Of a stretch of 64,000 nucleotides of DNA, positions 1 to 64,000 are shown piece after piece. The notes under the pieces are model-generated. The model did no database searches, was not told the origin of the DNA, and worked only from the letters and a program-made list of their open reading frames with translations. Origin of the DNA: Acidobacteriota bacterium (lineage in GTDB: Bacteria; Acidobacteriota; Vicinamibacteria; Vicinamibacterales; CAVVIG01). Location: the NCBI GenBank assembly GCA_003222395.1, contig QHWB01000030.1, positions 110,221 to 174,220 on the forward strand, read 5' to 3'. Numbering within the stretch: position 1 is the first letter of the stretch; each line of letters starts with the position of its first letter. The position numbers were made by a program, and so were the translations under genes.

Positions 1-32
1 CAATCAGCAATCTGCAATCATCAATCAGCAAT
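1..32. repeat. short-unit repeat at window edge
   Basis: The first 32 bases are built from near-repeats of CAATCAGCAAT and CTGCAATCAT. They lie just past the stop codon of the iolB-like gene. Low-complexity tract of unknown role, cut by the window edge. Confidence 0.4.
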
Positions 33-809
33 TTCATGTATCCACTTGTGCGTCGGATCCTCGTACAGCGCCAGCCGGCGCTCGGCGCCGGCGATCGCCC
101 ATAGATAGTAGAGGCGATATCCGGGCGGCGCCGACACCGGGTGATACCCGTACGGCAGCAGCACGGCGTCGCCGTCGCGGACGACGTGCGTCACGCATTC
201 GCCGTCGGCTGAATATTGCATTTGATGGCCGAAGCCCTGCGGCGGATCGACGCGGTAGTAGTAGATCTCTTCGAGGACCGGCTCGCCGTTCTTCCCGTCG
301 TGCTTGTGCGGTGGATAGCTGCTCCAGTTGCCGGGAGGATTGAACGTCTCCCCCACCATCAGACGACGCGCGTGCGGATCGGTGACGAAGATGTCGTGCA
401 CGTCGCGCGCGTAGTCGCCTCGCCCGCGCGCGTTGACGCGGACATCTTCCGATCGAACGATCGCCGGCTTACCGCCTTCCGCTGTTTCGGCCGACACGAG
501 GACCGCTTCGAGATCGGTCGTGGCAGTGACGCGAAGCGGCGTGTTCGGCGGAAGATACAGTGCAGTCGCGCGGTCGGCGAAGACGCCGCTGCGGCCGACG
601 ATCCACGAGTGATCGCCCGCCGCGAAGATACCGCGGCCATCCTGCAGCACGATGATCGTTTCTTCGTTCGGCGCGACGTAGTCGTCGGTCGCGCCGGCGG
701 GCAGATGGAGTCGCCACGCCGTGAGCTCGCGGCTGCCGTCGGCGCCGCGCTTCACCAGCAACTGACGGCCGGCGGCGCGTGGAACACGATGCAGCGTGTC
801 GGTTAACAT
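21..809 (-). CDS. iolB: 5-deoxy-glucuronate isomerase, IolB family
   Basis: 262 aa, the normal IolB length. IolB converts 5-deoxy-D-glucuronate to 5-dehydro-2-deoxy-D-gluconate in myo-inositol catabolism in the cytoplasm. The family hallmark in the C-half is clear: a GETFNPPGNWSSYPPHKHD stretch carrying the metal-binding histidines, then EEIYYYR, then a second cupin strand ending PYGYHPV with YYLWAIAG. Start chosen at the ATG at 809 because GGAG lies 7 nt upstream; the ATG at 833 has its purine-rich stretch too close. Divergent from the FadR-type regulator at 1010. KduI is the other possibility, but the motif spacing is that of IolB. No other iol gene is seen nearby. Confidence 0.85.
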   Translation of the reverse strand: MLTDTLHRVPRAAGRQLLVKRGADGSRELTAWRLHLPAGATDDYVAPNEETIIVLQDGRGIFAAGDHSWIVGRSGVFADRATALYLPPNTPLRVTATTDLEAVLVSAETAEGGKPAIVRSEDVRVNARGRGDYARDVHDIFVTDPHARRLMVGETFNPPGNWSSYPPHKHDGKNGEPVLEEIYYYRVDPPQGFGHQMQYSADGECVTHVVRDGDAVLLPYGYHPVSAPPGYRLYYLWAIAGAERRLALYEDPTHKWIHEIAD

Positions 810-851
810 GTGCGCGCTCCGCGATGGAATCATACCTCCACAATATTCAAA

Positions 852-900
852 CGCGTGGGGCCCCACTTTTCTTATGCGCGGCGGGGCCCACCCCGCCGCG
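852..900. repeat. paired palindromes between iolB and gntR
   Basis: A perfect 12-bp palindrome GTGGGGCCCCAC (855-866) is followed by a 10-bp-stem hairpin, CGCGGCGGGG (877-886), loop CCCA, CCCCGCCGCG (891-900). The 16-mer at 852-867 recurs inverted, with one mismatch, at 17209-17224. It is therefore a dispersed repeat and not a gene-specific site. It lies upstream of iolB and could affect its leader. Confidence 0.6.
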
Positions 901-959
901 ATGAATAAGAGTCGGCCCCGCGGAATTGAAAAAAGGCGGGGGCGGCCCCGAATTAGAAT

Positions 960-1003
960 TGGTCTGACAAATTGTTGACAACAGGCGCCAGTCGTCATAC
1001 AAA
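960..1003 (+). promoter_or_regulatory. FadR-type operator and sigma70-like promoter
   Basis: TGGTCTGACAA at 960-970 matches the FadR-subfamily consensus TNGTNNNACNA exactly. Just downstream are TTGACA (975-980), a 17-bp gap and TACAAA (998-1003), a good sigma70-like promoter. Transcription would begin near 1010, where the GTG of the regulator gene lies, so the message may be leaderless. The operator abuts the -35 box, which suggests autorepression and possibly control of divergent iolB. Confidence 0.6.
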
Positions 1004-1009
1004 TCCCCT

Positions 1010-1747
1010 GTGGCTTCGCTCGAAGGGAGCGCGGAACAGGTGCTCGCGCACGTGCGCGGCCTCATCGACCGCGGCGCGCTGCGCCCCGGCGACCGCCTGC
1101 CCGCCGAGCGCGACCTCGCCGTGCAGATTGGCGTCAGCCGGCCGACGGTCCGCGCCGGACTCCACGCCCTCGCCGCGATGGGCGTCGTGCGATCGCGGCA
1201 GGGATCGGGCACCTACATCCCGAACGGGCCGCCGGCGCTCGCGTCCGAGCCTCTGAGCTTCCTCGCGGCGCTTCACGGCTTCACGCGCGAGGACATGTAC
1301 GAGACGCGGCGCGTGCTCGAGGTCGGCGCCGCCGGCCTCGCCGCCGAGCGCGCGACGCCCGAACAGCTCGCGACGATGGCCGACGAAGTCACGAGCCTGT
1401 TCGCGGTGATGCAAGAGCCGCAGCGGTTCCTCGTCCACGATGTCGATTTCCATCGCACCGTCGCCGCCAGCTCCGGCAATCCGATCCTCGCGACGCTCAT
1501 CGAAATGGTGTCGGCGCTCTACTACGAGCACCGCCGCAAGACCGCCGAGCGCGCCGCCAACCGCGATCTGCGCGCCGCGGCCGACGCGCACCGCCGCATC
1601 TACCAGGCGATTCGCGCCCGCGATCAAGAGACGGCGCGCCGCGCCATGCACGAGCATCTCATCGAGGCGAGCCGCTATCAGGCGCAGGAGAACGGCGCCG
1701 CGCCGGCGCGCGAGCGCCGCCGCCCGCGCAGAGGGCGCGAGTCGTGA
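1010..1747 (+). CDS. GntR/FadR-family transcriptional regulator
   Basis: 245 aa. An N-terminal winged helix (about residues 5-72) carries LRPGDRLPAERDLA, GVSRPTVR and the wing RQGSGTYI. It is followed by an FCD all-helical ligand domain with the conserved metal ligands in VDFHRTVA and the late AHRRIYQAI segment. It probably senses a sugar acid and represses the uronate genes downstream, because it overlaps the altronate dehydratase small subunit by 4 nt (GTGA). A matching operator sits immediately upstream. The GTG start has no clear Shine-Dalgarno, consistent with a leaderless transcript. The C-tail is Arg/Ala-rich. Ligand not determinable. Confidence 0.85.
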   Translation: MASLEGSAEQVLAHVRGLIDRGALRPGDRLPAERDLAVQIGVSRPTVRAGLHALAAMGVVRSRQGSGTYIPNGPPALASEPLSFLAALHGFTREDMYETRRVLEVGAAGLAAERATPEQLATMADEVTSLFAVMQEPQRFLVHDVDFHRTVAASSGNPILATLIEMVSALYYEHRRKTAERAANRDLRAAADAHRRIYQAIRARDQETARRAMHEHLIEASRYQAQENGAAPARERRRPRRGRES

Positions 1748-2094
1748 ACGCCGTGCTCGTCATCAGCGGGCGCGACAACGTCGCGACCGCGCTCGAGCCG
1801 CTCGACGCCGGCCGCACGATCCGCGTCGCGGCCGCGTCGCTGACTGTCGTCGACGCCGTTCCGCGCGGCCACAAGGTGGCGCTTCGGGCGATCGGCGCCG
1901 GCGAAGCGGTCGTGAAGTACGGCAGCCCGATCGGCACGGCGACCGCCGACATCGCGCCGGGCGCGCACGTGCACACGCACAACGTCGCGAGCACGCGCGG
2001 CCGCGGAGATCTGCGCGTCGGACCGCAGTCTGACGCGCAGCCTGATTCGCAGTCCGACTCCGCGCGCATCGCCGAGCCTCCTGATCCGGCATGA
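1744..2094 (+). CDS. altronate dehydratase small subunit (SAF domain)
   Basis: 116 aa. A SAF domain fills residues 1-85, with VPRGHKVAL, GEAVVKYGSPIGTA and the HVHTHN motif shared by UxaA, GarD and sulfolactate lyase alpha subunits. In E. coli UxaA this is the N-terminal part of one chain; here it is a separate gene overlapping the large-subunit gene by ATGA. The last 25 residues are low-complexity (Gln, Ser, Asp). With the hexuronate permease and FadR-type regulator beside it, altronate (from galacturonate) is the likeliest substrate. A SuyAB-type lyase is the alternative. Confidence 0.75.
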   Translation: MNAVLVISGRDNVATALEPLDAGRTIRVAAASLTVVDAVPRGHKVALRAIGAGEAVVKYGSPIGTATADIAPGAHVHTHNVASTRGRGDLRVGPQSDAQPDSQSDSARIAEPPDPA

Positions 2095-3266
2095 CGTCGA
2101 CGGCCTCGTTCCTCGGCTACCGACGACCGGACGCCCGTGTCGGCATCCGCAATCACGTGCTGGTCGTGCCGACGGTCATCTGCTCCGCCGTCGTCGCCGA
2201 ACGCATCGCCGCGTCGATCGCCCCGGTCGGCGCCGCGCTGCCGCACCTCGCCGGATGCGGACAGCTCGGTCCGGATCTCGCGCTCACCCACGAGACGCTC
2301 GCGGCGTACTGCCGCCATCCGAACGTCGGCGCCGTCATCGTCGTCGCGCTCGGGTGCGAGCAGGTCGTCGCGCAGCGGCTCGCCGATGAAGCGCGGCGCG
2401 CCGGCAAGGATGCGCACATCGTCGCCATCCAGAGCGAAGGCGGTACGCTGCGCGCAACGGCGAAAGGGATCGACATCGCGCGCGAGCTCGCGGCGTCGGT
2501 GTCGCGCATCGATCGCTCCTGGTGTCCCGCCTCGTCGCTGATCTTGTCGGTTAAGTGCGGCGGCTCCGACTATACGTCAGGGCTCGCGTCGAACCCCGCC
2601 GTCGGCCGCGTCGCCGATCGGCTCGTCAGCCTCGGCGGATCGGTGGTGCTCGGCGAGATCGCCGAAATCATGGGCGCCGAGCATCTTCTCGCCGATCGCG
2701 CATCGAGGCCCGAGGCCGCGGCGCAGCTCCTTCGCGTCGTCAACCGCGTCGAAGCCGAAGCGATCGCGCTCGGCCTCGACATCCGCGGCACGCAGCCGTC
2801 GCCCGGCAATATCCGCGGAGGCCTGACGACGATCGAGGAGAAGTCGCTCGGCGCGACGCACAAGGCCGGCGAGCGCACGCGGCTCGAGGACGTCGTCGGC
2901 TACGCGGCGCCGATCACCAGGCGCGGCCTCACCGTGATGGACACGCCCGGGCTCGACGTCGAATCGGTCACCGGCATGGTCGGCGGCGGCGCACAGGCCG
3001 TCCTCTTCACGACCGGCCTCGGAACCCCGACCGGGAATCCCATCGCGCCGGTCATCAAAATTACCGGCAACGCGCGCACGGCGCGGTCGATGGCGGACAA
3101 TATCGACGTGGACGTCAGCGGCATCATGATGGAAGTGGAGTCGCTCGACGCGGCGGCCGATCGGCTGCTCGAGGAGCTGATCGGCGTCTGCTCGGGACGG
3201 CCGACCGCGGCCGAGCGTCTCGGTCATCGCGAGTTCGCGATCCACAGACGGAACCCGACCATCTAA
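2091..3266 (+). CDS. altronate dehydratase large subunit, UxaA family
   Basis: 391 aa, the catalytic portion of the UxaA/GarD dehydratase family. It would dehydrate D-altronate to 2-keto-3-deoxy-gluconate. Recognisable segments are GYRRPDARVGIRNHV at the N-terminus, LTHETLAAYCRHPNVGAV, KCGGSDYTSGLASNPAVG, the long EIMGAEHLLADRA helix, and GNIRGGLTTIEEKSLG, with GLGTPTGNPIAPVIKITGN near the C-terminus. The Cys in KCGGSD is a likely iron ligand. It is translationally coupled to the small subunit, and together (507 aa) they equal one full-length UxaA. The permease starts 27 nt downstream. Confidence 0.8.
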   Translation: MTSTASFLGYRRPDARVGIRNHVLVVPTVICSAVVAERIAASIAPVGAALPHLAGCGQLGPDLALTHETLAAYCRHPNVGAVIVVALGCEQVVAQRLADEARRAGKDAHIVAIQSEGGTLRATAKGIDIARELAASVSRIDRSWCPASSLILSVKCGGSDYTSGLASNPAVGRVADRLVSLGGSVVLGEIAEIMGAEHLLADRASRPEAAAQLLRVVNRVEAEAIALGLDIRGTQPSPGNIRGGLTTIEEKSLGATHKAGERTRLEDVVGYAAPITRRGLTVMDTPGLDVESVTGMVGGGAQAVLFTTGLGTPTGNPIAPVIKITGNARTARSMADNIDVDVSGIMMEVESLDAAADRLLEELIGVCSGRPTAAERLGHREFAIHRRNPTI

Positions 3267-3293
3267 TCTTTCTGAGGCCAGGGAGCAAATCCA

Positions 3294-4637
3294 ATGGCGA
3301 TGCCCGCGCAGCGCGCGCCCGTCGCAACGACGGCTCGGGTCGGCTACTTCCGCTGGACCATCTGCGGCCTGCTGTTCCTCGCCGCGACGATCAACTACAT
3401 CGATCGCCAGGTGATCGGCATTCTCAAGACGACGCTGCAGGGGCAGTTCGGGTGGAACGAGATCGACTACAGCGACATCGTCTTTTCGTTTCAGCTCGCT
3501 TACGCGATCGGCTTCGTGTTCGCGGGACGCCTGATGGATCGCGTCGGCACGAAGACCGGCTTTTCGCTCGCGCTGATCATCTGGTCGCTCGCGGCGATCG
3601 CGCACGCCGGCGCCACGGTGTTCGGCCCCTCCGTCGCCGCGCTGCTCGCGTTCGCCGGGCTGCACTATTCCGCATCGGTCGCCGGTTTCATCGCGGCACG
3701 GTTCGCCCTCGGGCTCGGCGAGTCGGGCAACTTCCCCGGCGCGATCAAAACGGTCGCCGAATGGTTCCCGCGACGCGAGCGCGCGTTCGCAACCGGATTG
3801 TTCAACGCCGGCACGAACGTCGGCGCGCTGGTGACGCCGCTCACGGTTCCGTGGATCACGGTGCGATTCGGATGGCCGTGGGCATTCGTGATCACCGGTG
3901 CGCTCGGGTTCGCGTGGCTTGCCGCATGGTGGCTGATGTACGACCGACCCGAGCGCCACGCGCGCCTCAGCGCGGCGGAGCTCGCCCATATTCGCAGCGA
4001 TCCAGCGGAACCGCAGCTGCACATCCCGTGGATTCGATTGATACCGCTTCGGCAGACCTGGACGTTCGCGGTCGCGAAATTCATGACCGATCCGATCTGG
4101 TGGTTGTACCTCTTCTGGATTCCCGACTTCTTCAGCCGGAAGTTCGGGTTGTCACTGCTCGAGATCGGTCCGCCGATCATCGTCATTTACCTGATCGCCG
4201 ATGTCGGCAGCGTGTTCGGCGGCTGGCTGTCGTCGACGCTCCTCGCGCATGGATGGACCGTGAGCGCCGCGCGCAAGACAGCCATGGGCGTGTGCGCCGC
4301 CGCCGTCGTACCAATCGTCGTCGCGTCGCGCGTCGAGAGCGTCTGGTCAGCCGTCGCGTTGATCAGCCTCGCCGCCGCGGCGCATCAGGGCTGGTCGGCG
4401 AACGTGTACACGCTCGTGTCGGACACGTTCCCCCGTCAGGCTGTCGGCTCGGTGATTGGATTCGGCGGCATGTGCGGCGCCGTCGGCGGGATGTTGATAG
4501 CGAAGGTCACCGGCTACCTGCTGCAGACGACCGGCAGCTACCTGCCGGTGTTCATGATCGCCGGGACGACATATCTCGTCACGCTTGCGATCGTTCACGT
4601 GCTGTCACCGCGGCTGGAGCCTGCACGCCTCTCATGA
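3294..4637 (+). CDS. MFS hexuronate-type transporter (ACS family)
   Basis: 447 aa with about 12 hydrophobic segments. The N-terminus has the anion:cation symporter signature TINYIDRQVIGIL in helix 1 and AGRLMDRVGTKTG in the loop between helices 2 and 3. RFALGLGESGNFPGAIKTVAEWFP is the conserved helix 4-5 region of ExuT/GudP-type carriers. It sits in the inner membrane and probably imports the hexuronates or aldarates processed by the upstream dehydratase. Last gene of the plus-strand operon, converging on a minus-strand gene with a hairpin between them. Confidence 0.85.
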   Translation: MAMPAQRAPVATTARVGYFRWTICGLLFLAATINYIDRQVIGILKTTLQGQFGWNEIDYSDIVFSFQLAYAIGFVFAGRLMDRVGTKTGFSLALIIWSLAAIAHAGATVFGPSVAALLAFAGLHYSASVAGFIAARFALGLGESGNFPGAIKTVAEWFPRRERAFATGLFNAGTNVGALVTPLTVPWITVRFGWPWAFVITGALGFAWLAAWWLMYDRPERHARLSAAELAHIRSDPAEPQLHIPWIRLIPLRQTWTFAVAKFMTDPIWWLYLFWIPDFFSRKFGLSLLEIGPPIIVIYLIADVGSVFGGWLSSTLLAHGWTVSAARKTAMGVCAAAVVPIVVASRVESVWSAVALISLAAAAHQGWSANVYTLVSDTFPRQAVGSVIGFGGMCGAVGGMLIAKVTGYLLQTTGSYLPVFMIAGTTYLVTLAIVHVLSPRLEPARLS

Positions 4638-4640
4638 GCA

Positions 4641-4703
4641 CGGAACGCACGAAACACGAAACGCACGAAAAGAATTCATTTCGTGCTTTCGTGTCGTTCG
4701 TGG
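4641..4703. terminator. CACGAA-family inverted repeat between convergent genes
   Basis: Tandem CACGAAA words (4641-4670) are followed by a GAATTC-containing centre and the inverse TTTCGTG words (4679-4701). The arms can fold into a long hairpin between the convergent permease and TIM-barrel genes, suited to a bidirectional terminator. The same word set appears at 9727-9748 and 27055-27131, so it is also a dispersed repeat. Confidence 0.5.
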
Positions 4704-5600
4704 TCACACGTTGACGTGAATCACATCGGTCAGATATCGCTTGTTGATTTCTGCGCACTCTTTCGGCGTGCGCCCGGGGTCGGGGACGCGATCGAGCTCG
4801 ACGACGGCCCAGCCGCCGTAGCCGACGTCGCGTAACGAGCCGAACACGCCGGGAAGATCCACGCGTCCGCGTCCGAGCTCCACGAACTGATACCCACCCG
4901 ACGCACCCGACGTCACATCTTTCAAGTGAATCAGCTGCAGCCAGTCTCTGTACTGACGCAGACCGCGGATCGGATCGCCGCCGGCCTGTTGATAGTGCGC
5001 CACATCGAAGAGCAGCCGCACGTGCCGGCGATCTGCCGCGTCGAGGACCGCGGCCACTTCGTCGGGTTTCTCGCCGAGGCTGTTCATGTGATGGTGATAC
5101 ACGAGCGGCACGCCGAGATCGCCCGTACGTTTCCCGAGCTCCGTCATCAGGCGACCGAGGCGGCGATAGTCGTCCGCGACGATCGGACGTCCCTTCGGCC
5201 GCTCGTCGATCACCTGGAGATACAGCCCGCCCGCATCCTTGACGAATTTCGCGTGGCTCGCGTGCGTCGCGAGCTGCTCCTGCTCGCGCGCCGGATCGAT
5301 GACGATGTTGCCGCTCGACAGCGCGACGAGCGTCAGGCTGCGCTTCGCGAGCAGCTCGCCGAGCGCGGCCGGTTTGTCGCCCCAGCGCGCGAGCGTGCCG
5401 TCGCCGGTCCGCAATTGAATTCCCCGGAAGCCCACGGCGGCGACGTCTTCGATCGCCTGCATCACGTCGTTGCCCCACGTGATCGCGGCGTATCCGTACT
5501 TCATCGACGGCGCCGCTGACGTCCACCTGGAGGCGGACGCTGCTAATGAAAGCGTCGCGGTTGCTGAAAGGCTCTTGAGCAGCTCTCTTCTCGTCACCAT
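4704..5600 (-). CDS. Tat-exported sugar phosphate isomerase/epimerase-like TIM barrel
   Basis: 298 aa. A twin-arginine leader begins [20 protein letters not shown], then a hydrophobic stretch and an ASA-type cleavage region near residue 23. The rest is an AP-endonuclease-2/xylose-isomerase-like TIM barrel with metal-ligand candidates in [32 protein letters not shown] and WAVVELD. This family includes hydroxypyruvate isomerases, IolE and many uncharacterised periplasmic members; the substrate cannot be read from sequence. Its start overlaps the manD stop (ATGGTGA), so it ends the lacI-galK-galT operon. Confidence 0.75.
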
Positions 5601-6802
5601 GAGTGCACCGTTCCGTCAGTCTTGCGGTTGACCGGCAGATACGCGGGATCGTACGGGTACTTCGCCGCGAGCTCTTCGTCGATGTCGACGCCGAGGCCCG
5701 GCGCCTCGCCCGGGTGCATCGCGCCGTCGGCGAACGCGTACGCGTGCGGGAACACGCGATCGGTTTCGTCGGTATGCCGCATGTACTCCTGGATGCCGAA
5801 GTTGTGCACGCTCAGATCGAAATGCAGCGCGCCCGCCATCGCGACCGGGCTCAGATCGGTGGCGCCGTGCGCCCCGGTGCGCACGTGGTGCAGCTCCGCC
5901 AGCGCGGCAATCTTCCTCAGATGACTGATTCCACCTGCGTGGACCACGGTCGTGCGAATGTAGTCGATCAATTCCTCCTCGATCAGCAGCTGGCAGTCGT
6001 AGATTGTGTTGAACACTTCGCCGACGGCAATCGGCGTCACGGTGTGATGGCGGATCGTGCGAAAGGCCGCCTGGTTTTCCGCGGGCGTCGGATCTTCGAG
6101 CCAGAACAGCCGGTACGGCTCGAGGCTCTTGCCGAGCCGCGCCGCTTCGATCGGCGTCAGGCGGTGATGCACGTCGTGCAGCAGGTGCACACCGAAGCCG
6201 AATTCCTTCCGCAGCCGCTCGAACAGCTTGGGAACGAAATCGAGGTACGGCTCCGTGCTCCACCCGCATTCGAGCGGACGACCCTTTTCAGCGGGCTCGT
6301 AGTACAAGGTGCCGCGCCCGACGCCGTAGGCGTGCGTCACGCCGGCGACCGCAGACTGCGCGCGAATCGCGCGATAGCCCATGTCGACGTACTTCGCCGC
6401 CGCCTTCACCGTGTCGTCTTCGCTCTCGCCGTTGGCATGGCCGTAGACGAGCACGGAGTCGCGCGAGGCGCCGCCGAGCAGCTGATACAGCGGCGCGTTG
6501 CGCGCCTTGCCGCAGATGTCCCACAGCGCCGAATCGACCGCGCCGATGGCGGCCATCGTCACCGGGCCGCGCCGCCAGTACGCGCCCTTGTAAAGGTACT
6601 GCCACGTGTCCTCGATGCGCCGCGCGTCGCGGCCGATCAGCAACGGAATCACATGATCGCTCAGATAGCTGGCGACGGCGAGCTCGCGTCCGTTGAGCGT
6701 CGCGTCGCCGATGCCGTGGAGACCGTCTTCGGTGACGAGCTTCAGCGTGACGAAGTTGCGGCCGGGACTGCAGACGATGACTTTGCCTTCGACGATGCGC
6801 AT
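5594..6802 (-). CDS. manD: D-mannonate dehydratase, enolase superfamily (ManD/RspA)
   Basis: 402 aa, typical for ManD. It dehydrates D-mannonate (from glucuronate) to 2-keto-3-deoxygluconate using Mg2+. The N-terminal capping domain starts [20 protein letters not shown]. Barrel features are [18 protein letters not shown], the HDVHHRLTP segment, [12 protein letters not shown], and [10 protein letters not shown] with [16 protein letters not shown], all characteristic of ManD and not of mandelate racemase. Start chosen at the ATG at 6802, 8 nt after the alpha-galactosidase stop, giving the family's usual N-terminus. A second, unrelated mannonate dehydratase (UxuA-like) is encoded at 17.4 kb. Confidence 0.85.
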
Positions 6803-6810
6803 AGCTGGTT

Positions 6811-8652
6811 TCAAACCGCCTTCAGCAACCTCGCGGTTCGCGGCGGCAGCACGATGGCGACCGTGCCCTTGCGGCGGCCGAGCGACTCGTCGGTCCAGTA
6901 GTCGGTGATCGTCGACGGCTGCGGCACGTCGAATGTGACGGTGTCGGATCGATCGTCCCAGTTGAACAGACAGATCATTCGCGCGCCGGGCAGCTTGACG
7001 ACGCCGACGGTCAGAGTCTCGTCCGTGAACTCGGCTGCGATGCCCGTCGGAGGCAGCAGCTTGCGCAGCATTGCCGCGCGCGCGTCCGGAATCTTCGTGA
7101 GGTCGTCGCCGGACAGCACCATGCCGCCGGTCGCGTAGATCGCCGTCGCGTGGAACTGACAGTCGGCGTCGGTCAGGGCGTTGGTCACATCGGCGGCGAG
7201 GACCACGGCGTCGGGATCGTTCCACCAGAGCCAGCCGTTCTGCCAGTTGCGACTCAGATTCTGCCGGGCGGTTGATGCGATGCGGTCCCAGCTTCGCTTG
7301 ATGTCATTCGAGCTGCGCGAGCCGTGAATCACGCCAATCGACGGCCAGATGGGATGATTGCAGCCGAGGAGAAACCCATCACCGGCGCCGCGGCCAATCG
7401 CCTGCATGCCGCGGCGGTACGCATCGATGCGCGTGGCGCGGCGATCGTGGAGGCGGCCGCCGTGCATCGCGCCCCAGAAGGTCGCATCGAGCTTGAAGTA
7501 CGTGCAGCCCCACTCCCGCCGCATCGTCCGGAACACGTGCTCGAGATGCGCCCGGGCGCCGCGATGCGTACCGTCGATGGCATACCACGGACCGCGACGC
7601 CAGCCGCCGAACGTCACGCGATCCGATCGCAGCGGCTGGCCGTGGTCATCTTTGATGAACCAATCCGGGTGCCGCTCAAACAGATGCGACTGCTCCTCCG
7701 CGATGAACGGCGCAACCCAGATCGCCGGCTGAAAGCCGCGGCGGCGGATTTCCGCGAGCACGGTCCTCACGCTGCCGCCGAAGGCCGCGCCGGTTTCGAG
7801 CCAGTCGCCCATCGCCGGCTGATACCCATCGTCGATCTGGATGTACTTCAACGAAGGCATCGCCTTCGCGATGACGTCGAGGTTGTCGAGCACCTGCTGC
7901 GCCGTCACGTTCGGCCCGAAGCAGTACCACGAGCACCAACCGGTGGGCGGCGTAGATGGCGCATCCCCGCGTCCGCGGCCCCGAAAGGGCCGCGCCACCT
8001 TGTGATTCTTCGCCAGCCGCGCGGCCACCTGATTCAGCAGCGCCGAACGATCGGACCCCGACGCCACCATCAGCTCTTCGAGCGGCCACGACCCACCCGG
8101 CTCGATCGTCAGCCCTTCACAGTCCACAATCGCCTGCACGGCGGAGTCGCGGATTTGAAACCGGCCGCTGAATCTCGCGCACGACGTGAACGCGTACGCG
8201 TGGGTATCGCCGCCGAACGGCGTCAACGTCAGCAGCCCGTAGTACGACGGAACGCGGTCGGCTGCAGGAATGCGATAGTGCTTCGCGTCGGTGTACTGAC
8301 CGTAATCGACCGGCGCCGCCATCGTGCCGCCGGTCTGCGAGAGCATTTGGAATCCTTCGCCGTAGAGCGCCGTTCCGGTTGCCGGGAACACGATCGGCTG
8401 ATCGAGAACGACGAGGTCGTCGAGGCGGATCGGCGTTTTTCCACGATTGACCACGCGGAGCCGACAAAATGGTCCGTCGCATTCGCGTTGGATCTCGACG
8501 GCCGGCGCCCGGCTGAAGCCCCGCGCTCCATTCTGCGACGCGAAATCGTCATCTCGAGCGCGATCCTTTACGCGAGCGTCCATGACCGGATCGCGAGGCT
8601 TCACCCGGGCGAGTGCGATCGCCGCACCGAGAAAATCGCGACGCGAGATCAC
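6811..8652 (-). CDS. alpha-galactosidase-like glycoside hydrolase (clan GH-D, GH36-like), Tat-exported
   Basis: 613 aa. A Tat-like start, [15 protein letters not shown], suggests export. The central barrel has [11 protein letters not shown], then YIQIDDGYQ with GDW, and the predicted nucleophile Asp in [22 protein letters not shown] and SNDIKRSWD follow, as in melibiase-type enzymes. Start is GTG at 8652, overlapping the galT stop (GTGA). It would release galactose for the adjacent GalK/GalT. Odd point: residues around [11 protein letters not shown], just before the barrel, are encoded by a copy of the dispersed palindrome at 7975-7998. Confidence 0.75.
7975..7998. repeat. dispersed palindrome copy inside the GH36-like gene
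   Basis: GCGGCCCCGAAAGGGCCGC plus the GCCAC tail typical of the family, in frame within the linker before the catalytic barrel. Confidence 0.6.
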
Positions 8653-9704
8653 CGCGCAACCTCCTGGAGCCGCGCCGCCGCCTGCTCGGGCGTCAGGTCG
8701 CGCTGCGGCGATCCGAGCAGCTCGAAGCCGACCATGAACTTCCGGATTGTCGCCGACCGCAGCAGCGGCGGACAAAAGTGCGCGTGCAGGTGCCATTCGC
8801 CTTTCGCATCGTCGTCGTTGAGCGGCGACTGATGAAATCCCATCGAGTACGGAAACGGCGCATCGAACAGCGCGTCGTACCGCCGCGTCAGCTGCTGCAG
8901 GGTGCCGCCGAGGCCGTCGCGGTCGCGGGCGTCGAGCGCCTCGAGCGACGGAAGATGCCGGCGGCTGATCGCCAGGGTTTCGAACGGCCACACGGCCCAG
9001 AAGGGTACAACAACGATGAACGCGTCGTTTTCACAGACGATGCGCTCGCGGAGCTCGACCTCTCGGGCGACGTACTCGCACAGCAGGCAGCCGCCGCGCG
9101 ACGCGCGATGACGCGCGAAGGCGAGCTGCTCGCGAGCCGGCTCGTTGGGAACGTGCGCCGTCGCCCAGATCTGGCCGTGCGGGTGCGGATTGCTCGCGCC
9201 CATCATCTCGCCGCGGTTTTCGAACACGAGCGCGTACTTCACCCACGGATGCACCGCCATCGCGGCGCACTCGTCGATCCACGCCTCCACGAGCGCACGA
9301 ATCGACGCGAGATCCATTCGCGCGAGCGTCAAATCGTGACGCGGCGAAAAACACACCACGCGGCAGAGACCGCGCTCGGCATCGGCGACGAACAAACTAC
9401 CGGTTGCCGGGGGCTGGGGGCTGGGAGCTGGGGGCGGCGGCCTGGGGGCGGCGGGCTGGGGGCTGGTTGGCCGGAGCGCGGGAAAATCGTTGTCGAACGC
9501 GAATGTCGACGTGTACTGCGGATTGCGGACGCCGTGCGCGCGCGCGTTCCCCGGACACAAGTAACACGATGGATCGTAGGCGACGGACGCTGCCGCCGGC
9601 GCTCGTTCGACCTGTCCCTGCCACGGCCGCTCGTTGCGCTGCGGCGACACGATCACCCACTCGTCGCGCAGCGGGTTATACCGCCGGTGCGGGTGATTGG
9701 TCAT
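8649..9704 (-). CDS. galT: galactose-1-phosphate uridylyltransferase
   Basis: 351 aa. GalT swaps UMP between UDP-glucose and galactose-1-phosphate in the Leloir pathway. Visible motifs are YNPLRDEWVIVSPQR at the N-terminus, the zinc cysteines in CYLCPGN (Cys47, Cys50), the catalytic HPH triad in SNPHPHGQIW (about 174-176), and a C-terminal HIT-like half with HLHAHFCPP. Start ATG at 9704 has an AAAGGG ribosome site. Residues about 79-102 are a Pro/Ala-rich insert encoded by a G/C-rich minisatellite (9405-9470), absent from ordinary GalT between the FDNDFPAL segment and the next strand. Confidence 0.9.
   Translation of the reverse strand: MTNHPHRRYNPLRDEWVIVSPQRNERPWQGQVERAPAAASVAYDPSCYLCPGNARAHGVRNPQYTSTFAFDNDFPALRPTSPQPAAPRPPPPAPSPQPPATGSLFVADAERGLCRVVCFSPRHDLTLARMDLASIRALVEAWIDECAAMAVHPWVKYALVFENRGEMMGASNPHPHGQIWATAHVPNEPAREQLAFARHRASRGGCLLCEYVAREVELRERIVCENDAFIVVVPFWAVWPFETLAISRRHLPSLEALDARDRDGLGGTLQQLTRRYDALFDAPFPYSMGFHQSPLNDDDAKGEWHLHAHFCPPLLRSATIRKFMVGFELLGSPQRDLTPEQAAARLQEVAR
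9405..9470. repeat. GGGGGCTGG minisatellite inside galT
   Basis: Seven or so imperfect copies of GGGGGCTGG/GGGGGCGGC words in a row. In the galT frame they give a proline-rich loop. A close relative occurs outside genes at 34772-34852. Confidence 0.75.
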
Positions 9705-9768
9705 CGCGACAAGACCCTTTCTTGTTCGTGACTTCGTGACTTCGCGGCGCCATTTCCAAACACCGCGG

Positions 9769-11028
9769 TCATTTGACCCGGCTGACGCCTGCGCCGGCAG
9801 TACACACCCACACGTCGGGGCGCCGGCCCGTCGCCGCTTCGTAACGCGCGCGCAGCTCCACCTCGATCGCATCGACGCGTGAGGCGTCGGCGAGCGCGAC
9901 GATACAGCCGCCGAAACCGCCGCCGGTCATGCGCGCGCCGTAAACGCCATCAAGCTCGCGGGCGATCGCGCTCATCGCGTCGAGCTCGGCGGAGGTGACC
10001 GCGTAGTCGGCGCGCAGGCTGTGATGTGACTGGTCCATCAGCCGGCCGAACCGAACGAAGTCGCTGCCGACGAGCGCTTCGGCTGCTTCTTCAACGCGCG
10101 CATTCTCCGTGATGACGTGGCGGCAGCGGCGATAGACGCGGTCCGACATCCGTGCTCGAACGCCTTCCAGCTCCGGCAGCGACGCGTCGCGAAGCGCGCG
10201 CACGTGCGGAAAGCGCGACGACAACGTCTGCACCCCCGCCTCGCAGTCGGCGCGGCGCGCGTTGTATTCGCTCGAGGCGAGCTCGTGATGCACCATCGTG
10301 TTGCCGACCACGACGCGCAGCGACGCCGGCAGCGGCAGCGATCGATGCTGAAGCGTCCGCGTGTCGAGGAACAGGGCGCCGCTCGTCTCGCCGTGGCAGG
10401 CGATCATCTGATCCATGATGCCGCAACGAATGCCGACGAACTCGTGTTCGGCGCGCTGGCCAGCCCGCGCGAGCGCGTCGAGATCGATTGGCATGCCGGC
10501 AAGGTCGAGCAGCGCGTATCCGCAGGCGATCTCGAGAGCAGCCGACGAGCTGAGGCCCGCGCCAATCGGCACATCGCTCGCGATCAGCATGTCAGCGCCG
10601 GTTACGCGGCCCTGAAAGGGCCGCGCCACATCCGGCGAGTCGGGCGCGCGCGGCATGTCCGGCAGATGGCGGGCGGGCGCCGCATCCTGCGAATGTGGGG
10701 CGGCCCTTTCAGGCCCGCCGCTTCCATCCAGCACCGCCGCGATGCCGCGCACGTAATCGATCCACGACTCGGTCGGGTACGGCGGATGGCAATCGAGATC
10801 GAGCGTGATCGTCTCGCGGTACTCCCGTGAGGCGACGACGAGCGCGCGATCGGCGCGCGGCGCGGCCGCAACCCACGTCGATCGGTCGAGCGCCATCGGC
10901 ATCACGAAGCCATCGTTGTAGTCGGTATGCTCGCCGATCAGGTTCACGCGCCCCGGCGCGCGGTACACACGCGGCGTCAGCCCGAACGACCGTTCGAAAT
11001 CGCAACTCAGATCGTCAGGATTGATCAT
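9769..11028 (-). CDS. galK: galactokinase
   Basis: 419 aa, GHMP kinase. It phosphorylates galactose at C1 with ATP. The signature APGRVNLIGEHTDYNDG is at residues 24-40, the ATP loop PIGAGLSSSAALE near 154-166, and the C-terminal motif MTGGGFGGCIVAL. The protein is longer than usual because residues about 102-141 form an extra segment ending DVARPFQGR. That DNA carries two inverted copies of the dispersed palindrome (10606-10629 and 10697-10719). The reading frame is intact and all catalytic motifs are present. It lies 52 nt below the lacI-type gene and 64 nt above galT, in the same operon. Confidence 0.92.
   Translation of the reverse strand: MINPDDLSCDFERSFGLTPRVYRAPGRVNLIGEHTDYNDGFVMPMALDRSTWVAAAPRADRALVVASREYRETITLDLDCHPPYPTESWIDYVRGIAAVLDGSGGPERAAPHSQDAAPARHLPDMPRAPDSPDVARPFQGRVTGADMLIASDVPIGAGLSSSAALEIACGYALLDLAGMPIDLDALARAGQRAEHEFVGIRCGIMDQMIACHGETSGALFLDTRTLQHRSLPLPASLRVVVGNTMVHHELASSEYNARRADCEAGVQTLSSRFPHVRALRDASLPELEGVRARMSDRVYRRCRHVITENARVEEAAEALVGSDFVRFGRLMDQSHHSLRADYAVTSAELDAMSAIARELDGVYGARMTGGGFGGCIVALADASRVDAIEVELRARYEAATGRRPDVWVCTAGAGVSRVK
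10606..10719. repeat. inverted pair of dispersed palindromes inside galK
   Basis: GCGGCCCTGAAAGGGCCGC at 10606-10624 and GGCGGCCCTTTCAGGCCCGC around 10700-10719 face each other. They enclose about 70 bp, all in frame within galK. Confidence 0.7.
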
Positions 11029-11080
11029 CTCCGACCTACAAAGGCGAGAGCGGTAGCGGCGGCGATGAACGATGCGAAAT

Positions 11081-12094
11081 TCACCGGTGCGGCCCGCTGG
11101 ATTCGCGAACGATGAGCCTCGGCGGGATGATGACGCGCTGCGGCGGATCGCCTTCGCCTTCGAGCCCGTTCAGCAGCAGCTCCGCGGCATGCTTTCCCTG
11201 ATCGCGCCGCGACCAGCCGACCGTTGTCAGCGGCACACGGAGCAGATCGCCGAGCGCAATATCGCCGACGCCGACGACCGCGACGTCATCCGGCACGCGC
11301 AGACCTGCTTCCCAGATCGCCTTCATCGCGCCAATCGCGGCCGGATCGTTGGCGCAGAACACCGCGTCGACCTTCGGGCGCACGGTCAGCAGGCGCTTCA
11401 TCGCGCGGTAGCCGTCGCTCTCCATGAAGCCGCCGCGCACGATCCATTCGTCGGGCGGCTTGATCCCGCGCGCCTTCAGCGCGTCGCGCCACCCTTTCTC
11501 GCGCCGCTTCGCGTGCACGATCGGCGGACCGCCGATGTGCGCGATCGCCCTGCGGCCGGCGTCTGCGAGGTGCGACGTGGCGAGCACGCCGACGCGCTCG
11601 TCGTCGGTGAGGACGCGGTGGCACTTGACGCTCGGGTGATCGTCGCGGTCGATCATGACGAGCGTCGTCCCCTGTCTGGTGAGCTGCAGCAGCACGTCGG
11701 TGTTGCCCGAGGCGTTGGCCGACGCCAGCACCACGCCGTCGACCTGACGTCCGCGCAGCATCTCGAGCTCGGCGCGCTCCTTGCCGGCATCTTCGCTGGA
11801 GCTGCACAGCAGTAGACCGTAGCCGCGGACGCTCGCCACCGGCTCGATGCCGGCGATGATCTCGACGAAGAACGAGTGCATCAGATCGGGGATGACGATG
11901 CCGAGCGTGTGAGTACGGCGAAGCGTGAGGCTGCGGGCGACCGCGTTGCGCTGGTAGCCGAGCTCCTCGACCTTGGCGAGCACGCGCGACCGTGTTGCAT
12001 CGCTGATGTCGGCGTGGTTGTTCAGCACCTTCGACACGGTGGTGATCGACACGCCAAGCTCGCCGGCGATGCGCTTCATCGTGGTCTGGTGCAT
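11081..12094 (-). CDS. LacI-family transcriptional repressor of the fucose/galactose regulon
   Basis: 337 aa. An N-terminal lambda-like HTH, IAGELGVSITTVSKVLNNHADIS, and hinge LGYQRNAVARSL lead to a periplasmic-binding-fold sensor (HTLGIVIPDLMHSFF, VFCANDPAAIGAMKAIWEAGLRVPDDVAVVG). The ATG at 12094 is preferred over the GTG at 12100, which lies in an operator. Two operator palindromes sit in the 72-bp gap to the divergent TonB gene. The same operator occurs at 59984-59999, before the fucose operon. Inference: an L-fucose-related effector relieves repression. First gene of the galK-galT operon, hence autoregulated. Confidence 0.88.
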   Translation of the reverse strand: MHQTTMKRIAGELGVSITTVSKVLNNHADISDATRSRVLAKVEELGYQRNAVARSLTLRRTHTLGIVIPDLMHSFFVEIIAGIEPVASVRGYGLLLCSSSEDAGKERAELEMLRGRQVDGVVLASANASGNTDVLLQLTRQGTTLVMIDRDDHPSVKCHRVLTDDERVGVLATSHLADAGRRAIAHIGGPPIVHAKRREKGWRDALKARGIKPPDEWIVRGGFMESDGYRAMKRLLTVRPKVDAVFCANDPAAIGAMKAIWEAGLRVPDDVAVVGVGDIALGDLLRVPLTTVGWSRRDQGKHAAELLLNGLEGEGDPPQRVIIPPRLIVRESSGPHR

Positions 12095-12097
12095 GAT

Positions 12098-12115
12098 CAC
12101 TTTAGCGTTAAAGTG
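12098..12115. promoter_or_regulatory. LacI-type operator O1
   Basis: CACTTTAGCGTTAAAGTG is an 18-bp palindrome with one mismatched pair, centred just upstream of the regulator's ATG. It resembles the second operator 6 bp further on and suggests autorepression. Confidence 0.7.
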
Positions 12116-12117
12116 GC

Positions 12118-12142
12118 TTGACTTTACCGGTAAAGCATAGTA
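12118..12142 (+). promoter_or_regulatory. promoter with LacI-type operator O2 for the TonB/fucosidase operon
   Basis: TTGACT (12118-12123) acts as a possible -35. The palindrome CTTTACCGGTAAAG (12122-12135) fills the spacer. TATCAC lies 17 bp on as a weak -10. The whole 25-bp block, ending in ATAGTA, is repeated with one change on the minus strand at 60002-59978 in front of the fucose operon. Binding here would block RNA polymerase. Confidence 0.75.
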
Positions 12143-12172
12143 TCACAACCGCCTCTGACAGGAGTCGCGAGC

Positions 12173-15100
12173 ATGCGGATGAATCGTGTGACTCTGATCC
12201 TCGCAGCGATCCTCATTATGCTGCTGCCGGCGGCGCGGCCTGCCGCGGCGCAAGACACCGGCACCGTCTCCGGCACCGTCGTCGACGCGTCCGGCCAGGT
12301 GCTGCCGGGCGCGACCGTCACGCTCGTCAACGAAGCGACCGGCGACGCGCGCACGATCGTCACGGGCGACCGCGGCGAGTTCACGTTCCGCGCCGTCCGG
12401 CCAGGCACGTATACGGTGCGCGTCGAGCTCCAGGGTTTTCAGACATTCGAGCAGCGGAGCAACGTGCTGAACGCGAGCAGCCCGCTCGACGTCGGCCGCG
12501 TCAAGCTCGATATCGGCACGCTGTCGGAAGTCGTGACCGTGACGTCGAGCGGCACGATCGTCGAGACGAAGAACAGCGACTACTCCGGCCTGCTCACGGC
12601 GACGCAGATTCAGCAGATTCAGACCAGGGGGCGCGACGTCGTCAACCTGCTGCGGCTGCTGCCCGGCGTGCACTACGAGAACGACATCGAGGCGATGGGC
12701 GACAGCTTCGGATCGCAGCTGCCGAACATCGGCGGCCAGCGCCGCACGTGGAATCAGGTGACCGTCGACGGCCTGAACGGCAACGAGCTGTCGGGCACGA
12801 ACCGCATGAACTCGTCGATCAACCTCGACGCCATCGCCGAAGTGAAGGTGCTGCTCAACGGCTACAAGGCGGAATTCGGCCACACCGCGGGAGCAAACAT
12901 CGAGATCGTCACCAAGAGCGGCGGCGCGGGTTATCACGGCAGCGGGTACTGGTACGGCCGCCGCGACGCGTGGAACGCGACACCGTGGGAGAACAACCGT
13001 CTCGGCCTCATGAAGCCGAAGCAGAAGTACGACACGCCGGGATTCAATATCGGCGGGCCGGTGGAGATTCCCGGACTCTGGCGTCAGGGCAGCGACAAGA
13101 AGCTGTTCTTCTTCTACTCGATGGAAGCGCCGCAGGTGCAGAAGCCGGGACAGGTGCGCCTCTATCGGATGCCGACGGCGCTCGAGCGCAAAGGCGACTT
13201 CTCGCAGACGCTCGATTCGAACGGACGGCTGATCTTAATTAAAGACCCGCTCTCGCCGCTGCCGTGCAGCGTCACGACGGGCGGCGCCGGCTGCTTCCCC
13301 GGCAACGTCATCCCGGCGAACCGGCTGGATACGAACGGCCTCGCGATTCTGAATTACATGCCGCTGCCGAACGTCAACTGCGCCGGCGCGGGCTGCGGCG
13401 CGCTCTCCAACTTCACGCGCCAGGAAACGCCGGACAACCCGCGCATGAACAACCTGCTGCGGATCGACGGCCGCCCGTCGGGCGGCAACAGCTACTGGCT
13501 GTCGTACCGGCAGTTCAGCTCGAACCAGTTCGGATCGGAAATCACGGCGGGACCGGCGAAGTGGGGCTACTTCGACGGCAACTACGTGTCGGGCGACAGC
13601 GGCGTCAACGGCGGCTGGAACCACGTGTTCCGATCGAACAGCGTCAACGAGCTCGGCGCCGGCATCCGCCGCGCGACCGAAGGGTTCGGCGCGAGGAACG
13701 ACAGCGATTACACGCGATTCCAGCGCGCGACGGTCGGCTTCACCTCGGCGCAATTCAATCCGCAGCTCAATCCGAATAGTTACATGCCGTTCATCCGGTT
13801 CGGCCTGAACACGACCGGCATCGACACGCCCGATTGGACGTTTGACAGCCGCGTCGGGTCGACGGCGTACGACTGGCTTGGAAGCCTCCGCGACAACTTC
13901 ACGTGGACGCGCAACACGCATACGTTCAAGATCGGCGGGCACTACGAGTACATGCAGAACAACGAAGCGCGCGGCGGCAACTGGGCCGGCGACATCACGT
14001 TCAGCAACAACACCAGCAATCCGCTGAACACCAACTTCGCGTACGCCAACACGATCCTCGGCGTCTTCTCCCAGTACACCGAGACGGACAAGTACCGCGT
14101 GACGCAAAACCGGCAGTGGTGGTCGGAATGGTACGCGCAGGACACGTGGCAGCTGAGCGCGCGCGCGACGTTCGATTACGGCGCGCGATTCCTCTGGTAC
14201 TCGCCGTACTACCGTCCCGACGGCCAGGTCGCGAACTTCGATCCGTCCCTCTACGATCCGAAGGCGGCGCCGCGGTTGTACGTGCCGGCCATCATCAACG
14301 GCACGCGCGTGGCGTACGATCCGGCGACCGGTCAGGCGCTGAATTCGGTGTTCATCGGCGCATACGTGCCGGGCACCGGCAAGCAGGACAACGGGATGGT
14401 GAAGGAAACCGACGCGGGCGTGCCCGAAGGCTTCCGTCAGAGGTTCGCGCCGCAGATCGAGCCGCGCGTGGGATTCACCTACGATCTCACGGGCGCCGGG
14501 TCGAGCGTGCTGCACTCGAGCGTCGGCTACTTCCATCAGGCGCGGCTCGGCGGCGGATCGCTCGGCAACCTCGCCGGCAACCCACCGTTCATCCACAACC
14601 CGACGGTGTTCTACAACACGCTGAGCAATCTGCTCGCGCCGGGCAACACGCTGTCGAACCGGCCGGCGACCGTCGAAGCGCTCGACACGACGAAGTATCA
14701 GACGCCGAGCTCGATCAACTGGTCCGCCGGTCTCCGGCGCCAGATTGGGTGGGGCACGGCCGTCGACGTCACGTACGCGGGATACAAAGCGTACAACATG
14801 GAGATGTATTACGACCTGAACCTCGTTCCCGACGGCGCGCGGTTCACGGATCTCCATCCGGAGAACCGCGACCCGACGGCCGCGGCCACCGCGTCGCCGG
14901 CTGCGGCGGCGCTGCCCGCCGAATTCCTGCGTCCGTATCTCGGGTATCAGAACATTCGCGTCCGCGGAAACTTCGCCGAAGGCGACTATCACGCGCTGCA
15001 GCTGCAGGTGAACCGGCGGTACATCCGCGGCGTCCAGTTCGGGGCGGCTTACGCGCTGCAGCGCGCACGCGGCGTCGCCGACGAGGACGTCGGCGGCTGC

Positions 15101-15757
15101 TGCAGCTACACGTTCAACCGTCCGTTCGACTTCTTCTACGCGGAGCTGGCGCAGAGCAACCGCCACAGCCTGATCGTCAACTACTCGTGGGATCTGCCAG
15201 GCCGGCACGGCGGGCCGATGAAGCTGCTGATCGACGGCTGGCAGGTGTCGGGCGAGAACGATTTCGTCTCGGGCGACTGGGCCAACGTGGCGATGACGAC
15301 GACCGACAACTTCGATTTTACGGGCGGCGAAGCCGGCACCGGCGCGTGCATCAACGGCAACGAGCCGTGTCTGCACATCGTGCGGCCGGTCCTCGTCGGC
15401 GATCCGCTCGCGGGCGGCGGCGATCCGCTCAGCGGATTCTTCAACACCGCCGCGTTCGCGCGTCCGACGCGCGGCAGCTTCGGCAGCGCGCCGCGCAACG
15501 CGGTGAGGAAACCGGGCCTCGTCAACACGAACGTCGCGATGTTCAAGAACGTCAGTCTGAGCGGCAGCCGCGCGCTGCAGTTCCGCGCGGAGATTTACAA
15601 CCTGTTCAACCAGGTCGAGTTCCAGGACATCGACCGCACCGCGCGCTTCGACGCGAACGGCAACCAGATCAACCCGACCTTCGGCACGGCGATCGGCGTC
15701 GCCAACCCGACACGGCCGCCGCGCGTGATTCAATTGTCGGCGCGGTTCAATTTCTGA
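12173..15757 (+). CDS. TonB-dependent receptor, Oar-like, with carboxypeptidase-regulatory domain
   Basis: 1194 aa. A signal peptide (about 1-26, cleavage after AAA) precedes a carboxypeptidase-regulatory-like beta-sandwich (about 28-110: GTVSGTVVDASGQVLPGATV). The plug (about 120-240) shows RGRDVVNLLRLLPGV and VTVDGLNGNELSG. A long outer-membrane barrel ends with Phe (SARFNF), as porins do. It would import an oligosaccharide across the outer membrane. Ribosome site GGAG is 8 nt before the ATG. Next gene is an alpha-L-fucosidase, 8 nt on, and the operator links it to L-fucose catabolism, so a fucosylated glycan fragment is the likely cargo. Confidence 0.9.
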   Translation: MRMNRVTLILAAILIMLLPAARPAAAQDTGTVSGTVVDASGQVLPGATVTLVNEATGDARTIVTGDRGEFTFRAVRPGTYTVRVELQGFQTFEQRSNVLNASSPLDVGRVKLDIGTLSEVVTVTSSGTIVETKNSDYSGLLTATQIQQIQTRGRDVVNLLRLLPGVHYENDIEAMGDSFGSQLPNIGGQRRTWNQVTVDGLNGNELSGTNRMNSSINLDAIAEVKVLLNGYKAEFGHTAGANIEIVTKSGGAGYHGSGYWYGRRDAWNATPWENNRLGLMKPKQKYDTPGFNIGGPVEIPGLWRQGSDKKLFFFYSMEAPQVQKPGQVRLYRMPTALERKGDFSQTLDSNGRLILIKDPLSPLPCSVTTGGAGCFPGNVIPANRLDTNGLAILNYMPLPNVNCAGAGCGALSNFTRQETPDNPRMNNLLRIDGRPSGGNSYWLSYRQFSSNQFGSEITAGPAKWGYFDGNYVSGDSGVNGGWNHVFRSNSVNELGAGIRRATEGFGARNDSDYTRFQRATVGFTSAQFNPQLNPNSYMPFIRFGLNTTGIDTPDWTFDSRVGSTAYDWLGSLRDNFTWTRNTHTFKIGGHYEYMQNNEARGGNWAGDITFSNNTSNPLNTNFAYANTILGVFSQYTETDKYRVTQNRQWWSEWYAQDTWQLSARATFDYGARFLWYSPYYRPDGQVANFDPSLYDPKAAPRLYVPAIINGTRVAYDPATGQALNSVFIGAYVPGTGKQDNGMVKETDAGVPEGFRQRFAPQIEPRVGFTYDLTGAGSSVLHSSVGYFHQARLGGGSLGNLAGNPPFIHNPTVFYNTLSNLLAPGNTLSNRPATVEALDTTKYQTPSSINWSAGLRRQIGWGTAVDVTYAGYKAYNMEMYYDLNLVPDGARFTDLHPENRDPTAAATASPAAAALPAEFLRPYLGYQNIRVRGNFAEGDYHALQLQVNRRYIRGVQFGAAYALQRARGVADEDVGGCCSYTFNRPFDFFYAELAQSNRHSLIVNYSWDLPGRHGGPMKLLIDGWQVSGENDFVSGDWANVAMTTTDNFDFTGGEAGTGACINGNEPCLHIVRPVLVGDPLAGGGDPLSGFFNTAAFARPTRGSFGSAPRNAVRKPGLVNTNVAMFKNVSLSGSRALQFRAEIYNLFNQVEFQDIDRTARFDANGNQINPTFGTAIGVANPTRPPRVIQLSARFNF

Positions 15758-15765
15758 GGCATGCG

Positions 15766-17175
15766 ATGCGCGCGCGCACATTGATCGTTTGTATCGCGAT
15801 CGTCGGAGCGGCCCTGAAGGGCTGCGCTGCGCTGACATCGACAGCCAGCGCCAACGCCGTGGCGCAGGCCTTCAGGCCTGCCGTGGATCCGGCGCGCGAA
15901 AAACGTCTCGAATGGTTCCGCCAGGCGAAGTACGGCCTCTTCATCCACTGGGGCCTCTACGCGATTCCCGCCGGACAATGGAACGGACGCGCCATCCCGG
16001 GACTCGGTGAATGGATCATGTTCCGCACGCCGGTGCCGGTGCGCGAGTACGAGAAGCTCGCCGCGCGATTCAACCCGGTGAAGTACAACCCCGACGAGTG
16101 GGTGAAGCTTGCGAAAGACGCGGGCATGAAGTACATCGTCATCACCTCGAAGCATCACGACGGCTTCGCGCTGTTCAAGTCTCAGGTCAGCCCGTACAAC
16201 GTCGTCGACGCGACGCCGTACAAGCGCGACATCCTCAAAGCGCTCGCGGACGCGTGCGCGCGGCAGAACATGCGCCTTGGCTTCTATTACTCGCAGGCGC
16301 AGGACTGGCACGAGCCGAGCGGCGCCGGCAACACGTGGGATTTCGGTCCCGACGAGAAGAAGGATTTCGATCAGTACCTGCGCGCGAAGGCGGAGCCGCA
16401 GGTGCGCGAGCTGCTGACCGGCTACGGTCCCGTCGCGCTGATCTGGTTCGACACGCCGCGCATGATGACCGCCGAGCGCGGCAAGCGCTTCACCGACGTC
16501 GTTCGCTCGATGCAGCCGAACACGCTGATCGACGGCCGGCTCGGCACCGAGGGCGACTACCGATCGACCGGCGACAACGCGATTCCGGGCGAGGCCTCGG
16601 GTGAAGCGTGGGAGACGCCGGCGACCATCAATCACACGTGGGGCTACCGCGTCGACGACACCGACTGGAAATCGCCCGGCCAGATCGCGTTCAAGCTGAT
16701 CGACATCGTCAGCAAAGGGGGCAACTACCTGCTGAACGTCGGACCGATGGCCGACGGCGTCATTCCGCAGCCGAGTCAGGACATCCTGCGCACCGTCGGA
16801 CGGTGGCTGCAGGTCAACGGCGAAGCCGTGTACGGCGCCGGACCGACGCCGTTCGGCGGCGAGCTCGGCACACCGGCGCCCAATGGTGCGAAAGACGTAC
16901 GTGGAGATCCGTTGTACTTTACGCAGACGGACTGGCGAGTCACGACGAAGCCGGGCAAGCTGTACTTCACCTTCTTCACCGAGCCCCGCGTGCCGTTTCC
17001 GCTGCCCGCGATGAAGAATGCCGTGAAGCGCGCATACCGCCTCGTCGATCGCGCGGCCGTTCAGGTGAAAACCGGGAACGGACGCACGCTGCTCGACATC
17101 GAACGGCCCATTCCCGATCCGATGGCCACCGTCATCGTCGTGGAGTTCGAAGGCGATCGCGTGCAGCGCCCGTGA
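15766..17175 (+). CDS. alpha-L-fucosidase, GH29
   Basis: 469 aa. Removes terminal alpha-L-fucose. The GH29 start REKRLEWFRQAKYGLFIHWGLYA is at residues 44-66, with ITSKHHDGFALF following. The probable nucleophile Asp is in ALIWFDTPR, and SGEAWETPATINHTWGY holds acid/base candidates. A C-terminal beta-sandwich follows. Residues 1-20 look like a signal, but the region 15-39 (ALKGCA and VAQAFRPA) is encoded by two dispersed palindromes (15808-15832 and 15859-15882) inserted between leader and enzyme. Co-transcribed with the TonB receptor. Confidence 0.88.
   Translation: MRARTLIVCIAIVGAALKGCAALTSTASANAVAQAFRPAVDPAREKRLEWFRQAKYGLFIHWGLYAIPAGQWNGRAIPGLGEWIMFRTPVPVREYEKLAARFNPVKYNPDEWVKLAKDAGMKYIVITSKHHDGFALFKSQVSPYNVVDATPYKRDILKALADACARQNMRLGFYYSQAQDWHEPSGAGNTWDFGPDEKKDFDQYLRAKAEPQVRELLTGYGPVALIWFDTPRMMTAERGKRFTDVVRSMQPNTLIDGRLGTEGDYRSTGDNAIPGEASGEAWETPATINHTWGYRVDDTDWKSPGQIAFKLIDIVSKGGNYLLNVGPMADGVIPQPSQDILRTVGRWLQVNGEAVYGAGPTPFGGELGTPAPNGAKDVRGDPLYFTQTDWRVTTKPGKLYFTFFTEPRVPFPLPAMKNAVKRAYRLVDRAAVQVKTGNGRTLLDIERPIPDPMATVIVVEFEGDRVQRP
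15808..15882. repeat. inverted pair of dispersed palindromes in the fucosidase leader
   Basis: GCGGCCCTGAAGGGCTGCGC (from 15808) and GTGGCGCAGGCCTTCAGGCC (from 15859) are opposite-orientation copies. They are translated in frame between the signal region and the GH29 domain. Confidence 0.7.
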
Positions 17176-17208
17176 GAGCGAGCGGGGGCAGCATTGAGCC
17201 ACGCATGG

Positions 17209-17224
17209 AGTGGGACCCCACGCG
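17209..17224. repeat. second copy of the GTGGGGCCCCAC-type repeat
   Basis: AGTGGGACCCCACGCG matches, inverted and with one change, the sequence at 852-867 upstream of iolB. Confidence 0.55.
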
Positions 17225-17250
17225 ATTGAGAAAAAGTTCCCCGCGAGCAG

Positions 17251-17391
17251 ATGACATTGTCGCAGCGTAACGTGCTGAAGCTGCTCACGGCGGGTGGCGC
17301 TGCGATGATGGCTCGCGCGGTGGATGCGGCGGCTGCTACTGCCCAGTCCCGGCCGCAGGCGTCCGCCGCGCGGGCTTCTCGACTTGAATGA
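17251..17391 (+). pseudogene. orphan Tat-type leader (remnant of an exported enzyme gene)
   Basis: An open 46-codon stretch begins [20 protein letters not shown] and ends ARASRLE followed by TGA. It is a leader with a hydrophobic core and signal-cleavage-like Ala run, but nothing follows. GH29 proteins often continue as RLEW after such a leader (compare KRLEW in the fucosidase upstream). It may therefore be the 5' end of a lost second fucosidase. The protein it belonged to cannot be proved from this piece. Confidence 0.45.
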
Positions 17392-17443
17392 AGGCATCCG
17401 TTTGCGAGAGCGAGCCGGGGTGCGGCCGCGGGAGCGAAAGAAA

Positions 17444-18577
17444 ATGACAGAGATCAGTCGGCGCGAATTTGCACGGCTTGCGGCGGTGGTTCCTGTAGCG
17501 GAGGCCTTCAGGCCTGCCGGACGCGGCGCTGAAAGCCCGGCTGTCGCATCACAAGCCTCGCCCGTGGCGCGGCCCTCTCAGGGCCGCGCCACGATCAAGG
17601 TCGGCACGCAGCACGGCGACTCCGACGCCATCCTTCGCGCCATGGCCGGCTTCGGCGTGAATCACATCTGCAGCCGGCTGCCCTCCGAGCGCTTCGACGA
17701 GAAATGGTCCGTCGATTCGCTGTCGCGTCTGCGCGAGCGCGTCGAATCGTTCGGCATCACGCTCGACATGGTGCCGCTGCCCATGAGCTCGAACGAGATC
17801 AGCCGCTTCGAGCTGCCGAACATCATGCTCGGCAAGAGTCCCGAGCGCGATCGCGAGATCGACGCCGTGTGCGAGATGATCCGCAACACCGCGCGCGCAG
17901 GTATTCCCTCGCTCAAATACAACATGACGTTCCTCGGCGTCGTCCGCACCGAATCAACGCGCGGGCGCGGCAAGGCGACCTACAGCACCTTCGTGTACGA
18001 CAAGGCGAAGCCGAAGCAGCCGCTCACCGAGGCCGGCGTCGTCGACGCGGACATGTACTGGGAGCGCATCACCTACTTCCTCACGCGCGCCGTGCCGGTC
18101 GCTCAGGAATACAAAGTGAAGATTGCCTGTCATCCGCAGGATCCGGGCATGCCGCGCGGCCGCGGCTATCAGGGCGTCGAGACCGTGCTCGGATCGGTCG
18201 ACGGCCTCAAGCGCTTCGTCAGCATCGCCGAGAGTCCTTACCACGGACTGAATTTCTGTCAGGGCACCGTCAGCGAGATGCTGGAGAAGCCCGGAGAGCA
18301 GATCTACGACGTCATCCGCTGGTTCGGCTCGCGCAAGAAGATCTTCAACGTGCACTTCCGCAACATCCGCGGCGGCTTCCTCAACTTCCAGGAGACGTTC
18401 ATCGACGACGGGGACGTCGACATGCTGAAGGCCATGCGGGTGTACAAGGAAGTCGGCTACGACGGCATGATGATGCCCGACCACGTGCCGAAGATCGAAG
18501 GCGACGCGAACGACGCCCAGGGCTTCGCGTTCGCGCTCGGGTACATCAAAGCGCTGATCGCCGCCGTGACAGATTAG
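17444..18577 (+). CDS. Tat-exported UxuA-like mannonate dehydratase family protein
   Basis: 377 aa. A twin-arginine leader ([18 protein letters not shown]) is followed by about 30 residues (17-49) encoded by two dispersed palindromes, then the UxuA TIM barrel. Metal-ligand segments of UxuA are kept: ACHPQDPG (UxuA has HPDDP), [12 protein letters not shown] with the Cys, NVHFRNI, and GMMMPDHVP. UxuA converts D-mannonate to 2-keto-3-deoxygluconate. An exported version next to a TonB receptor is unusual, so the real substrate may differ. Ribosome site GGAG is 9 nt before the ATG at 17444. Confidence 0.7.
17495..17592. repeat. two dispersed palindromes in the UxuA-like leader
   Basis: GTAGCGGAGGCCTTCAGGCC (from 17495) and GTGGCGCGGCCCTCTCAGGG (from 17564, continuing to a GCGCCAC end at 17592). 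The second has a nearly perfect 13-bp stem. Both are in frame. Confidence 0.7.
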
Positions 18578-18615
18578 TAGCAGCTCCACATCTCCGCCTG
18601 GACACCCGGCCCATT

Positions 18616-18635
18616 AATTAGTTAATATGCTAATT
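18616..18635. promoter_or_regulatory. ArsR/SdpR-type operator
   Basis: AATTAG-N8-CTAATT is a perfect inverted repeat inside an AT-rich island, unlike the GC-rich surroundings. It overlaps the first ATG of the ArsR-type gene. Position and symmetry suit autorepression of the sdpR-sdpI pair. Confidence 0.65.
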
Positions 18636-18956
18636 ATGAAAGGACGACGACCGCCGTCCAACGCCGTCTTCCGGGCGCTGGCCGACGAAACGCGGCGGCA
18701 GATCCTCGAGTTCCTCCGCGCCGGCCCCCGCACGTCCGGCGAAATCGCCGACCAGTTCCACTCCAGCTGGCCCACCATCTCGCGGCATCTTGCCGTGCTC
18801 CGCGCCGGCGGCCTCGTCGTCACCGAGCGCCAGGGCCAGGCGATTTACTACGAGCTGAACACGTCGGTCTTTCAGGATCTGATCCAGCACTTCGTCGGCT
18901 GGATGAAACCATTCCGGCAGAGCGCGCCGGCGAGGCGCCGCGCACAGGAGGCGTAG
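18627..18956 (+). CDS. ArsR-family autorepressor, SdpR-like
   Basis: 109 aa at most; ATG at 18636 is an equally likely start. A single winged helix fills the protein: FRALADETRRQILEFLRAGPRTSGEIADQF, then SWPTISRHLAVLRAGGLV and the wing ERQGQAIYYELN. No metal-binding CxC is present, so it is not a metal sensor. It is followed 2 nt later by an SdpI-type membrane protein, the same order as sdpR-sdpI in Bacillus, where the membrane protein titrates the repressor. No clear ribosome site; the AT-rich operator covers the start. Confidence 0.8.
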   Translation: MLIMKGRRPPSNAVFRALADETRRQILEFLRAGPRTSGEIADQFHSSWPTISRHLAVLRAGGLVVTERQGQAIYYELNTSVFQDLIQHFVGWMKPFRQSAPARRRAQEA

Positions 18957-18958
18957 CG

Positions 18959-19594
18959 ATGGCGGTGAAGCGACACGTACAGGCGCGCGCGATCGCCGTG
19001 CTCGTGATCGGCTACCTCGTCGGGCTGATCGCGTACCCGAACCTTCTCGGATCGTTCCTGGACGAGAAGGCCTCCGCGCGTGTCCTGGTGGCGTTCACGC
19101 TGCCGACCACGGCGCTCGTCATCTACACGCTCTTCGGCAGTCTCTGGAAGCACGACCGCATCCGAAGCGGCAACGGCGCCTTCGAGCTCACCTATCACGC
19201 GATCGTTCTGCGAGTGCTGCTGTTCATCCTTGCCCTCCACGTGCTGGTGATGATCGAGCTCACCCGCGCGATGGAAGCGGTCGGACTGCCGCTGGTCTCC
19301 TCCCGCGCCGTCGTCGTGCTGCTCGGCGTAATGCTCGTGACGGTCGGCAACCTGCTGCCACGCACGCGGCCGAACGTCGCCGTCGGCGTGCGCACGACGC
19401 GGACGCTGGCCAGCGCGCAGCTCTGGCAACAGGTGCATCGAGCCGGCGGCTATGCGACGGTCGGCCTCGGGATCGTCATCGTGATCACCGGTCTGGTGCT
19501 GGCCCACGAAGCGCTGGCGGTGGTGATCAGCGCTGCCGCGCTCGTTGCCGCCACAACCGTGCTGATCTCGTATCGCCGGCACCTGCGCGCCTGA
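18959..19594 (+). CDS. SdpI-family membrane protein
   Basis: 211 aa with about six hydrophobic helices. The C-terminal half has the SdpI signature VGNLLPRTRPNVAVGVRT with TLASAQLWQQVHRAGG, as in the SdpC-toxin immunity protein and signal transducer. The N-half has a DUF1648-like pair of helices. A strong AGGAGG site is 8 nt before the ATG. No sdpABC toxin genes are nearby, so immunity to a foreign toxin or a general envelope-stress role is more likely than self-protection. Confidence 0.8.
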   Translation: MAVKRHVQARAIAVLVIGYLVGLIAYPNLLGSFLDEKASARVLVAFTLPTTALVIYTLFGSLWKHDRIRSGNGAFELTYHAIVLRVLLFILALHVLVMIELTRAMEAVGLPLVSSRAVVVLLGVMLVTVGNLLPRTRPNVAVGVRTTRTLASAQLWQQVHRAGGYATVGLGIVIVITGLVLAHEALAVVISAAALVAATTVLISYRRHLRA

Positions 19595-19664
19595 CGTGAC
19601 GAGGGCGCCCCTGACGGTGAGAACTGCCTGAGCAGGTTGCGGTCTGAGCTACGCTTTGTAGCGA

Positions 19665-20369
19665 ATGGCCGTCGACCTCGTCGCCTTCGGTCCCCATCCA
19701 GACGACATCGAAATAGGGCTCGGCGCCACGATAGCCCGTCACACCGACGCGGGTTATCGGGTCGGCTTGTGCGATCTCACCACCGGCGAGCTCTCGTCGA
19801 ACGGCACGCCGGAACAGCGGCGCGCCGAGGCCGATGCGGCGGCGCGCGTGCTCGGCGTCGCATGGCGTGAGAACCTCGGTTGGACCGACGGTGGCATCGT
19901 GCGGACGCCGGAGTCGATCCGCTCTGCAGTCGATTGCATTCGCCGACATCGTCCGCGGACGATTGCCATTCCGTACTGGGACGATCGCCATCCCGATCAC
20001 TGCGCGGCGAGCGACGTGCTGCGCGTCGCCGCGTTCACGAGCGGCCTTCGCCGGTACGAGACGGGCGAGCCGGCGTGGCGCGTCGACTGGGTCTGCTACT
20101 ACTTCATCAACGATTCGGCGCCGCCGTCGTTCGTCATCGACGTCTCGGCGCATTACGAACGCAAGCGTCGGGCGCTGGCGTGTTATGCCAGCCAGTTCTC
20201 TCCTCCCGCCGGCGAGGCCGTGCCGACGCGCCTCACGGCAGCCACGTTCCACCAGCTGATTGAGAGCCGCGACGCGCAGTTCGGCGCGCTCGCCGGCGTC
20301 GCGTTCGCCGAAGGCGTCGTCGTGAAAGAGCCGGTTCAGCGCGGGACGCTGCTGAAGCACGCTCCATGA
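19665..20369 (+). CDS. bshB1: bacillithiol biosynthesis deacetylase BshB1
   Basis: 234 aa, LmbE-like PIG-L deacetylase. It removes the acetyl group from GlcNAc-malate to give GlcN-malate. The zinc site is visible as GPHPDDIEIGLG at residues 9-20 (HPDD) and the later DDRHPDHCAASD (about 106-117). Also conserved are CDLTTGELSSNGT and the ENLGWTDGGI loop, typical of BshB1. It overlaps bshA by ATGA. bshC, the last pathway step, is not in this window. Confidence 0.9.
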   Translation: MAVDLVAFGPHPDDIEIGLGATIARHTDAGYRVGLCDLTTGELSSNGTPEQRRAEADAAARVLGVAWRENLGWTDGGIVRTPESIRSAVDCIRRHRPRTIAIPYWDDRHPDHCAASDVLRVAAFTSGLRRYETGEPAWRVDWVCYYFINDSAPPSFVIDVSAHYERKRRALACYASQFSPPAGEAVPTRLTAATFHQLIESRDAQFGALAGVAFAEGVVVKEPVQRGTLLKHAP

Positions 20370-21511
20370 GGATCGGCATCGTCTGCTACGCATCGCTCGG
20401 GGGCAGCGGCGTCGTCGCAACCGAGCTGGCGCGGGCGCTCGCGCTCCGCGGCCACGAGGTTCGCGTGATCAGCACCGACGAGCCGTTCCGCTGGCGCGAC
20501 GACATTCCGGGGCTTTGGTTCGAGCGCGTGGAGACGCCGGCCTATCCGTTGTTCCGCGAACCCCAGTACCTGCTGGCTCTCGCAACGGCCATCGTCCGGA
20601 TCGCACAACAGCATCGGCTCGACATCGTGCACGCGCACTACGCGGTGCCGCATGCGGCGGCGGCGTACCTCGCGGACCGCATCCTGACCGCCGAACACAA
20701 TCCACGTCCGCCGAGGATCGTGACGACGCTGCATGGCACGGACATCACGCTCATCGGCAGCGATCCGTCGTACACGCGGGTCGTCGCCTTTTCGATCGAG
20801 CAGTCACACGCCGTCACGGCGGTGTCGAGCAGCCTCCGGTCGGACACGATCGGCGCGCTGGGCATCTCGCGTGAGATTCGCGTCATCCCGAATTTCCTGG
20901 ACTGCGCGACCTACCGGCGACGACACGATCCGCTGCTCGCGGGACGCCTGCGAGACGGCGTCGACGGAGTCGTGGTCCACGCGTCGAACTTCCGTCCTGT
21001 GAAGCGCGTCGATTCCGTCATCGAGATTTTCCTGCGGATGCGGCAGCGCGTCCGCGCGCGGCTGGTGCTGCTCGGCGACGGACCGGAACGCGACGCGGCC
21101 GCGCGGCGCGTCATCGAGAACGGCCTTCAGGACGTCGTCGACTTCGCCGGAGAGCAACACGATCTCGTCCCGTGGCTGTCGGCTGCCGATGTGTTCCTGC
21201 TGCCGTCGCTGCAGGAAAGCTTCGGGCTGGCGGCGCTGGAGGCGATGGCGTGCGAGGTGCCGGTCGTCGCGTCCCGCGTAGGCGGACTGCCGGAGGTCAT
21301 CGACGACGGCGTCACGGGATACCTGTGCGCACCCGATGACATCGCCGGCATGGCCGAACGGACGGCTGCCCTCGTGGCCGACGAGCAACTCCGGATCCGC
21401 ATGGGCCGCGCCGCGGCCGCGCGCGTCAGCGAGCGGTTCTGCGCCGAGCTGATCGTGCCGCAGTACGAGGAGTGCTACCGCGACGTGCTCGATCCGCCCT
21501 CGCGGCGCTGA
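20366..21511 (+). CDS. bshA: N-acetyl-alpha-D-glucosaminyl L-malate synthase BshA
   Basis: 381 aa GT4 glycosyltransferase. It joins UDP-GlcNAc to L-malate, the first step to bacillithiol. It begins MRIGIVCYASLGGSGVVATELARALA, the glycine-rich GT4/BshA start. VHAHYAVPHA and TLHGTDITL follow, and the donor-binding C-domain has LLPSLQESFGLAALEAMACEVPVVAS (EX7E motif). Length matches Bacillus BshA. Translationally coupled to bshB1. Confidence 0.9.
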   Translation: MRIGIVCYASLGGSGVVATELARALALRGHEVRVISTDEPFRWRDDIPGLWFERVETPAYPLFREPQYLLALATAIVRIAQQHRLDIVHAHYAVPHAAAAYLADRILTAEHNPRPPRIVTTLHGTDITLIGSDPSYTRVVAFSIEQSHAVTAVSSSLRSDTIGALGISREIRVIPNFLDCATYRRRHDPLLAGRLRDGVDGVVVHASNFRPVKRVDSVIEIFLRMRQRVRARLVLLGDGPERDAAARRVIENGLQDVVDFAGEQHDLVPWLSAADVFLLPSLQESFGLAALEAMACEVPVVASRVGGLPEVIDDGVTGYLCAPDDIAGMAERTAALVADEQLRIRMGRAAAARVSERFCAELIVPQYEECYRDVLDPPSRR

Positions 21512-21695
21512 ACCGCCGCACTTCTTCCGGCGGTCGGAATTTTCAGCGTGCTGAGACAGGCCGAGTGGCGGCAGGAACCTGGCGCGATGCCGGACGCACG
21601 CCCGGCCGACACCTCCGCTCGTGGCAATAATCCAGCGGCGCAGACGTTGCAGCGTCGTGAGATTTCGACCCCGGTCACGAGAGGGAGGTCGCGGT

Positions 21696-22391
21696 ATGTT
21701 GAAATGGTTTGTCCATTTGTTGACAGCGGGTCTCCTCGTCGGCGCGGCCACGACTGCCGCGCTGGCCGACCCGGTGACCATCACGTTCGATCAACCGCCC
21801 TGCGCACCCAACGCGAGGGGCGCCTTCCCGCGCGATTGCTATCGGGCTGCAGGCTTCTTCGTCTCATCCGGGCAACGCGACTTCTCACTAGCCGCCGGTG
21901 AATTCGCGATTGTCGCCGATCCTCGCGCCGTTTCACGCCCAAACGTGGCGAGACCTCTCTCCGGCTTCGACAGTCTAGGGTTCGGGTTTGTGAGCAATGG
22001 CACATGCTTCAATCCCTTAAACCTCTTCCACCAGCCTGGTTGTAGCGCTTCGGCCGTCTCGTTTCACATCACTGGATCGGGACCGGGACAGACTCCGTGG
22101 CGCGTTCAGATCCTCGGGCTCGAGAGTCGGCTCGAGGACGTCAGCGGCGTCTCGGACGAGGTGGTGTCGTTCTCGTCGCCGCATAACCCAATCGTGTCTC
22201 TCGCGATCCTCATGGGAAGTCCCGCACGAGGCATCGACAACGTCAGCTTCACTAGCCCGGCAGACCTCGCCGCAACCCCCGAACCATCAACCCTCCTGTT
22301 GATCGCAACCGGCAGCGCCGTGCTGCGACGCCCCTGGAGACGAGGCTCGACCACTCATCGCGCTTCGACGTCGCTGGCCGTCGCGAGCTGA
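21696..22391 (+). CDS. PEP-CTERM sorted exported protein
   Basis: 231 aa. A signal peptide (about 1-24, ending ALA) precedes a beta-rich body with four or more Cys. At the C-terminus are TPEPSTLLLIATGSAVL and an Arg-rich end, a PEP-CTERM sorting signal recognised by exosortase. The Arg cluster is unusually long (RRPWRRGSTTHRAS and on). GGGAGG lies 7 nt before the ATG. Function unknown; such proteins are surface- or matrix-associated. No exosortase gene is seen here. The upstream 21512-21695 stretch shows no gene. Confidence 0.75.
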   Translation: MLKWFVHLLTAGLLVGAATTAALADPVTITFDQPPCAPNARGAFPRDCYRAAGFFVSSGQRDFSLAAGEFAIVADPRAVSRPNVARPLSGFDSLGFGFVSNGTCFNPLNLFHQPGCSASAVSFHITGSGPGQTPWRVQILGLESRLEDVSGVSDEVVSFSSPHNPIVSLAILMGSPARGIDNVSFTSPADLAATPEPSTLLLIATGSAVLRRPWRRGSTTHRASTSLAVAS

Positions 22392-22463
22392 GTTGGTGTG
22401 CTGACGAACGACGTACGCGGTTCGTCGTTGATTGCGACTGCTCGATGAAGAACTGAGATTCGT

Positions 22464-22521
22464 TGGTGCCGAGGGCGGGCAATCGAACCCGCACGCCGCT
22501 TGCGCGGCCCAGGATTTTAAG
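22464..22521 (-). tRNA. tRNA-Leu(UAA) 3' fragment (pseudo-tRNA or att remnant)
   Basis: Read on the minus strand, there is an anticodon loop CTTAAAA, stem TCCTG, a class-II variable arm GCCGC-GCAA-GCGGC, a T-stem GCGGG/CCCGC with an 8-nt loop (one extra base), acceptor CCTCGGC, discriminator A and CCA. The 5' half does not pair: GCGGT faces TCCTG, and no GCCGAGG is found at the expected distance (near 22552). So this is the 3' half only, the part usually retained at integrase attachment sites. Surrounding 22392-22682 holds no gene. Confidence 0.55.
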
Positions 22522-22682
22522 ACCGCTGTCATTCGCGTCGTCGATGAATCGGGCGAAGATTACATCTATCCACGTCGCGATCGGCGGCGTCGGGGCGATC
22601 GCGCTCGCGGCCTGCGTGTCGTCCGGTGCAGGCCGTGCGATCGGATCCCGGCGCCACTCTTCGCGAAGTTACGTCTCGCCTC

Positions 22683-23177
22683 TCAGCTGTGAGTCTGCGC
22701 GGCGAACTGCTTCATGAACTCCTTCTGCCGCTGCTCCAGTTCCTGCGGCGTGAGATCTTCCTTGTGCGTCGCGATCGTCCACTGGTACCCGCTCGGGTCG
22801 GTCAAGGTTCCGCAGCGATCACCCCAGAATTGATCGCCCACCGTCCCCATCGGGCCGCTGACGCCCTTCGCGCCGGCTTTAATCGCGCGGTTGAACAGCG
22901 TGTCGCAATCCTCCACGTACACCCAGAGCGACGCCGGCGATCCACCGAACGCTTTGGGACCCTTCCCGCCCATCATCGGATCATTCACCATGAACTTCGA
23001 ATTGCCGATGCGCAGCTCCGCGTGCATGATCTTTCCGTCAGGACCGACCGCGCGCGACAGCTCCTCGGCCCCCAGCCCCTTCTTGTACCAATCGATCGCT
23101 TGCGCCGCGTTGTCCAGGGTCAACTGCGGCGTGACGGTGTGGAACCCTTCGGGAATCGGACTCTTTGCTTTCGCCAT
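22683..23177 (-). CDS. VOC-superfamily protein, PhnB/glyoxalase-like
   Basis: 164 aa with the paired beta-alpha-beta-beta-beta fold: VTPQLTLDNAAQAIDWYKKGLGAEE, then HAELRIGNSKFMVNDP, SLWVYVEDCDTLFNRAIKAGAK, and GDRCGTLTDPSGYQWTIATH. The last motif is the usual end of PhnB-like proteins. Metal-binding or fold role only; substrate unknown. An AAGGAGG-like site precedes the ATG. Monocistronic. Confidence 0.8.
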   Translation of the reverse strand: MAKAKSPIPEGFHTVTPQLTLDNAAQAIDWYKKGLGAEELSRAVGPDGKIMHAELRIGNSKFMVNDPMMGGKGPKAFGGSPASLWVYVEDCDTLFNRAIKAGAKGVSGPMGTVGDQFWGDRCGTLTDPSGYQWTIATHKEDLTPQELEQRQKEFMKQFAAQTHS

Positions 23178-23324
23178 CTCGACCTCCTTTGTCTAAAACT
23201 TCGAGCCTGTCATTGTGTTGTAACAATGACGCGACAGGCAACACCCAGGTTGCAACGCTGCTCTGCTTTAAAGTCGAATGAGGGTCGCCGAAATCGACAT
23301 GACGATCGTGCAGCCCGGCGGCAA

Positions 23325-25145
23325 TCAACGATACGCAGCCGCCTGGATGCCGTACAGCTCTGCGTACTGTCCGTTTCTGGACATCAGCTCTTCGTGGGTG
23401 CCGATTTCCACGAGCCGCGATCCGTCGAGCACGACGATGAGATCGGCCATCCGAACCGTTGAAAAGCGATGCGAGACGAGGATCGTGATGCGGCCAGCGG
23501 TCTTCGACGGCTGCGCGGCGGCGGCGTAGCGCTCGAACAGCGCGTGCTCGGTCTCCGCGTCGAGCGCTGCGGTCGGTTCGTCCAGGACCAGCAACAATGG
23601 CTCATCGCGCATGAACCCGCGGGCGAGCGCGAGCTTCTGCCACTGGCCGAACGACACCTCGACTCCGGACGGCCACGTCGAGCCGAGCTGCGTGTCGAGG
23701 CCGGACGTCAGCCGTGCCACGACGTCGCTGGCGCCCGCACGATCGACGGCCGCGACAACGGCGGGCTCATCGTCCAGTCTAGGGACATCGCCCAAACCCA
23801 CCGTGTGACGCGCGCGGAATTCAAAACGAAAGAAATCCTGGAATGCGCCCGCGAGCCGCGAGCGCCACTCGGCGGCCGGTATGCGCGACAGCGGCGTGTC
23901 GTCGACGAAGATGGATCCGGACGAGGGCTCGTACATCTTCGCGATCAGCTTGACCAACGTCGTCTTGCCGGCGCCGTTCTCGCCGACGATGGCGACGACT
24001 GAGCCCGCCGGCAGCATCGCCGACACATCGTCGAGCACGAGGCGCGACGTGCCCGGGTACGCGAACGACACGTGGTCGAGCCGGATGCCACGGCCCAGCG
24101 TCGCGGGAACCGGCAGATCGCCCGACGCGGCCACCGACGCGGCGTAGTCCTCCAGCCACGCAAGGCGCCGCGACCCGTCCATCCAGAAACCGCGAAGGAA
24201 TCCGATCTCGCCGACGGTGGCGCCGATGTACAGGGACAACCGCGCGCCAGCGGCGAGCACGAGCAGAACCGCGCTCGCCGGCGCACCGAGGCCCGATGAC
24301 ACGAACACCACGGCGCCGACGTACGCGAAGCCGAATACTGCCCACGCAAGCGCATGCCACGAGGCCGAGCCGCGCCGCGCGACCGCGACCGGTCCGTACC
24401 AGCGCTCCCACGCGGCCCGGCGCTCTTTCACGAGGCGATCGCCAATGCCGGTCACGCGCACTTCCTTGCCCGGCGGCGCGGTCGTCGCGACGCTGAACAG
24501 GTGACGCGCCAGCCGACCGGCTTGCGCTCCTCGTTCCTGCGCCGATCTCTCGACTCCGGGTCGCCACGTCGACGTGAGCACGGTCGGAACGGCGAACACC
24601 GCGAGCAGGATGAGCGCGGGATGAATCGACGCGAGCAGCGCGATCGTCACGACGAGCCGCAGGATCCACCCGAGCGTGGAAAACAGCGACATGTACATGT
24701 GATCGAGCACGAACACCTGATTGCGGAGCATCGAGAGGCGATCGAGATACTCCGGCCGCTCCTGGTGCGCGATCGTGGCGATCGACGCCTGCAGGCGCGC
24801 GACGTGCGACTCGAGGGCGATCGTCACCTTGTCGCGGAAGCGGCGCTGCACGCGCGTGCTGACCGTGCGGAGAAACCACGTCGCAGCCGTCGACACGGCG
24901 AGACCGATCGCGGCGCCCTGCGCCAGACCGGGCCTGCGCTCGAGGACGCCTTTGCCGAGCAGCATGAGCCACAGCGCGAGCAGCGCATCGGGCAGCGCGG
25001 CGAGTTGCGACAAGACGAACGACACGACCATCAGCCGCGGCTCGTGGCGGTACCCCAGCTTGCACAGCCGCCACATCGACGACAGCGCCGGCGGGAGAGG
25101 CTCGATCGCCGCGGACGCGCGACTGCGATCAGGAGAGGACGTCAT
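23325..25145 (-). CDS. ABC half-transporter (permease-ATPase), lantibiotic-exporter type
   Basis: 606 aa. Residues about 20-330 hold six membrane helices and 350-606 an ATPase: Walker A GENGAGKTTLVK, Q-loop FQDFFRF, signature region VSFGQWQKLALARG, Walker B LLLVLDEPTAALD and SHRFSTVR. The signature lacks the usual LSGGQ and has VSFGQWQ, so this may be the degenerate subunit of a heterodimer. It overlaps by 17 nt the partner gene, whose signature is canonical. GQWQ occurs in NisT/SpaT-type exporters. Cargo unknown. Confidence 0.8.
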   Translation of the reverse strand: MTSSPDRSRASAAIEPLPPALSSMWRLCKLGYRHEPRLMVVSFVLSQLAALPDALLALWLMLLGKGVLERRPGLAQGAAIGLAVSTAATWFLRTVSTRVQRRFRDKVTIALESHVARLQASIATIAHQERPEYLDRLSMLRNQVFVLDHMYMSLFSTLGWILRLVVTIALLASIHPALILLAVFAVPTVLTSTWRPGVERSAQERGAQAGRLARHLFSVATTAPPGKEVRVTGIGDRLVKERRAAWERWYGPVAVARRGSASWHALAWAVFGFAYVGAVVFVSSGLGAPASAVLLVLAAGARLSLYIGATVGEIGFLRGFWMDGSRRLAWLEDYAASVAASGDLPVPATLGRGIRLDHVSFAYPGTSRLVLDDVSAMLPAGSVVAIVGENGAGKTTLVKLIAKMYEPSSGSIFVDDTPLSRIPAAEWRSRLAGAFQDFFRFEFRARHTVGLGDVPRLDDEPAVVAAVDRAGASDVVARLTSGLDTQLGSTWPSGVEVSFGQWQKLALARGFMRDEPLLLVLDEPTAALDAETEHALFERYAAAAQPSKTAGRITILVSHRFSTVRMADLIVVLDGSRLVEIGTHEELMSRNGQYAELYGIQAAAYR

Positions 25146-26970
25146 ACGTCGTGCCCGCCTCCTCTTCCGGAACGTTGAAGCGCTGCGCTTGGAGATCGAA
25201 CATGGTCCGGTAACGTCCGCCGAGCGCCATCAGCTCGTCGTGCGTGCCGAGCTCGACGACGCGCCCGTGCTCGAGGACGCAGATGCGATCCGCGTGGCGC
25301 ACGGTCGAAAAGCGATGCGAGATGAGGATGGTCGTGCAGTGTCGCGTCTCGGCGAGCAAACGATCGAAGATCTCGGCTTCGCCGCGGACGTCGAGCTGCG
25401 CGGTCGGCTCGTCGAGCAGCACGACGCCGGCGCCGAGCGCAACGGCGGCCAGCGCCCGCGCAAGCGCGACGCGCTGCCATTGTCCGCCGGACAGATCCGT
25501 GCCGCCGTCGTACGCGCGCGCGAGGACCGTGTCCAGCGCGGCCAGGTTCGCCGCCCCGGCCGACACGAGCGCGCCGCGAACGATCTCGTCGGGCGCGCCG
25601 GCCGGCGCCACGTTGTCGCGCAGCGGCAGCTCGAGCCGCATGAAATCCTGGAACACCGCCGCCACGCGTGACCGCCACGACGCGAGATCGAAATCGCGGA
25701 CGTCGACGCCGTCGATCTCAATCGCGCCCGACTGCGGATCGTACAGCCGGCACAACAGCTTGGCGATCGTCGTCTTGCCGGCGCCGTTCTGACCGACGAT
25801 CGCCAGCGAGGAGCCGGCGGGGATCGTCAGATCGAAATGCTCGAGAACGGCTGCGCCCGCGGCGCCTGTCCCGAGCGAAGTCGAGGGATACGCGAACGTG
25901 ACGTCGCGCAGGCGGATCTCGCGTGCAGGCGCCGGGTCGGCGCGTCGACTGCCGGAGCGCAGCGCGCCGGCCGGCCGCATCGCCGGCTCGAGGCGCAGCA
26001 CCGCGGCCACCGGCGCGGCGGCGCCGTCGAGCGCCCAGCTGAATCCACCGAACGCGATCATCGACACGCCGACGGCGCTCTGCACGTAGACGACTGCTTC
26101 TCCAAGACCGATGCGACCCTCGCCGGCGGCGCGCGCCAGCAGCCAGAACACGACGACGTTGGCGGAGACGACGAGCAGCACGCTCCAGACGACGGGCCGC
26201 TCGCGCAGACGCGTGGCGGCGTACTGGAGCTCGTGCAGGCGCGTGCGTCTGACCGTAAAGCGATCGATCGTCCAGCCGCCGAGGCCGAACAGACGCAGCT
26301 CCTTGCTCGCCGGCGGATCCACCGCCAGCCGGTACGCGTAGTCCGCGTCGCGCTGTGCGCCGCGCACTTCTTCGGTATTGCGGTCGCGCCAGATCGCGCT
26401 CTCGCGCAGCAGCCAGTGCGTCGCCAGCCACGCGCCGGCCAGCAGGAGCGGCGCCCACCACGCATAGCGGACGAGAATCGCCGCGGACGCGACGCCGCCG
26501 ATCATCTCGACCATGCCGTTCGCGATGAAGTCCATCGAGATCGACAGCGGCGGGCCGGTCATGCCGAGATCGAAGTCGCGCGCGACCGTCAGGTCGCTCG
26601 TCAGCGTCGGATCCTCGAGGTGTCCGATTCCGGGCGGGCGCACGCATGCCTCGGTGAGGCGGTCGTACAGCCACGCGGCGGTGCGGTCGCCAAGGTTCGA
26701 GCTGATCGCCTGATGAATCGGACTCAGGACCTGAAGGAGGACGAAGACGGCGCCGGCAAACGCGAGCGGGGCCGCGAGCGAATGGCCGCCCTGCACGGCG
26801 CCGACGAGCACGCCCATCGCGATCGCGAACGCCGCGGGCAGGACGCCGCGCAGCAGGAGAACCGTCCACCATGCCGCGGCCAGCGGAGGATCGGCCTTCG
26901 GCAGGACGGCGAAGAACTTCCACTCCTTACGGTCGGTCAGACGACGCAGCACGAGCGCATTCTGCCTCAC
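25129..26970 (-). CDS. ABC half-transporter, partner subunit
   Basis: 613 aa. A membrane domain (about 30-330) and an ATPase domain with Walker A GQNGAGKTTIAK, LSGGQWQRVALARALA and LLDEPTAQLD. The order of domains matches its neighbour, and they probably form a heterodimeric exporter. At about residue 370 the strand between TFAYPSTS and VLEHFDLT contains an extra LGTGAAGAA. That segment is encoded by a dispersed sequence (CCTGTCCCGAGCGAAGTCGA, from 25865), a further in-frame repeat insertion. No precursor peptide or modifying enzyme is seen beside it. Confidence 0.82.
   Translation of the reverse strand: MRQNALVLRRLTDRKEWKFFAVLPKADPPLAAAWWTVLLLRGVLPAAFAIAMGVLVGAVQGGHSLAAPLAFAGAVFVLLQVLSPIHQAISSNLGDRTAAWLYDRLTEACVRPPGIGHLEDPTLTSDLTVARDFDLGMTGPPLSISMDFIANGMVEMIGGVASAAILVRYAWWAPLLLAGAWLATHWLLRESAIWRDRNTEEVRGAQRDADYAYRLAVDPPASKELRLFGLGGWTIDRFTVRRTRLHELQYAATRLRERPVVWSVLLVVSANVVVFWLLARAAGEGRIGLGEAVVYVQSAVGVSMIAFGGFSWALDGAAAPVAAVLRLEPAMRPAGALRSGSRRADPAPAREIRLRDVTFAYPSTSLGTGAAGAAVLEHFDLTIPAGSSLAIVGQNGAGKTTIAKLLCRLYDPQSGAIEIDGVDVRDFDLASWRSRVAAVFQDFMRLELPLRDNVAPAGAPDEIVRGALVSAGAANLAALDTVLARAYDGGTDLSGGQWQRVALARALAAVALGAGVVLLDEPTAQLDVRGEAEIFDRLLAETRHCTTILISHRFSTVRHADRICVLEHGRVVELGTHDELMALGGRYRTMFDLQAQRFNVPEEEAGTTYDVLS
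25865..25887. repeat. second dispersed repeat family inside the ABC gene
   Basis: CCTGTCCCGAGCGAAGTCGA and the following GGG read as PSTSLGTG in the coding strand. A related word (CCCTGAGGTTCTCGAAGGGT) is at 56535-56554 in lutA. Confidence 0.5.
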
Positions 26971-27054
26971 AACGAGTCTTCGATCACAGGCGAGGAAAGG
27001 GAGCGCGAGGCTCTAGCCGCGCGTCCGCGCCAAATCGCGACCCGTGGCATCTGT

Positions 27055-27131
27055 CACGAAAATCACGAAAACACGAGACCTGCGAAATATTTCACAGTTT
27101 TCACGTGTCTGGTGATTTCGTGTGTTTCGTG
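27055..27131. repeat. CACGAA-family inverted repeat
   Basis: CACGAAAATCACGAAAACAC on one side and TTTCGTGTGTTTCGTGG on the other, about 40 bp apart. Same family as 4641-4703. It lies after the 3' end of the VOC gene, in a 198-bp gap that contains no gene. A terminator role is possible. Confidence 0.5.
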
Positions 27132-27168
27132 GCCATGCCGCCGCGGTACCGATTCGGCGAAGACAATC

Positions 27169-27546
27169 TCATTTCGGCGGCTGGTGCAGCGCGACGAGGT
27201 TTCCGTCGGAATCCTCGAAGTGCGCGATCGATCCGTAGTCGCCGCTCGCCTTCGGCAGCACGACCTTGCCGCCGGCGCGCTCGACGCTCGCGAGCGCGGC
27301 GTCGATCTCAGGCACCGTGAAATAGACGAGGGTGCCTGTTTTCGACGGCGTGCGTCCCGGCCCCTGCACGAGCATGCCGTTTGCGCCGGACCCCCCAGGC
27401 TGGCCGGTGAACCAGGCCATCTTCATCGGTCCCTGTTCCATCGGCTTCAGCGTCACGCCGAGCGCCCGTTGATAGAAGGCCGTCGCCCGCGCGATATCGT
27501 TGACCGGAATCTCGAACCAATCCACGGGATTGATCGCATCGCTCAT
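27169..27546 (-). CDS. VOC-superfamily protein (glyoxalase-like)
   Basis: 125 aa single VOC module pair: VDWFEIPVNDIARATAFYQRALGVT, then MKMAWFTGQPG, GTLVYFTVPEIDAALASVERAGGKV and GSIAHFEDSDGNLVALHQP. These are the predicted enzyme class II family features, including the metal-ligand Glu-like FEDSDGN end. Substrate unknown. Not overlapping its neighbours. Confidence 0.8.
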   Translation of the reverse strand: MSDAINPVDWFEIPVNDIARATAFYQRALGVTLKPMEQGPMKMAWFTGQPGGSGANGMLVQGPGRTPSKTGTLVYFTVPEIDAALASVERAGGKVVLPKASGDYGSIAHFEDSDGNLVALHQPPK

Positions 27547-27646
27547 GTCGTCCGTCCTCGGAAACCACTACACGTAGCAGATGATCGGCAAAAAGACAAG
27601 GCGCGATACCGGGCGCGTCGCTCGTGGCAACGTGAAGACGATGGCT

Positions 27647-28573
27647 CTACGAGTCGGAGCCTGATTGACGGAACAGCAGCGGGACGAGCTGCGAGCCGGC
27701 GCCCGTCGCGATGAATACGGCCTTGTTGTTCGATGCGAGCCTTGCCACCCAGTCGAATGCGCCGCCGTCGATGAGTGGCACGTCGACACCATCGGTGGAC
27801 CGCGCGGCGATTTGAAACCGCAGTCCGTCGTAGTACTGATGATCGAGGACGCCGCGAGCGATCCGCGGCCGTCCGACTTTTTCCGCGATGCGGTCGCCGA
27901 GCGCCGCCTTGGCCTCCGATGCCAGCACGGTGATGCGCTTTTCCGGAAACGCGAAGCCGTGCCGTTCGAGACGCTCCAGCGCGTCGATCATGACCGAGAT
28001 CTGCTCGGCGATCGCTCCCACCACGAACGCGTGATTCCCGCGCTCCACGCCGGCGCCGGCGAGACAGAACATGCGGAAATGCGCCGTGAACCCGCGTACC
28101 TTGGGAATCTCCTGCGCGCGAACGCACCGATGCGACGTCGCGAGGCGGACGACCGCCTGCGGGTCGCGGCGAAGGCGGCGCGCACACTCCAGCGCCATGA
28201 CGTTGGTCGGATCGGCGACGACTTCCGTGCCGCGCAGCGCCGAAAGCACTTTGTTCTGACTCGCGCGCCCCATCGATGAGCAGACGCCGAGCGGCGCGAC
28301 CGGCGACAGCTCAATCGATTCGAAGGCCGACGCCGCGTCGAGCAGATGGCGATCGACCTCCAGCTGCGCCCGCTGATCGACGGCGGCCAGGCCCACGAAC
28401 CGATCGCGATCCCACTGCTCCATCAACGACGCCGGCCGCCGCGCGGCGGCGCGCGCGTCGACGACTTCGAGGAGCAGCGACCAGAGGCGCGAGGCCGGCA
28501 GCTCGCGGGTCAGCGCCTCGTATGCGCCGGACGGCAAACCGGCTGTGATCCATGTCCGTTCCGATACCGACAT
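27647..28573 (-). CDS. HisS/HisZ-like class II aminoacyl-tRNA-synthetase-fold protein
   Basis: 308 aa, not assigned to a known family with certainty. Segment PTNVMALECARRLRRDPQAVVRLATSHRCVRAQ, with HFRMFCLAGAGVE about 15 residues on, resembles motif 2 of the HisRS/HisZ core. The C-terminal DHQYYDGLRFQI and IDGGAFDWVARL resemble its YYTG..F and GGRYD..L segments. There is no anticodon-binding domain, and the motif-3 Arg is not evident. It could be a HisZ-like regulatory paralogue or a stand-alone synthetase-like enzyme. Start at ATG 28573, next to a repeat pair. Confidence 0.45.
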   Translation of the reverse strand: MSVSERTWITAGLPSGAYEALTRELPASRLWSLLLEVVDARAAARRPASLMEQWDRDRFVGLAAVDQRAQLEVDRHLLDAASAFESIELSPVAPLGVCSSMGRASQNKVLSALRGTEVVADPTNVMALECARRLRRDPQAVVRLATSHRCVRAQEIPKVRGFTAHFRMFCLAGAGVERGNHAFVVGAIAEQISVMIDALERLERHGFAFPEKRITVLASEAKAALGDRIAEKVGRPRIARGVLDHQYYDGLRFQIAARSTDGVDVPLIDGGAFDWVARLASNNKAVFIATGAGSQLVPLLFRQSGSDS

Positions 28574-28584
28574 ACTCGCCTGAA

Positions 28585-28647
28585 GCGTCGCGCAGCCCTT
28601 CAGGGCTGCCGAAAGGCGCCGGACGCAGACCTGAAGGCCTGCGCTAC
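28585..28647. repeat. inverted pair of dispersed palindromes
   Basis: CGCAGCCCTTCAGGGCTGC (28591-28609) and GCAGACCTGAAGGCCTGCGC (from 28625) flank a 15-bp centre. The xylulokinase stop codon (28644-28646) lies in the second copy. Confidence 0.7.
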
Positions 28648-30230
28648 ATCGCCCGCGCCGGTCCGCGGCCGAGCGCGTGCGCTTCGCACGCCGCATGCAC
28701 GCTCATGAGCTCCTGGTAGATCGCATGGCGCGACGGATCCGGCTGGACCGGATCGACCGTCGCCGCCACGTTTCGCACGATGTCGTCCCACGAGACATCA
28801 TCGCCGGCAGCGACCGCGTGCGCGTGCCGCGCGCGGAGCGCCGCGCCGAGGCATGCCGAATTTCCAACGGCGAATCGATGCACCTCCGCGCCGAACACAT
28901 CGGCCATCACCTGCAGGATCTCGCGGTTCGCGGCCGCGCCGCCGGTCGCGCGGATGTCGTCGAACTCCACGCCCATCCATTTCGAATGACGCGCGATCGA
29001 CAGCATCTGTCCTTCCACCACCCCGCGCACGTGGCCAGGTCCATCGTCCTCCGCCAGACCGTAGCGGCGCGCCCCCGCGACGAGCACCGGCGGCGTGATT
29101 TCGGGATCGAACCACGGCAGAAGCACGCGTCCATTGTTGCCCGGCGGCGTCGCGGCGAGCGCCTGCGAGAAGCCGCTCCACGTGAGGCCGAACATGTCGC
29201 GGACGCGCTCGCGCGCGAGCGAACCGTTCGCAAAACATGTCAGCCCCATGTAGTCGCCGGTCGGCGCGCCGAACACGTGTCCGGTGAGCGTCGGATCGAT
29301 CCGGGGCGCGCGCATGAGCCCGAAGATCGTGTCGCTCGTGCCCAGTGAAATCGCCGCGACCCCTTCGCGCACGAGGCCCGTCCCGATCAGGCTGCACGGG
29401 TTGTCGCCGGACCACGACACGACCCGCGCCGGCGGCAAACGATGACGCCGTTGCCAGTACCGCGAGAGCGTGCCGGCGATCGTCCACGACGGCGCGATTC
29501 GCGGCAGCTTGCGCCCGAGCGACGGCGAGGTCGCCTCGAGCGCGGCCGGCCACCACTGCGCCGTGGCGAGATCCATCAGATTGGTGCCGGACGCGTCGCC
29601 AGGATCGATCGGCGCGTCGTGCCCGGCGAGCAGCGATGCCAGAAACGAGCTGACGAGATGAATTCGAGCGGTCGCCGCGTATGCCGCCGGATCCGTTTTG
29701 AAAAACTTTCTGATTTGCGGTCCCGTGAACCGCTCGAACGCGCGCGAGCCGGTACGCTCGGCGAGCGTCGTCGATCCGCCGAGCGCGGCCGTGAGCTCCG
29801 CGCACTCGGCCGACGTGCTCGAGTCCATCCAGATCGGGGCGACCAGCCGCGACAGCGCCGGTGCGAGCTGCGCGCCCGGGCGATGGGCGGGATCGAGCTG
29901 CGCGAGCAATGAAGCGGCATTCGCGTTGAAGTACACGCTGCCGTGCTGCTGAGCGGAGCCGGCAATCGCTTCGAGCCGCTGCAGGTCCAGACCGCTCGCC
30001 GCGATTCGAGCCATCATCACGTCCAGCGCGTCCGCCCACAGCGGCGGCGACGAGACGGCTACCGACGGTTCACTCCGTGGCAGCACGCCGTGCCGCGTGC
30101 CGTACTGCGGCAGGGCGTCGTCGAATTGCAGCGACGATTCAAAGACGGCCTCCGTCCGATTGCCGTCGACGTCGAGAACGATCGCCGTCAGGCTTTGCGT
30201 GCTGGAATCGAGGCCGAGATAGAGGCTCAC
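28644..30230 (-). CDS. FGGY-family carbohydrate kinase, probable xylulokinase
   Basis: 528 aa. ATP-dependent sugar kinase, most likely D-xylulose to xylulose-5-phosphate because xylose isomerase is nearby in the same direction. The N-domain begins MSLYLGLDSSTQSLTAIVLD. Substrate-region motifs are GSAQQHGSVYF and the DASGTNLMDL metal loop. The ATP-binding C-domain has VAISLGTSDTIFG and IRATGGAAANREILQVMADVFG, with GNSACLGAAL. GTG start at 30230 overlaps the ThuA-like gene's stop (GTGA). The C-terminus ends in repeat-derived sequence. Confidence 0.8.
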   Translation of the reverse strand: MSLYLGLDSSTQSLTAIVLDVDGNRTEAVFESSLQFDDALPQYGTRHGVLPRSEPSVAVSSPPLWADALDVMMARIAASGLDLQRLEAIAGSAQQHGSVYFNANAASLLAQLDPAHRPGAQLAPALSRLVAPIWMDSSTSAECAELTAALGGSTTLAERTGSRAFERFTGPQIRKFFKTDPAAYAATARIHLVSSFLASLLAGHDAPIDPGDASGTNLMDLATAQWWPAALEATSPSLGRKLPRIAPSWTIAGTLSRYWQRRHRLPPARVVSWSGDNPCSLIGTGLVREGVAAISLGTSDTIFGLMRAPRIDPTLTGHVFGAPTGDYMGLTCFANGSLARERVRDMFGLTWSGFSQALAATPPGNNGRVLLPWFDPEITPPVLVAGARRYGLAEDDGPGHVRGVVEGQMLSIARHSKWMGVEFDDIRATGGAAANREILQVMADVFGAEVHRFAVGNSACLGAALRARHAHAVAAGDDVSWDDIVRNVAATVDPVQPDPSRHAIYQELMSVHAACEAHALGRGPARAM

Positions 30231-31183
30231 TGCCGCGGCGCGTCGAGCGGATTCAACCCGTTCCGGTAAATCGGATCCATCGCCGCCAGATCGGCGCGAT
30301 AGCTCACCGTGTCCGCCGTCGGAAAGGTCGCCGGCACTGTCTGCGTGACGGCGCCGGTCGCCGCCCATTCCGTGCCGCGCTGAAGCGTCACGACGAAGTC
30401 GACCGAGCTCGCGCCGTTCACGTCGTGTCCGAGCGTCGTGTGAAAGACGCGCCCGCGTCCGTACCGGACGACGATGAGCTGCGGCTCGTCGCGTCCGGTG
30501 CCGTGATTGGCCGGATCGGAATGGGCCGTCGCGAGCACCGACATGTTGCGTCCGGGTCCGCGCAGCGACGCATAGAGCTCGTCGCCCTGGTGCATCCACG
30601 CCTTCGGCAACCCTCTCGTGATCGGGTGATTCGCGTCCTGAACGGCGATCACGAAAGGCAGACGCGTTCCGTGGCTCCCGGCGGGGCCCGGCGAGTTGTC
30701 GGACGTCAGCGCGCCGTCCTTGACGAACCACCGCGGTCCGGCGCTCTCGTTGCGATTGCGCCAGCCGCCGACGCCGATCATCTCGTTGTACGCCTTCCAC
30801 CCGGGAAACGCGTTGTCGGCCGCGTGCACGACGACGAGTCCGCCGCCGTTCTGCACGTACTGTTCGAAGGCGCTTTTCACGCTCGCCGGCCATCGGTCGT
30901 CTGGCGCGTCGTAGTTCATCACGACGGCGGCGTACTGTGCAAAGGCTGGCTCGAACGCGCTGAAGTCTGCGCCAGGCGGCGGCGCCGTCACGACGTCGAC
31001 GGTAAACAGAGCGGTTTCGACGAGGATCTTCTTCAGCACCGGCGTCATCACCTGCCACCGGTGATAAGGCCCGCCGCTTTCGCCGTCGAGGATCATGACG
31101 CGGCCCGGCGCTGCGGCGCGCGGCGTCACGGCGACGGCGATCAGCACCGCTCCGACGCATGCGGAGACTGCTCGTTTCATCAA
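30227..31183 (-). CDS. ThuA-like glutamine-amidotransferase-fold exported protein
   Basis: 318 aa. A signal peptide (about 1-24) precedes a ThuA/trehalose-utilisation fold: MILDGESGGPYHRW, YAAVVMNYDAP, FEQYVQNGGGLVVVHAADNAFPGW, and HPITRGLP with HQGDELYASL. The late GRGRVFHTTLGHD is the typical ThuA end. The family is common next to sugar oxidoreductases in Acidobacteriota and Planctomycetes, with no proven reaction. It is coupled to the kinase gene and follows xylose isomerase, with a repeat pair between them. Confidence 0.75.
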   Translation of the reverse strand: MMKRAVSACVGAVLIAVAVTPRAAAPGRVMILDGESGGPYHRWQVMTPVLKKILVETALFTVDVVTAPPPGADFSAFEPAFAQYAAVVMNYDAPDDRWPASVKSAFEQYVQNGGGLVVVHAADNAFPGWKAYNEMIGVGGWRNRNESAGPRWFVKDGALTSDNSPGPAGSHGTRLPFVIAVQDANHPITRGLPKAWMHQGDELYASLRGPGRNMSVLATAHSDPANHGTGRDEPQLIVVRYGRGRVFHTTLGHDVNGASSVDFVVTLQRGTEWAATGAVTQTVPATFPTADTVSYRADLAAMDPIYRNGLNPLDAPRQ

Positions 31184-31225
31184 TCTGCTCCTGCTCGCAA
31201 GGTGACCCGGCTCGTGTGCTGAATG

Positions 31226-31281
31226 GTAGCGCAGCCCTTCAGGGCCGCTCCCGCGACGGCAGGCCCGAAGGCCTGCGCTAC
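31226..31281. repeat. inverted pair of dispersed palindromes
   Basis: GTAGCGCAGCCCTTCAGGGC (from 31226) and GGCAGGCCCGAAGGCCTGCG (from 31258) face each other between xylose isomerase and the ThuA-like gene. They could fold as one long hairpin and weaken read-through. Confidence 0.7.
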
Positions 31282-31291
31282 CGTTGTCAGA

Positions 31292-32455
31292 TCATCTGAC
31301 ACCAAGCAGCACTTCCATCGTCAGCTGATCGAGACGCTCGTACGCGAGCCCGCGCTTCGCGAGCCCGGCGCGGTCGAACGTCGACGCGAGCAGCGCGTCG
31401 CGGTTCCGCTGCGAATATCTGGAGAAGTTCGGCGCGTCGTGCGCGTCGCCGACCGACGCGACGAGCGCCTGAATCTCGGCGTCGGCGTGCCACTGCTTCG
31501 CCCGCTCGCGAAGGATCAGGTAGGTGCGCATGCACCCGCGCGCGAACTCGAGCACGCCCCGATAATCCTCGGTGCGGTAGGCGTGCGCATCGAAATGGCG
31601 AGGGCCGTCGTAGCCGACGTCCTCGAGAAACTTCACCAGACAGAACGCCGACTTCACGTTCGCCGAACCGAATCGGAAGTCCTGATCGTAGCGGCCGGGA
31701 AACTGATCGTTCAGGTCGACGTGAAACAGCTTTCCCGCTTCCCACGCCTGCGCGACCGCATGCAGGAAGTTCAGGCCGGCCATGTGCTCGTGCGCGACTT
31801 CCGGATTCACGCCGACCATCTCCGGATGATCGAGCGTCGGGATGAAGCCGAGGTACGCGCCGGTTGTCGCCATGTAGATGTCGCCGCGCGGCTCGTTCGG
31901 CTTCGCTTCGAGCGCGAACTTGAACCCGTACTCGCGGTCGATGGAGTACTCGCACAGGTAATTCACCGCTTCGCGGAGCCGCTTGATCGCCTCGTCCGGC
32001 CGGCGGCACGCGTCGGTTTCGGTGCCTTCCCGTCCTCCCCACAACACGAAGATGCGCGCACCGAGCTCCGCACCCAGGTCCATCGCGCGCATCGTCTTCT
32101 GCACGGCGTAGGCGCGCACGCGGGGATCGTTGGCGGTGAACGCGCCGTCGCGAAACACCGGATCGTAGAACAGGTTGACGGTGGCCATCGGCACGACGAT
32201 CGCGTGCCGCTCGCAGGCGCTCCTGAAGCCGCGGACGATGCGGTCGCGGTCCGACGCCGACGCGTCGATGGGCACGAGGTCGTTGTCGTGCAGGTTCACG
32301 CCCCACGCGCCCGCCTCGGCGAGCAGCGCGACGGCCTCCTCGGGCGGCAGCGGGTCGCGGACGGCGTCGCCGAACGGATCGCGTCCGCGGTTGCCGACCG
32401 TCCAGAGGCCGAACGAGAACTTGTGCTCGGGGCGCGGTACGAACGCGTCAGCCAT
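31292..32455 (-). CDS. xylA: xylose isomerase
   Basis: 387 aa, the short (class I, Streptomyces/Thermus-type) xylose isomerase. Interconverts D-xylose and D-xylulose. It begins [26 protein letters not shown], with the active-site His in [11 protein letters not shown]. Metal ligands follow in [33 protein letters not shown] and [12 protein letters not shown]. All catalytic segments are intact. The divergent cytochrome c gene starts 17 nt upstream of its ATG, so the two promoters overlap. Confidence 0.92.
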
Positions 32456-32472
32456 GATAGATTCCGCGATCG

Positions 32473-33234
32473 ATGGGCAAACGATTGCAGAATCTAACAG
32501 AATTAATCGGCGTTGTCGTTGTCCTTCAGGCCGCCTCGCCGCAGCCTCGGTCGCCCGAGCAGCTGCAGGCGGGGCAACGCGCCTTCGCCGCACAGTGCGG
32601 CTTCTGTCACGGACGCGACGCGATGGGCGGCGAGACCGGTCCGAACCTGACGCGCTCGGCGATCGTCGCCGACGACGTCGGCGGAGACAAGATCGGTCCC
32701 GTCATCCGCGACGGCCGCGCCGACAAGGGGATGCCGCCGTTTCGACTGAGCGACGCCGACCTCGCGGCGATCGTCGCGTTCATCCACGATCAGAAGATCA
32801 AATCGGAGTCGCCGGGCGCGCGACGGTCGGTGAACGCCGCGGATCTTCAAACGGGCAACGCCGACGCCGGCCGACAGTACTTCAACGGCGCCGGCCGCTG
32901 CGCGACGTGCCACTCGCCCACCGGCGATCTCGCCGGCGTCGCGAAGCGGCTGCAGGGACTGGAGCTGCTGCAGCGGATGCTGTATCCGTCGAGAGCGCGC
33001 GGCGCGACGGTCGCGGTGAGATTGCCATCGGGCGAATTGGTCGCCGGCGCGCTTGCCTATCGCGACGAGTTCACCGTCGCGCTCACCGACGCGGAAGGAC
33101 GATACCGATCGTGGCCGGCCGGTCGGGTGACGTTCACCGTCGACAACCCGCTCGAGGCGCACGCCGATCAGCTTGGAAGGTACACCGATGACGACATGCA
33201 CAACGTCCTGGCGTATCTGCAGACGCTCCGTTAG
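32473..33234 (+). CDS. di-heme c-type cytochrome
   Basis: 253 aa exported cytochrome. A short hydrophobic leader (about 1-20) is followed by two heme sites: CGFCH near residue 42 with distal Met in KGMPPF, and CATCH near 143. The region after the second site has a beta-rich insert ending [16 protein letters not shown]. It overlaps the PQQ dehydrogenase gene by 47 nt in another frame, and so probably takes electrons from that enzyme in the periplasm. Confidence 0.82.
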
Positions 33235-34762
33235 CGCCGCGCTGCAGCGATGCGCGGCGTGGGCCCTCTCGTCGCTCGCTATCGTCGGCGTCCTCGCGGC
33301 GCAGGACGCAAAGGACAGCTGGACGACGTACCACGGCGATTACAGCGGCCGCCGTCACAGCAGCCTCACGCAGATGACGCCTGCGAACGTTCATCAGCTC
33401 ACGCTGGCATGGGCGTTCGCGACCGGCCAGACGCAGTCGATCAAGGCGACGCCGATCCTCGCCAACGGCGTCATCTACATTTCGGCGCCCGATCACGCGT
33501 GGGCGATCGACGCGCGGTCGGCGCATCAGCTGTGGCACTACACGTATCCGGCCAACGAAGGCTTCCACATTGGCCACCGCGGAATGGCGATCTACAACGA
33601 CTCGGTCTTCCTGACCACGCCCGACTCGCATCTGATCGCGCTCGACGCGAAGGACGGCAAGGTGAAGTGGAACGTCACGATTGCCGATGCGAAGAAGGGC
33701 TACTGGTCGACGAACGCGCCGCTGCTGATTCGCGATCACCTGCTCGTCGGCGTCTCCGGCGACTTCGACAATCTGCCGGGCATCCTCACGTCGGTCGATC
33801 CGGAGACTGGAAAAACGCAGTGGACGTTCTACAGCACGCCGCCGCCGGGCACTGCGGGCAATCCGAGCGACGGCGCCACCGGCGGTCAGATGTGGATGAC
33901 CGGCACCTACGATCCCGAATCGAACCTCCTGTTCGTCGGCACCGGCAACCCCACGCCGGTTCTGAACGGTCCGGTGCGCGCCGGCGACAATCGGTGGACC
34001 GACAGCATCCTCGCGCTCAATCCGGATACGGGCAGGCTCGCGTGGGGATTTCAGGCGACGCGCCACGACACGCACGACTGGGACGCGGCCGAAGTGCCGG
34101 TTCTCGTCGACGGCTCGTTCAACGGAACGCCAGCGAAGCTGCTGATGCAGGCATCGCGGAACGGCTACTTCTACGTGCTCGATCGCACGACGGGACGCAG
34201 CCTGCTGACGACGACGTTCGCGACGGCCAACTGGGCGACGGGGATCGATCAGGACGGGCGTCCGATTCCGAATCCCGCGAAGGAACCGGCGCGGGACGGA
34301 CGTCTGGTCGCGCCCGACGAGAGCGGCGGCACGAACTATCGATCGCCGAGCTTCGATCCGAAGACTGGCGTGCTCGTCGTCAGCGCCCACGACGCGTACG
34401 GCATTTATTTCTTCCGATCGGATCACGGCGCGTACGGGTGGGCAGGCGCCGACTATGGCGTGTTCGGCAAGAGCATCCTGCGGGCGATCGATTATCAGAC
34501 CGGCAAAATTCGCTGGAGCCACGACCTCGGCGAAGGCGCCTCGGCCGCTGGCGTGCTCACGACCGAATCGGGCCTGACGTTCACCGGCGACACCGCCGGC
34601 AACGTCATCGCGCTTCGCACGAGCGACGGCGCGACGCTGTGGCACTCCGGCATCGGCCGCGTCGGCAACTCGCCGATCACGTACGAGCTCGACGGCCGTC
34701 AGTACATGCTCGTTGCCGGTGGGGCGTCGTTATACGCGTTTGCGCTTCCGGAGCATCGATAG
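33188..34762 (+). CDS. PQQ-dependent dehydrogenase (quinoprotein alcohol/sugar dehydrogenase-like)
   Basis: 524 aa. A signal peptide (about 1-38, ending VLAAQ) precedes an eight-bladed propeller: WTTYHGDYSGRRHSSLTQMTPANVHQL, then blades with tryptophan-docking repeats such as AIDARSAHQLWHY, ALDAKDGKVKWN, SVDPETGKTQW and ALNPDTGRLAWGFQ. ATRHDTHDWD is the catalytic-site region of quinoprotein ADHs. No vicinal CC disulfide is seen. Acts in the periplasm with the upstream cytochrome; alcohol or sugar substrate unknown. Confidence 0.82.
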   Translation: MTTCTTSWRICRRSVSAALQRCAAWALSSLAIVGVLAAQDAKDSWTTYHGDYSGRRHSSLTQMTPANVHQLTLAWAFATGQTQSIKATPILANGVIYISAPDHAWAIDARSAHQLWHYTYPANEGFHIGHRGMAIYNDSVFLTTPDSHLIALDAKDGKVKWNVTIADAKKGYWSTNAPLLIRDHLLVGVSGDFDNLPGILTSVDPETGKTQWTFYSTPPPGTAGNPSDGATGGQMWMTGTYDPESNLLFVGTGNPTPVLNGPVRAGDNRWTDSILALNPDTGRLAWGFQATRHDTHDWDAAEVPVLVDGSFNGTPAKLLMQASRNGYFYVLDRTTGRSLLTTTFATANWATGIDQDGRPIPNPAKEPARDGRLVAPDESGGTNYRSPSFDPKTGVLVVSAHDAYGIYFFRSDHGAYGWAGADYGVFGKSILRAIDYQTGKIRWSHDLGEGASAAGVLTTESGLTFTGDTAGNVIALRTSDGATLWHSGIGRVGNSPITYELDGRQYMLVAGGASLYAFALPEHR

Positions 34763-34771
34763 ATTCTTCTG

Positions 34772-34852
34772 GTTGCTGGTTGCCGGTTGCCGGGGGGCTG
34801 GTTGCTGGGGGCTGGTTGCTGGGGGCTGGTTACTGGGGCTGGGGCGCCGTTC
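34772..34852. repeat. GGGGGCTGGTTGCT minisatellite
   Basis: Repeats of GGTTGCTGGGGGCT about 14 bp long, four to five copies, directly after the PQQ gene. Related to the minisatellite in galT. Followed at 34858-34883 by a copy of the dispersed palindrome (GTAGCGCGAGGCTTTCAGCC). Confidence 0.75.
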
Positions 34853-34900
34853 CGGTTGTAGCGCGAGGCTTTCAGCCGAGCGCATGGCAAAGGAGGCACT

Positions 34901-35035
34901 GTGAACAGAGCTTCATCGCCAGCCGGCAAACACGGCATCACTCGCTTCGTCAACGGGCGAATCGCCGAAGAGTGGGTCGAATTCGACGGCCTCAGCCTGC
35001 TCCAGCAGCTCGGCGTCGTTCCGCAGATGACTTAG
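34901..35035 (+). pseudogene. SnoaL-like ester cyclase, C-terminal fragment
   Basis: 44 codons: after a short leader, HGITRFVNGRIAEEWVEFD and GLSLLQQLGVVP, the typical last strand and helix of SnoaL-like cyclases (about 130 aa when whole). The 5' two-thirds are missing, replaced by the repeat block upstream. Confidence 0.6.
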
Positions 35036-35091
35036 CCGCAACAGGATGCTCAATCTGTTCCAAGAAGCGAGCTGCGGCTCAGCGATGATCG

Positions 35092-35424
35092 CTAAGCCGC
35101 GCGCCTTCGCGACCTTTGGCTCAAGAGGCGGGCAACATCTCGACGACTGGCGCCAAGGCGAAACAGCGAACGCAGCAGCAAATCTGTACTGACGGTCCGG
35201 TCTGCGGCTTCCATTTTCGCGACGCGTGATTGGCTGGATCCGAATCGTTCCGCGACCTCCGTCTGGGTCAAGCCCAGATGTTCACGCCACTGTCGCAGAC
35301 CGGCCGCCAATGCGAGTTTGGTTTCGATGAATCGGCGCTCGTCGTCGGACAGGTTCAGGAAGTCGCCGGCATCGCCGATGACCCATCCGGCGCGCTCCAG
35401 CCGCCGGCGCTTATCTTTTCGCAT
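35092..35424 (-). CDS. XRE-family antitoxin-type regulator
   Basis: 110 aa. The HTH is at about residues 45-85: LRQWREHLGLTQTEVAERFGSSQSRVAKMEAADRTVS. It is the antitoxin half of a HigBA-type pair, with the toxin gene upstream overlapping its start. Because the toxin is truncated, this is probably an orphan antitoxin now. Conserved and open throughout. Confidence 0.75.
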   Translation of the reverse strand: MRKDKRRRLERAGWVIGDAGDFLNLSDDERRFIETKLALAAGLRQWREHLGLTQTEVAERFGSSQSRVAKMEAADRTVSTDLLLRSLFRLGASRRDVARLLSQRSRRRAA

Positions 35425-35608
35425 GTTGCCGATCCTTCTGCGATGCTGTGAGCCGATGGTATTCGTTCAAACGGCGGCGACACGCCGTGACGACGACCTT
35501 CGGAGTCGCCTCAGTCTGTTTGCGGAACACGTCGAGGATCGCTATCGCGTCGCCTGCGATGTGGTACATGATCCGCCAGCTGATTTTCGCGTCGACGATA
35601 TCGGCCCA
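35411..35608 (-). pseudogene. HigB/Gp49-like toxin, 5'-truncated
   Basis: The minus strand reads ADIVDAKISWRIMYHIAGD, then AIAILDVFRKQTEATPK and a C-terminal CRRRLNEYHRL, ending TAA inside the start of the antitoxin gene. This is the last 60 or so residues of a phage-derived Gp49-like toxin (about 110 aa). Just upstream the frame meets TAA within the vapB operator palindrome, so the N-terminal half is gone. The junction with vapBC is the break point. Confidence 0.65.
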
Positions 35609-35621
35609 TTACCATGGTAAT
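35608..35621. promoter_or_regulatory. vapB operator palindrome
   Basis: ATTACCATGGTAAT is a perfect 14-bp palindrome ending one base before the vapB ATG. AbrB-type antitoxins bind such sites to repress their operon. No separate ribosome site is seen. Confidence 0.65.
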
Positions 35622-35891
35622 ATGTCCGTCGTGCCCCTCGCTCATTCGAAACTCACCGCACAGGGTCAGATTTCCGTTCCGGCCAAGGTCCGTCAGAGGC
35701 TTGGCGTCGGCCCGGGTTCGGTTCTGGAATGGGACGATGAGGGCGATAGAGTCGTCGTTCGCAAGGCGGGTCGCTTTACATCCGAGGATATTCACAGGTC
35801 CCTCTTTTCGAAGACTCCCAGACGTCGAACCGCTGCGGAGATGAAGGCCGGCATTCGCCGGTACATCAAACGGCGCCATGCGAGCCGTTGA
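35622..35891 (+). CDS. vapB: AbrB/MazE-type antitoxin (VapB)
   Basis: 89 aa. The swapped-hairpin AbrB domain is at residues 7-52: HSKLTAQGQISVPAKVRQRLGVGPGSVLEWDDEGDRVVVRKAG. The C-terminal tail (SEDIHRSLF, then a basic helix) would bind the toxin. It overlaps the PIN toxin gene by 14 nt. Start fixed by the operator and homology; the longer upstream reading would include the HigB remnant region. Confidence 0.82.
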   Translation: MSVVPLAHSKLTAQGQISVPAKVRQRLGVGPGSVLEWDDEGDRVVVRKAGRFTSEDIHRSLFSKTPRRRTAAEMKAGIRRYIKRRHASR

Positions 35892-36258
35892 TACCAGTGT
35901 GCTCGTCCGGCTCGTCACGCGAGACGATACGAAACAGGTTGCCGCGGCCGAAGCGTTCGTCGCCCATGCAGCATGGGTTCCACATCTGGCGCTCGTTGAG
36001 GCCACGTGGGTGCTTGCATCCGTCTACAATCGCGGTCCGGAGGCAATTGCCACCGCCGTCGACATGCTGCTGAACCACGAACACCTCACATTGCAGGACG
36101 CGGATGTGGTCGTCGCGGCCGTCGAGCATTTCCGGCGACGGCCGTCGGTCGGCTTTTCGGATTGCCTGATGGTCGCGGTCACCCGGAAAGCCGGGCACGG
36201 ACCGCTCGGAACGTTCGACCACGATCTCGGCAAACTCGATGGCGCCGTGCGACTATGA
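35878..36258 (+). CDS. vapC: PIN-domain toxin (VapC)
   Basis: 126 aa PIN ribonuclease. Acidic residues of the active site are visible: AVDTSVLVRL at the N-terminus, Glu in LALVEATWVL, Asp in VGFSDCLMVAV and Asp in GTFDHDLGKL. All four positions are kept, so the toxin looks functional. Its partner is encoded just before it. Typical of VapC toxins that cut tRNA or rRNA. Confidence 0.85.
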   Translation: MRAVDTSVLVRLVTRDDTKQVAAAEAFVAHAAWVPHLALVEATWVLASVYNRGPEAIATAVDMLLNHEHLTLQDADVVVAAVEHFRRRPSVGFSDCLMVAVTRKAGHGPLGTFDHDLGKLDGAVRL

Positions 36259-36304
36259 ATGCGCACGTAGCGACCGCGCTGGCGGTCTTGCGCCGCATGG
36301 ACTG

Positions 36305-36721
36305 ATGGCGGACACCAATCGTGAAGGTCGCGAGCGTTGGGGCATCGCACCCTGCTTCATCGTCGACGACGTCGTCGCGACCGCGAATTATTACCGCGAC
36401 AGGCTCGGCTTCGGTTACGAACGCTTCTGGGGCGATCCGCCGTCTTTCTGCATGGTCCGGCGCAGCGGCATCGTGATCATGCTCGCGCAGCTCGAACGAA
36501 CCGGCGTCATGCGGCCCAATCGCTTCGCCGATCCTGAGGGCGGAGCCTGGGACGCGTACATCTGGATACACGATGCCGACGCGCTCAACGCCGAGTTCAA
36601 GTCGAAAGGTGTGAAGATCACGCGCGACGTCTGCGATCAGCCGTACGGCTGCCGCGACTTCGACGTCGAGGACTGCAACGGGTACCGCTTGTGCTTCGGG
36701 CAGGACATCGAAGGAACGTAA
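36305..36721 (+). CDS. VOC-superfamily (bleomycin-resistance/glyoxalase-like) protein
   Basis: 138 aa: IAPCFIVDDVVATANYYRDRLGFGYERFWGDPPSF, then VRRSGIVIMLAQ, DAYIWIHDADALNAEFKSKGVK and CRDFDVEDCNGYRLCFGQD. It has both VOC modules in order. Substrate unknown. Directly followed by a fragment of a second VOC gene. Confidence 0.8.
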   Translation: MADTNREGRERWGIAPCFIVDDVVATANYYRDRLGFGYERFWGDPPSFCMVRRSGIVIMLAQLERTGVMRPNRFADPEGGAWDAYIWIHDADALNAEFKSKGVKITRDVCDQPYGCRDFDVEDCNGYRLCFGQDIEGT

Positions 36722-36743
36722 CGTGTCCGAAGCGAAGCCGCTC

Positions 36744-36837
36744 GCAGGTCCAGCCATACGGCGAAACGGAATTCGTCATCAGCGATCCGAACGGCTACAT
36801 GCTCGTGTTCGCCGAACGGGAGTCAACGACCGGCTGA
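36744..36837 (+). pseudogene. VOC protein, C-terminal fragment
   Basis: About 30 codons: QVQPYGETEFVISDPNGYML, then VFAERESTTG and TGA. This is the closing strand of a VOC protein without the rest. It could be a duplicated tail of the preceding gene or the end of a lost one. Up to 36908 nothing else is seen. Confidence 0.5.
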
Positions 36838-36908
36838 CTGCGTCCGGCTGACTGGCTGTCGTCGCCGCGACGAGGGTCGATATTGAACGACACGTCGACG
36901 CTGTACAT

Positions 36909-38205
36909 CTACGAGGTGGGCAGCTGAAATCCCAAGCCCGCCGCCAGATCGCGAAGGATGACGAACGGGTTCGCTTCGGATGACGGGCACGGCGCGCCGA
37001 ACGGTCCGGGCGGCACCGCGTATTGCGTCGTCCGGCGGTTTCTGCGAGTGAAGTCGAGCGCATCGGCGAGGTTGTTGGCTCCCGCGTCGCGCGCCGTCAG
37101 CGGCTCGAGCCCCCATCGCCACTCGATGAAGCGCAGCACCGACGTGTGATCGAAGACGTCGTGCGCCACGAAGGCGCGCCGCGCCACCGGCGAGATGAGC
37201 AGACACGGCACGCGGAAGCCGCGGCGTCCATCCTGATCGCCTGCCACCTGCGCCGCCGGCGGAATCGGCACCGTGTCCGGCGGCACGTGCTCGAAGAAGC
37301 CGCCCCACTCGTCGTAGTTGATCACGAGCAGCGTCCGCGGCCAGGCCGGGCTCGTCGTCACGGCGCTGTACACCTGATTCAGAAAGGCCTGACCGTTCCG
37401 AATGTCCGCATGCGGATGGTCATCGCTAGTCGTTCCGGTCAGCTCTTCGATGAACCGTGGATCGACGAACGACACGTGCGGAAGCAGCCCCGTCGCGCAC
37501 GCGAGCAGGAACGCGCGATAGGGGCGCGCGATCGGCACGTACTTCGCGCCCCACAACGCGAGAAACGGCGCATCCTGAAAGTAGTAGCGCCCGGTGAGGC
37601 CTGCCTCCGCGATCCGATCCCAGATCGTCGGCAGCGTGCTCGGCTCGAAGGGTATTGCTGATGCGATCGGTCTCGGCGGCGTGTTGGTACATGCGATTCG
37701 GAAACGTCGGTCCCATGAACGCCGCGAAGTACCGATCGCACGCCGTCCAGTCGGTCGCCGCGCGCGCAAAGAACGGCGCGTCGCCCGCCTCGTAATATCC
37801 AATCGCGTACTCGTCGTTGCTGCCGGCGCGCAGCCAGCCGTCGCACGCGCCGCCGTCGTACTCGACACGCGCGCCGTCGTAGGAGTGATCCGGATCCGGA
37901 TGCGCGCAGCCTTGATAGTCGGGCGCGAGCGAATGCGTCGCGTGCGCAATCCCGGCGCGATCGACGTACGTAAGTCCGGCCTGCTTGCCGTCGGCGCCTG
38001 GCAGCCAGCCGAGCATGTGGTCGAACGAGCGATTCTCCATCATCACGACGACGACGTGATCGATGCCCGATCGGGCGGGGTTCGGTCGCGCCGCTGCGCC
38101 GATCCGTTCGGCCAGCGCAGCGTGGCGGCCGAGCGCGATCGCTCCGGTTCCGATCGCCGCCGATTCGAGAAATTTTCTGCGCGAGACGCCACGTCGCCCT
38201 GCCAT
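36909..38205 (-). pseudogene. Tat-exported phosphoesterase (phospholipase C/acid phosphatase family), frameshifted
   Basis: The first part starts MAGRRGVSRRKFLESAAIG (Tat) and has VVVVMMENRSFDHMLGWLPG and GPTFPNRMYQH, the family's metal-site motifs. It runs in one frame to about ETDRISNT (near 37650). The continuation FEPSTLPTIWDRIAEAG, then VINYDEWGGFFEHV and VARRAFVAHDVFDHTSVLRFIEWR, lies in another frame. Joined, the product would be about 430 aa, the family's normal size. One indel in the ACCCTTCGA stretch explains it: true decay or a sequencing error. Confidence 0.75.
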
Positions 38206-38337
38206 GTGTGTGTACCTCGGCGCGGAACCTTACAAGCGCGATACCAGGTCAACGCGCCGATTTCAGCAGGTGTCGTTCACGTGTGATTTGTTCACGGGCA
38301 GGTCAGCCGTCGGCGCAATGGCCGGTCGACGGCGGTC

Positions 38338-39531
38338 TCAGGCGGCGCCGTGCGCGCGAAGGCGATCGGCGATTGCAGGCTGACCGCAGTATACGGCCCA
38401 GCCGAGCGGCGTGCCCTGATAGATCGTGTCCTTCATGTCCAGTCTCGCGCCGCGCTCGATCAGCAGTCGGACGACGGCCTCATGACCAGCCGCAACAGCC
38501 TGATGCAACGGCGTCGAGTGCGCGTGGTTGCCCTTCGGATTGTACCGGTTGGGATCCTCTCCGGCGTCGAGCAGCATGCCGACGATGTCCACGTGACCGT
38601 GCTGCGCGGCCAGAGCGAGCGCCCGATGGCGGTCCTCGCCGGTCGCACCGGTGAGCAGCTGACGCGTCTGGTCGAAACGGCCCAGTCCGGCGGCCGCGGC
38701 GACGTGGTCTACGCGCGCGCCGCCGCGGACGAGCGCCTCGGCCGCGTCGCGGAAACCAAACGCCAGCGCCGTCATCAAGGGCGACGTCCACGCGCCGGCG
38801 CCTTTCGGTTCGAGCGAGGCGCCGAAATCGACGAGCACGTCGACGAGCGCCGACTGCACGCCTGCCTGCGACGGAGGCGTGCTCGACACGAGCATGCTCA
38901 GCGTCGTGCATTCGCCGCCATACATGTCCGCAAGAGCGTCGACCTCGGCGCCGGCCTTCAACAGCATCGTCGCGATGGCCACGGCATTGGCCGGAGATTT
39001 CTGACGGTAGCCTTCGACGCCGTTCGCCGCGATGTAGTGCAGCAGGGTCGCCCGGTGGCGCGGCGGATCGAATTTCGTGACGCGCGCCGAACGGGCCCGA
39101 ACGAGGTCTGGATGCGCGCCGAGCAGCGACGCCAGCAACGCCTCGTCTCCATTGATCACCGCTTCGACGGCTGATTCAAAGCGCGAGATCGGAGAATCGT
39201 CGCGCGTCACGGCGTCGGCGTATTCGGCAAGCTGCGGCCAGCCGCCGAAGTCGTACCAGCGCGCGATCGTGAGTTGTGCATCCGACAGATCGAACGTGAC
39301 GCTCCGCGCCTCGGCGTCCGACATCTTCCGCGGCAGCCATGTGATTTCGGCGTCCAGAAAGCGCGGATGGTTGTGTCTGATGATGCGAACCGCATCCGGG
39401 TCGCCTTCGCGCCACGCGTCGACGAGCGCGCGAGCCTGCGCGTCGTATTCCGCGAGCGCCGCGCGATACGGCAGGTGCGCGAGCTTCACGATTGCGAACT
39501 GACGTTCGAGGCCACCGGCACGGCTCCTCAC
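38338..39531 (-). CDS. ankyrin-repeat protein
   Basis: 397 aa. The N-terminal 110 residues are a conserved helical domain (DAWREGDPDAVRIIRHNHPRFL, DAQLTIARWYDFGGWPQLAEYA). They are followed by about seven ankyrin repeats: RATLLHYIAANGVEG, NAVAIATMLLKAGAEVD, TSPLMTALAFGFRDAAEALVRGGARVD, ALALAAQHGHVDIVGMLLDAGEDPN, and STPLHQAVAAGHEAVVRLLIERGARLD. Cytoplasmic, probably protein-binding. Divergent from the acetyltransferase gene with only 16 nt between starts. Confidence 0.82.
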   Translation of the reverse strand: MRSRAGGLERQFAIVKLAHLPYRAALAEYDAQARALVDAWREGDPDAVRIIRHNHPRFLDAEITWLPRKMSDAEARSVTFDLSDAQLTIARWYDFGGWPQLAEYADAVTRDDSPISRFESAVEAVINGDEALLASLLGAHPDLVRARSARVTKFDPPRHRATLLHYIAANGVEGYRQKSPANAVAIATMLLKAGAEVDALADMYGGECTTLSMLVSSTPPSQAGVQSALVDVLVDFGASLEPKGAGAWTSPLMTALAFGFRDAAEALVRGGARVDHVAAAAGLGRFDQTRQLLTGATGEDRHRALALAAQHGHVDIVGMLLDAGEDPNRYNPKGNHAHSTPLHQAVAAGHEAVVRLLIERGARLDMKDTIYQGTPLGWAVYCGQPAIADRLRAHGAA

Positions 39532-39547
39532 TATAATCGGTCAGCCG

Positions 39548-40372
39548 ATGTATTCAAGGGCGGAGCTCGCATCCGCGTTTCGAGCGATCGGCGTCGCCGC
39601 CGCGGACACCGTCATGCTGCACGCGTCGATACGCGCCGTGGGCCCGGTCGCCGGCGGGCCCGATCAGATTCACCTCGCGCTCAAGGACGCGCTGACGCCG
39701 GACGGGACGCTCATCATGTACGCGAGCTGTCCCGAATACGTGGACGAAGTCGGACGCGGGCATCTGGATGCGGAACAGGAGCGCGAGCTCGTCGAGAAGT
39801 TGCCGGCGTTCGATCCGTTCACGGCAAGATCGCAGCGCGAAAACGGCGCGCTGGTCGAGCTCTTTCGAACGTATCCCGACTCAGTCGTCAATCCCCACGT
39901 GGCGCGGTTCGTCGTGTGGGGACGGCAGAGCGGCCATCTGATCGCGCCGCAGCCATGGGACTACGCGTTCGGTCGCGCTTCGCTGCTCGATCGGTTCGTC
40001 GCCCTCGGCGGAAAAATCCTCCTCCTCGGCTGCGATCACGATACCGTCACGTTTCTGCACTACGCGGAGCACATCGTCGACATCGACGGCAAACGCGTGG
40101 CGAGATTCAAGGTACCGATCGAGGAGAACGGGACTCGCGTGTGGCGTGAAATGGCGGAAGTCGATACGTCCGATCGCGGCGCCCACCCGGGCTGGCCGGA
40201 TCGCTTCTTCGCGCAGATCGTGGACGCGTATCTGGCGCAGACGGGCAACAGCGGCGGGCGGGTCGGCGACGCGCCGTCGTTTCTCCTGGAGGCGCGCGGA
40301 CTGCTTCAGTTCGCGCTGCCCGTCATGCAGGCAGTGGCGGCCGACCGGACTAGTTCTGGCCGCGGGTCTTGA
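39548..40372 (+). CDS. AAC(3)-family N-acetyltransferase
   Basis: 274 aa. It has the antibiotic acetyltransferase family layout: LASAFRAIGVAAADTVMLHASIRAVG, GGPDQIHLALKDALTPDGTLIM, NPHVARFVVWG, then LDRFVALGGKILLLGCDHDTVTFLHYAEH with the conserved His/Glu. The family acetylates the 3-amino group of aminoglycosides, but chromosomal members often have other or unknown substrates. Resistance cannot be assumed. Confidence 0.8.
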   Translation: MYSRAELASAFRAIGVAAADTVMLHASIRAVGPVAGGPDQIHLALKDALTPDGTLIMYASCPEYVDEVGRGHLDAEQERELVEKLPAFDPFTARSQRENGALVELFRTYPDSVVNPHVARFVVWGRQSGHLIAPQPWDYAFGRASLLDRFVALGGKILLLGCDHDTVTFLHYAEHIVDIDGKRVARFKVPIEENGTRVWREMAEVDTSDRGAHPGWPDRFFAQIVDAYLAQTGNSGGRVGDAPSFLLEARGLLQFALPVMQAVAADRTSSGRGS

Positions 40373-40466
40373 CCAGCTGCAGCACGAGGCCGAGGACGAG
40401 GCGAGCGGTCCCGAGCGGAACGGCGGCGCTGACGGCAAGAGCGGCAAGACCGACGAGAGTGGACAT
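40350..40466 (-). CDS. putative 38-aa membrane peptide
   Basis: MSTLVGLAALAVSAAVPLGT is followed by ARLVLGLVLQLVKTRGQN and TAG. Two hydrophobic stretches around a PLGT turn, with a basic end. AAGG is 9 nt before the ATG. Its 3' end is antisense to the last 23 nt of the acetyltransferase gene. Too short for homology arguments; composition and ribosome site are the only support. Confidence 0.45.
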   Translation of the reverse strand: MSTLVGLAALAVSAAVPLGTARLVLGLVLQLVKTRGQN

Positions 40467-40521
40467 TGAAACCGACCTTCACGGGGGATATCGGCGAGCC
40501 ACCGGCGCGACTTTAGACCGT

Positions 40522-40545
40522 GGCAGGCCTGAAGGCCTGCGCTAC
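40522..40545. repeat. dispersed palindrome copy
   Basis: GGCAGGCCTGAAGGCCTGCG then CTAC, between the small peptide and the SDR gene. The 11-bp half matches are exact. Confidence 0.65.
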
Positions 40546-40580
40546 CCGAGCAGACAGATGCGGCGACTTTAGGGCTGCAC

Positions 40581-41366
40581 TTACAGCTTCGGAATCGAGA
40601 GGCCGCCGTCGACGTCGATGACCGAGCCGCTGGCATAAGGAAAGTCGCCGCGCAGCAGCGCCGAGACGACCCGGCCGACGTCTTCAGGGGTCCCCCACCG
40701 CCGTGCCGGCACGAGGCCGTCGGCTATCCGCGTGTCATAGGCCTCGCGAACCGGAGCGGTCATGTCGGTGGCGATGATCCCCGGCCGGACTTCGTAGACC
40801 GGGATGCCGTGATCGGCCAGCCTGAGGGCGAACAGCCGCGCCGCCATCGACAGGCCGGCCTTGCTCACGCAGTACTCTCCTCTGTTCGTCGACGCCAGGA
40901 CGGCCGAGACCGACGTGACGAACACGATCGCGGCGGGCGCATCGGTCTGCTCGCGGCGCTGCGTCACAAGAAGCCTCGCGACATGCTGCGTGAGGAAGTA
41001 CGGACCCTGCAGATTCGTGCGCAGAATTTCATCGAAGCTCTCTTCGGTCGCGTCGAGGAGATCGGCGCGGACACGCGGCCCGCGGCCTGCGTTGTTGACG
41101 AGCGCGTTGATACGGCTCCACCGCTCGCGCACAGCGCCAACGAATCTCGGATGATCGGCGGTCCGTGAGACGTCCAGCGTGCGGTACATGACGCCGGCGC
41201 CGCCGGCGCGGAGCTGATCGAGGATCTCGCCGACGGTTTCTTCCGAACGGAGACCGCACAACGCCAGGTCCCAGCCGTCGCGAGCCAGCGCGCGCGCGAT
41301 GCCGAGACCGATGCCGCGCGTGCCGCCGGTGACGATCGCGACCGGCCGGGACCGTTCGGCGGTCAT
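40581..41366 (-). CDS. short-chain dehydrogenase/reductase
   Basis: 261 aa. Rossmann start VAIVTGGTRGIGLGIARALA, NNAGRG, catalytic Ser in FVTSVSAVLAS, YCVSK (Tyr and Lys), and RPGIIATDM. C-terminus GSVIDVDGGLSIPKL. NAD(P)-dependent, sugar or 3-oxoacyl type. It overlaps the GH88 gene (ATGA), so it belongs to the OYE-cupin-GH88-SDR operon and may act on the uronic acid released by GH88. Specific substrate unknown. Confidence 0.85.
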   Translation of the reverse strand: MTAERSRPVAIVTGGTRGIGLGIARALARDGWDLALCGLRSEETVGEILDQLRAGGAGVMYRTLDVSRTADHPRFVGAVRERWSRINALVNNAGRGPRVRADLLDATEESFDEILRTNLQGPYFLTQHVARLLVTQRREQTDAPAAIVFVTSVSAVLASTNRGEYCVSKAGLSMAARLFALRLADHGIPVYEVRPGIIATDMTAPVREAYDTRIADGLVPARRWGTPEDVGRVVSALLRGDFPYASGSVIDVDGGLSIPKL

Positions 41367-42760
41367 GCCGCCGCCTGCACGCGATCGCCGCCGAAGAACG
41401 CGAGGTACGGCCCGTCGCAGGCCAGACGCTGCACGTAGAGCGCGGCTTCGCGTGCGTGGTAGTCGCCCCACTGGCTCGACTCGCCGCGCGGCGTGCGCGC
41501 GCCGGCCGGCACGTGATCCCAGCCGGCGGGCCGATGGTAAACCGAGTGCAGCAGCAGACCCTGATGCCGATCCGATACGCTCAGGTACGGGCCGCTCGGA
41601 TCGAAGAGCGTGTCGAGGATCAGCAGTCCAGCCTGCGCATAGCGCGCTCCGTCATCGCGGCGCTGCGCAAGATACCGACCGAGCCGCAACAGGCCTTGCG
41701 CAGCAATCGCGGCGGCCGAGCTGTCGACCGGCTCGAACTCATTGAACGGATCGGCAGGACGATGACTCCAGTCGCCGAGCGATGAGAGGTTCGGTGCACC
41801 CGAATCCCAGTACGGAATGCCGTCCGACGCCGCGATCTCCATGTAGTAGTCGCTCGTTGCGCACGCGGCATCGAGCATCCACTGCTCGACGGCCGCGCGG
41901 CCGCCGTGCGATGTCAGCGAGTCGTCGTCGACGGTGTCGAGAAACTCCAGCTGTTCGGCGAAGCCGAGCATCGCCCAGGCGAGACCGCGCGTCCATGTGG
42001 TGAACGGCGAGTATCCCTGCTGGCTGTTCGGGCCCCGATACGATCCGTTGGACGCGTTGAAAAGGCTTTCGTGCGCGACGCGCCCGCGTACGTCGTAGCC
42101 GTCGCGTCCGCGGCCGTAATACACGGAGAACTCGGCGGTCGCGCGCGCGTGCTGAATCAGGCGATCGAGCAGGCCGACGCGGGCGTCCTGTTCCTCGAGG
42201 AGCCGATGACCGAGCCGGTCGGCGAGCGCCAGCGCCCGGAGCGAGCGGATCGTATCGGCGAACAATGAGTGCGCGCCGTTGAACGAGTGGATGAAGCCGC
42301 CGCCGGGAATCGGCGTCCAGCGCCGCGCCTGAACGGCGCCGCTCACCATCAGCGCCAGCTCGTAGAAGCGCAGCTCCCACTCGCCGGCATCGAAGCGCCG
42401 CTCGCGCGCGAGCCGCCACAGATTTCCGTACGTGCTGACGTTGTTGAACCCGTGATCGTGAACGCCGGTGTGCGTCAGGTGCGGCGCCATGCGTCCGATC
42501 GTGCGCGAGCGTCCGAGGTCGAGGAACTCGCGGTCGCCGGTGGCGTCGAACTGCAGGAGCGCCGATCCGAACTGAAAGCCCTGGGTCCACTCGGTCCAGC
42601 CGCGCGCGCGATACTGGCCGTCGACGGTGAAGACCGGCGCGCCGTCGTCAGGATTCCAGCTGCGCTCGATCGATCGAATCTTGCGGGCGGAGAGCTCGAA
42701 CACGCGGTCGATGTGCCGCAGCAGATCGCGCGGCGCGCGCTCTCGTCCCGTCGCGATCAT
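41363..42760 (-). CDS. GH88-type unsaturated glucuronyl hydrolase
   Basis: 465 aa, (alpha/alpha)6-barrel enzyme without signal peptide. Conserved GH88 segments are WTEWTQGFQFGSALLQFDATGD, THTGVHDHGFNNVSTYG, the HSLFADTIRSLRAL aspartate helix, YSPFTTWTRGLAWAMLGFAE, YWDSGAP and EPVDSSAAAIAAQGLLRL. It would hydrolyse delta-4,5-unsaturated uronic acids from lyase-cleaved polysaccharides. It overlaps the cupin and SDR genes by ATGA. The intracellular location fits oligosaccharide import. Confidence 0.78.
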   Translation of the reverse strand: MIATGRERAPRDLLRHIDRVFELSARKIRSIERSWNPDDGAPVFTVDGQYRARGWTEWTQGFQFGSALLQFDATGDREFLDLGRSRTIGRMAPHLTHTGVHDHGFNNVSTYGNLWRLARERRFDAGEWELRFYELALMVSGAVQARRWTPIPGGGFIHSFNGAHSLFADTIRSLRALALADRLGHRLLEEQDARVGLLDRLIQHARATAEFSVYYGRGRDGYDVRGRVAHESLFNASNGSYRGPNSQQGYSPFTTWTRGLAWAMLGFAEQLEFLDTVDDDSLTSHGGRAAVEQWMLDAACATSDYYMEIAASDGIPYWDSGAPNLSSLGDWSHRPADPFNEFEPVDSSAAAIAAQGLLRLGRYLAQRRDDGARYAQAGLLILDTLFDPSGPYLSVSDRHQGLLLHSVYHRPAGWDHVPAGARTPRGESSQWGDYHAREAALYVQRLACDGPYLAFFGGDRVQAAA

Positions 42761-43179
42761 TTGATCTCGTACGCGATGAGGACGACGAGATCCTCGCTGC
42801 CGGTTTGTCTCAGACCGTGTGAGCTTCCGGGCCTCGTGAGAATCGCCGTCCCGGGTCCGACGTCAAAGGGCTTGTCGTCGAGCGTCATCACGCCGCGGCC
42901 GCTGAGGACGTAGTAGACCTCGTCTTCGCGCTGCTCGTGGTAGCCGATGCCCGATCCGGGCTTCAGCGCACGCTTGCGGAAGACGAAATGCATGTTCGGC
43001 GTCTTGTCGAAGAACGAATAGCCGACGGTCTGGCCGCCGCCGTTGTGCGTGCCCGGCTCCTGCTTCGCGACGTCGGCATCGTGCTCGACGATGTAGCCGC
43101 CCTTCATTGTCGACCGGGCCGGCTGCGCCGACAGCGCGGCGACGGCGATCATGCTGAATGCGAGTACCCAACGCATCAT
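42757..43179 (-). CDS. exported small cupin protein
   Basis: 140 aa. A signal peptide ([18 protein letters not shown], cleavage near 18) is followed by one cupin: [35 protein letters not shown] with the His and Glu ligands, then [20 protein letters not shown]. Probably binds a sugar or acts as an isomerase; function unknown. The ATG overlaps the stop codon of the OYE-like gene whose end is the tandem repeat. Confidence 0.78.
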
Positions 43180-45386
43180 GTTCTCCCCCGCTCGCCTGAA
43201 AGGCTCGCGCTCCCGGTTGACTCCCGCTCGCCTGAAAGGCTCGCGCTACCGGCTGACTCCCGCTCGCCTGAAAGGCTCGCGCTACCGCTTGACTCCCGCT
43301 CGCCTGAAAGGCTCGCGCTCCCGGCTGACTCCCGCTCGCCTGAAAGGCTCGCGCTCCCGGCTGACTCCCGCTCGCCTGAAAGGCTCGCGCTCCCGGTTGA
43401 CTCCCGCTCGCCTGAAAGGCTCGCGCTCCCGGTTGACTCCCGCTCGCCTGAAAGGCTCGCGCTCCCGGTTGACTCCCGCTCGCCTGAAAGGCTCGCGCTA
43501 CCGGTTGACTCCCGCTCGCCTGAAAGGCTCGCGCTACCGGTTGACTCCCGCTCGCCTGAAAGGCTCGCGCTACCGCTTGACTCCCGCTCGCCTGAAAGGC
43601 TCGCGCTACCGGCTGACTCCCGCTCGCCTGAAAGGCTCGCGCTACCGCTTGACTCCCGCTCGCCTGAAAGGCTCGCGCTACCGGTTGACTCCCGCTCGCC
43701 TGAAAGGCTCGCGCTACCGGTTGACTCCCGCTCGCCTGAAAGGCTCGCGCTACCAGCTGACTCCTGCTCGCTTGAAAGGCTCGCGCAGCGGCCGGCGGAT
43801 TCGTCGTCAACCTGTAGCGCGAGGCTTTTAGCCGAGCGTGTCCGTACGTCTCGAATCTGAACGGCCTCCGGCCTTCCCGCGTAGAACTTGTCGAGCGGAA
43901 AACATCCCGACATGAGCCCGAGCCGCGGACCGGTGGTGCAATCGCTGAACGTCCGGCAGATTGACGCACGCCGCAGCGGCGTGCCCGCGAGGACGTCGGC
44001 CGGCAGTTCGGGATACGCCAGCACCATCCGCCCGAGGCCGACGAAGTCGGCCATGCCGTTGCGGATCACGTGCTGCGCGACATGCGGCAGCCACTCCTGC
44101 AGGTAGCTGTACGCTGAGCCTACGAACACGAGGTTCGGAAACGACTGCTTCAGCAGCGCCGTCGCTCTGATTTGCCGCGCCACGCCGCGCAGCGGATCTT
44201 CCGGAGGCTCGTAGCCGTCGAGCGGTGGGAACATCGCCGGCCGCTGCACGTGCGGGTTGTAGTAGGGGCTGCCACCGGTGACGCAAATCCAGCGGACGCC
44301 GAGCCCCTCCAGCATGCGGAGCAGCGCGCGCGGTTCCTCGAGCGACGAATCGAGCTGATCATCATGAGTGACGATGCCGAAGCCGAAGGCAGCCCTGAAG
44401 GGCTGCGCTACCGACGGTGTTGTCGTCTCACCGATCGACGGTGTTGCCGTCTCACCAATCGACCGTGTTGCCGTCTCAACGATGCCGCAACCCGTTTCCG
44501 TAGCGCAGCCCTTTAGGGCTGCTCCCGAGTCTTCCGGCTCGCCGACGCCGTCGGGACGTTTGCGGTATGGAACGGTGTCGAACGCCGAGACGCGGACGAC
44601 GATCTGCAGGCCGGGAACGTTCGCGCGAATCCCTTCGATGATCCGCCGCATGAACCGGGTGCGGTTCTCGAGCGGCCCGCCGTACTTTCCGTCGCGGCTG
44701 CGCGCGCCGAGCAGCTCGTGGCCAAGATAGCCGTGGCACGCCTTCACGTCCACGAATTGGAACCCGCAGTCGCGTGCGAGGCCGGCCGCGGCAACGAAGT
44801 CGTCGACCAGCCGATCGAGCTCCTCGTCCGTGAGAATGCGGACGGCAGTTGGAAAGCGTCGATCGAGCAGCGGGTGCGCCGCTCCCGCGAGCGGCGCCGG
44901 CCGATCGTACGCATCCGGCCGCGCGAACCGGCCCGAGTGCGTCAGCTGCAGCCCGATGAACAGATCCGCATCCGCGTTCGATCCGAACCGCTCGCGATGC
45001 GACGCGACGAGCTCGCCGCGCAGCGACGCGATGGCGCGCCCGGTCTTTCGCGTCAGCATCAGCTGATTCGGGTTGGCGCGGCCGTCGTGCCGGACCGCCA
45101 CCGCTTCGCCGCCCCATATCAGCTTCGCGCCGCTGATGCCGAAGTGGCGCCATCGCCGCCGCGTCAACTCGCTCGGCTCGCCCTCGCGCGTGCCGTCCCA
45201 TCCTTCCATCGGCAGAATGCAGAACCGGTTGCCGACGCGCACGCTGCCAATGTCGAGCGGCTGCGCAAGCGGAGACGCCGCCGGGGGCGACAGCTGCTCG
45301 TCGAATCCGAGAGCAATGCCCGAGCGCTCCAGATGCGCGCGAAATGCGGCGGCCGTCTTGAGCGAGGCGATCCGCGGATAGCTCAA
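43176..45386 (-). CDS. Old-Yellow-Enzyme-like NADH:flavin oxidoreductase with a 17-repeat C-terminal tail
   Basis: 736 aa from a TTG at 45386 (GAGG 9 nt upstream). Residues about 1-515 form the FMN barrel: [82 protein letters not shown] and [11 protein letters not shown]. Two anomalies are seen. Residues about 287-335 are repeat-derived (ALKGCA through VAQPFRAA). From about 533 to the end the protein is 17 copies of a 12-residue unit like [12 protein letters not shown], encoded by a 36-bp tandem array. The stop codon overlaps the cupin ATG (TCAT on the plus strand), the same coupling used throughout this operon. Confidence 0.7.
43191..43798. repeat. tandem array, 17 x 36 bp
   Basis: Unit CTCGCCTGAAAGGCTCGCGC then TMCCGSYTGACTCCCG. 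It starts at 43191 and every 36 bp to 43767. Units differ only at a few sites (CTACC/CTCCC; GGTTG/GGCTG/GCTTG), and the last is decayed. Each unit holds a GCCT-GAA-AGGC hairpin core. There are no unique spacers, so it is not CRISPR. 36 is a multiple of 3, and there are no stops in the minus-strand frame. Confidence 0.95.
43814..43838. repeat. inverted single copy capping the 36-bp array
   Basis: GTAGCGCGAGGCTTTTAGCC, the reverse orientation of the array unit, 16 bp past the array end. The 34-bp array at 53.7 kb has the same cap. Confidence 0.65.
44388..44522. repeat. palindrome pair with internal 20-bp repeats inside the OYE-like gene
   Basis: GGCAGCCCTGAAGGGCTGCG (from 44388) and GTAGCGCAGCCCTTTAGGGC (from 44500) enclose three degenerate copies of a CGACGGTGTTGCCGTCTCA word. 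All is in frame; it replaces a normally short loop. Confidence 0.7.
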
Positions 45387-45396
45387 TCGTCCAGCC

Positions 45397-45655
45397 TCAT
45401 CCCTGCTTGTGCCGGCTCCGTTCCGTGGCGGCGTCCCATCGGCCGACCGCGACGCCCGCACGTCGCGCGAGCGCATCGCGGATGTCGATGCCCACGGCAG
45501 GATTGATCATTGCCGCCGTCGCGATCTGTACATGATGCGCTCCGGCGGCCAACCGTTCGATCGCGTCGGCCGCCGGTCCGATGCCGCCGACGCCCAATCA
45601 ACCGAAGACGACCGCCGACCTCGACGGCGATCCGGCGCAGCATCGTCCAGATCAT
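45397..45655 (-). pseudogene. dihydroorotate-dehydrogenase-like FMN enzyme, C-terminal fragment, frameshifted
   Basis: LRRIAVEVGGRLRLIG in one frame continues as GVGGIGPAADAIERLAAGAH, then [18 protein letters not shown], in the next. The join is at the TTGATTGGGC stretch (near 45598). It is the final phosphate-binding part of a DHOD-like barrel; the first 200 or so residues are absent. It ends 11 nt before the OYE-like start and so was once the first gene of that operon. Confidence 0.6.
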
Positions 45656-45667
45656 ATACGATATACG
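45654..45667. promoter_or_regulatory. putative GntR operator before the OYE operon
   Basis: ATATACGATATACG, close to the ATATATGATATAT site between the GntR and MFS genes (46612-46624). It sits exactly at the 5' edge of the DHOD-like remnant. Confidence 0.45.
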
Positions 45668-45748
45668 CCCGCCCGTCCGGCCGGTCGAGCGCGCGGCTGG
45701 CCGTTGACGCGAACGATCAGTGCGCGCGCGTCAGCGAGCTGCGGATGA

Positions 45749-46579
45749 CTATCTGGGCCCCGCGGATCGCAGACGCGTATTCCGACGTCGCGGCCGCGCT
45801 GAAGGCGCAGGGCGACGCGGATGCGGCGGCGCGTGAGATTGCGATCGCGCGGCGGCTGCAGCAGGCGCCGCGTCCACGTCGGTAGCGGCCGGCTCCGGCC
45901 GCGCTTTCGAACTCTTCAGGAAGTTCATGTAAGACTCGAGCGCCCGTCGATTGTGCTGCCGCACGGCGGTTTCGAGCGTCGGCAGATCACAATCGCGCAT
46001 CGCCGTCAGGATGGTCCTGTGCTCCTGCTGCGCGCGCTTCACTCTGTGCACGAGGACGCCGCTGAAGAAGTAGCGCCGCACGCGATCCCAGCGCGCGAGC
46101 ACCCGTTCGGTCATCTCGCGAAGCATCGGCAGGCCCGCCAGCGTGCTGATGGTGAGATGGAACCGCGTGTTGAGGGCGGCCCACTGGGCGTAGCGTTTCG
46201 CAGAAACCTCGCGATCCATGTCGGCGACGAGCGTCGCCAATGACTCGAGCTCGCGCGGACTGGCGCGCTCGGCGACGAGCCGCGACGCGACGACCTCGAG
46301 CCCCTCGAGCACGGCAAAGACGTCCTGCACCGATTCGGGCGAGACCGGCGCGACCGTGACGCCGGTGTGCGGGACGGTGACGACGAGGCCCTCCGACTGC
46401 AGCATCTGGATGGCTTCGCGGACGGGGATGGTGCTGACCTGCAGGCGGCGCGCGAGGTCGTCGATGACGAGGCGCTCGCCGGGCCGGAGCTCGCAGCGCA
46501 TGATCGCGTCGCGCAGCGTCTGGTAGGCGAACTCCTGCTTGGTGCGATGTCGCGCGTCCCGCTCGCCCGCCAGCGGCAT
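45749..46579 (-). CDS. GntR-family (FCD) transcriptional regulator
   Basis: 276 aa. Winged helix at about 10-80 (YQTLRDAIMRCELRPGERLVIDDLARRLQVSTIPVREAIQMLQSEGLV), then the FCD domain with LNTRFHLTISTLAG and the EHRTILTAMRDCD segment. Natural homology ends near YMNFLKSS (about 240). The remaining Ala/Pro/Arg tail lies opposite a plus-strand stretch that reads like a TPR helix pair (SDVAAALKAQGDADAAAREI), so the true stop may have been lost. Divergent from the MFS gene, with an AT-rich operator between. Confidence 0.8.
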   Translation of the reverse strand: MPLAGERDARHRTKQEFAYQTLRDAIMRCELRPGERLVIDDLARRLQVSTIPVREAIQMLQSEGLVVTVPHTGVTVAPVSPESVQDVFAVLEGLEVVASRLVAERASPRELESLATLVADMDREVSAKRYAQWAALNTRFHLTISTLAGLPMLREMTERVLARWDRVRRYFFSGVLVHRVKRAQQEHRTILTAMRDCDLPTLETAVRQHNRRALESYMNFLKSSKARPEPAATDVDAAPAAAAARSQSHAPPHPRRPAPSARPRRRNTRLRSAGPR

Positions 46580-46611
46580 GGTGCCCACAGTGTAGCGCGC
46601 CGCGGTGGGGA

Positions 46612-46624
46612 ATATATGATATAT
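46612..46624. promoter_or_regulatory. GntR operator between regulator and MFS gene
   Basis: ATATATGATATAT, symmetric around its G, in an otherwise GC-rich 49-bp divergent gap. Positioned to control both genes. Confidence 0.55.
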
Positions 46625-46628
46625 CGCT

Positions 46629-47822
46629 ATGCGCGATCGCGCCCGCGCCCTCGCCGCCGCCTTCCTCGCGCTCTTCTCCATCGTCGGCTTCGCGTTGTAC
46701 GGCCTCCCCTTCTTCTACGATTTCTTCGTTCAGGATCTCGGCTGGACGCGCCGGCAGGTGACCTCCGGCAACGCGATCAGCAAGGTCGTGATCGGCCCGG
46801 TGTTCGGATTCCTCGCGGGCCTGATCGTCGACCGGTTCGGCGCGCGGCGCCTGATGCTCGCCGGCATCGTGATGGCCGGCGCCGCCGTCGTCGGCCTCTC
46901 CACCATCACGACGCCCGGCGGCTTCTACGTCTTCTACTTCCTCAACGCGCTCGGCTACGTCTGCGGCGGACCGCTGCCGTGTCAGGTGCTGCTGACGCGC
47001 TGGTTCGATGACGGGCGCGGCAAGGCGATGGGCGTCGCATACCTCGGCATCGGCGTCGGCGGCGCGCTCGTGCCGATTCTCGCGCACGCCCTGACCACGG
47101 CGTTCGGCTGGCGCGGCGCGCTCCGCTGGCTCGGGTTGCTGATGATTGCCGTGGCGTTCCCGCCGGCCTTCTTCGTGCGCGATCGCCCGGCGCCCGAACG
47201 CGCTCGCGAGCTTCCGGCGGCGGACTCGCTGCGGCCTGTGCTGACGCGGCCGGCGTTCTGGCTGCTCGCGATCGGCAGCATGACGTCGATCGGCGCCGTC
47301 GGCGGCACGACGCAGAACCTGAAGCTGTATCTGAGTCTCGACCGCCACCTCGGTCAGGCCGACATCGCAGGCATTCTGTCGCTGCTGCTCGTCGGCAGCC
47401 TCGTCGGACGCATCACGATGGGATGGCTGGCCGACCGCTGGGAGAAGAAGCACGTGATGGTGCTGGTGTACGCGATCGTTGCGCTGTCGATTCCGCCGCT
47501 GGCGATGTCGTCGATGCCGGCGATGCTGCGCGTGTTCGCGTTTCTCTTCGGCGTCGGGTTGGGCGGCGACTACATGCTGATTCCTCTGATGGCCGCCGAA
47601 CTGTTCGGCGTCCGCGTCATGGGACGCCTGCTCGGCATCATCATCACCGCCGACGGCATCGCCGAAGCGGTCGTGCCGATGGGCGTCGCGGCGCTCCGCG
47701 ATTCCACCGGCAGCTACGGATCGGGGTTCTTCGTGCTCGTGGCGCTCGCGGTCGCGGGCGCGGCTGCCGTCTCCATGCTTCCATCGGGGCCTAATCCCGC
47801 CGCGACGATCGCCGCGCCGTGA
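46629..47822 (+). CDS. MFS transporter
   Basis: 397 aa, 12 hydrophobic segments. Loop motif LIVDRFGARRLML follows helix 2, the repeat GWLADRWEKKHVMVL follows helix 8, and GVGLGGDYMLIPLMAAELFG is in the C-half. Family resembles the monocarboxylate/oxalate:formate (OFA/MCT) branch, so an organic or sugar acid is plausible. Controlled by the neighbouring GntR gene. No clear ribosome site; the ATG is only 5 nt from the operator. Confidence 0.8.
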   Translation: MRDRARALAAAFLALFSIVGFALYGLPFFYDFFVQDLGWTRRQVTSGNAISKVVIGPVFGFLAGLIVDRFGARRLMLAGIVMAGAAVVGLSTITTPGGFYVFYFLNALGYVCGGPLPCQVLLTRWFDDGRGKAMGVAYLGIGVGGALVPILAHALTTAFGWRGALRWLGLLMIAVAFPPAFFVRDRPAPERARELPAADSLRPVLTRPAFWLLAIGSMTSIGAVGGTTQNLKLYLSLDRHLGQADIAGILSLLLVGSLVGRITMGWLADRWEKKHVMVLVYAIVALSIPPLAMSSMPAMLRVFAFLFGVGLGGDYMLIPLMAAELFGVRVMGRLLGIIITADGIAEAVVPMGVAALRDSTGSYGSGFFVLVALAVAGAAAVSMLPSGPNPAATIAAP

Positions 47823-47858
47823 TCGATGAACAGGCCGACGTTGCTCTGGAGATGAACT

Positions 47859-49151
47859 TCATGTCCATGCTTCTCCTTTGGGGAACTCAAACGCGCGTCG
47901 CGACGACTCGCGGATGGTGATGCTGTAGCCGGGAGTGGTCGGTGGCATATAGCGGCCGCGGCGAATGACGACCGGATCCTCGAAATGCTCGTGGAGGTGA
48001 TCGACGTACTCGATGACCCGGCCGTCCATCGATCCCGACACGGCGATGAAATCGAACATCGACAGGTGCTGCACGTACTCGCACAGGCCGACGCCGCCGG
48101 CATGCGGACACACCGGGATGCCGAACTTCGCCGCCATCAGGATGACCGCGAGGTTTTCGTTCACGCCGCCGAGCCGGCAGCTGTCGATCTGGCAGAAGTC
48201 GATGGCGTCGGCCTGCATCAGCTGCTTGAACACGATCCGGTTCGCGCAGTGCTCGCCGGTGGCGACGCCGACGCCCATCGGACGCACCGCTTTCGCGATC
48301 GTCAGATGGCCGAGCACGTCGTCGGAGCTCGTCGGCTCTTCGATCCACCAGAGCCGCATCGGCGCGAGCTCGCGCACGCGATCGATCGCCTCGTCGACCT
48401 CCCACTGCTGGTTCGCGTCGGCCATCAGCGTGCGCTCCGGACCGATCGCCTCGCGCACGAGCGCGAGGCGGCGGCGATCGTCGTCAGGCCGGCCTCCCAC
48501 CTTCACCTTGAAGTGCGTCCAGCCCTCGGCGTGCGCCTGACGGCAGAGCGAAAGGACTGCTTCGTCGCCGTAGCCCATCCAGCCGACCGACGTCGTGTAA
48601 GCCGGGTAACCGCAGCGCAGCAGCTCGGCCTCGCGATCGCGCTTCGTCCGCGCGTGTCGTTCGAGCAGGCCGGTGGCTTCGTCCGCAGACAACGCATCGG
48701 TGATGTAGCGGAAATCGATGCAGGAGACCAGCTGCCGTGGCGTCATGTCGGCGAGCAGTTTCCAGAGTGGTTTGCGCTCTGCCTTCGCGTACAGATCCCA
48801 CACCGCGTTGACGACGGCGGCCAGCGCGAGATGAATGACCCCCTTCTCGGGACCAAGCCATCTGAGCTGCGAGTCCGACGCGAGCCGGTGCCAGAACGCG
48901 GCGAAGTCCGGCGTGATCTCTTCGAGGCGCCGGCCGACGACGAGGTGCCGAAACGCGTCGACGGCCGCGACGACCACCTCGTTGCCGCGGCCGATGGTGA
49001 ACGTCAGCCCATGCCCCTCGACGCCGGCATCCGTCGTCAGCACGACATATGCGGCCGAGTAATCGGGATCGACGTGCACGGCATCGGTGCCCGCGAACGT
49101 CTTGGATGTCGGGAACCGCAGGTCGATGACGTGAAGCTCGCGAATAATCAA
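47859..49151 (-). CDS. fucD: L-fuconate dehydratase, enolase superfamily
   Basis: 430 aa. Dehydrates L-fuconate to 2-keto-3-deoxy-L-fuconate. Strong FucD features are RFPTSKTFAGTDAVHVDPDYSAAYVVL at the N-terminus, the KVKVG lysines, ADANQQW, WWIEEPTSSDD, GVATGEHCANRIVFKQLMQADAI and FCQIDSCRLGGVNENLAVIL, with CPHAGGVGLCEYVQH. Start taken as TTG at 49151, giving the family's N-terminus. No good ribosome site, because a structured repeat (49166-49329) lies directly upstream. It is the last catabolic gene of the fucose cluster. Confidence 0.9.
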   Translation of the reverse strand: MIIRELHVIDLRFPTSKTFAGTDAVHVDPDYSAAYVVLTTDAGVEGHGLTFTIGRGNEVVVAAVDAFRHLVVGRRLEEITPDFAAFWHRLASDSQLRWLGPEKGVIHLALAAVVNAVWDLYAKAERKPLWKLLADMTPRQLVSCIDFRYITDALSADEATGLLERHARTKRDREAELLRCGYPAYTTSVGWMGYGDEAVLSLCRQAHAEGWTHFKVKVGGRPDDDRRRLALVREAIGPERTLMADANQQWEVDEAIDRVRELAPMRLWWIEEPTSSDDVLGHLTIAKAVRPMGVGVATGEHCANRIVFKQLMQADAIDFCQIDSCRLGGVNENLAVILMAAKFGIPVCPHAGGVGLCEYVQHLSMFDFIAVSGSMDGRVIEYVDHLHEHFEDPVVIRRGRYMPPTTPGYSITIRESSRRAFEFPKGEAWT

Positions 49152-49165
49152 GTGTAATTTTTTCA

Positions 49166-49329
49166 AACCACAGAGACACGGAGACGCAGAGAAGACTGCA
49201 CGCGAACACCCCTGGGGCACCCCATTGAACGCCGATCGCTTCGGCGGCCGGGCCGCTTCGCGGCCCGGCATGCGTCGCGTAGCGACGCCGCCAAAGCGAG
49301 GCGCGCTGGGTCTCTGTGTCTCTGTGGTT
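49166..49329. repeat. nested inverted repeat with three-way-junction potential
   Basis: Outer arms AACCACAGAGACACGGAGA (49166-49184) and its inverse (49311-49329, one mismatch). Inside are a 13-bp stem (49236-49248 with 49287-49299, one mismatch) and two perfect hairpins, GCCGGGCCGC-TTC-GCGGCCCGGC (49247-49269) and GCGTCGC-GTA-GCGACGC (49272-49288). It fills the gap between the permease stop and fucD. The outer word is a repeat known from many bacterial genomes. Confidence 0.8.
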
Positions 49330-50321
49330 GAAATCCTCCGTGTTCTCTTGCTAACTCTGTGAACTCCGCCACCGATCCAGCGCCACCGCGCCGACGATGA
49401 TCGATCCGGTGACGATCTGCTGCACCCAATTCGGCAGTCCCTGCTGCGAACAGCCGATTTGAATCACCGCCATGATCGCCGCGCCGGCGATCGTGCCGAC
49501 GACGCTGCCCTTGCCGCCCGAGAGGCTGCCGCCGCCGATGATGACGGCGGCGATGACGTCGAGCTCGAGGCCGACGGCGACCGTCGGATCGCCGACCGAC
49601 AGCTTCGAGAACTCCATGACGCCCGCGAGCGCCGCGCAGGCGCCGGCGACGGCGTAGACCGCAACCTTCGTGCGGTTGATGCGCACGCCGCACAGCCGCG
49701 CCGTCCGCTCGCTCGAGCCGATGGCGAACAGATGGCGCCCGAAACGCGTGTACCGCAGCGTCAGCGCCACGACGATTGCGAGCGCAACGGTGAGCCAGAT
49801 GCCCGTCGGCAGCAGCAGCCCGCTGCCGTCGCGCACCGTCCGCAGCAGGTTGTTCAGCCACGTGATCGGCGCCTCGATGCGCCGCTCGTCGGCGAGCCCT
49901 TTTGCCGCGCCTCGTACGAGCAGCATGGTGCCGAGCGTGACGATGAACGGCACGACCCGAAGCTGCGTGATCAGCAGGCCGTTGGCGGCGCCGCACAGCG
50001 CTCCGGCAACGATCGCGCCGACGGCCGACACCGCAGGACCGGCGTGCCGATTGAGGATCAGCGCCGTCACCACCGTGCTGAGCGCGACAACCGATCCGAC
50101 CGACAGATCGATCCCGCCCGACACGATGACCATCGTCATCCCGAGCGCGGCGACGCAGACGATGACCGTCTGCCGCGCCATCAGCTCGAGATTGGCCGCG
50201 CGGAAGAACTGCGGGCCGATCAGCGCGCCGAAGATCAGCGCGACGACGACGAGCCCGGCGAGCACGCCGGCCTCGTCGACGAGACGGCGCGGCCTCCGGG
50301 GCGCAGGGGCCCCCGGAGTAA

Positions 50322-51857
<1,536 letters not shown>

Positions 51858-51870
51858 TGCTCGAGCATCG

Positions 51871-52875
51871 CTACCGGTTCGAAGGCTTCAGCCATTGCGC
51901 AAGGTCTGGATGCAGCAGATCCTTCACGTCCGGATCGTCCATGTGCTCGCGCGCGACGAGACGGACGCCGGTGTCGATCCGCTTCTCGACCGGCTGCCCG
52001 TGAATGTGCGCCACGATCGTTTTCACGCCGAGATAACCCATGTTGACCGGGTCCTGCAGCACGAGCGCGTTCAGCGCGCCGTCGGACATTCCTTTGAGCA
52101 GCGTGTCCGACGCGTCGAAGCCGACGAACCGCACCTTGCCCGCCCACCCGTTGCCTTCGAGCACGCGCAGCATCGCGAGCGTCGTCGACTCATTGGGCGT
52201 GAAGATGCCGTCGACGTCGAGCTGTCCGTCGGCGCGCTTCAGGCCGCTGAGGAGCGCCTCGCTTCGCTTGTAGGCGCCCTCGACGTCGGCGCCGCCGTAC
52301 TGATTCGCGCTGACGACCTCGATCCCCGAACGCGATTTGATCGCTTCGAGAAATCCCTCTTCACGCTGGATCGTGCTCTCCGATCCTTCGGCGTAGCGCA
52401 GCATCACGACTCGCCCTTTGTCGTGCAGCAGGCTCGACAGGTGCTCGCCCGCCAGCCGGCCGCCCTTGCGGTTGTCGGTCGCGACGAAGCTCACGAAGTC
52501 GCTGCCCTTCAAGCCGGAGTCGATGACGACGACGGGAATCCCCGCGCGCCTGGCGTCCGCGACAGGCGGCGCGAGCGCCGCTTCGTCGAGCGGCGCGAGC
52601 ACGATGCCCGACACGCCGCGCGACACGAAGCCTTCGACTTCGGAGACCTGCGAATCGCGCTCGTCCTCGCGCAGCGGTCCGCGCCAGATGATCGAGACGC
52701 CGAGCTCCTCTGCGGCCTTCGCCGCGCCGGCGTGAATGCTCTGCCAGAAGACGTGGGTGGTCCCTTTCGGGATGACGGCGATCGTGAGCGTCCCGGGTTG
52801 ATTTGGTCGTGAACAGTGCAGCGCACTTATCGTGGTTGCAATCACGAGAAGGAAACGTAGAGACCGTCGCACCAT
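51871..52875 (-). CDS. sugar ABC transporter substrate-binding protein, RbsB-like
   Basis: 334 aa. A hydrophobic leader (about 1-20, ending ALHC; a possible but imperfect lipobox) precedes a type-I periplasmic binding fold: TLTIAVIPKGTTHVFWQSIHAGAAKAAEELG, IPVVVIDSGLKGSDFVSFVATDNRKGGRLAGEHL, DGIFTPNESTTLAMLRVLEG and VRFVGFDASDTLLKGMSDGALNALVLQDP. The start codon shares one base with the amidohydrolase stop (TGATG). Likely ligand L-fucose, from operon context. Confidence 0.85.
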   Translation of the reverse strand: MVRRSLRFLLVIATTISALHCSRPNQPGTLTIAVIPKGTTHVFWQSIHAGAAKAAEELGVSIIWRGPLREDERDSQVSEVEGFVSRGVSGIVLAPLDEAALAPPVADARRAGIPVVVIDSGLKGSDFVSFVATDNRKGGRLAGEHLSSLLHDKGRVVMLRYAEGSESTIQREEGFLEAIKSRSGIEVVSANQYGGADVEGAYKRSEALLSGLKRADGQLDVDGIFTPNESTTLAMLRVLEGNGWAGKVRFVGFDASDTLLKGMSDGALNALVLQDPVNMGYLGVKTIVAHIHGQPVEKRIDTGVRLVAREHMDDPDVKDLLHPDLAQWLKPSNR

Positions 52876-53747
52876 CACACCGCTTCTCCAGTAGCGACTG
52901 CCGTTCTCAGATTCCAGAAGCGCCGCGCGTTGCCGCCCAGCACGGCGTCCCGTTCGTGGTCCGGACGCGCGGCCACATAGTCGATCACGACGTTCATGGT
53001 GCGCGCGTAGTCGGCGGAAACGGTGCAGACCGGCCAGTCCGATCCGATCATGAGCCGGTTCCAACCGAACGCGTCGAACGCGACGTCGAGGTACGGGCGG
53101 ATCTGGTCGCTCGTCCACTGCGCCCAGCTCGCTTCTGTCACCAGGCCGGAAAGCTTCGCGAACACGTTCGGCTGCGCGGCGAGGCGGCGAATGTCCCGCT
53201 CCCACTCGTCGATCTCGCCGGAGCGGAGGTCCGGCTTCGCCAGGTGATCGAGGACGAATCGCTGGCTCGGGAGGCGGCCAGCCAGCTCAGCCGCCGAGCC
53301 GAGTTGACGCCTATATATAAGGATGTCGAACCCGAGGCCGAAATCGGCAAGAAGTCGTATCCCACGAACGACTTGTGGCCGCAAAAGGAAGCGATCGTCG
53401 GGTTCGCTCTGGGCGATGTGGCGGATGCCGACCAGCCTCTGGTGTCCCGCGAGCGCGGCCAGTTGATCGCGCACGTTGTCGGCCTGCAGATCGACCCAGC
53501 CGACCACACCGGCGATCGATGGATGTTCAGCCGCCAGCCCGAGCAGCCACCGCGTTTCGTCGAGCGTCTGACGCGCCTGCACCGCGACGCACGCATCGAA
53601 GCCGACGCGAGCCATCTCGCGCGCCGACTCGTCGGGCAAAAAATCGCGTTTGAGCGCCGCCATCGAGTCGTCTATCCACGTGTACTCGGCGGCGTCGTAT
53701 TTCCAGAAATGCTGGTGAGCGTCTATGCGCATCGTGTCTTCGCTCAT
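52875..53747 (-). CDS. amidohydrolase-2 family lactonase, probable L-fuconolactonase
   Basis: 290 aa COG3618-type amidohydrolase. It starts RIDAHQHFWKY (HxH metal site), then VAVQARQTLDETRWLLGLA, GVVGWVDLQ, FVLDHLAKPDL (His ligand), NVFAKLSGLVTEA and MIGSDWPV (Asp). It fits the hydrolysis of L-fucono-1,5-lactone to L-fuconate, the step before FucD. ATG at 53747 or the one at 53732 may be used. The 34-bp repeat array lies directly upstream, between this gene and lutC, so it either needs its own promoter or read-through. Confidence 0.8.
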   Translation of the reverse strand: MSEDTMRIDAHQHFWKYDAAEYTWIDDSMAALKRDFLPDESAREMARVGFDACVAVQARQTLDETRWLLGLAAEHPSIAGVVGWVDLQADNVRDQLAALAGHQRLVGIRHIAQSEPDDRFLLRPQVVRGIRLLADFGLGFDILIYRRQLGSAAELAGRLPSQRFVLDHLAKPDLRSGEIDEWERDIRRLAAQPNVFAKLSGLVTEASWAQWTSDQIRPYLDVAFDAFGWNRLMIGSDWPVCTVSADYARTMNVVIDYVAARPDHERDAVLGGNARRFWNLRTAVATGEAV

Positions 53748-53748
53748 C

Positions 53749-54010
53749 GCTCGCCTGAAAGGCTCGCGCTACATCGCGGTTCGCTCGCCTGAAAGGCTCG
53801 CGCTACATCGCGGTTCGCTCGCCTGAAAGGCTCGCGCTACGTCGCGGTTCGCTCGCCTGAAAGGCTCGCGCTACGTCGCGGTTCGCTCGCCTGAAAGGCT
53901 CGCGCTACATCGCGGTTCGCTCGCCTGAAGGGCTCGCGCTACGTCGCGGTTTGCTCGCCTGAAAGGCTCGCGCTACATCGCGGTTCGCTCGCCTGAAGGG
54001 CCCGCGCTAC
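53749..54010. repeat. tandem array, 8 x 34 bp
   Basis: Unit TCGCCTGAAAGGCTCGCGCT then ACRTCGCGGTTCGC, starting at 53751 and every 34 bp to 53989. It shares the 22-bp hairpin core of the 43.2-kb array but has a different linker. Intergenic: 340 bp between the amidohydrolase and lutC genes with no coding sequence. No unique spacers. Confidence 0.95.
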
Positions 54011-54054
54011 GCCCGTGGGTCGCGTACGCCGTCGCTGGAGCGCGAGGCTGCGCC

Positions 54055-54079
54055 GTAGCGCGAGCCTTTCAGGCGAGCG
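54055..54079. repeat. inverted single copy capping the 34-bp array
   Basis: GTAGCGCGAGCCTTTCAGGC then GAGCG, opposite in orientation to the array, ending 8 bp before the lutC stop codon. Could pair with an array unit as a hairpin after lutC. Confidence 0.7.
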
Positions 54080-54087
54080 TCCTTATC

Positions 54088-54786
54088 CTATGGTCCAACG
54101 ATCACGATCACTTGTCCTGGTCCGTGAACGCCGAGCGTCAGCGTCAACTCGATGTCGGCCGTGCGGCTCGGGCCGGTGACGACCGTGCAGCAGGCCGCGC
54201 CTGCGATGTCGGCGGCGCGTTCGCGGAAGAACTCGTCCATGGTGTCGCGGAGGTCCGCCTCACTCACGATCGCCAGATGGATCGGCGGCAGCAGCGACGC
54301 GGTCCGCGGCTTCCCCTCGCCCGACAGCAGCACGAGCGATCCCGTTTCGGCAATCGCGCCGTCGCAGCCGGTCACTCCGATCTGTGCGGCCGCCTGCACG
54401 TCGCGCGGACTCGATCCGCGCGCAGCGCCGACGAGCACGCGATCCGCGTCGTACGGAAGCTGACGCGCGTCCCATGCGAGAACCGATCGCGCGCCGACGA
54501 TCGCGTTCACGCGCGCGCGCACGTCGTCGGGTGATGATTCGACGAACGTCTCGACGCCGAGCGCGGCGAGCTCGGCGCGAAACCGTTCGACGAGCTGCCG
54601 TGGCGCGGGCCTTTCAGGGCCGCGAGCCGGCGGCGCTGAAAGGGCCGCCCCACCCTGTTGCGTCGCACCGGGCCGAGCCGTGGCACTGGGCCGAGCAAGC
54701 TCGGCCCCTACGGTTGTCGCAGCGGGTATTTTTGCCGTCCGCTGCGCATGGCGGACGCGATCGAGGATTGCCGTACGCACGCTCAC
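54088..54786 (-). CDS. lutC: LutC/LUD-domain lactate utilisation protein
   Basis: 232 aa. The LUD domain covers about 65-232: VTGCDGAIAETGSLVLLSGEGKPRTASLLPPIHLAIV and the final TLGVHGPGQVIVIVGP. Part of the LutABC complex oxidising L-lactate to pyruvate. GTG start overlaps the lutB stop (GTGA). Residues about 28-62 are Ala/Pro/Arg-rich and contain two facing dispersed palindromes (54601-54652), lengthening the normally short N-terminus. Confidence 0.85.
   Translation of the reverse strand: MSVRTAILDRVRHAQRTAKIPAATTVGAELARPSATARPGATQQGGAALSAPPARGPERPAPRQLVERFRAELAALGVETFVESSPDDVRARVNAIVGARSVLAWDARQLPYDADRVLVGAARGSSPRDVQAAAQIGVTGCDGAIAETGSLVLLSGEGKPRTASLLPPIHLAIVSEADLRDTMDEFFRERAADIAGAACCTVVTGPSRTADIELTLTLGVHGPGQVIVIVGP
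54601..54652. repeat. inverted palindrome pair inside lutC
   Basis: GGCGCGGGCCTTTCAGGGCC (from 54602) and GGCGGCGCTGAAAGGGCCGC (from 54629), in frame. Confidence 0.65.
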
Positions 54787-56192
54787 GAGGCACGCCTTTT
54801 CCGGCGCGCGCGCCACTCGTCCTGAAACGTTCTCGCCGCCGGCGCCGGAAAATCGCGCGACTTCGTCCATCCGCCCGCGAGCCCTGGCAGCGCGCCAATC
54901 CATCCGTTGCGCGCACGGCTTCGAAGCGCGAGGCGGCCGACCCGCGCCATGGCGCGATACAGAGCCGGACGCGATGCAATCCAGCCGAACGCCTTCATGC
55001 CGAGGGCGAGCGACTTCGGCTGCGGATCGTCGGCGACGGCCGCCGCGCGCAGCGCCAGCAGCATGCGCGGGATGTCGAGCCGCACCGGGCAGACGTCGCG
55101 GCACGCGCCGCACAGCGAGCTCGCGTGAGGCAGCTCGCGCCACTCGGTCAGCCCGCGGAGGCCGGGCGTGACGACGGCACCAACCGGACCGGGATACGTA
55201 TCGCCGTACGCATGGCCGCCGATGTTGCGATAGACGGGACAGACGTTCAGACACGCGCCGCAGCGGATGCAGCCGAGGATCTCGGCGGTGTCGCCCGAAA
55301 GGATGCGGCTGCGGCCGTTGTCGAGCAGGACGACGTGCAGTTCGTCCGGGCCGTCGGTTTCGCCCGGCCGCCGCGGCGCGCGCACCATCGTCGTGTAGAC
55401 GGTGATCTTCTGACCGGTGCCCGATCGCGCGAGCACCTTGAGGCAGACGTCGAGGTCGGCCATCGACGCCACGAGCTTCTCGATCCCCATCAGCACGACG
55501 TGGACGCGCGGCATCGTCGTCACCATCCGCCCGTTGCCTTCGTTGGTGACGAGGCAGATCGTGCCGGTGTCGGCGACGCCGAAGTTCGCGCCGCTGATGC
55601 CCATGTCGGCGCGCAGAAACTCCTCGCGCAGCTTCGCGCGCGCCGTCGCCGCCAGCGTCCTGATGTCGTCGGTGTACGGCACGTTCAGCCGCTGTTCCAT
55701 CACGCGGCCGATCTGCTGGCGCGTGAGATGGATGATCGGCGCGATGATGTGCGACGGCCGGTCGTGGCTCAGCTGCACGATGTACTCGCCGAGATCGGTC
55801 TCGACTGGCGTGACGCCCGCGCGCTCGAGCGCCTCGTTCAGGTGCGTCTCCTCGGACACCATCGACTTGCTCTTGACGGCCCGTTCCGTTCTGGTGTGGC
55901 GCGCGATATCGACGACGATGTGATTCGCCTGCTCGGATGTCTCCGCCCAGTGCACCTGCGCGCCGTTCGCGATGAGCTTCGATTCGAATCGTTCGAGCAG
56001 CCCGGACAGGTTCGCAATGGCGTTCATGCGCGCCGCACGTGCCGCGTCGCGCACCGCGTCGGCGTTTTCGAGCGATTCGAATGCGGATGCGCGCCTCGAT
56101 CCCAGCGTGCCCGTGGCACGCGACAGCGCCAGCTGAAGCTGCGCGTCGGCGAGCGCGCCTTCGGCGCGCTCGACGAAGGCGGTCGGCGTCAC
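54783..56192 (-). CDS. lutB: LutB iron-sulfur lactate utilisation protein
   Basis: 469 aa. An N-terminal LUD domain (KSKSMVSEETHLNEALERAG, GVTPVETDLGEYIVQL, DMGISGANFGVADTGTICLVTNEGNGRMVTT) precedes two 4Fe-4S motifs, CIRCGACLNVCPVYRNIGG and LCGACRDVCPV, and a helical tail. It carries electrons from lactate oxidation towards the quinone pool. GTG start overlaps lutA (GTGA). Confidence 0.9.
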   Translation of the reverse strand: MTPTAFVERAEGALADAQLQLALSRATGTLGSRRASAFESLENADAVRDAARAARMNAIANLSGLLERFESKLIANGAQVHWAETSEQANHIVVDIARHTRTERAVKSKSMVSEETHLNEALERAGVTPVETDLGEYIVQLSHDRPSHIIAPIIHLTRQQIGRVMEQRLNVPYTDDIRTLAATARAKLREEFLRADMGISGANFGVADTGTICLVTNEGNGRMVTTMPRVHVVLMGIEKLVASMADLDVCLKVLARSGTGQKITVYTTMVRAPRRPGETDGPDELHVVLLDNGRSRILSGDTAEILGCIRCGACLNVCPVYRNIGGHAYGDTYPGPVGAVVTPGLRGLTEWRELPHASSLCGACRDVCPVRLDIPRMLLALRAAAVADDPQPKSLALGMKAFGWIASRPALYRAMARVGRLALRSRARNGWIGALPGLAGGWTKSRDFPAPAARTFQDEWRARRKRRAS

Positions 56193-56926
56193 CGCGCGGC
56201 CTCGTCGAGGAATTCCGCGATATGCTGCGCGCGCACGTTCGATCCCCGTCGATGGAGGCCGCCGCCGATGTGCAGCAGGCAGCCGAGATCGCAGCTGACC
56301 ACACGATCGGCGCCGGACGCTTCGATGGCGTCCATCTTGCGCGTGAGCATCGCGCTCGAAATGTCGGCGTTCTTCACCGAAAACAACCCGCCGAACCCGC
56401 AGCACTCCTGCTGATCGCGGACGTCAACCGCCGTGGCGCCGTCGACCGACGCGATCAATTCTTTCGGCTGACGATCGACGCCGAGACCGCGGAGGAGGTG
56501 GCACGAGGGGTGATAGGCCACTTTCTCGGGACGACCCTGAGGTTCTCGAAGGGTCGAAGGCCGCCATCCACGTTCCGCAATGAATTGACTGAACTCGCGG
56601 CATCGCGCCGACACGGCGTGAGCGCGCGCGGCCATCGCGGCGTCCTCTTCGAACAGCCGCTCGTACTGGTGCACGATCATGTCGGCGCACGAGCCGGACG
56701 GGATGACGATGGGGCCCGTCGTGCGTTCGAGCGCGCCGATCGTGTGGCGCGCAACCTGGCGCGCTTCGGCGTGGAATCCCGCGTTGAACGCCGGCTGGCC
56801 GCAGCAGGTCTGATCCGGCGGGACTTCGACATCGCATCCGAGCCGCTCGAGCACGCGAACGGCCGCCATCGCGACCTCGGGGGCCACCTCGTTGGCCAGG
56901 CAGGTATGAAACAGTTGGACCGTCAT
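56189..56926 (-). CDS. lutA: LutA, CCG-domain (heterodisulfide-reductase-like) subunit
   Basis: 245 aa. Two CCG domains: QLFHTCLANEV with TCCGQPAFNAGF, and YHPSCHLLRGL with QECCGFGGLFSVKN. It matches the glycolate-oxidase F-like subunit of LutABC. Between FIAERGW and KVAYHPSC a short insert PSTLREPQGRPE is encoded by a repeat word (56535-56554). ATGA overlap with the dehydrogenase gene upstream shows that Lut is transcribed with the fucose pathway, whose end products include L-lactate. Confidence 0.88.
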   Translation of the reverse strand: MTVQLFHTCLANEVAPEVAMAAVRVLERLGCDVEVPPDQTCCGQPAFNAGFHAEARQVARHTIGALERTTGPIVIPSGSCADMIVHQYERLFEEDAAMAARAHAVSARCREFSQFIAERGWRPSTLREPQGRPEKVAYHPSCHLLRGLGVDRQPKELIASVDGATAVDVRDQQECCGFGGLFSVKNADISSAMLTRKMDAIEASGADRVVSCDLGCLLHIGGGLHRRGSNVRAQHIAEFLDEAAR

Positions 56927-57978
56927 ACGGCTGGCACCGGCGTCGAGCCGGCGGCGCTCGACGTGTAGCACGCTTCCACGACCGCCATCGTCTTGATGGC
57001 GTCCTCGACGGGCGAGACGAGCGCTCGATCCTCACCGCTGAGGAACCGCTGGAGATTCGACATCGGTCCTTCGAACGCTTCCGTGAACCACGAGCCGCGC
57101 AACGGCACCGGCTCCCACCCGCCGCCGTCGAGCGCCACCTCGAGCGAGTCGGGGGGACCCGCAGGATAGTCGAGATTGACGCCGAGCGTCAGCACCGCGG
57201 CGCCGCCGGTCCCTTCGATCTTCAGCATCGAGGCGCGATGACGCGAATCATGTCGATGTGTGTGATTGAGCGTGAGCGAGCAGCGGATCCGATCGCCGTA
57301 ATCGACGACGATCGAGCTGCGCGTGTCGCGAAATGGCGTGAGCCGGGGATGTGCGACGGCGCGGCACATCACGCCGCGCGGCTCGCCGGCGAGAAAGCGG
57401 ATCGCATCGAGATAGTGGATCGAATGGTAGAGAACTTCGAGCCTCGGCGCGCGCTCGAGAAACGACCACTGTTCCCATGGCTGGCGATCGACGACGCGGA
57501 CCTCGATGTCGGTGAGCTCGCCAAGCTGGTTGCTCGCGATCAGATCCGCGAGCGCGATGACGTTCGGGCTGAACCGCAGCTGAAAGTTCACGGCAGCGAC
57601 GAGCCGCCGCTCGCGGGACACCTCGAGAATCCGCCCGGCCGTCGCGAGATCCTCGCCCATCGGTTTCTGAATCAGCACTGCGGCGCCCTGCGGCAGCCGG
57701 CACAGCACGCTCAGGATCTGATCGCCGGGCACCGCGACGTCGAAGACGACGCCGCGCGACGCGCACGCTTCATCGAGCGTTGGGAAGACCGTGGAGACGC
57801 CGAACTCGCGGGCGGTCGCTTCGGACGCCTCCGGCCGAATGTCGAACACACCGGCAACGGGGAATGCGAGACGCCGATACGACGGCAGATGCGCGGTCCG
57901 CACGATGGCGCCGGCGCCGACGACGACGATGGGACGCGGACGCGAGGGAAGGGGCCAGGCCTGCCGAAGCTGGATCAT
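56923..57978 (-). CDS. Gfo/Idh/MocA-family dehydrogenase
   Basis: 351 aa. A Rossmann start (PIVVVGAGAIVRTAHLPSYRR), then the EKP-like IQKPMGEDLATAGRIL (QKP replaces EKP) and a barrel-like C-domain with VLYHSIHYLDAIRFLAGEP. NAD(P)-dependent sugar oxidoreductase. No aldo-keto reductase or other L-fucose dehydrogenase is seen in the cluster, so this gene is the best candidate for oxidising L-fucose to its lactone. ATGA overlaps on both sides. Confidence 0.78.
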   Translation of the reverse strand: MIQLRQAWPLPSRPRPIVVVGAGAIVRTAHLPSYRRLAFPVAGVFDIRPEASEATAREFGVSTVFPTLDEACASRGVVFDVAVPGDQILSVLCRLPQGAAVLIQKPMGEDLATAGRILEVSRERRLVAAVNFQLRFSPNVIALADLIASNQLGELTDIEVRVVDRQPWEQWSFLERAPRLEVLYHSIHYLDAIRFLAGEPRGVMCRAVAHPRLTPFRDTRSSIVVDYGDRIRCSLTLNHTHRHDSRHRASMLKIEGTGGAAVLTLGVNLDYPAGPPDSLEVALDGGGWEPVPLRGSWFTEAFEGPMSNLQRFLSGEDRALVSPVEDAIKTMAVVEACYTSSAAGSTPVPAV

Positions 57979-58334
57979 CCCGCGACCACCGGTTCCTCTT
58001 CGGTGAGATGGAACACAGGCTCCATCCGCGCCCACCATTCGCCGGGACGCGCGTCCGCCGGAGGCTCCTGCAGCGATTTCATCAGCCGCTCCCACTCGGC
58101 GACACGAGCGCTCGACGCCTGATGGTTCGCGAAGACGCGCGCGAGGTCGAGGCCGTCGGCGAGATCGACGACCATCACCGCCGTGCGCCCGAGCAGATGA
58201 ATGTCCATCCGCCTGACGCCGGCGCGGCGCAGGCTCGCTACGACTTCGGGCCAGACCCTGCGATGATGATCGCGATACGCGGCAATGGCGGCGGGATCGT
58301 TCCGAAGGTTCACGGTGAGGACGTGTCGGTTCAT
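57975..58334 (-). CDS. L-rhamnose/L-fucose mutarotase (RhaM-like)
   Basis: 119 aa ferredoxin-like protein: VNLRNDPAAIAAYRDHHRRVWPEVVASLRRAGVRRMDIHLLG, then RTAVMVVDLADGLD and a WERLMKSLQEP end, as in the L-rhamnose mutarotase family. It interconverts anomers of a 6-deoxy-L-sugar. In this operon L-fucose is the likely sugar. Overlaps both neighbours by ATGA. Confidence 0.85.
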   Translation of the reverse strand: MNRHVLTVNLRNDPAAIAAYRDHHRRVWPEVVASLRRAGVRRMDIHLLGRTAVMVVDLADGLDLARVFANHQASSARVAEWERLMKSLQEPPADARPGEWWARMEPVFHLTEEEPVVAG

Positions 58335-59188
58335 GCGTGCGTGACCACTCTCTGGCACGATTCGCCCAGTCGATCGATGCCGAGCGCCACGACGTCGCCT
58401 GCCTTGAGATAGACCGGTGATGGCTTCATGCCCAGGCCGACGCCCGCCGGCGTGCCGGTGCTGATCACGTCGCCGGGCAGCAGCGTCATGAACTGACTGA
58501 TATAGCTGACGAGCGTCGGCACGTCGAAGATCATGTTCGCAGTCGTGCTGTTCTGCCGCATCCCGCCGTTCACCGACAGCCAGATGCGCAGCGAATGCGG
58601 ATCGGGAATCTCGTCGGCCGTCGCGAGAAACGGACCGATGGGCGCGAACGTGTCGGCGCTCTTCCCCTTCACCCACTGCCCTCCGCGCTCGAGCTGAAAC
58701 GCGCGCTCCGAGTAATCGTTGTGGATCATGTACCCGGCCACGCGCGCCGCCGCCTCTTCGCGCGCCACGTAGGTCGCGCGGCCGGCGATCACGACCGCGA
58801 GCTCGACTTCCCAATCCAGCTTGGCGCCGCCGCGCGGGATGACGACCGCGTCGTTCGGACCGGCGAGCGAAGACGTCGCCTTCGAGAAGATGACCGGCTC
58901 TCTGGGAATCTCCGCGTCCGTTTCCGCCGCGTGATCACGATAGTTCAACCCGATGCAGATCATCTTGCTCGGCCGTCCGATCGGCGGCCCGAGCCGCGTG
59001 TTCGCAGACACGTCCGGCGCGCGAGACGCTTCGCGCTCCGCCCACGCGCGCAGCCGCTGCAGTCCGCCGCTGCCGAAGAAGCGCTCGTCGTAATCTTCGC
59101 CGAACGCCGATGCGTCGACCAGACGGCCGCCGGCGAGCTGCAGCCCCGGCCGCTCGCGTCCGGATTCGCCGAACCGAATCAGCTTCAC
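58331..59188 (-). CDS. FAH-family hydrolase, probable 2,4-diketo-3-deoxy-L-fuconate hydrolase
   Basis: 285 aa fumarylacetoacetase fold: KMICIGLNYRDHAAET, EPVIFSKATSSLAGPNDAVVIP, LDWEVELAVVIAG (metal Glu pair), GYMIHNDYSERAFQ and GDVISTGTPAGVGLG. It would split the diketo acid to pyruvate and L-lactate, the last fucose step. GTG at 59188 overlaps the SDR stop. The next genes include lutABC, which can use the L-lactate. Confidence 0.87.
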   Translation of the reverse strand: MKLIRFGESGRERPGLQLAGGRLVDASAFGEDYDERFFGSGGLQRLRAWAEREASRAPDVSANTRLGPPIGRPSKMICIGLNYRDHAAETDAEIPREPVIFSKATSSLAGPNDAVVIPRGGAKLDWEVELAVVIAGRATYVAREEAAARVAGYMIHNDYSERAFQLERGGQWVKGKSADTFAPIGPFLATADEIPDPHSLRIWLSVNGGMRQNSTTANMIFDVPTLVSYISQFMTLLPGDVISTGTPAGVGLGMKPSPVYLKAGDVVALGIDRLGESCQRVVTHA

Positions 59189-59955
59189 GAGACGAGCACG
59201 CCGCCGTCGATCGGGTACGCCTGGCCCGTGACGAACGAGGCTTCGTCGGAGCACAAATACAGCGCGAGGTACGCGACTTCCTCCGGCGTGCCCATGCGGC
59301 CAATCGGTTGATAGGCCGACAACTGCGCCAGCACGTCCTGCTCGCGGCCCGCGTAATGGCGCGCCACGTACTGGTCGACGAACGGCGTGTGCACGCGCGC
59401 CGGACAGATGCAGTTGCAGCGAATCTTGTGCTTCACGTAATCGATCGCGATCGACATCGTCATGGTGTGCACGGCGCCTTTGGTCATCGAATACGCGAAG
59501 CGCTCGGGGATGCCGACGAGCGACGCGATCGACGCCATGTTGAGAATCACCCCGCCCCCCTGCCGCACCATCATCGGCACCGCCGCCCGCGCGCAGAAGA
59601 AGATGCCCTTCACGTTCACGGCGTACAGTCGATCGAAATCGGCCTCGGACGTCCGCTCGATCGTACCCACGTGCGCGATGCCGGCGTTGTTGACGAGGAT
59701 GTCGACGCGTCCGCTGTCCGACGCGACGGCCTCGAAGAGCCGCGCGACCGCGTCGGCGTTCGACACGTCGCAGACAAACGCTTCGGCGCGTCCGCCGTCA
59801 TGCGCGATCGCGTCGGCGGTCCGCCGCGCCGCCGCATCGTCGACGTCGACGACGGCGACGCGCGCCTGCTGGCGGCCGAAGAGCGCCGCGATCGCCGCGC
59901 CGATGCCCGATCCCGCGCCGGTGACGACGGCGACCTTGTCCGTCAGCAGGAACAC
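59185..59955 (-). CDS. SDR-family dehydrogenase, probable 2-keto-3-deoxy-L-fuconate dehydrogenase
   Basis: 256 aa. TGAGSGIGAAIA (cofactor), NNAGIAHVG, the Ser in LNMASIASLVG, and Tyr/Lys in RFAYSMTKGAV. The CNCICPARVHTPFVDQYV segment is characteristic of the L-fuconate-pathway SDRs. Oxidises C4 of 2-keto-3-deoxy-L-fuconate with NAD. GTG start. First gene of the fucose operon, 23 bp from a promoter block identical to that of the TonB receptor. Confidence 0.87.
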   Translation of the reverse strand: MFLLTDKVAVVTGAGSGIGAAIAALFGRQQARVAVVDVDDAAARRTADAIAHDGGRAEAFVCDVSNADAVARLFEAVASDSGRVDILVNNAGIAHVGTIERTSEADFDRLYAVNVKGIFFCARAAVPMMVRQGGGVILNMASIASLVGIPERFAYSMTKGAVHTMTMSIAIDYVKHKIRCNCICPARVHTPFVDQYVARHYAGREQDVLAQLSAYQPIGRMGTPEEVAYLALYLCSDEASFVTGQAYPIDGGVLVS

Positions 59956-59977
59956 CGAGGATCCCCGGCGCCTGAAG

Positions 59978-60002
59978 TACTATACTTTACCGGTAAAGTC
60001 AA
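59978..60002 (-). promoter_or_regulatory. fucose operon promoter with LacI-type operator O3
   Basis: On the minus strand TTGACT and the palindrome ACTTTACCGGTAAAGT (59984-59999, perfect), followed by ATAGTA. Matches 24/25 bases of 12118-12142. The divergent galM gene starts 68 nt away and may be co-regulated. Confidence 0.78.
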
Positions 60003-60069
60003 CGGAGTTTCGGCATTTCTTGTGTTACCATGCGCCGCATGACGAACACCGATCTCCTGCGGCGGTGAC

Positions 60070-61194
60070 ATGGCGCCCGCCCTCGTTCTCCTCGTCGCGA
60101 TGGCCGCCACCGTAACGCGCGCGCCGTTCGGCAAGATGCCCGACGGCGCCACCGTCGATATCTACACGCTCACCAACATCCACGGCATGGAAGCGCGCAT
60201 CATGACGTACGGCGCCGTGGTCGTGTCTCTGAAGACGCCCGATCGCAGCGGCCGCCTCGACGACGTCGTCCTCGGCTTCGACAACTTCGAAGACTATCTG
60301 ACGCGATCGCGCTTCTTCGGTGCGGTGGCAGGCCGTTATGCGAACCGCATCGGCAACGCGCGGTTCAGCCTCGACGGCACGACCTACGAGCTCGCCGCGA
60401 ACAACGGGAAGAATCATCTGCACGGCGGCCGCAGAGGCTTCGACAAAGTGGTGTGGAAAGGCGAGCCGATCGATCGCGGCGGCGATGTCGGCGTGGCGCT
60501 CACCTACGTGAGCGCAGACGGCGAAGAAGGATATCCGGGGACGCTGAACGTCGCCGTGACGTATACGCTCACGCCGCGCGACGAGCTGATCGTCGATTAC
60601 CGGGCGACGACCGACAAGGCTACGCCGATCAACCTGACGAACCACAGCTACTTCAACCTCGCAGGCGAAGGACGCGGCGACATCCTGCGGCATCTGCTGA
60701 CAATCGAGGCCGACCGCTACACGCCGACGGACGACACGCAGATCCCGACGGGCGAGATCGCGCCGGTGGCAGCAACGCCGTTCGACTTTCGCAAGCCGAC
60801 TCCGATCGGCGCGCGCATCGATGCCGACCACGAACAGATTCGCCGCGGCAAGGGGTACGACCACAACTTCGTCCTCAACGGTGGCGCGAAGGCTTCAGCC
60901 GAGCGAGGTTCGACGCCGACGCCGTATCACGCCGCCCGCGTTGTCGATCCCTCGAGCGGCCGCGCGATGGACGTTCTGACGACGGAGCCGGGCGTCCAGC
61001 TGTACACAGGCAACAACCTCGATGGATCGGCGGTCGGCAAGAGCGGTCACGCGTACGGAAAACGCAGCGCGCTCTGCCTCGAGACGCAGCACTTTCCCGA
61101 TTCGCCGAACCATCCGAATTTCCCATCGACGATCGTTCGACCGGGTACAACGTTCGCGTCGAGAACGGTCTTCGCCTTCAGCGTCACCCGCTAG
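60070..61194 (+). CDS. galM: aldose 1-epimerase (mutarotase), exported
   Basis: 374 aa. A short signal peptide (about 1-17) precedes the GalM beta-sandwich: AGRYANRIGNARFSLDG, NNGKNHLHGGRRGFDK (catalytic His), TNHSYFNLAGEG (second His) and the GVQLYTGNNLDG end, with CLETQHFPDSPNHP carrying the Glu. Residues near GGAKASAERGSTPTPYHAA contain a palindrome-derived insert (60881-60905). Interconverts galactose/glucose anomers, here probably in the periplasm. Divergent from the fucose operon, sharing its operator. Confidence 0.87.
   Translation: MAPALVLLVAMAATVTRAPFGKMPDGATVDIYTLTNIHGMEARIMTYGAVVVSLKTPDRSGRLDDVVLGFDNFEDYLTRSRFFGAVAGRYANRIGNARFSLDGTTYELAANNGKNHLHGGRRGFDKVVWKGEPIDRGGDVGVALTYVSADGEEGYPGTLNVAVTYTLTPRDELIVDYRATTDKATPINLTNHSYFNLAGEGRGDILRHLLTIEADRYTPTDDTQIPTGEIAPVAATPFDFRKPTPIGARIDADHEQIRRGKGYDHNFVLNGGAKASAERGSTPTPYHAARVVDPSSGRAMDVLTTEPGVQLYTGNNLDGSAVGKSGHAYGKRSALCLETQHFPDSPNHPNFPSTIVRPGTTFASRTVFAFSVTR
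60881..60905. repeat. dispersed palindrome inside galM
   Basis: GTGGCGCGAAGGCTTCAGCC then GAGCG, in frame in a surface loop. Confidence 0.6.
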
Positions 61195-61267
61195 TGACCG
61201 GCACGACACGGTCTACCGCTCCAGGGGATGGCAGCACTAGAATGGGCGTCTCATCTCAGGTGGGCGT

Positions 61268-63961
61268 GTGACCAAGCCGCTCGTCGGCCAGCGCCTCGGG
61301 CCGTACGAAATTGGATCCCTGCTCGGATCTGGCGGGATGGGCGAAGTCTATCGCGCGCGCGACACGAAGCTCGGTCGCGACGTCGCGATCAAGATCCTGC
61401 CCGCCGGCCTCACCGCCGATGCCGACCGGCATGCACGCTTCGAGCGCGAGGCGCGCACGCTCGCTGCGCTCAATCATCCGCACATCGGGGCCATCTACGG
61501 CTTCGAAGATCGAGATGGCGTGCACGCCCTCGTCCTCGAGCTCGTCGAAGGACAAACGCTCGCGGAGCGATTGGCGCGGTCTGAACACCGTGCCCTGCGA
61601 CCCATTCCGATCGGCGACGCGCTGGCGATCGCGCGGCAGATCGCGGACGCACTGGACGCGGCCCACGAAAAAGGCATCGTCCATCGCGATCTGAAGCCGG
61701 CAAACATCATCTTGCTCGCCGACGGCCGGGTGAAAGTGGTCGACTTCGGTCTGGCGAAGCGTGGCGCAGACGACGCGGCGCCCAATGCGACCGAGTCGCC
61801 GACCATCGCCGCCGCGGCGACGCACGGCGGCATGGTGCTTGGAACCGCGCCGTACATGAGTCCGGAACAGGCGCGCGGTCAGGCAGTCGACAAACGTACC
61901 GACATCTGGGCGTTCGGCTGTGTGCTCTACGAACTGCTCACCGGACGCCAGGCGTTCGCCGGCGAGACGGTGTCGGACACGATCGCCGCGATTCTGGACC
62001 GCGAACCCGACTGGCCGCAGCTGCCGGCCTCGACTCCCTCCGTCATCCGCCGCCTGCTGCAGCGCTGCCTCGAGAAGGATCCGAAACGCCGCCTCCGCGA
62101 CATCGGCGACGCACGCTTCGATATCGACGATGCGACCGAGCAGCCCACGACGAGCCGGGCCGCGATCGCCTCGACGCGAGACGCCACACGCAGGGTGCTC
62201 CGATGGATGTTGCCGGCGCTTGTCGCGATCGGTGTCGCCGCCGCGCTCGCGCTCCGCTTCGCGCCGTCGGCGCCGCTGAGAGACGTGACGCGGTTTACGG
62301 TACCAATGCCGCAAACGCTGCAGCTGATCGACATGATGGCGCTGTCGCCCGACGGCCGCGCGCTCGTCTATACCGGCGTCGACGACGGCGGACGGCGGCT
62401 GTACAAGCGCACCGTGGACACGATCGAGTCCGTGCCGATTCGAGGCGCCGAGGGAGGATCGCATCCGTTCTTCTCGCCCGACGGCGTGTCGGTGGGCTTC
62501 GTTGCGAACGGCGATCTGAAGCGCATTCCGCTCGACGGCGGCGATGCGACGACCGTCGCCAAGAACGTTGACCGGTTGTCCGGTGGGGCCTGGCTGTCCG
62601 ACGGCACCATCGTGTTCGCATCGCCCAACAAAGGTCTCTCGCGCGTTCCGGTGACGGGCGGCGCGATCGAAACGCTCACGACGATTGAACGTGGGGAGAT
62701 CAGGCACTCATCGCCGGCCGGCGTCGACGGCAATCGTGCCGTCCTCTTTACTGTCCATACCGGCGCCCGCGACGGCTTGCGCGTCGACGTCGTCTCGCTT
62801 CAGACCGGTCAGCGCACGGCTCTGCTTCAAGGCAACGGCGCGCACGCTCTGCGTTCGGGACGTCTCCTGTTCGAGCGCGGCGGATCGCTCTGGGTGGCGC
62901 CGTTCGATAACCGTCGCCTGAGGGTTAACGGCCCTCCGGTGGTGGTGTTCGACGGTATCGCCGTCGGCGAGAGCTGGAGTCCTCTCATGGCGATTGGGGC
63001 CGATGGCTCTCTGGCGTACGGAACCGGAGGGCGTCAAAGGTTCGGGATGAGAAAGCTGGTCTGGGTCGATCGGAGCGGACACGAACAGCCCATCGATGCG
63101 CCTTCGCGAATGTGGGTGTGGCCGCAGATTTCACCCGACGGCAGGCGCCTTGGTCTCCACTTCCACGATCCCGTCAACATGGATGCGTGGATCTATGAGC
63201 TCGATCACGGCCCGCTCGTTCGCGTCACGTACGATCCGGCTCAGGACGGCTATCCGTTATGGAGTCCTGACGGCTCGCACATCGCCTTCTGGTCGCGCCA
63301 GGGCGGCGGCGCGCACAATCTCTACCTGCGCGCCGCGGATCTGTCCGGACGCGACGAACGATTGACGACGAGCGTCGACGATCAGGAGCCGTTCTCGTGG
63401 TCGGGAGATGGCAAGCTGCTCGTCTATCACGAGCGCTCGCGCGACACCGGCATGGACATCGGCACGGTTTCGATCGCCGGAGAACACCGCGCTCAGCTGG
63501 TCATTCGCGGGCCGGCCGACGAGGCGCGTCCCGCGGTTTCGGCCGATGGACGCTGGATCGCGTATCAGTCGAATCTGTCGGGACGCTGGCAGGTGTACGT
63601 CCAGCCGTTTCCCGAGCTCGACGCTCGCTGGCAGATCTCGACCGAAGGCGGCGCGTCGCCCACGTGGAGCAAGGATGATCGAGAGCTGTTCTATCGCCGC
63701 GGCAATGCGATGATGCACGTGCCGATCGATGCCGTCGGGCGCGGCTTCAGATTCGGAACTGCGAACGTCCTGTTCGAGGGACCATACGTTGCTGAGGAAG
63801 ACAGCCTGCAGAGCGCACGCAACTACGCCGTCGCTCCGGACGGGCGACGATTCGTGATGATCAAAGACGACGACCGCCGCGATCGCGAGTCGGCGGCCTC
63901 GCAGATCGTCGTCGTCCGTAATTGGATCGCCGAGCTCGAGCGCTCATCCGCGCGTCAGTAA
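61268..63961 (+). CDS. Ser/Thr protein kinase with TolB/PD40-like propeller
   Basis: 897 aa. The kinase is at about 12-285: GSGGMGEV (20-27), VAIK (Lys42), HRDLKPANI (139-147), DFG (159-161), APYMSPEQARG. A proline/arginine linker, then one membrane helix (about 315-335, MLPALVAIGVAAALAL). The outside part has repeated PD40 motifs such as LSPDGRALVYTG, FSPDGVSVGF, ISPDGRRLGLHF, WSPDGSHIAFWS, VSADGRWIAYQS. GTG start. This architecture is common in Acidobacteriota. Could sense a ligand outside and signal inside; no target known. Confidence 0.88.
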   Translation: MTKPLVGQRLGPYEIGSLLGSGGMGEVYRARDTKLGRDVAIKILPAGLTADADRHARFEREARTLAALNHPHIGAIYGFEDRDGVHALVLELVEGQTLAERLARSEHRALRPIPIGDALAIARQIADALDAAHEKGIVHRDLKPANIILLADGRVKVVDFGLAKRGADDAAPNATESPTIAAAATHGGMVLGTAPYMSPEQARGQAVDKRTDIWAFGCVLYELLTGRQAFAGETVSDTIAAILDREPDWPQLPASTPSVIRRLLQRCLEKDPKRRLRDIGDARFDIDDATEQPTTSRAAIASTRDATRRVLRWMLPALVAIGVAAALALRFAPSAPLRDVTRFTVPMPQTLQLIDMMALSPDGRALVYTGVDDGGRRLYKRTVDTIESVPIRGAEGGSHPFFSPDGVSVGFVANGDLKRIPLDGGDATTVAKNVDRLSGGAWLSDGTIVFASPNKGLSRVPVTGGAIETLTTIERGEIRHSSPAGVDGNRAVLFTVHTGARDGLRVDVVSLQTGQRTALLQGNGAHALRSGRLLFERGGSLWVAPFDNRRLRVNGPPVVVFDGIAVGESWSPLMAIGADGSLAYGTGGRQRFGMRKLVWVDRSGHEQPIDAPSRMWVWPQISPDGRRLGLHFHDPVNMDAWIYELDHGPLVRVTYDPAQDGYPLWSPDGSHIAFWSRQGGGAHNLYLRAADLSGRDERLTTSVDDQEPFSWSGDGKLLVYHERSRDTGMDIGTVSIAGEHRAQLVIRGPADEARPAVSADGRWIAYQSNLSGRWQVYVQPFPELDARWQISTEGGASPTWSKDDRELFYRRGNAMMHVPIDAVGRGFRFGTANVLFEGPYVAEEDSLQSARNYAVAPDGRRFVMIKDDDRRDRESAASQIVVVRNWIAELERSSARQ

Positions 63962-63980
63962 ACCTCGCCAGTAACCTGGA

Positions 63981-64000
63981 GTCCTGCGCTACCTGAGCGG
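63981..64000. repeat. partial dispersed palindrome at window end
   Basis: GTCCTGCGCTACCTGAGCGG resembles the right half of the family, cut by the end of the window. Confidence 0.35.

Follow-up and report, generated by a model that had tools for sequence, protein, structure and literature searches.

The window, by which we mean the whole analyzed stretch of 64,000 nucleotides from an Acidobacteriota bacterium, carries on its minus strand, at 27647 to 28573, an ORF of 308 amino acids. It is near certain that this ORF encodes a stand-alone protein with a HisRS-like core, belonging to a family without a name, and ORF, tblastn, structure model, alignment, and tree together place it in clade B of that family. 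The gene stands in a same-strand run comprising a xylose isomerase, a ThuA-like protein, an FGGY kinase, the HisRS-like gene, a VOC protein, and ABC transporters. Directly upstream lies the FGGY kinase, of xylulokinase type by Pfam and NCBIfam (28644..30230, minus strand), which bears out the description of the next gene as a sugar kinase in an earlier note on this DNA; it is not found beside family members elsewhere. The downstream neighbor is a VOC/glyoxalase-fold protein by Pfam (27169..27546, minus strand). Elsewhere in the window, an ORF at 33173-34762 that by eye resembles a PQQ-type dehydrogenase lies beside a cytochrome-c-like ORF (32473-33234). The reading frame of the HisRS-like gene stays open upstream to 28696, and a start at 28573 is plausible because the N terminus aligns with the start of the nearest relative (W[IV]TA in Minicystis). 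The 308-aa protein matched no Pfam or NCBIfam family at a limit of E 10 (most matches above about 0.1 being dropped) and gave no sensible match to PDB sequences (best E, 0.31).

A tblastn-backed scan of genome contigs recovered 14 loci, from Minicystis rosea (Myxococcota), from Steroidobacter, Peristeroidobacter, and other gammaproteobacterial bins (Pseudomonadota), one each from Armatimonadota, Nostoc (Cyanobacteriota), Planctomycetota, and Calditrichota, and two from Chloroflexota. Profile searches found 1 to 9 carriers per sample of 219 to 301 genomes, counts that include the center genome of each sample, picked because it carries the gene. The gene was present in 2 of 297 genomes of the window's phylum, 2 of 292 in the Nostoc phylum (one more match was judged false), 3 of 301 in the phylum of the Chloroflexota locus L013 (four further matches being true HisRS), and, as an intact gene, 3 of 246, plus two broken pieces, in the phylum of locus L012. 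The phylum of Minicystis yielded 9 carriers among 235 genomes, one with the gene in two pieces on two contigs, and the class of Peristeroidobacter 1 among 219, i.e., the center genome alone. The Cyanobacteriota match in genome G634 (E, 2e-4) was dropped, being by eye an unrelated 225-aa frame. A search of the window genome and 59 of its relatives with this one protein as query found the gene in the window genome alone. The gene is thus rare and patchy in bacteria, and since the tree also sets the window protein among proteins of Myxococcota and Pseudomonadota, lateral transfer is suggested. The suspicion that this might be a new branch of synthetase-fold proteins fits both fold and family, the branch being rare and yet extending beyond the window genome.

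One member is borne by the Chroococcidiopsis plasmid pCHRO.01, which is predicted to be conjugative; there (L020:3606-8919) the gene is accompanied by DUF1579, GFA, VOC, and YciI genes and by a sigma factor. Nostoc sp. FACHB-973 (G342) holds two similar copies (L034:2-904 and L035:8847-9800; 274 of 294 aligned residues identical), one of them cut by a contig end. Viral contigs searched with the family alignment A1 gave 15 candidate stretches, none of them confirmed, and phage records searched with the Nostoc protein gave no relative. A fold search of viral predictions returned giant-virus and other synthetases, the best being a Hokovirus HisRS (E, 3.7e-7), which repeats the fold and nothing further; with no viral relative found, a viral origin was set aside. 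A link to defense genes was likewise discarded, as 1 of 31 members matched the PADLOC defense models, once, at an E value of 0.0058 that we put down to chance.

Alignment A3 comprises 31 members from at least seven phyla, the window protein and 30 relatives; G1315, whose gene is split between two contigs, and the broken pieces of G1170 and G953 were left out. Twelve proteins ending their motif-3 region in Gln-Leu form one clade with support of 100/99 (clade B: the proteins of the window and of Minicystis, seven from Pseudomonadota, and three found in the Myxococcota sample). The remaining 19 form clade A, in which all 18 that reach motif 3 have Glu/Asp-Arg; the tree is midpoint-rooted, and clade A may be a grade on it. 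Among five clade-B Steroidobacteraceae genes, dN/dS was 0.09 to 0.14 in seven of the ten possible pairs (dS, 0.84 to 1.24 in six and 0.31 in one), and three clade-A pairs gave 0.10 to 0.27. These clade-B ratios indicate that the gene is under selection and that purifying selection followed the change in motif 3, and together with the 14 relatives found by tblastn they argue that the ORF did not arise by chance. A reading as a decaying pseudogene or spurious ORF could appeal to the fact that dN/dS was measured among relatives, the window gene having none close enough, and that the family does decay in places, as a G1170 remnant with an internal deletion indicates; it is nevertheless hardly credible in view of the intact frame, the aligned relatives, the low ratios, and a GC3 of 0.825, against 0.834 in the adjoining xylulokinase-like gene (xylB). 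The G1170 remnant (L049:382-1632 on G1170:C130) is a single open frame in which profile positions 5-36 run almost directly into 270-311, with the middle of the protein missing and the motif-3 end retained.

Structure prediction, which the earlier note had proposed as a check against HisZ and HisRS, came out in favor of this kinship, with HisRS and HisZ chains as the top matches of the models of both the window protein and a clade-A relative. The window protein model (AlphaFold, 15 sequences) has a pLDDT of 74.8 and a pTM of 0.72, with residues 92-116 under 50; its best Foldseek match in the PDB is HisRS (E, 1.1e-9), and VIA-align gives Z 19.1 for HisRS 4rdx (213 residues, 3.5 Å) and Z 18.8 for HisZ 7z6r. 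The model of the clade-A relative L013 (AlphaFold, 25 sequences; pLDDT, 88.9; pTM, 0.85) scores Z 23.4 with HisZ 7z6r (233 residues, 2.6 Å) and Z 23.1 with HisRS 1kmn (242 residues, 2.6 Å), and Foldseek pairs it with HisRS 1kmm (E, 1.3e-12). Judging from these models, HisRS and HisZ are tied as the nearest folds, and a predicted class II core of HisRS/HisZ type is near certain. The class II core is surer than the kinship to HisRS in particular, since ThrRS, too, scores Z 20.2 with the L013 model, about 3 Z below HisRS and HisZ, and as ThrRS is thus among the matches of that model the kinship leans on sequence evidence. The matched ranges mostly begin at residues 44-64 of the window model and 47-55 of the L013 model, one Gcn2 match that starts at residue 11 of the window model being the exception. 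Residues 1-46 (28436..28573, minus strand), a helical stretch ahead of the synthetase core with low model confidence, are thus left uncovered by almost every structure match listed.

The motif-2-like, YY, and GG segments from which a class II synthetase core had originally been proposed are indeed present, with key residues conserved in all 31 members. P91, P94, Q106, R114, E117, R152, H165, F166, Y248, D269, G271, and W275 are identical throughout, P91 and P94 belonging to FESIELSPVAPL (residues 84-95; 28289..28324, minus strand), which on our own reading is motif-1-like. In the segment EVVADPTNV (residues 117-125; 28199..28225, minus strand), D121 and T123 are each found in 30 of 31 members, and our own alignment would place this D-x-T at the loop of HisRS Glu83. 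Residue names of E. coli HisRS, including those of the active-site Gln127 and Glu131, follow the accessible part of PMC8558854. The motif-2-like segment SHRCVRAQ...HFRMF (residues 147-169; 28067..28135, minus strand) contains the invariant R152 and H165, and in a low-confidence part of the hhalign alignment R152-x-Q154 lines up with the Arg-x-acid of HisRS motif 2. HQYYDGLRF (residues 245-253, with YYDGLRF at 247-253; 27815..27841, minus strand) is the counterpart of HisRS RGLxYY. Residue 245, two before YY, is Arg in 16 of the 19 clade-A proteins and in none of the 12 of clade B (His in the window protein); the equivalence of this Arg is uncertain because the HisRS Arg sits four residues before YY. 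DGGAFDW (residues 269-275; 27749..27769, minus strand), with D269, G271, and W275 invariant, corresponds to HisRS GGRYD.

A degenerate motif 3, ATGAGSQL (residues 289-296; 27686..27709, minus strand), reads Gln-Leu in clade B and Glu/Asp-Arg in clade A, residue 296 being Leu in 12 of 12 clade-B proteins and Arg in 18 of 18 clade-A proteins that reach this point. The statement that motif 3 is missing therefore holds for the window's clade but not for the family, as clade A keeps motifs of the GxER type. The protein ends 12 residues past this place, which leaves no room for an anticodon domain, also in keeping with what had been noted. At the columns that our own reading aligns with Gln127 and Glu131, which have a role in histidine binding in HisRS, the family has L/V/A/S/M and G/A/V, with Gln or Glu in 0 of 31 members. 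The stretch that begins at the motif-2 Phe and runs to the first YY Tyr measures 78 residues in the window protein versus 154 in the HisRS of the same genome. The predicted architecture is thus one of about 46 residues of N-terminal helices followed by a core of HisRS type in which the part between motif 2 and YY is shortened, without an anticodon-binding domain.

By profile, as by fold (tied with HisZ), HisRS (TIGR00442/PF13393) is the nearest known system. It shares with the family the class II core, the motif-2-like Arg, the YY and GG segments, and, in clade A, motif 3. In contrast to HisRS, which has an anticodon-binding domain, the window protein lacks one, and it has Leu for the motif-3 Arg, a shorter span from motif 2 to YY, and extra N-terminal helices; on our own alignment the family would also have no counterpart of Gln127 and Glu131. 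The cut-offs of the HisRS family models were reached by none of the 31 members. Six matched PF13393 at E 1 or better (best, 0.0041), and the best value with TIGR00442 was 0.21, both below cut-off, the window protein giving no match to either model. In 301 Chloroflexota genomes, the next matches of the family profile were the C-terminal core of four HisRS proteins (E, 3.3e-5 to 8.0e-4; 1.4e-6 to 4.1e-5 in a smaller search set). All four, which were dropped from the family counts, have hisS as their best NCBIfam model, above cut-off in three and a cut piece in the fourth. Using hhalign, the 31-member alignment A3 matched 12 HisRS sequences over 65 C-terminal columns (E, 1.1e-5; probability, 82%), pairing DGGFTDW of the family with GGGRYDG of HisRS and GSER with GLER (GxER); an earlier 19-member alignment against nine HisRS sequences gave 19% and E 0.0013 over the same C-terminal stretch. 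The N-terminal half was never aligned confidently to HisRS by hhalign, and a global run gave no useful alignment. These comparisons suggest a modest profile link to HisRS.

A single PF13393 match occurs in the window genome, to a HisRS of 449 aa that includes its anticodon domain, and of 15 other carrier genomes 13 have a match over the cut-off and two have none. An ordinary HisRS is thus usually present alongside the family. HisZ is a paralogue of HisRS whose partner is the short-form HisG; long-form HisG needs no HisZ. We observe that the sole HisG match in the window genome lies on another contig and carries a HisG_C domain, i.e., it is long-form, which confirms the earlier remark that no short HisG is nearby and answers its suggestion that the genome be checked for one. 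Even though the family shares the fold and has a similar length, with structural Z scores as high for HisZ as for HisRS, a role as HisZ, the regulatory subunit of short HisG, is consequently very improbable, and the hisZ model TIGR00443 matched 1 of 31 members at an E value of 0.26; we reject this candidate. The accessible parts of two papers describe HisZ as a HisRS paralogue without adenylation (PMC9437257, PMC10795190). Another synthetase-related protein that is likewise unexplained is SrmL (NF051887, a PheS-related mystery ligase; model length, 349), whose model, at E 1 or better, matched 1 of 31 members, the divergent L033, in the motif-3 region (E, 0.023; 13.8 bits versus a cut-off of 300), with no match in the other 30. 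PoxA/EpmA is a synthetase-like protein with an acceptor other than tRNA, and its LysRS-like core is not among the 50 structure entries listed for both models, which does not exclude likeness. AsnA and aa:CP ligases, described as synthetase-like proteins of this kind in the accessible part of PMC9437257, are also missing from the structure matches listed. Among the matches listed in a search of open-licence papers, we found no paper on a HisRS-like family such as this one.

We favor, at a probability of roughly 0.42, a joint reading in which the family neither charges tRNA nor binds histidine in the manner of HisRS, clade A being an adenylating ligase and clade B a non-adenylating ligand binder. 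Clade A, with the motif-2-like segment and the motif-3 Arg kept, would use ATP to activate an amino-acid-like carboxylate and then hand it to a small molecule or a protein. Clade B, with motif 2 and the loop that putatively holds an alpha-amino group kept and the motif-3 Arg lost, would still bind an amino-acid-like ligand without forming an adenylate, as HisZ does, and could act as a sensor, a regulatory subunit, or the catalyst of a reaction needing no adenylate. An amino-acid-like ligand is suggested by the retention of motif 2 and the conserved D-x-T loop, and histidine appears unlikely given the absent counterparts of Gln127 and Glu131, if our own alignment is right. Ordinary tRNA charging is unlikely without an anticodon domain. 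The presence of motif 3 makes an adenylating ligase likely for clade A, a judgment from motifs only, and its loss, with HisZ as precedent, makes a non-adenylating binder more likely for clade B, although one lost Arg is not proof that ATP use is lost.

Alternatively, clade B might still act as a ligase that depends on ATP, at a remodeled nucleotide site, and join an amino acid to a small molecule by an amide or ester bond. We consider this somewhat unlikely: R152, Q154, H165, D269, and W275 are no less conserved in clade B than in clade A, and small-molecule enzymes (VOC, GNAT, GGACT, SnoaL, and RibD_C) occur among hand-picked neighbors, but motif-3 Glu-Arg has become Gln-Leu, and the Arg before YY is absent, in 12 of 12 proteins. 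Of 20 neighbors picked by hand from other loci for a Pfam scan, 17 matched, which in addition to the five just named comprise a Tyr phosphatase, deoxyribosyltransferase-like, adenosine deaminase-like, CBS, PTH2 (twice), response regulator, cupin, trehalose phosphatase, VWA, alpha/beta hydrolase, and TetR families. Apart from VOC, no window neighbor is found beside the relatives, and VOC, a very common family, lies within two genes of a family member in three lineages (the window, Chroococcidiopsis, and G1232). In a BLAST comparison of the window region and loci L002-L015, the flanks that match one another, among the matches listed, are those of Steroidobacteraceae loci, a case of ordinary synteny. 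Outside the Steroidobacteraceae, the matches are the gene itself and a scatter of isolated pairs that belong to large families (TetR-type regulator, ABC ATPase, response regulator, and a few others). The TetR-type regulators lie one or two genes downstream in two Chloroflexota loci (L013:8185-8853 and L014:4358-4969; 29% identity), with Pfam TetR_N shown for L014 only. Neighbor lists of more loci gave no common partner (no target gene was called in L062, L065, L067, and L074). As no neighbor recurs widely, neither a pathway nor an evident target of regulation emerges, and the attempt to derive a pathway from conserved neighbors was dropped.

The most unusual neighbor is PTH2, the archaeal/eukaryotic type of peptidyl-tRNA hydrolase, an association that we regard as a lead only. 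Its genes adjoin the family gene in L009 (5865-6206, minus strand) and lie three genes off in Minicystis (L002:5806-6147, plus strand), in two phyla. PTH2 is present in 5 of 12 clade-B genomes, one of which (G1416) has a doubtful two-piece match with a stop; none of 16 clade-A genomes, 32 background genomes, or 218 further genomes of the Peristeroidobacter class has it. Large genomes predominate among the carriers, two of which are closely related, so these counts are not independent. Such a distribution could speak for tRNA-linked work, in which the ends of aminoacyl- or peptidyl-tRNA are handled together with a PTH2-type hydrolase. However, no PTH2 was found in the window genome, the gene is not beside the family member in the other three PTH2-bearing genomes, and the protein lacks an anticodon domain, so we judge this reading improbable. 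A broader picture, of a synthetase-paralogue family with a tRNA-free ligase for an amino-acid-like substrate in clade A and, in clade B, a selected ligand sensor with adenylation switched off that moves between phyla and in some lineages accompanies PTH2, seems to us rather unlikely as a whole.

Synthetase paralogues have repeatedly become enzymes and regulators with new chemistry. For HisRS, the accessible part of one review has a table in which HisZ is the sole paralogue function given (PMC9437257). The family described here would be a second HisRS-like stand-alone line besides HisZ, and because it has the ATP motif preserved in one clade (A) and lost in the other (B), it would make the gain and loss of adenylation directly testable.

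Follow-up and report, generated by a model that had tools for sequence, protein, structure and literature searches.

A gene-less, MITE-like hairpin repeat with tandem-unit arms in an acidobacterial intergenic region, and related elements carrying GxxExxY genes

The stretch of DNA analysed here (the window) comprises 64,000 nucleotides of contig QHWB01000030.1, from the genome of an Acidobacteriota bacterium, and includes an ABC sugar permease gene (BPD_transp_2; 49351-50376) and a fucD-like gene of the enolase superfamily (47859-49151), both on the minus strand. Between the permease stop codon and the TTG start of fucD lies a repeat originally predicted to be a nested inverted structure spanning 49166-49329, the arms and stems of which were all recovered. 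The outer arms (49166-49189 and 49306-49329), one an inverted copy of the other, are 24 nt long, 92% complementary and common to about 22 copies in the genome; the left arm consists of three GAG-type units, ACCACAGAG, ACACGGAG and ACGCAG, and the arm units of the window copy are of the forms CACAGAG, CACGGAG and CGCAGAG. A spacer (49190-49235), the 3' end of which is the family-conserved GAACGCCGATC, leads to a core closed by a 13 nt stem (49236-49248 pairing with 49287-49299, 92% complementary). The core contains the 10 bp hairpin A (49247-49269; 49247-49256 pairing with 49260-49269 at 10/10 positions), which differs in sequence among copies with its pairing kept, and the 7 bp hairpin C (49272-49288; 49272-49278 pairing with 49282-49288 at 7/7 positions). 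Apart from 2-base overlaps these four stems are mutually compatible, as the proposed three-way junction requires.

The limits first assigned to the repeat, 49166 and 49329, are not its true ends, as two further arm layers lie outside them in full-length copies elsewhere in this genome. The window copy keeps these only on its right, permease-proximal side, and there they coincide with the final part of the permease gene, stop codon included: the right half of layer 2 (CTCCGTGTTCTC, 49336-49347), lacking its left counterpart, and that of the outermost layer 1 (CTCTGTG, 49355-49361), within the last codons of the gene. Nor does the repeat fill the whole intergenic gap, as had been thought: about 14 bp next to fucD and about 21 bp next to the permease gene remain outside it. 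The folding calculation bore out the nested structure, with z-scores of -8 to -9 and a fold more stable than shuffled controls on both strands: the minimum free energy was -103.7 kcal/mol on the plus strand (shuffled mean -67.9, z -8.2) and -107.2 kcal/mol on the minus strand (shuffled mean -70.6, z -9.4), with 0 of 200 shuffles as low in either case. A search of Rfam with the element returned no significant family.

The genome, searched as 7.74 Mb in 118 contigs, was found to harbour about 22 dispersed copies with the same arms, ranging from 72 to 589 bp and mostly possessing the core too. Two full-length copies are 78-79% identical to that in the window, and about twenty more share its arms and, for the most part, its core. 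From the outside inwards, the full anatomy comprises layer 1 (CGACACAGAG/CTCTGTGTCG), a loop, layer 2 (GAGAACACAGAG/CTCTGTGTTCTC, with both halves present in full-length copies such as C89:34355, C26:18070 and C15:43179), a further loop, layer 3 (AACCACAGAGACACAGAG(ACGCAGAGA), equivalent to the arms first described), the spacer and the core, which is closed by GCCGATCGGTTCGGCGGC/GCCGCCGAACCGAGGC and encloses hairpins A and C. Four other copies have an additional hairpin B of about 30 bp between A and C. Among ten distinct closing stems, changes on both sides were found at 4 of the 10 pairs, and the covariation of 0.313, compared with 0.102 when shuffled (0/500), was lost when the partner was slid, indicating that pairing has been maintained.

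One 589 bp copy (C25:146223), with arms of the window type, encloses a gene encoding a GxxExxY protein (PF13366, TIGR04256) at C25:145691-146035, the offset between these positions reflecting the orientation of the locus layout. Its arms are composed of CACAGAG, and its core folds as a cloverleaf with a sequence unlike the cores of the short copies. Genes of this family are present in 74 of 199 genomes from the phylum, at up to 21 copies per genome, and their association with inverted arms was assessed at the 83 loci with full flanks from the highest-scoring inverted match of one 300 bp flanking sequence to the other. The median score was 46, against 19 when right flanks were swapped among loci, and a threshold of 32 was reached at 72 of the 83 loci and by 9 of 246 swapped pairs. 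Random segments reached it in 2 of 244 cases, one of them located inside such an element (L098). For instance, at locus L060 the arms extend from -41 to -15 and from +176 to +203 relative to the match to the gene. At two loci (L238 and L251) the inverted flanks are far longer, at 82-133 bp, those of L238 including the long hairpin GACGCACGGGGGCGCAGG.

The arms of GxxExxY loci nearly always consist of roughly three 8-10 nt units in tandem, which vary by locus (CACAGAG, CGCAGAG, CACCGAG, CACGAAG, CACCGAT, CGCGAAT, GCGGAG, ACAGGAT and others) and are identical in the two arms of any one locus. Unit classes mapped onto a phylogeny of 89 GxxExxY proteins are clustered, requiring 34 changes compared with 57.3 when shuffled (0 of 200 as low), a clustering to which near-copies contribute in part. 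Across 105 copies of the protein, D69, E79-x-K81 and Q93 are conserved in 96% and Y97 in 91%, a pattern corresponding to a RecB/Cas4-like PD-(D/E)XK nuclease, with a weak match to Cas4 (E 0.0075); such conservation suggests that the protein has been selected as a nuclease. A match in the PDB to ketol-acid reductoisomerase, covering 52 residues with no stretch significant alone, was judged to be due to chance. The window copy shares the inverted arrays of about three matched 8-10 nt units, of the C-R-C-N-R-A-K type, and contains no GxxExxY gene, such that it can be assigned to this class only as a non-coding derivative.

The repeat in the window is likely to belong, as a MITE-like member without a gene, to an undescribed class of hairpins with unit arms, probably mobilised by GxxExxY proteins. 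The class is apparently mobile, judging from its distribution; the nuclease would recognise the unit arms and either mobilise the element or, alternatively, cause one arm to be copied onto its partner. Gene-less copies such as that in the window would then have been moved in trans or represent decayed descendants. As with MITEs, the element is short, non-coding, dispersed in multiple copies and delimited by terminal inverted repeats, and a gene-carrying relative with similar ends, the C25 copy, is present in the same genome. Unlike those of MITEs, its ends are arrays of tandem units that change in sequence between elements, and the candidate enzyme is a PD-(D/E)XK protein rather than a DDE transposase. 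Furthermore, target site duplications were found in none of 22 elements from this genome or 56 from across phyla, repeats at the ends being no longer than those in swapped flanks, and the element is consequently described as MITE-like and not classed as a MITE.

Two further types of gene were found in similar positions. The 23S-rRNA-IVP (S23) genes (PF05635), encoding a four-helix bundle, were present in 58 of 119 genomes searched and have the same architecture constructed from other units, including TCAGCTG, GGGATCA, GGTAGTC and GGGATTCG; flank scores of at least 32 were obtained at 29 of 34 loci, compared with 2 of 165 swapped pairs. Inspection of individual IVP loci (L061-L066, L376-L405) found the genes between inverted arrays of 7-8 nt units with a vocabulary differing from that of GxxExxY arms. 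The third cargo is an HNH gene, in which the HNH match is confined to the C-terminal part and the N-terminal part has no assignment. It was observed as an open reading frame between CACCAAG arms at L363 (460-1146), L375 and L358, sites at which relatives have GxxExxY. To our knowledge, no function has been assigned to either GxxExxY or IVP/S23 proteins.

Occupancy of orthologous sites was compared for two gaps in the 47 genomes of genus g70, as raw states rather than counts of gains and losses. At the first, between genes for a thiolase and a 3-hydroxyacyl-CoA dehydrogenase, 20 of the 47 genomes have a spacer of about 36 bp and thus appear empty, although such sites could be relics themselves. 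Other genomes host five element types, comprising GxxExxY genes with CGCAGAT or CACAGATT arms and palindromes without a gene, 81-118 bp long, in which the units are CGCGAAT, CGCGAAA or CGCAGAG. At the second, preceding the dihydroorotase gene, some genomes have GxxExxY with ACACCGATG arms, while others have the HNH gene with CACCAAG arms or gene-less elements of CACCAAG, CGCCGAG, CAGCTGT or CCAGACT units. One further occupant of this site (L317, in genome G264) resembles a unit-armed hairpin deleted down to AACAC/GTGTT-like stumps. At these loci, the class therefore exhibits the presence and absence at orthologous sites that is typical of MITEs.

A different explanation for these patterns is that unit arms are older features of the host, such as protein-binding or structural arrays, into which GxxExxY, IVP and HNH genes have homed as passengers. 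This would account for gene-less arrays of several types occupying the same gaps and for an architecture common to genes of three families. It would also suit the class-2 'global regulator binding sites' described in Geobacter metallireducens in 2009, 21 pairs on opposite strands with three tandem TCTCCGTS[Y] repeats each and variable spacing, which are unit arms of the kind seen here; they were annotated as possible IHF/HU sites, with no link drawn in the passages describing them to GxxExxY or to mobility (PMC2700814). By contrast, unit type follows the GxxExxY clade and the vocabularies of GxxExxY and IVP genes differ, rendering this an unlikely origin.

Equally doubtful is the proposal that each site has hosted a single ancient hairpin evolving in situ, its arms rewritten in concert by template switching from one side of the hairpin to the other, without transposition. 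Such a process would produce arms that are matched within an element and different between orthologous sites, and the stumps in G264 resemble a deletion of the hairpin tip, but it fits poorly with families of similar copies dispersed through one genome and with a site that is empty in 20 of the 47 genomes compared.

The site in the window likewise differs among relatives in the element that it holds. The order of permease then fucD occurs in four genomes of the family, the window's included, with gene identity in the relatives read from translated sequence. Where the window genome has its CACAGAG element, G017 has a CACAAAG/CACGAAG palindrome in a gap of 145 bp, G025 an AACGGAG-type palindrome in a gap of 183 bp (-85 kcal/mol) and G010 a decayed sequence of 393 bp with layered right arms (CTCGGTGT/CTCAGTGTTCTC/CTCTGTGTCG), in which no matched arm pair was detected. 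No empty permease-fucD gap was found among the relatives compared, only different elements.

These differences bear on the original suggestion that the repeat controls fucD as a terminator or attenuator, or more generally is a structured cis-regulator, perhaps an mRNA processing hairpin, under selection for this role. Its very stable fold in an operon gap and its position between co-directional genes would be expected of such a regulator. However, a scan for intrinsic terminators detected no terminator-like site on either strand, the coding strand has no U-tract after the hairpin, and the approximately 22 copies lie at loci unrelated to one another. Moreover, since the corresponding gaps in relatives are occupied by other elements, of unrelated unit sequence, the sequence of the element is not conserved for fucD control, and selection for regulation is accordingly quite improbable. 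An incidental effect on the mRNA may nevertheless occur: the long stem could be a substrate for RNase III, splitting the permease-fucD transcript and reducing coupling, as a side effect rather than the reason for the presence of the element, and elements might persist between the stop codon of one gene and the start of the next because a hairpin is tolerated there. The TTG start of fucD (49151-49149, minus strand), part of the same prediction, is supported by relatives, in which ATG occupies the corresponding position or the codon immediately before it. The fucD frame is also open through much of the element up to an ATG at 49271 (47859-49271, minus strand), a start that orthologues do not support.

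There is very little chance that the repeat is instead a REPIN- or BIME-type element moved by a RAYT (HUH Y1) transposase: it resembles the REPs and REPINs amplified in many bacteria in consisting of paired, intergenic palindromic units, but differs in sequence architecture, with arms of tandem 8-10 nt units rather than REP hairpins and GxxExxY as the gene inside them, and the single Y1_Tnp gene in this genome is not flanked by the repeat, no such arms being found within 1.5 kb of it.

Parts of the pattern have already been published, without the link to genes. In addition to the Geobacter sites, GGGAATC heptamer arrays in Xanthomonas and Nostoc, forming 70-75 convergent inverted pairs per Xanthomonas genome, resemble IVP-type arms; they were taken to be G-quadruplex repeats, and their authors reported no general association with mobile elements (PMC4692102). 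Similarly, the intervening sequences (IVSs) of 23S rRNA are regarded as selfish hairpins, in which IVP genes are known as a small S23/IVP ORF in the loop of an inverted-repeat stem of about 28 bp (PMC4990558). These lie in rRNA helices and are excised by RNase III, unlike the intergenic, gene-less element in the window, which is not an IVS; IVP genes elsewhere have unit arms. Literature searches of freely accessible journal articles identified no paper tying the Geobacter or Xanthomonas arrays to GxxExxY or IVP genes; those on the arm sequences returned irrelevant matches only, and those on GxxExxY, PF13366 and PF05635 no paper about such elements.

The outer word of the repeat, AACCACAGAGRCACAGAGR, is widespread in bacteria, as had been expected, occurring in at least 119 stretches from many phyla. 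Among the matches listed, its hosts include Planctomycetes, Acidobacteria, Verrucomicrobia, Cyanobacteria, Bacteroidetes, Spirochaetes, Chloroflexi, Nitrospirae, Proteobacteria, Sorangium and one Diapherotrites MAG, and most of the stretches are palindromes differing in their interior. An intact GxxExxY gene lies between CACAGAG arms in a member of the Verrucomicrobia (L167), and a decayed one in the Diapherotrites MAG (L149), contigs of MAGs being possibly misbinned. Plasmids of Bacteroides and Bernardetia likewise have GxxExxY between CACAGAG arms, and three of five plasmid GxxExxY genes have no clear arms. Locus-specific inverted extension of the flanks was weak in cross-phylum copies (z about 3.6) and may correspond to lineage-specific arm length.

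A more general hypothesis, advanced tentatively as falling a little short of probable, is that these elements constitute a new class of mobile element in bacteria and perhaps archaea, in which the loop of a hairpin with short tandem-unit arms encodes a GxxExxY PD-(D/E)XK nuclease or, for sister classes, a protein of the S23/IVP four-helix-bundle or HNH type. The nuclease and units would co-evolve, with the units of both arms rewritten together; IVSs of 23S rRNA would represent one niche of the class, and many of the 'orphan' repeats between genes would be derivatives of it that lack a gene. Under this hypothesis, the joint rewriting of all units on both arms suggests that copying across the hairpin is involved. 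The location of GxxExxY and IVP genes within matched-arm hairpins gives both proteins a testable role, and the hypothesis, if true, would explain abundant intergenic repeats that have been taken for regulator sites, G-quadruplexes or orphan palindromes, while the continued matching of arms whose sequence changes would represent an unusual mode of concerted evolution. Several CACAGAG palindromes (L115, L159, L165, L171 and L098) contain a second palindrome with CGCAGATT, CACGGAT or CACGAAG units, indicative of either nested insertion or growth.
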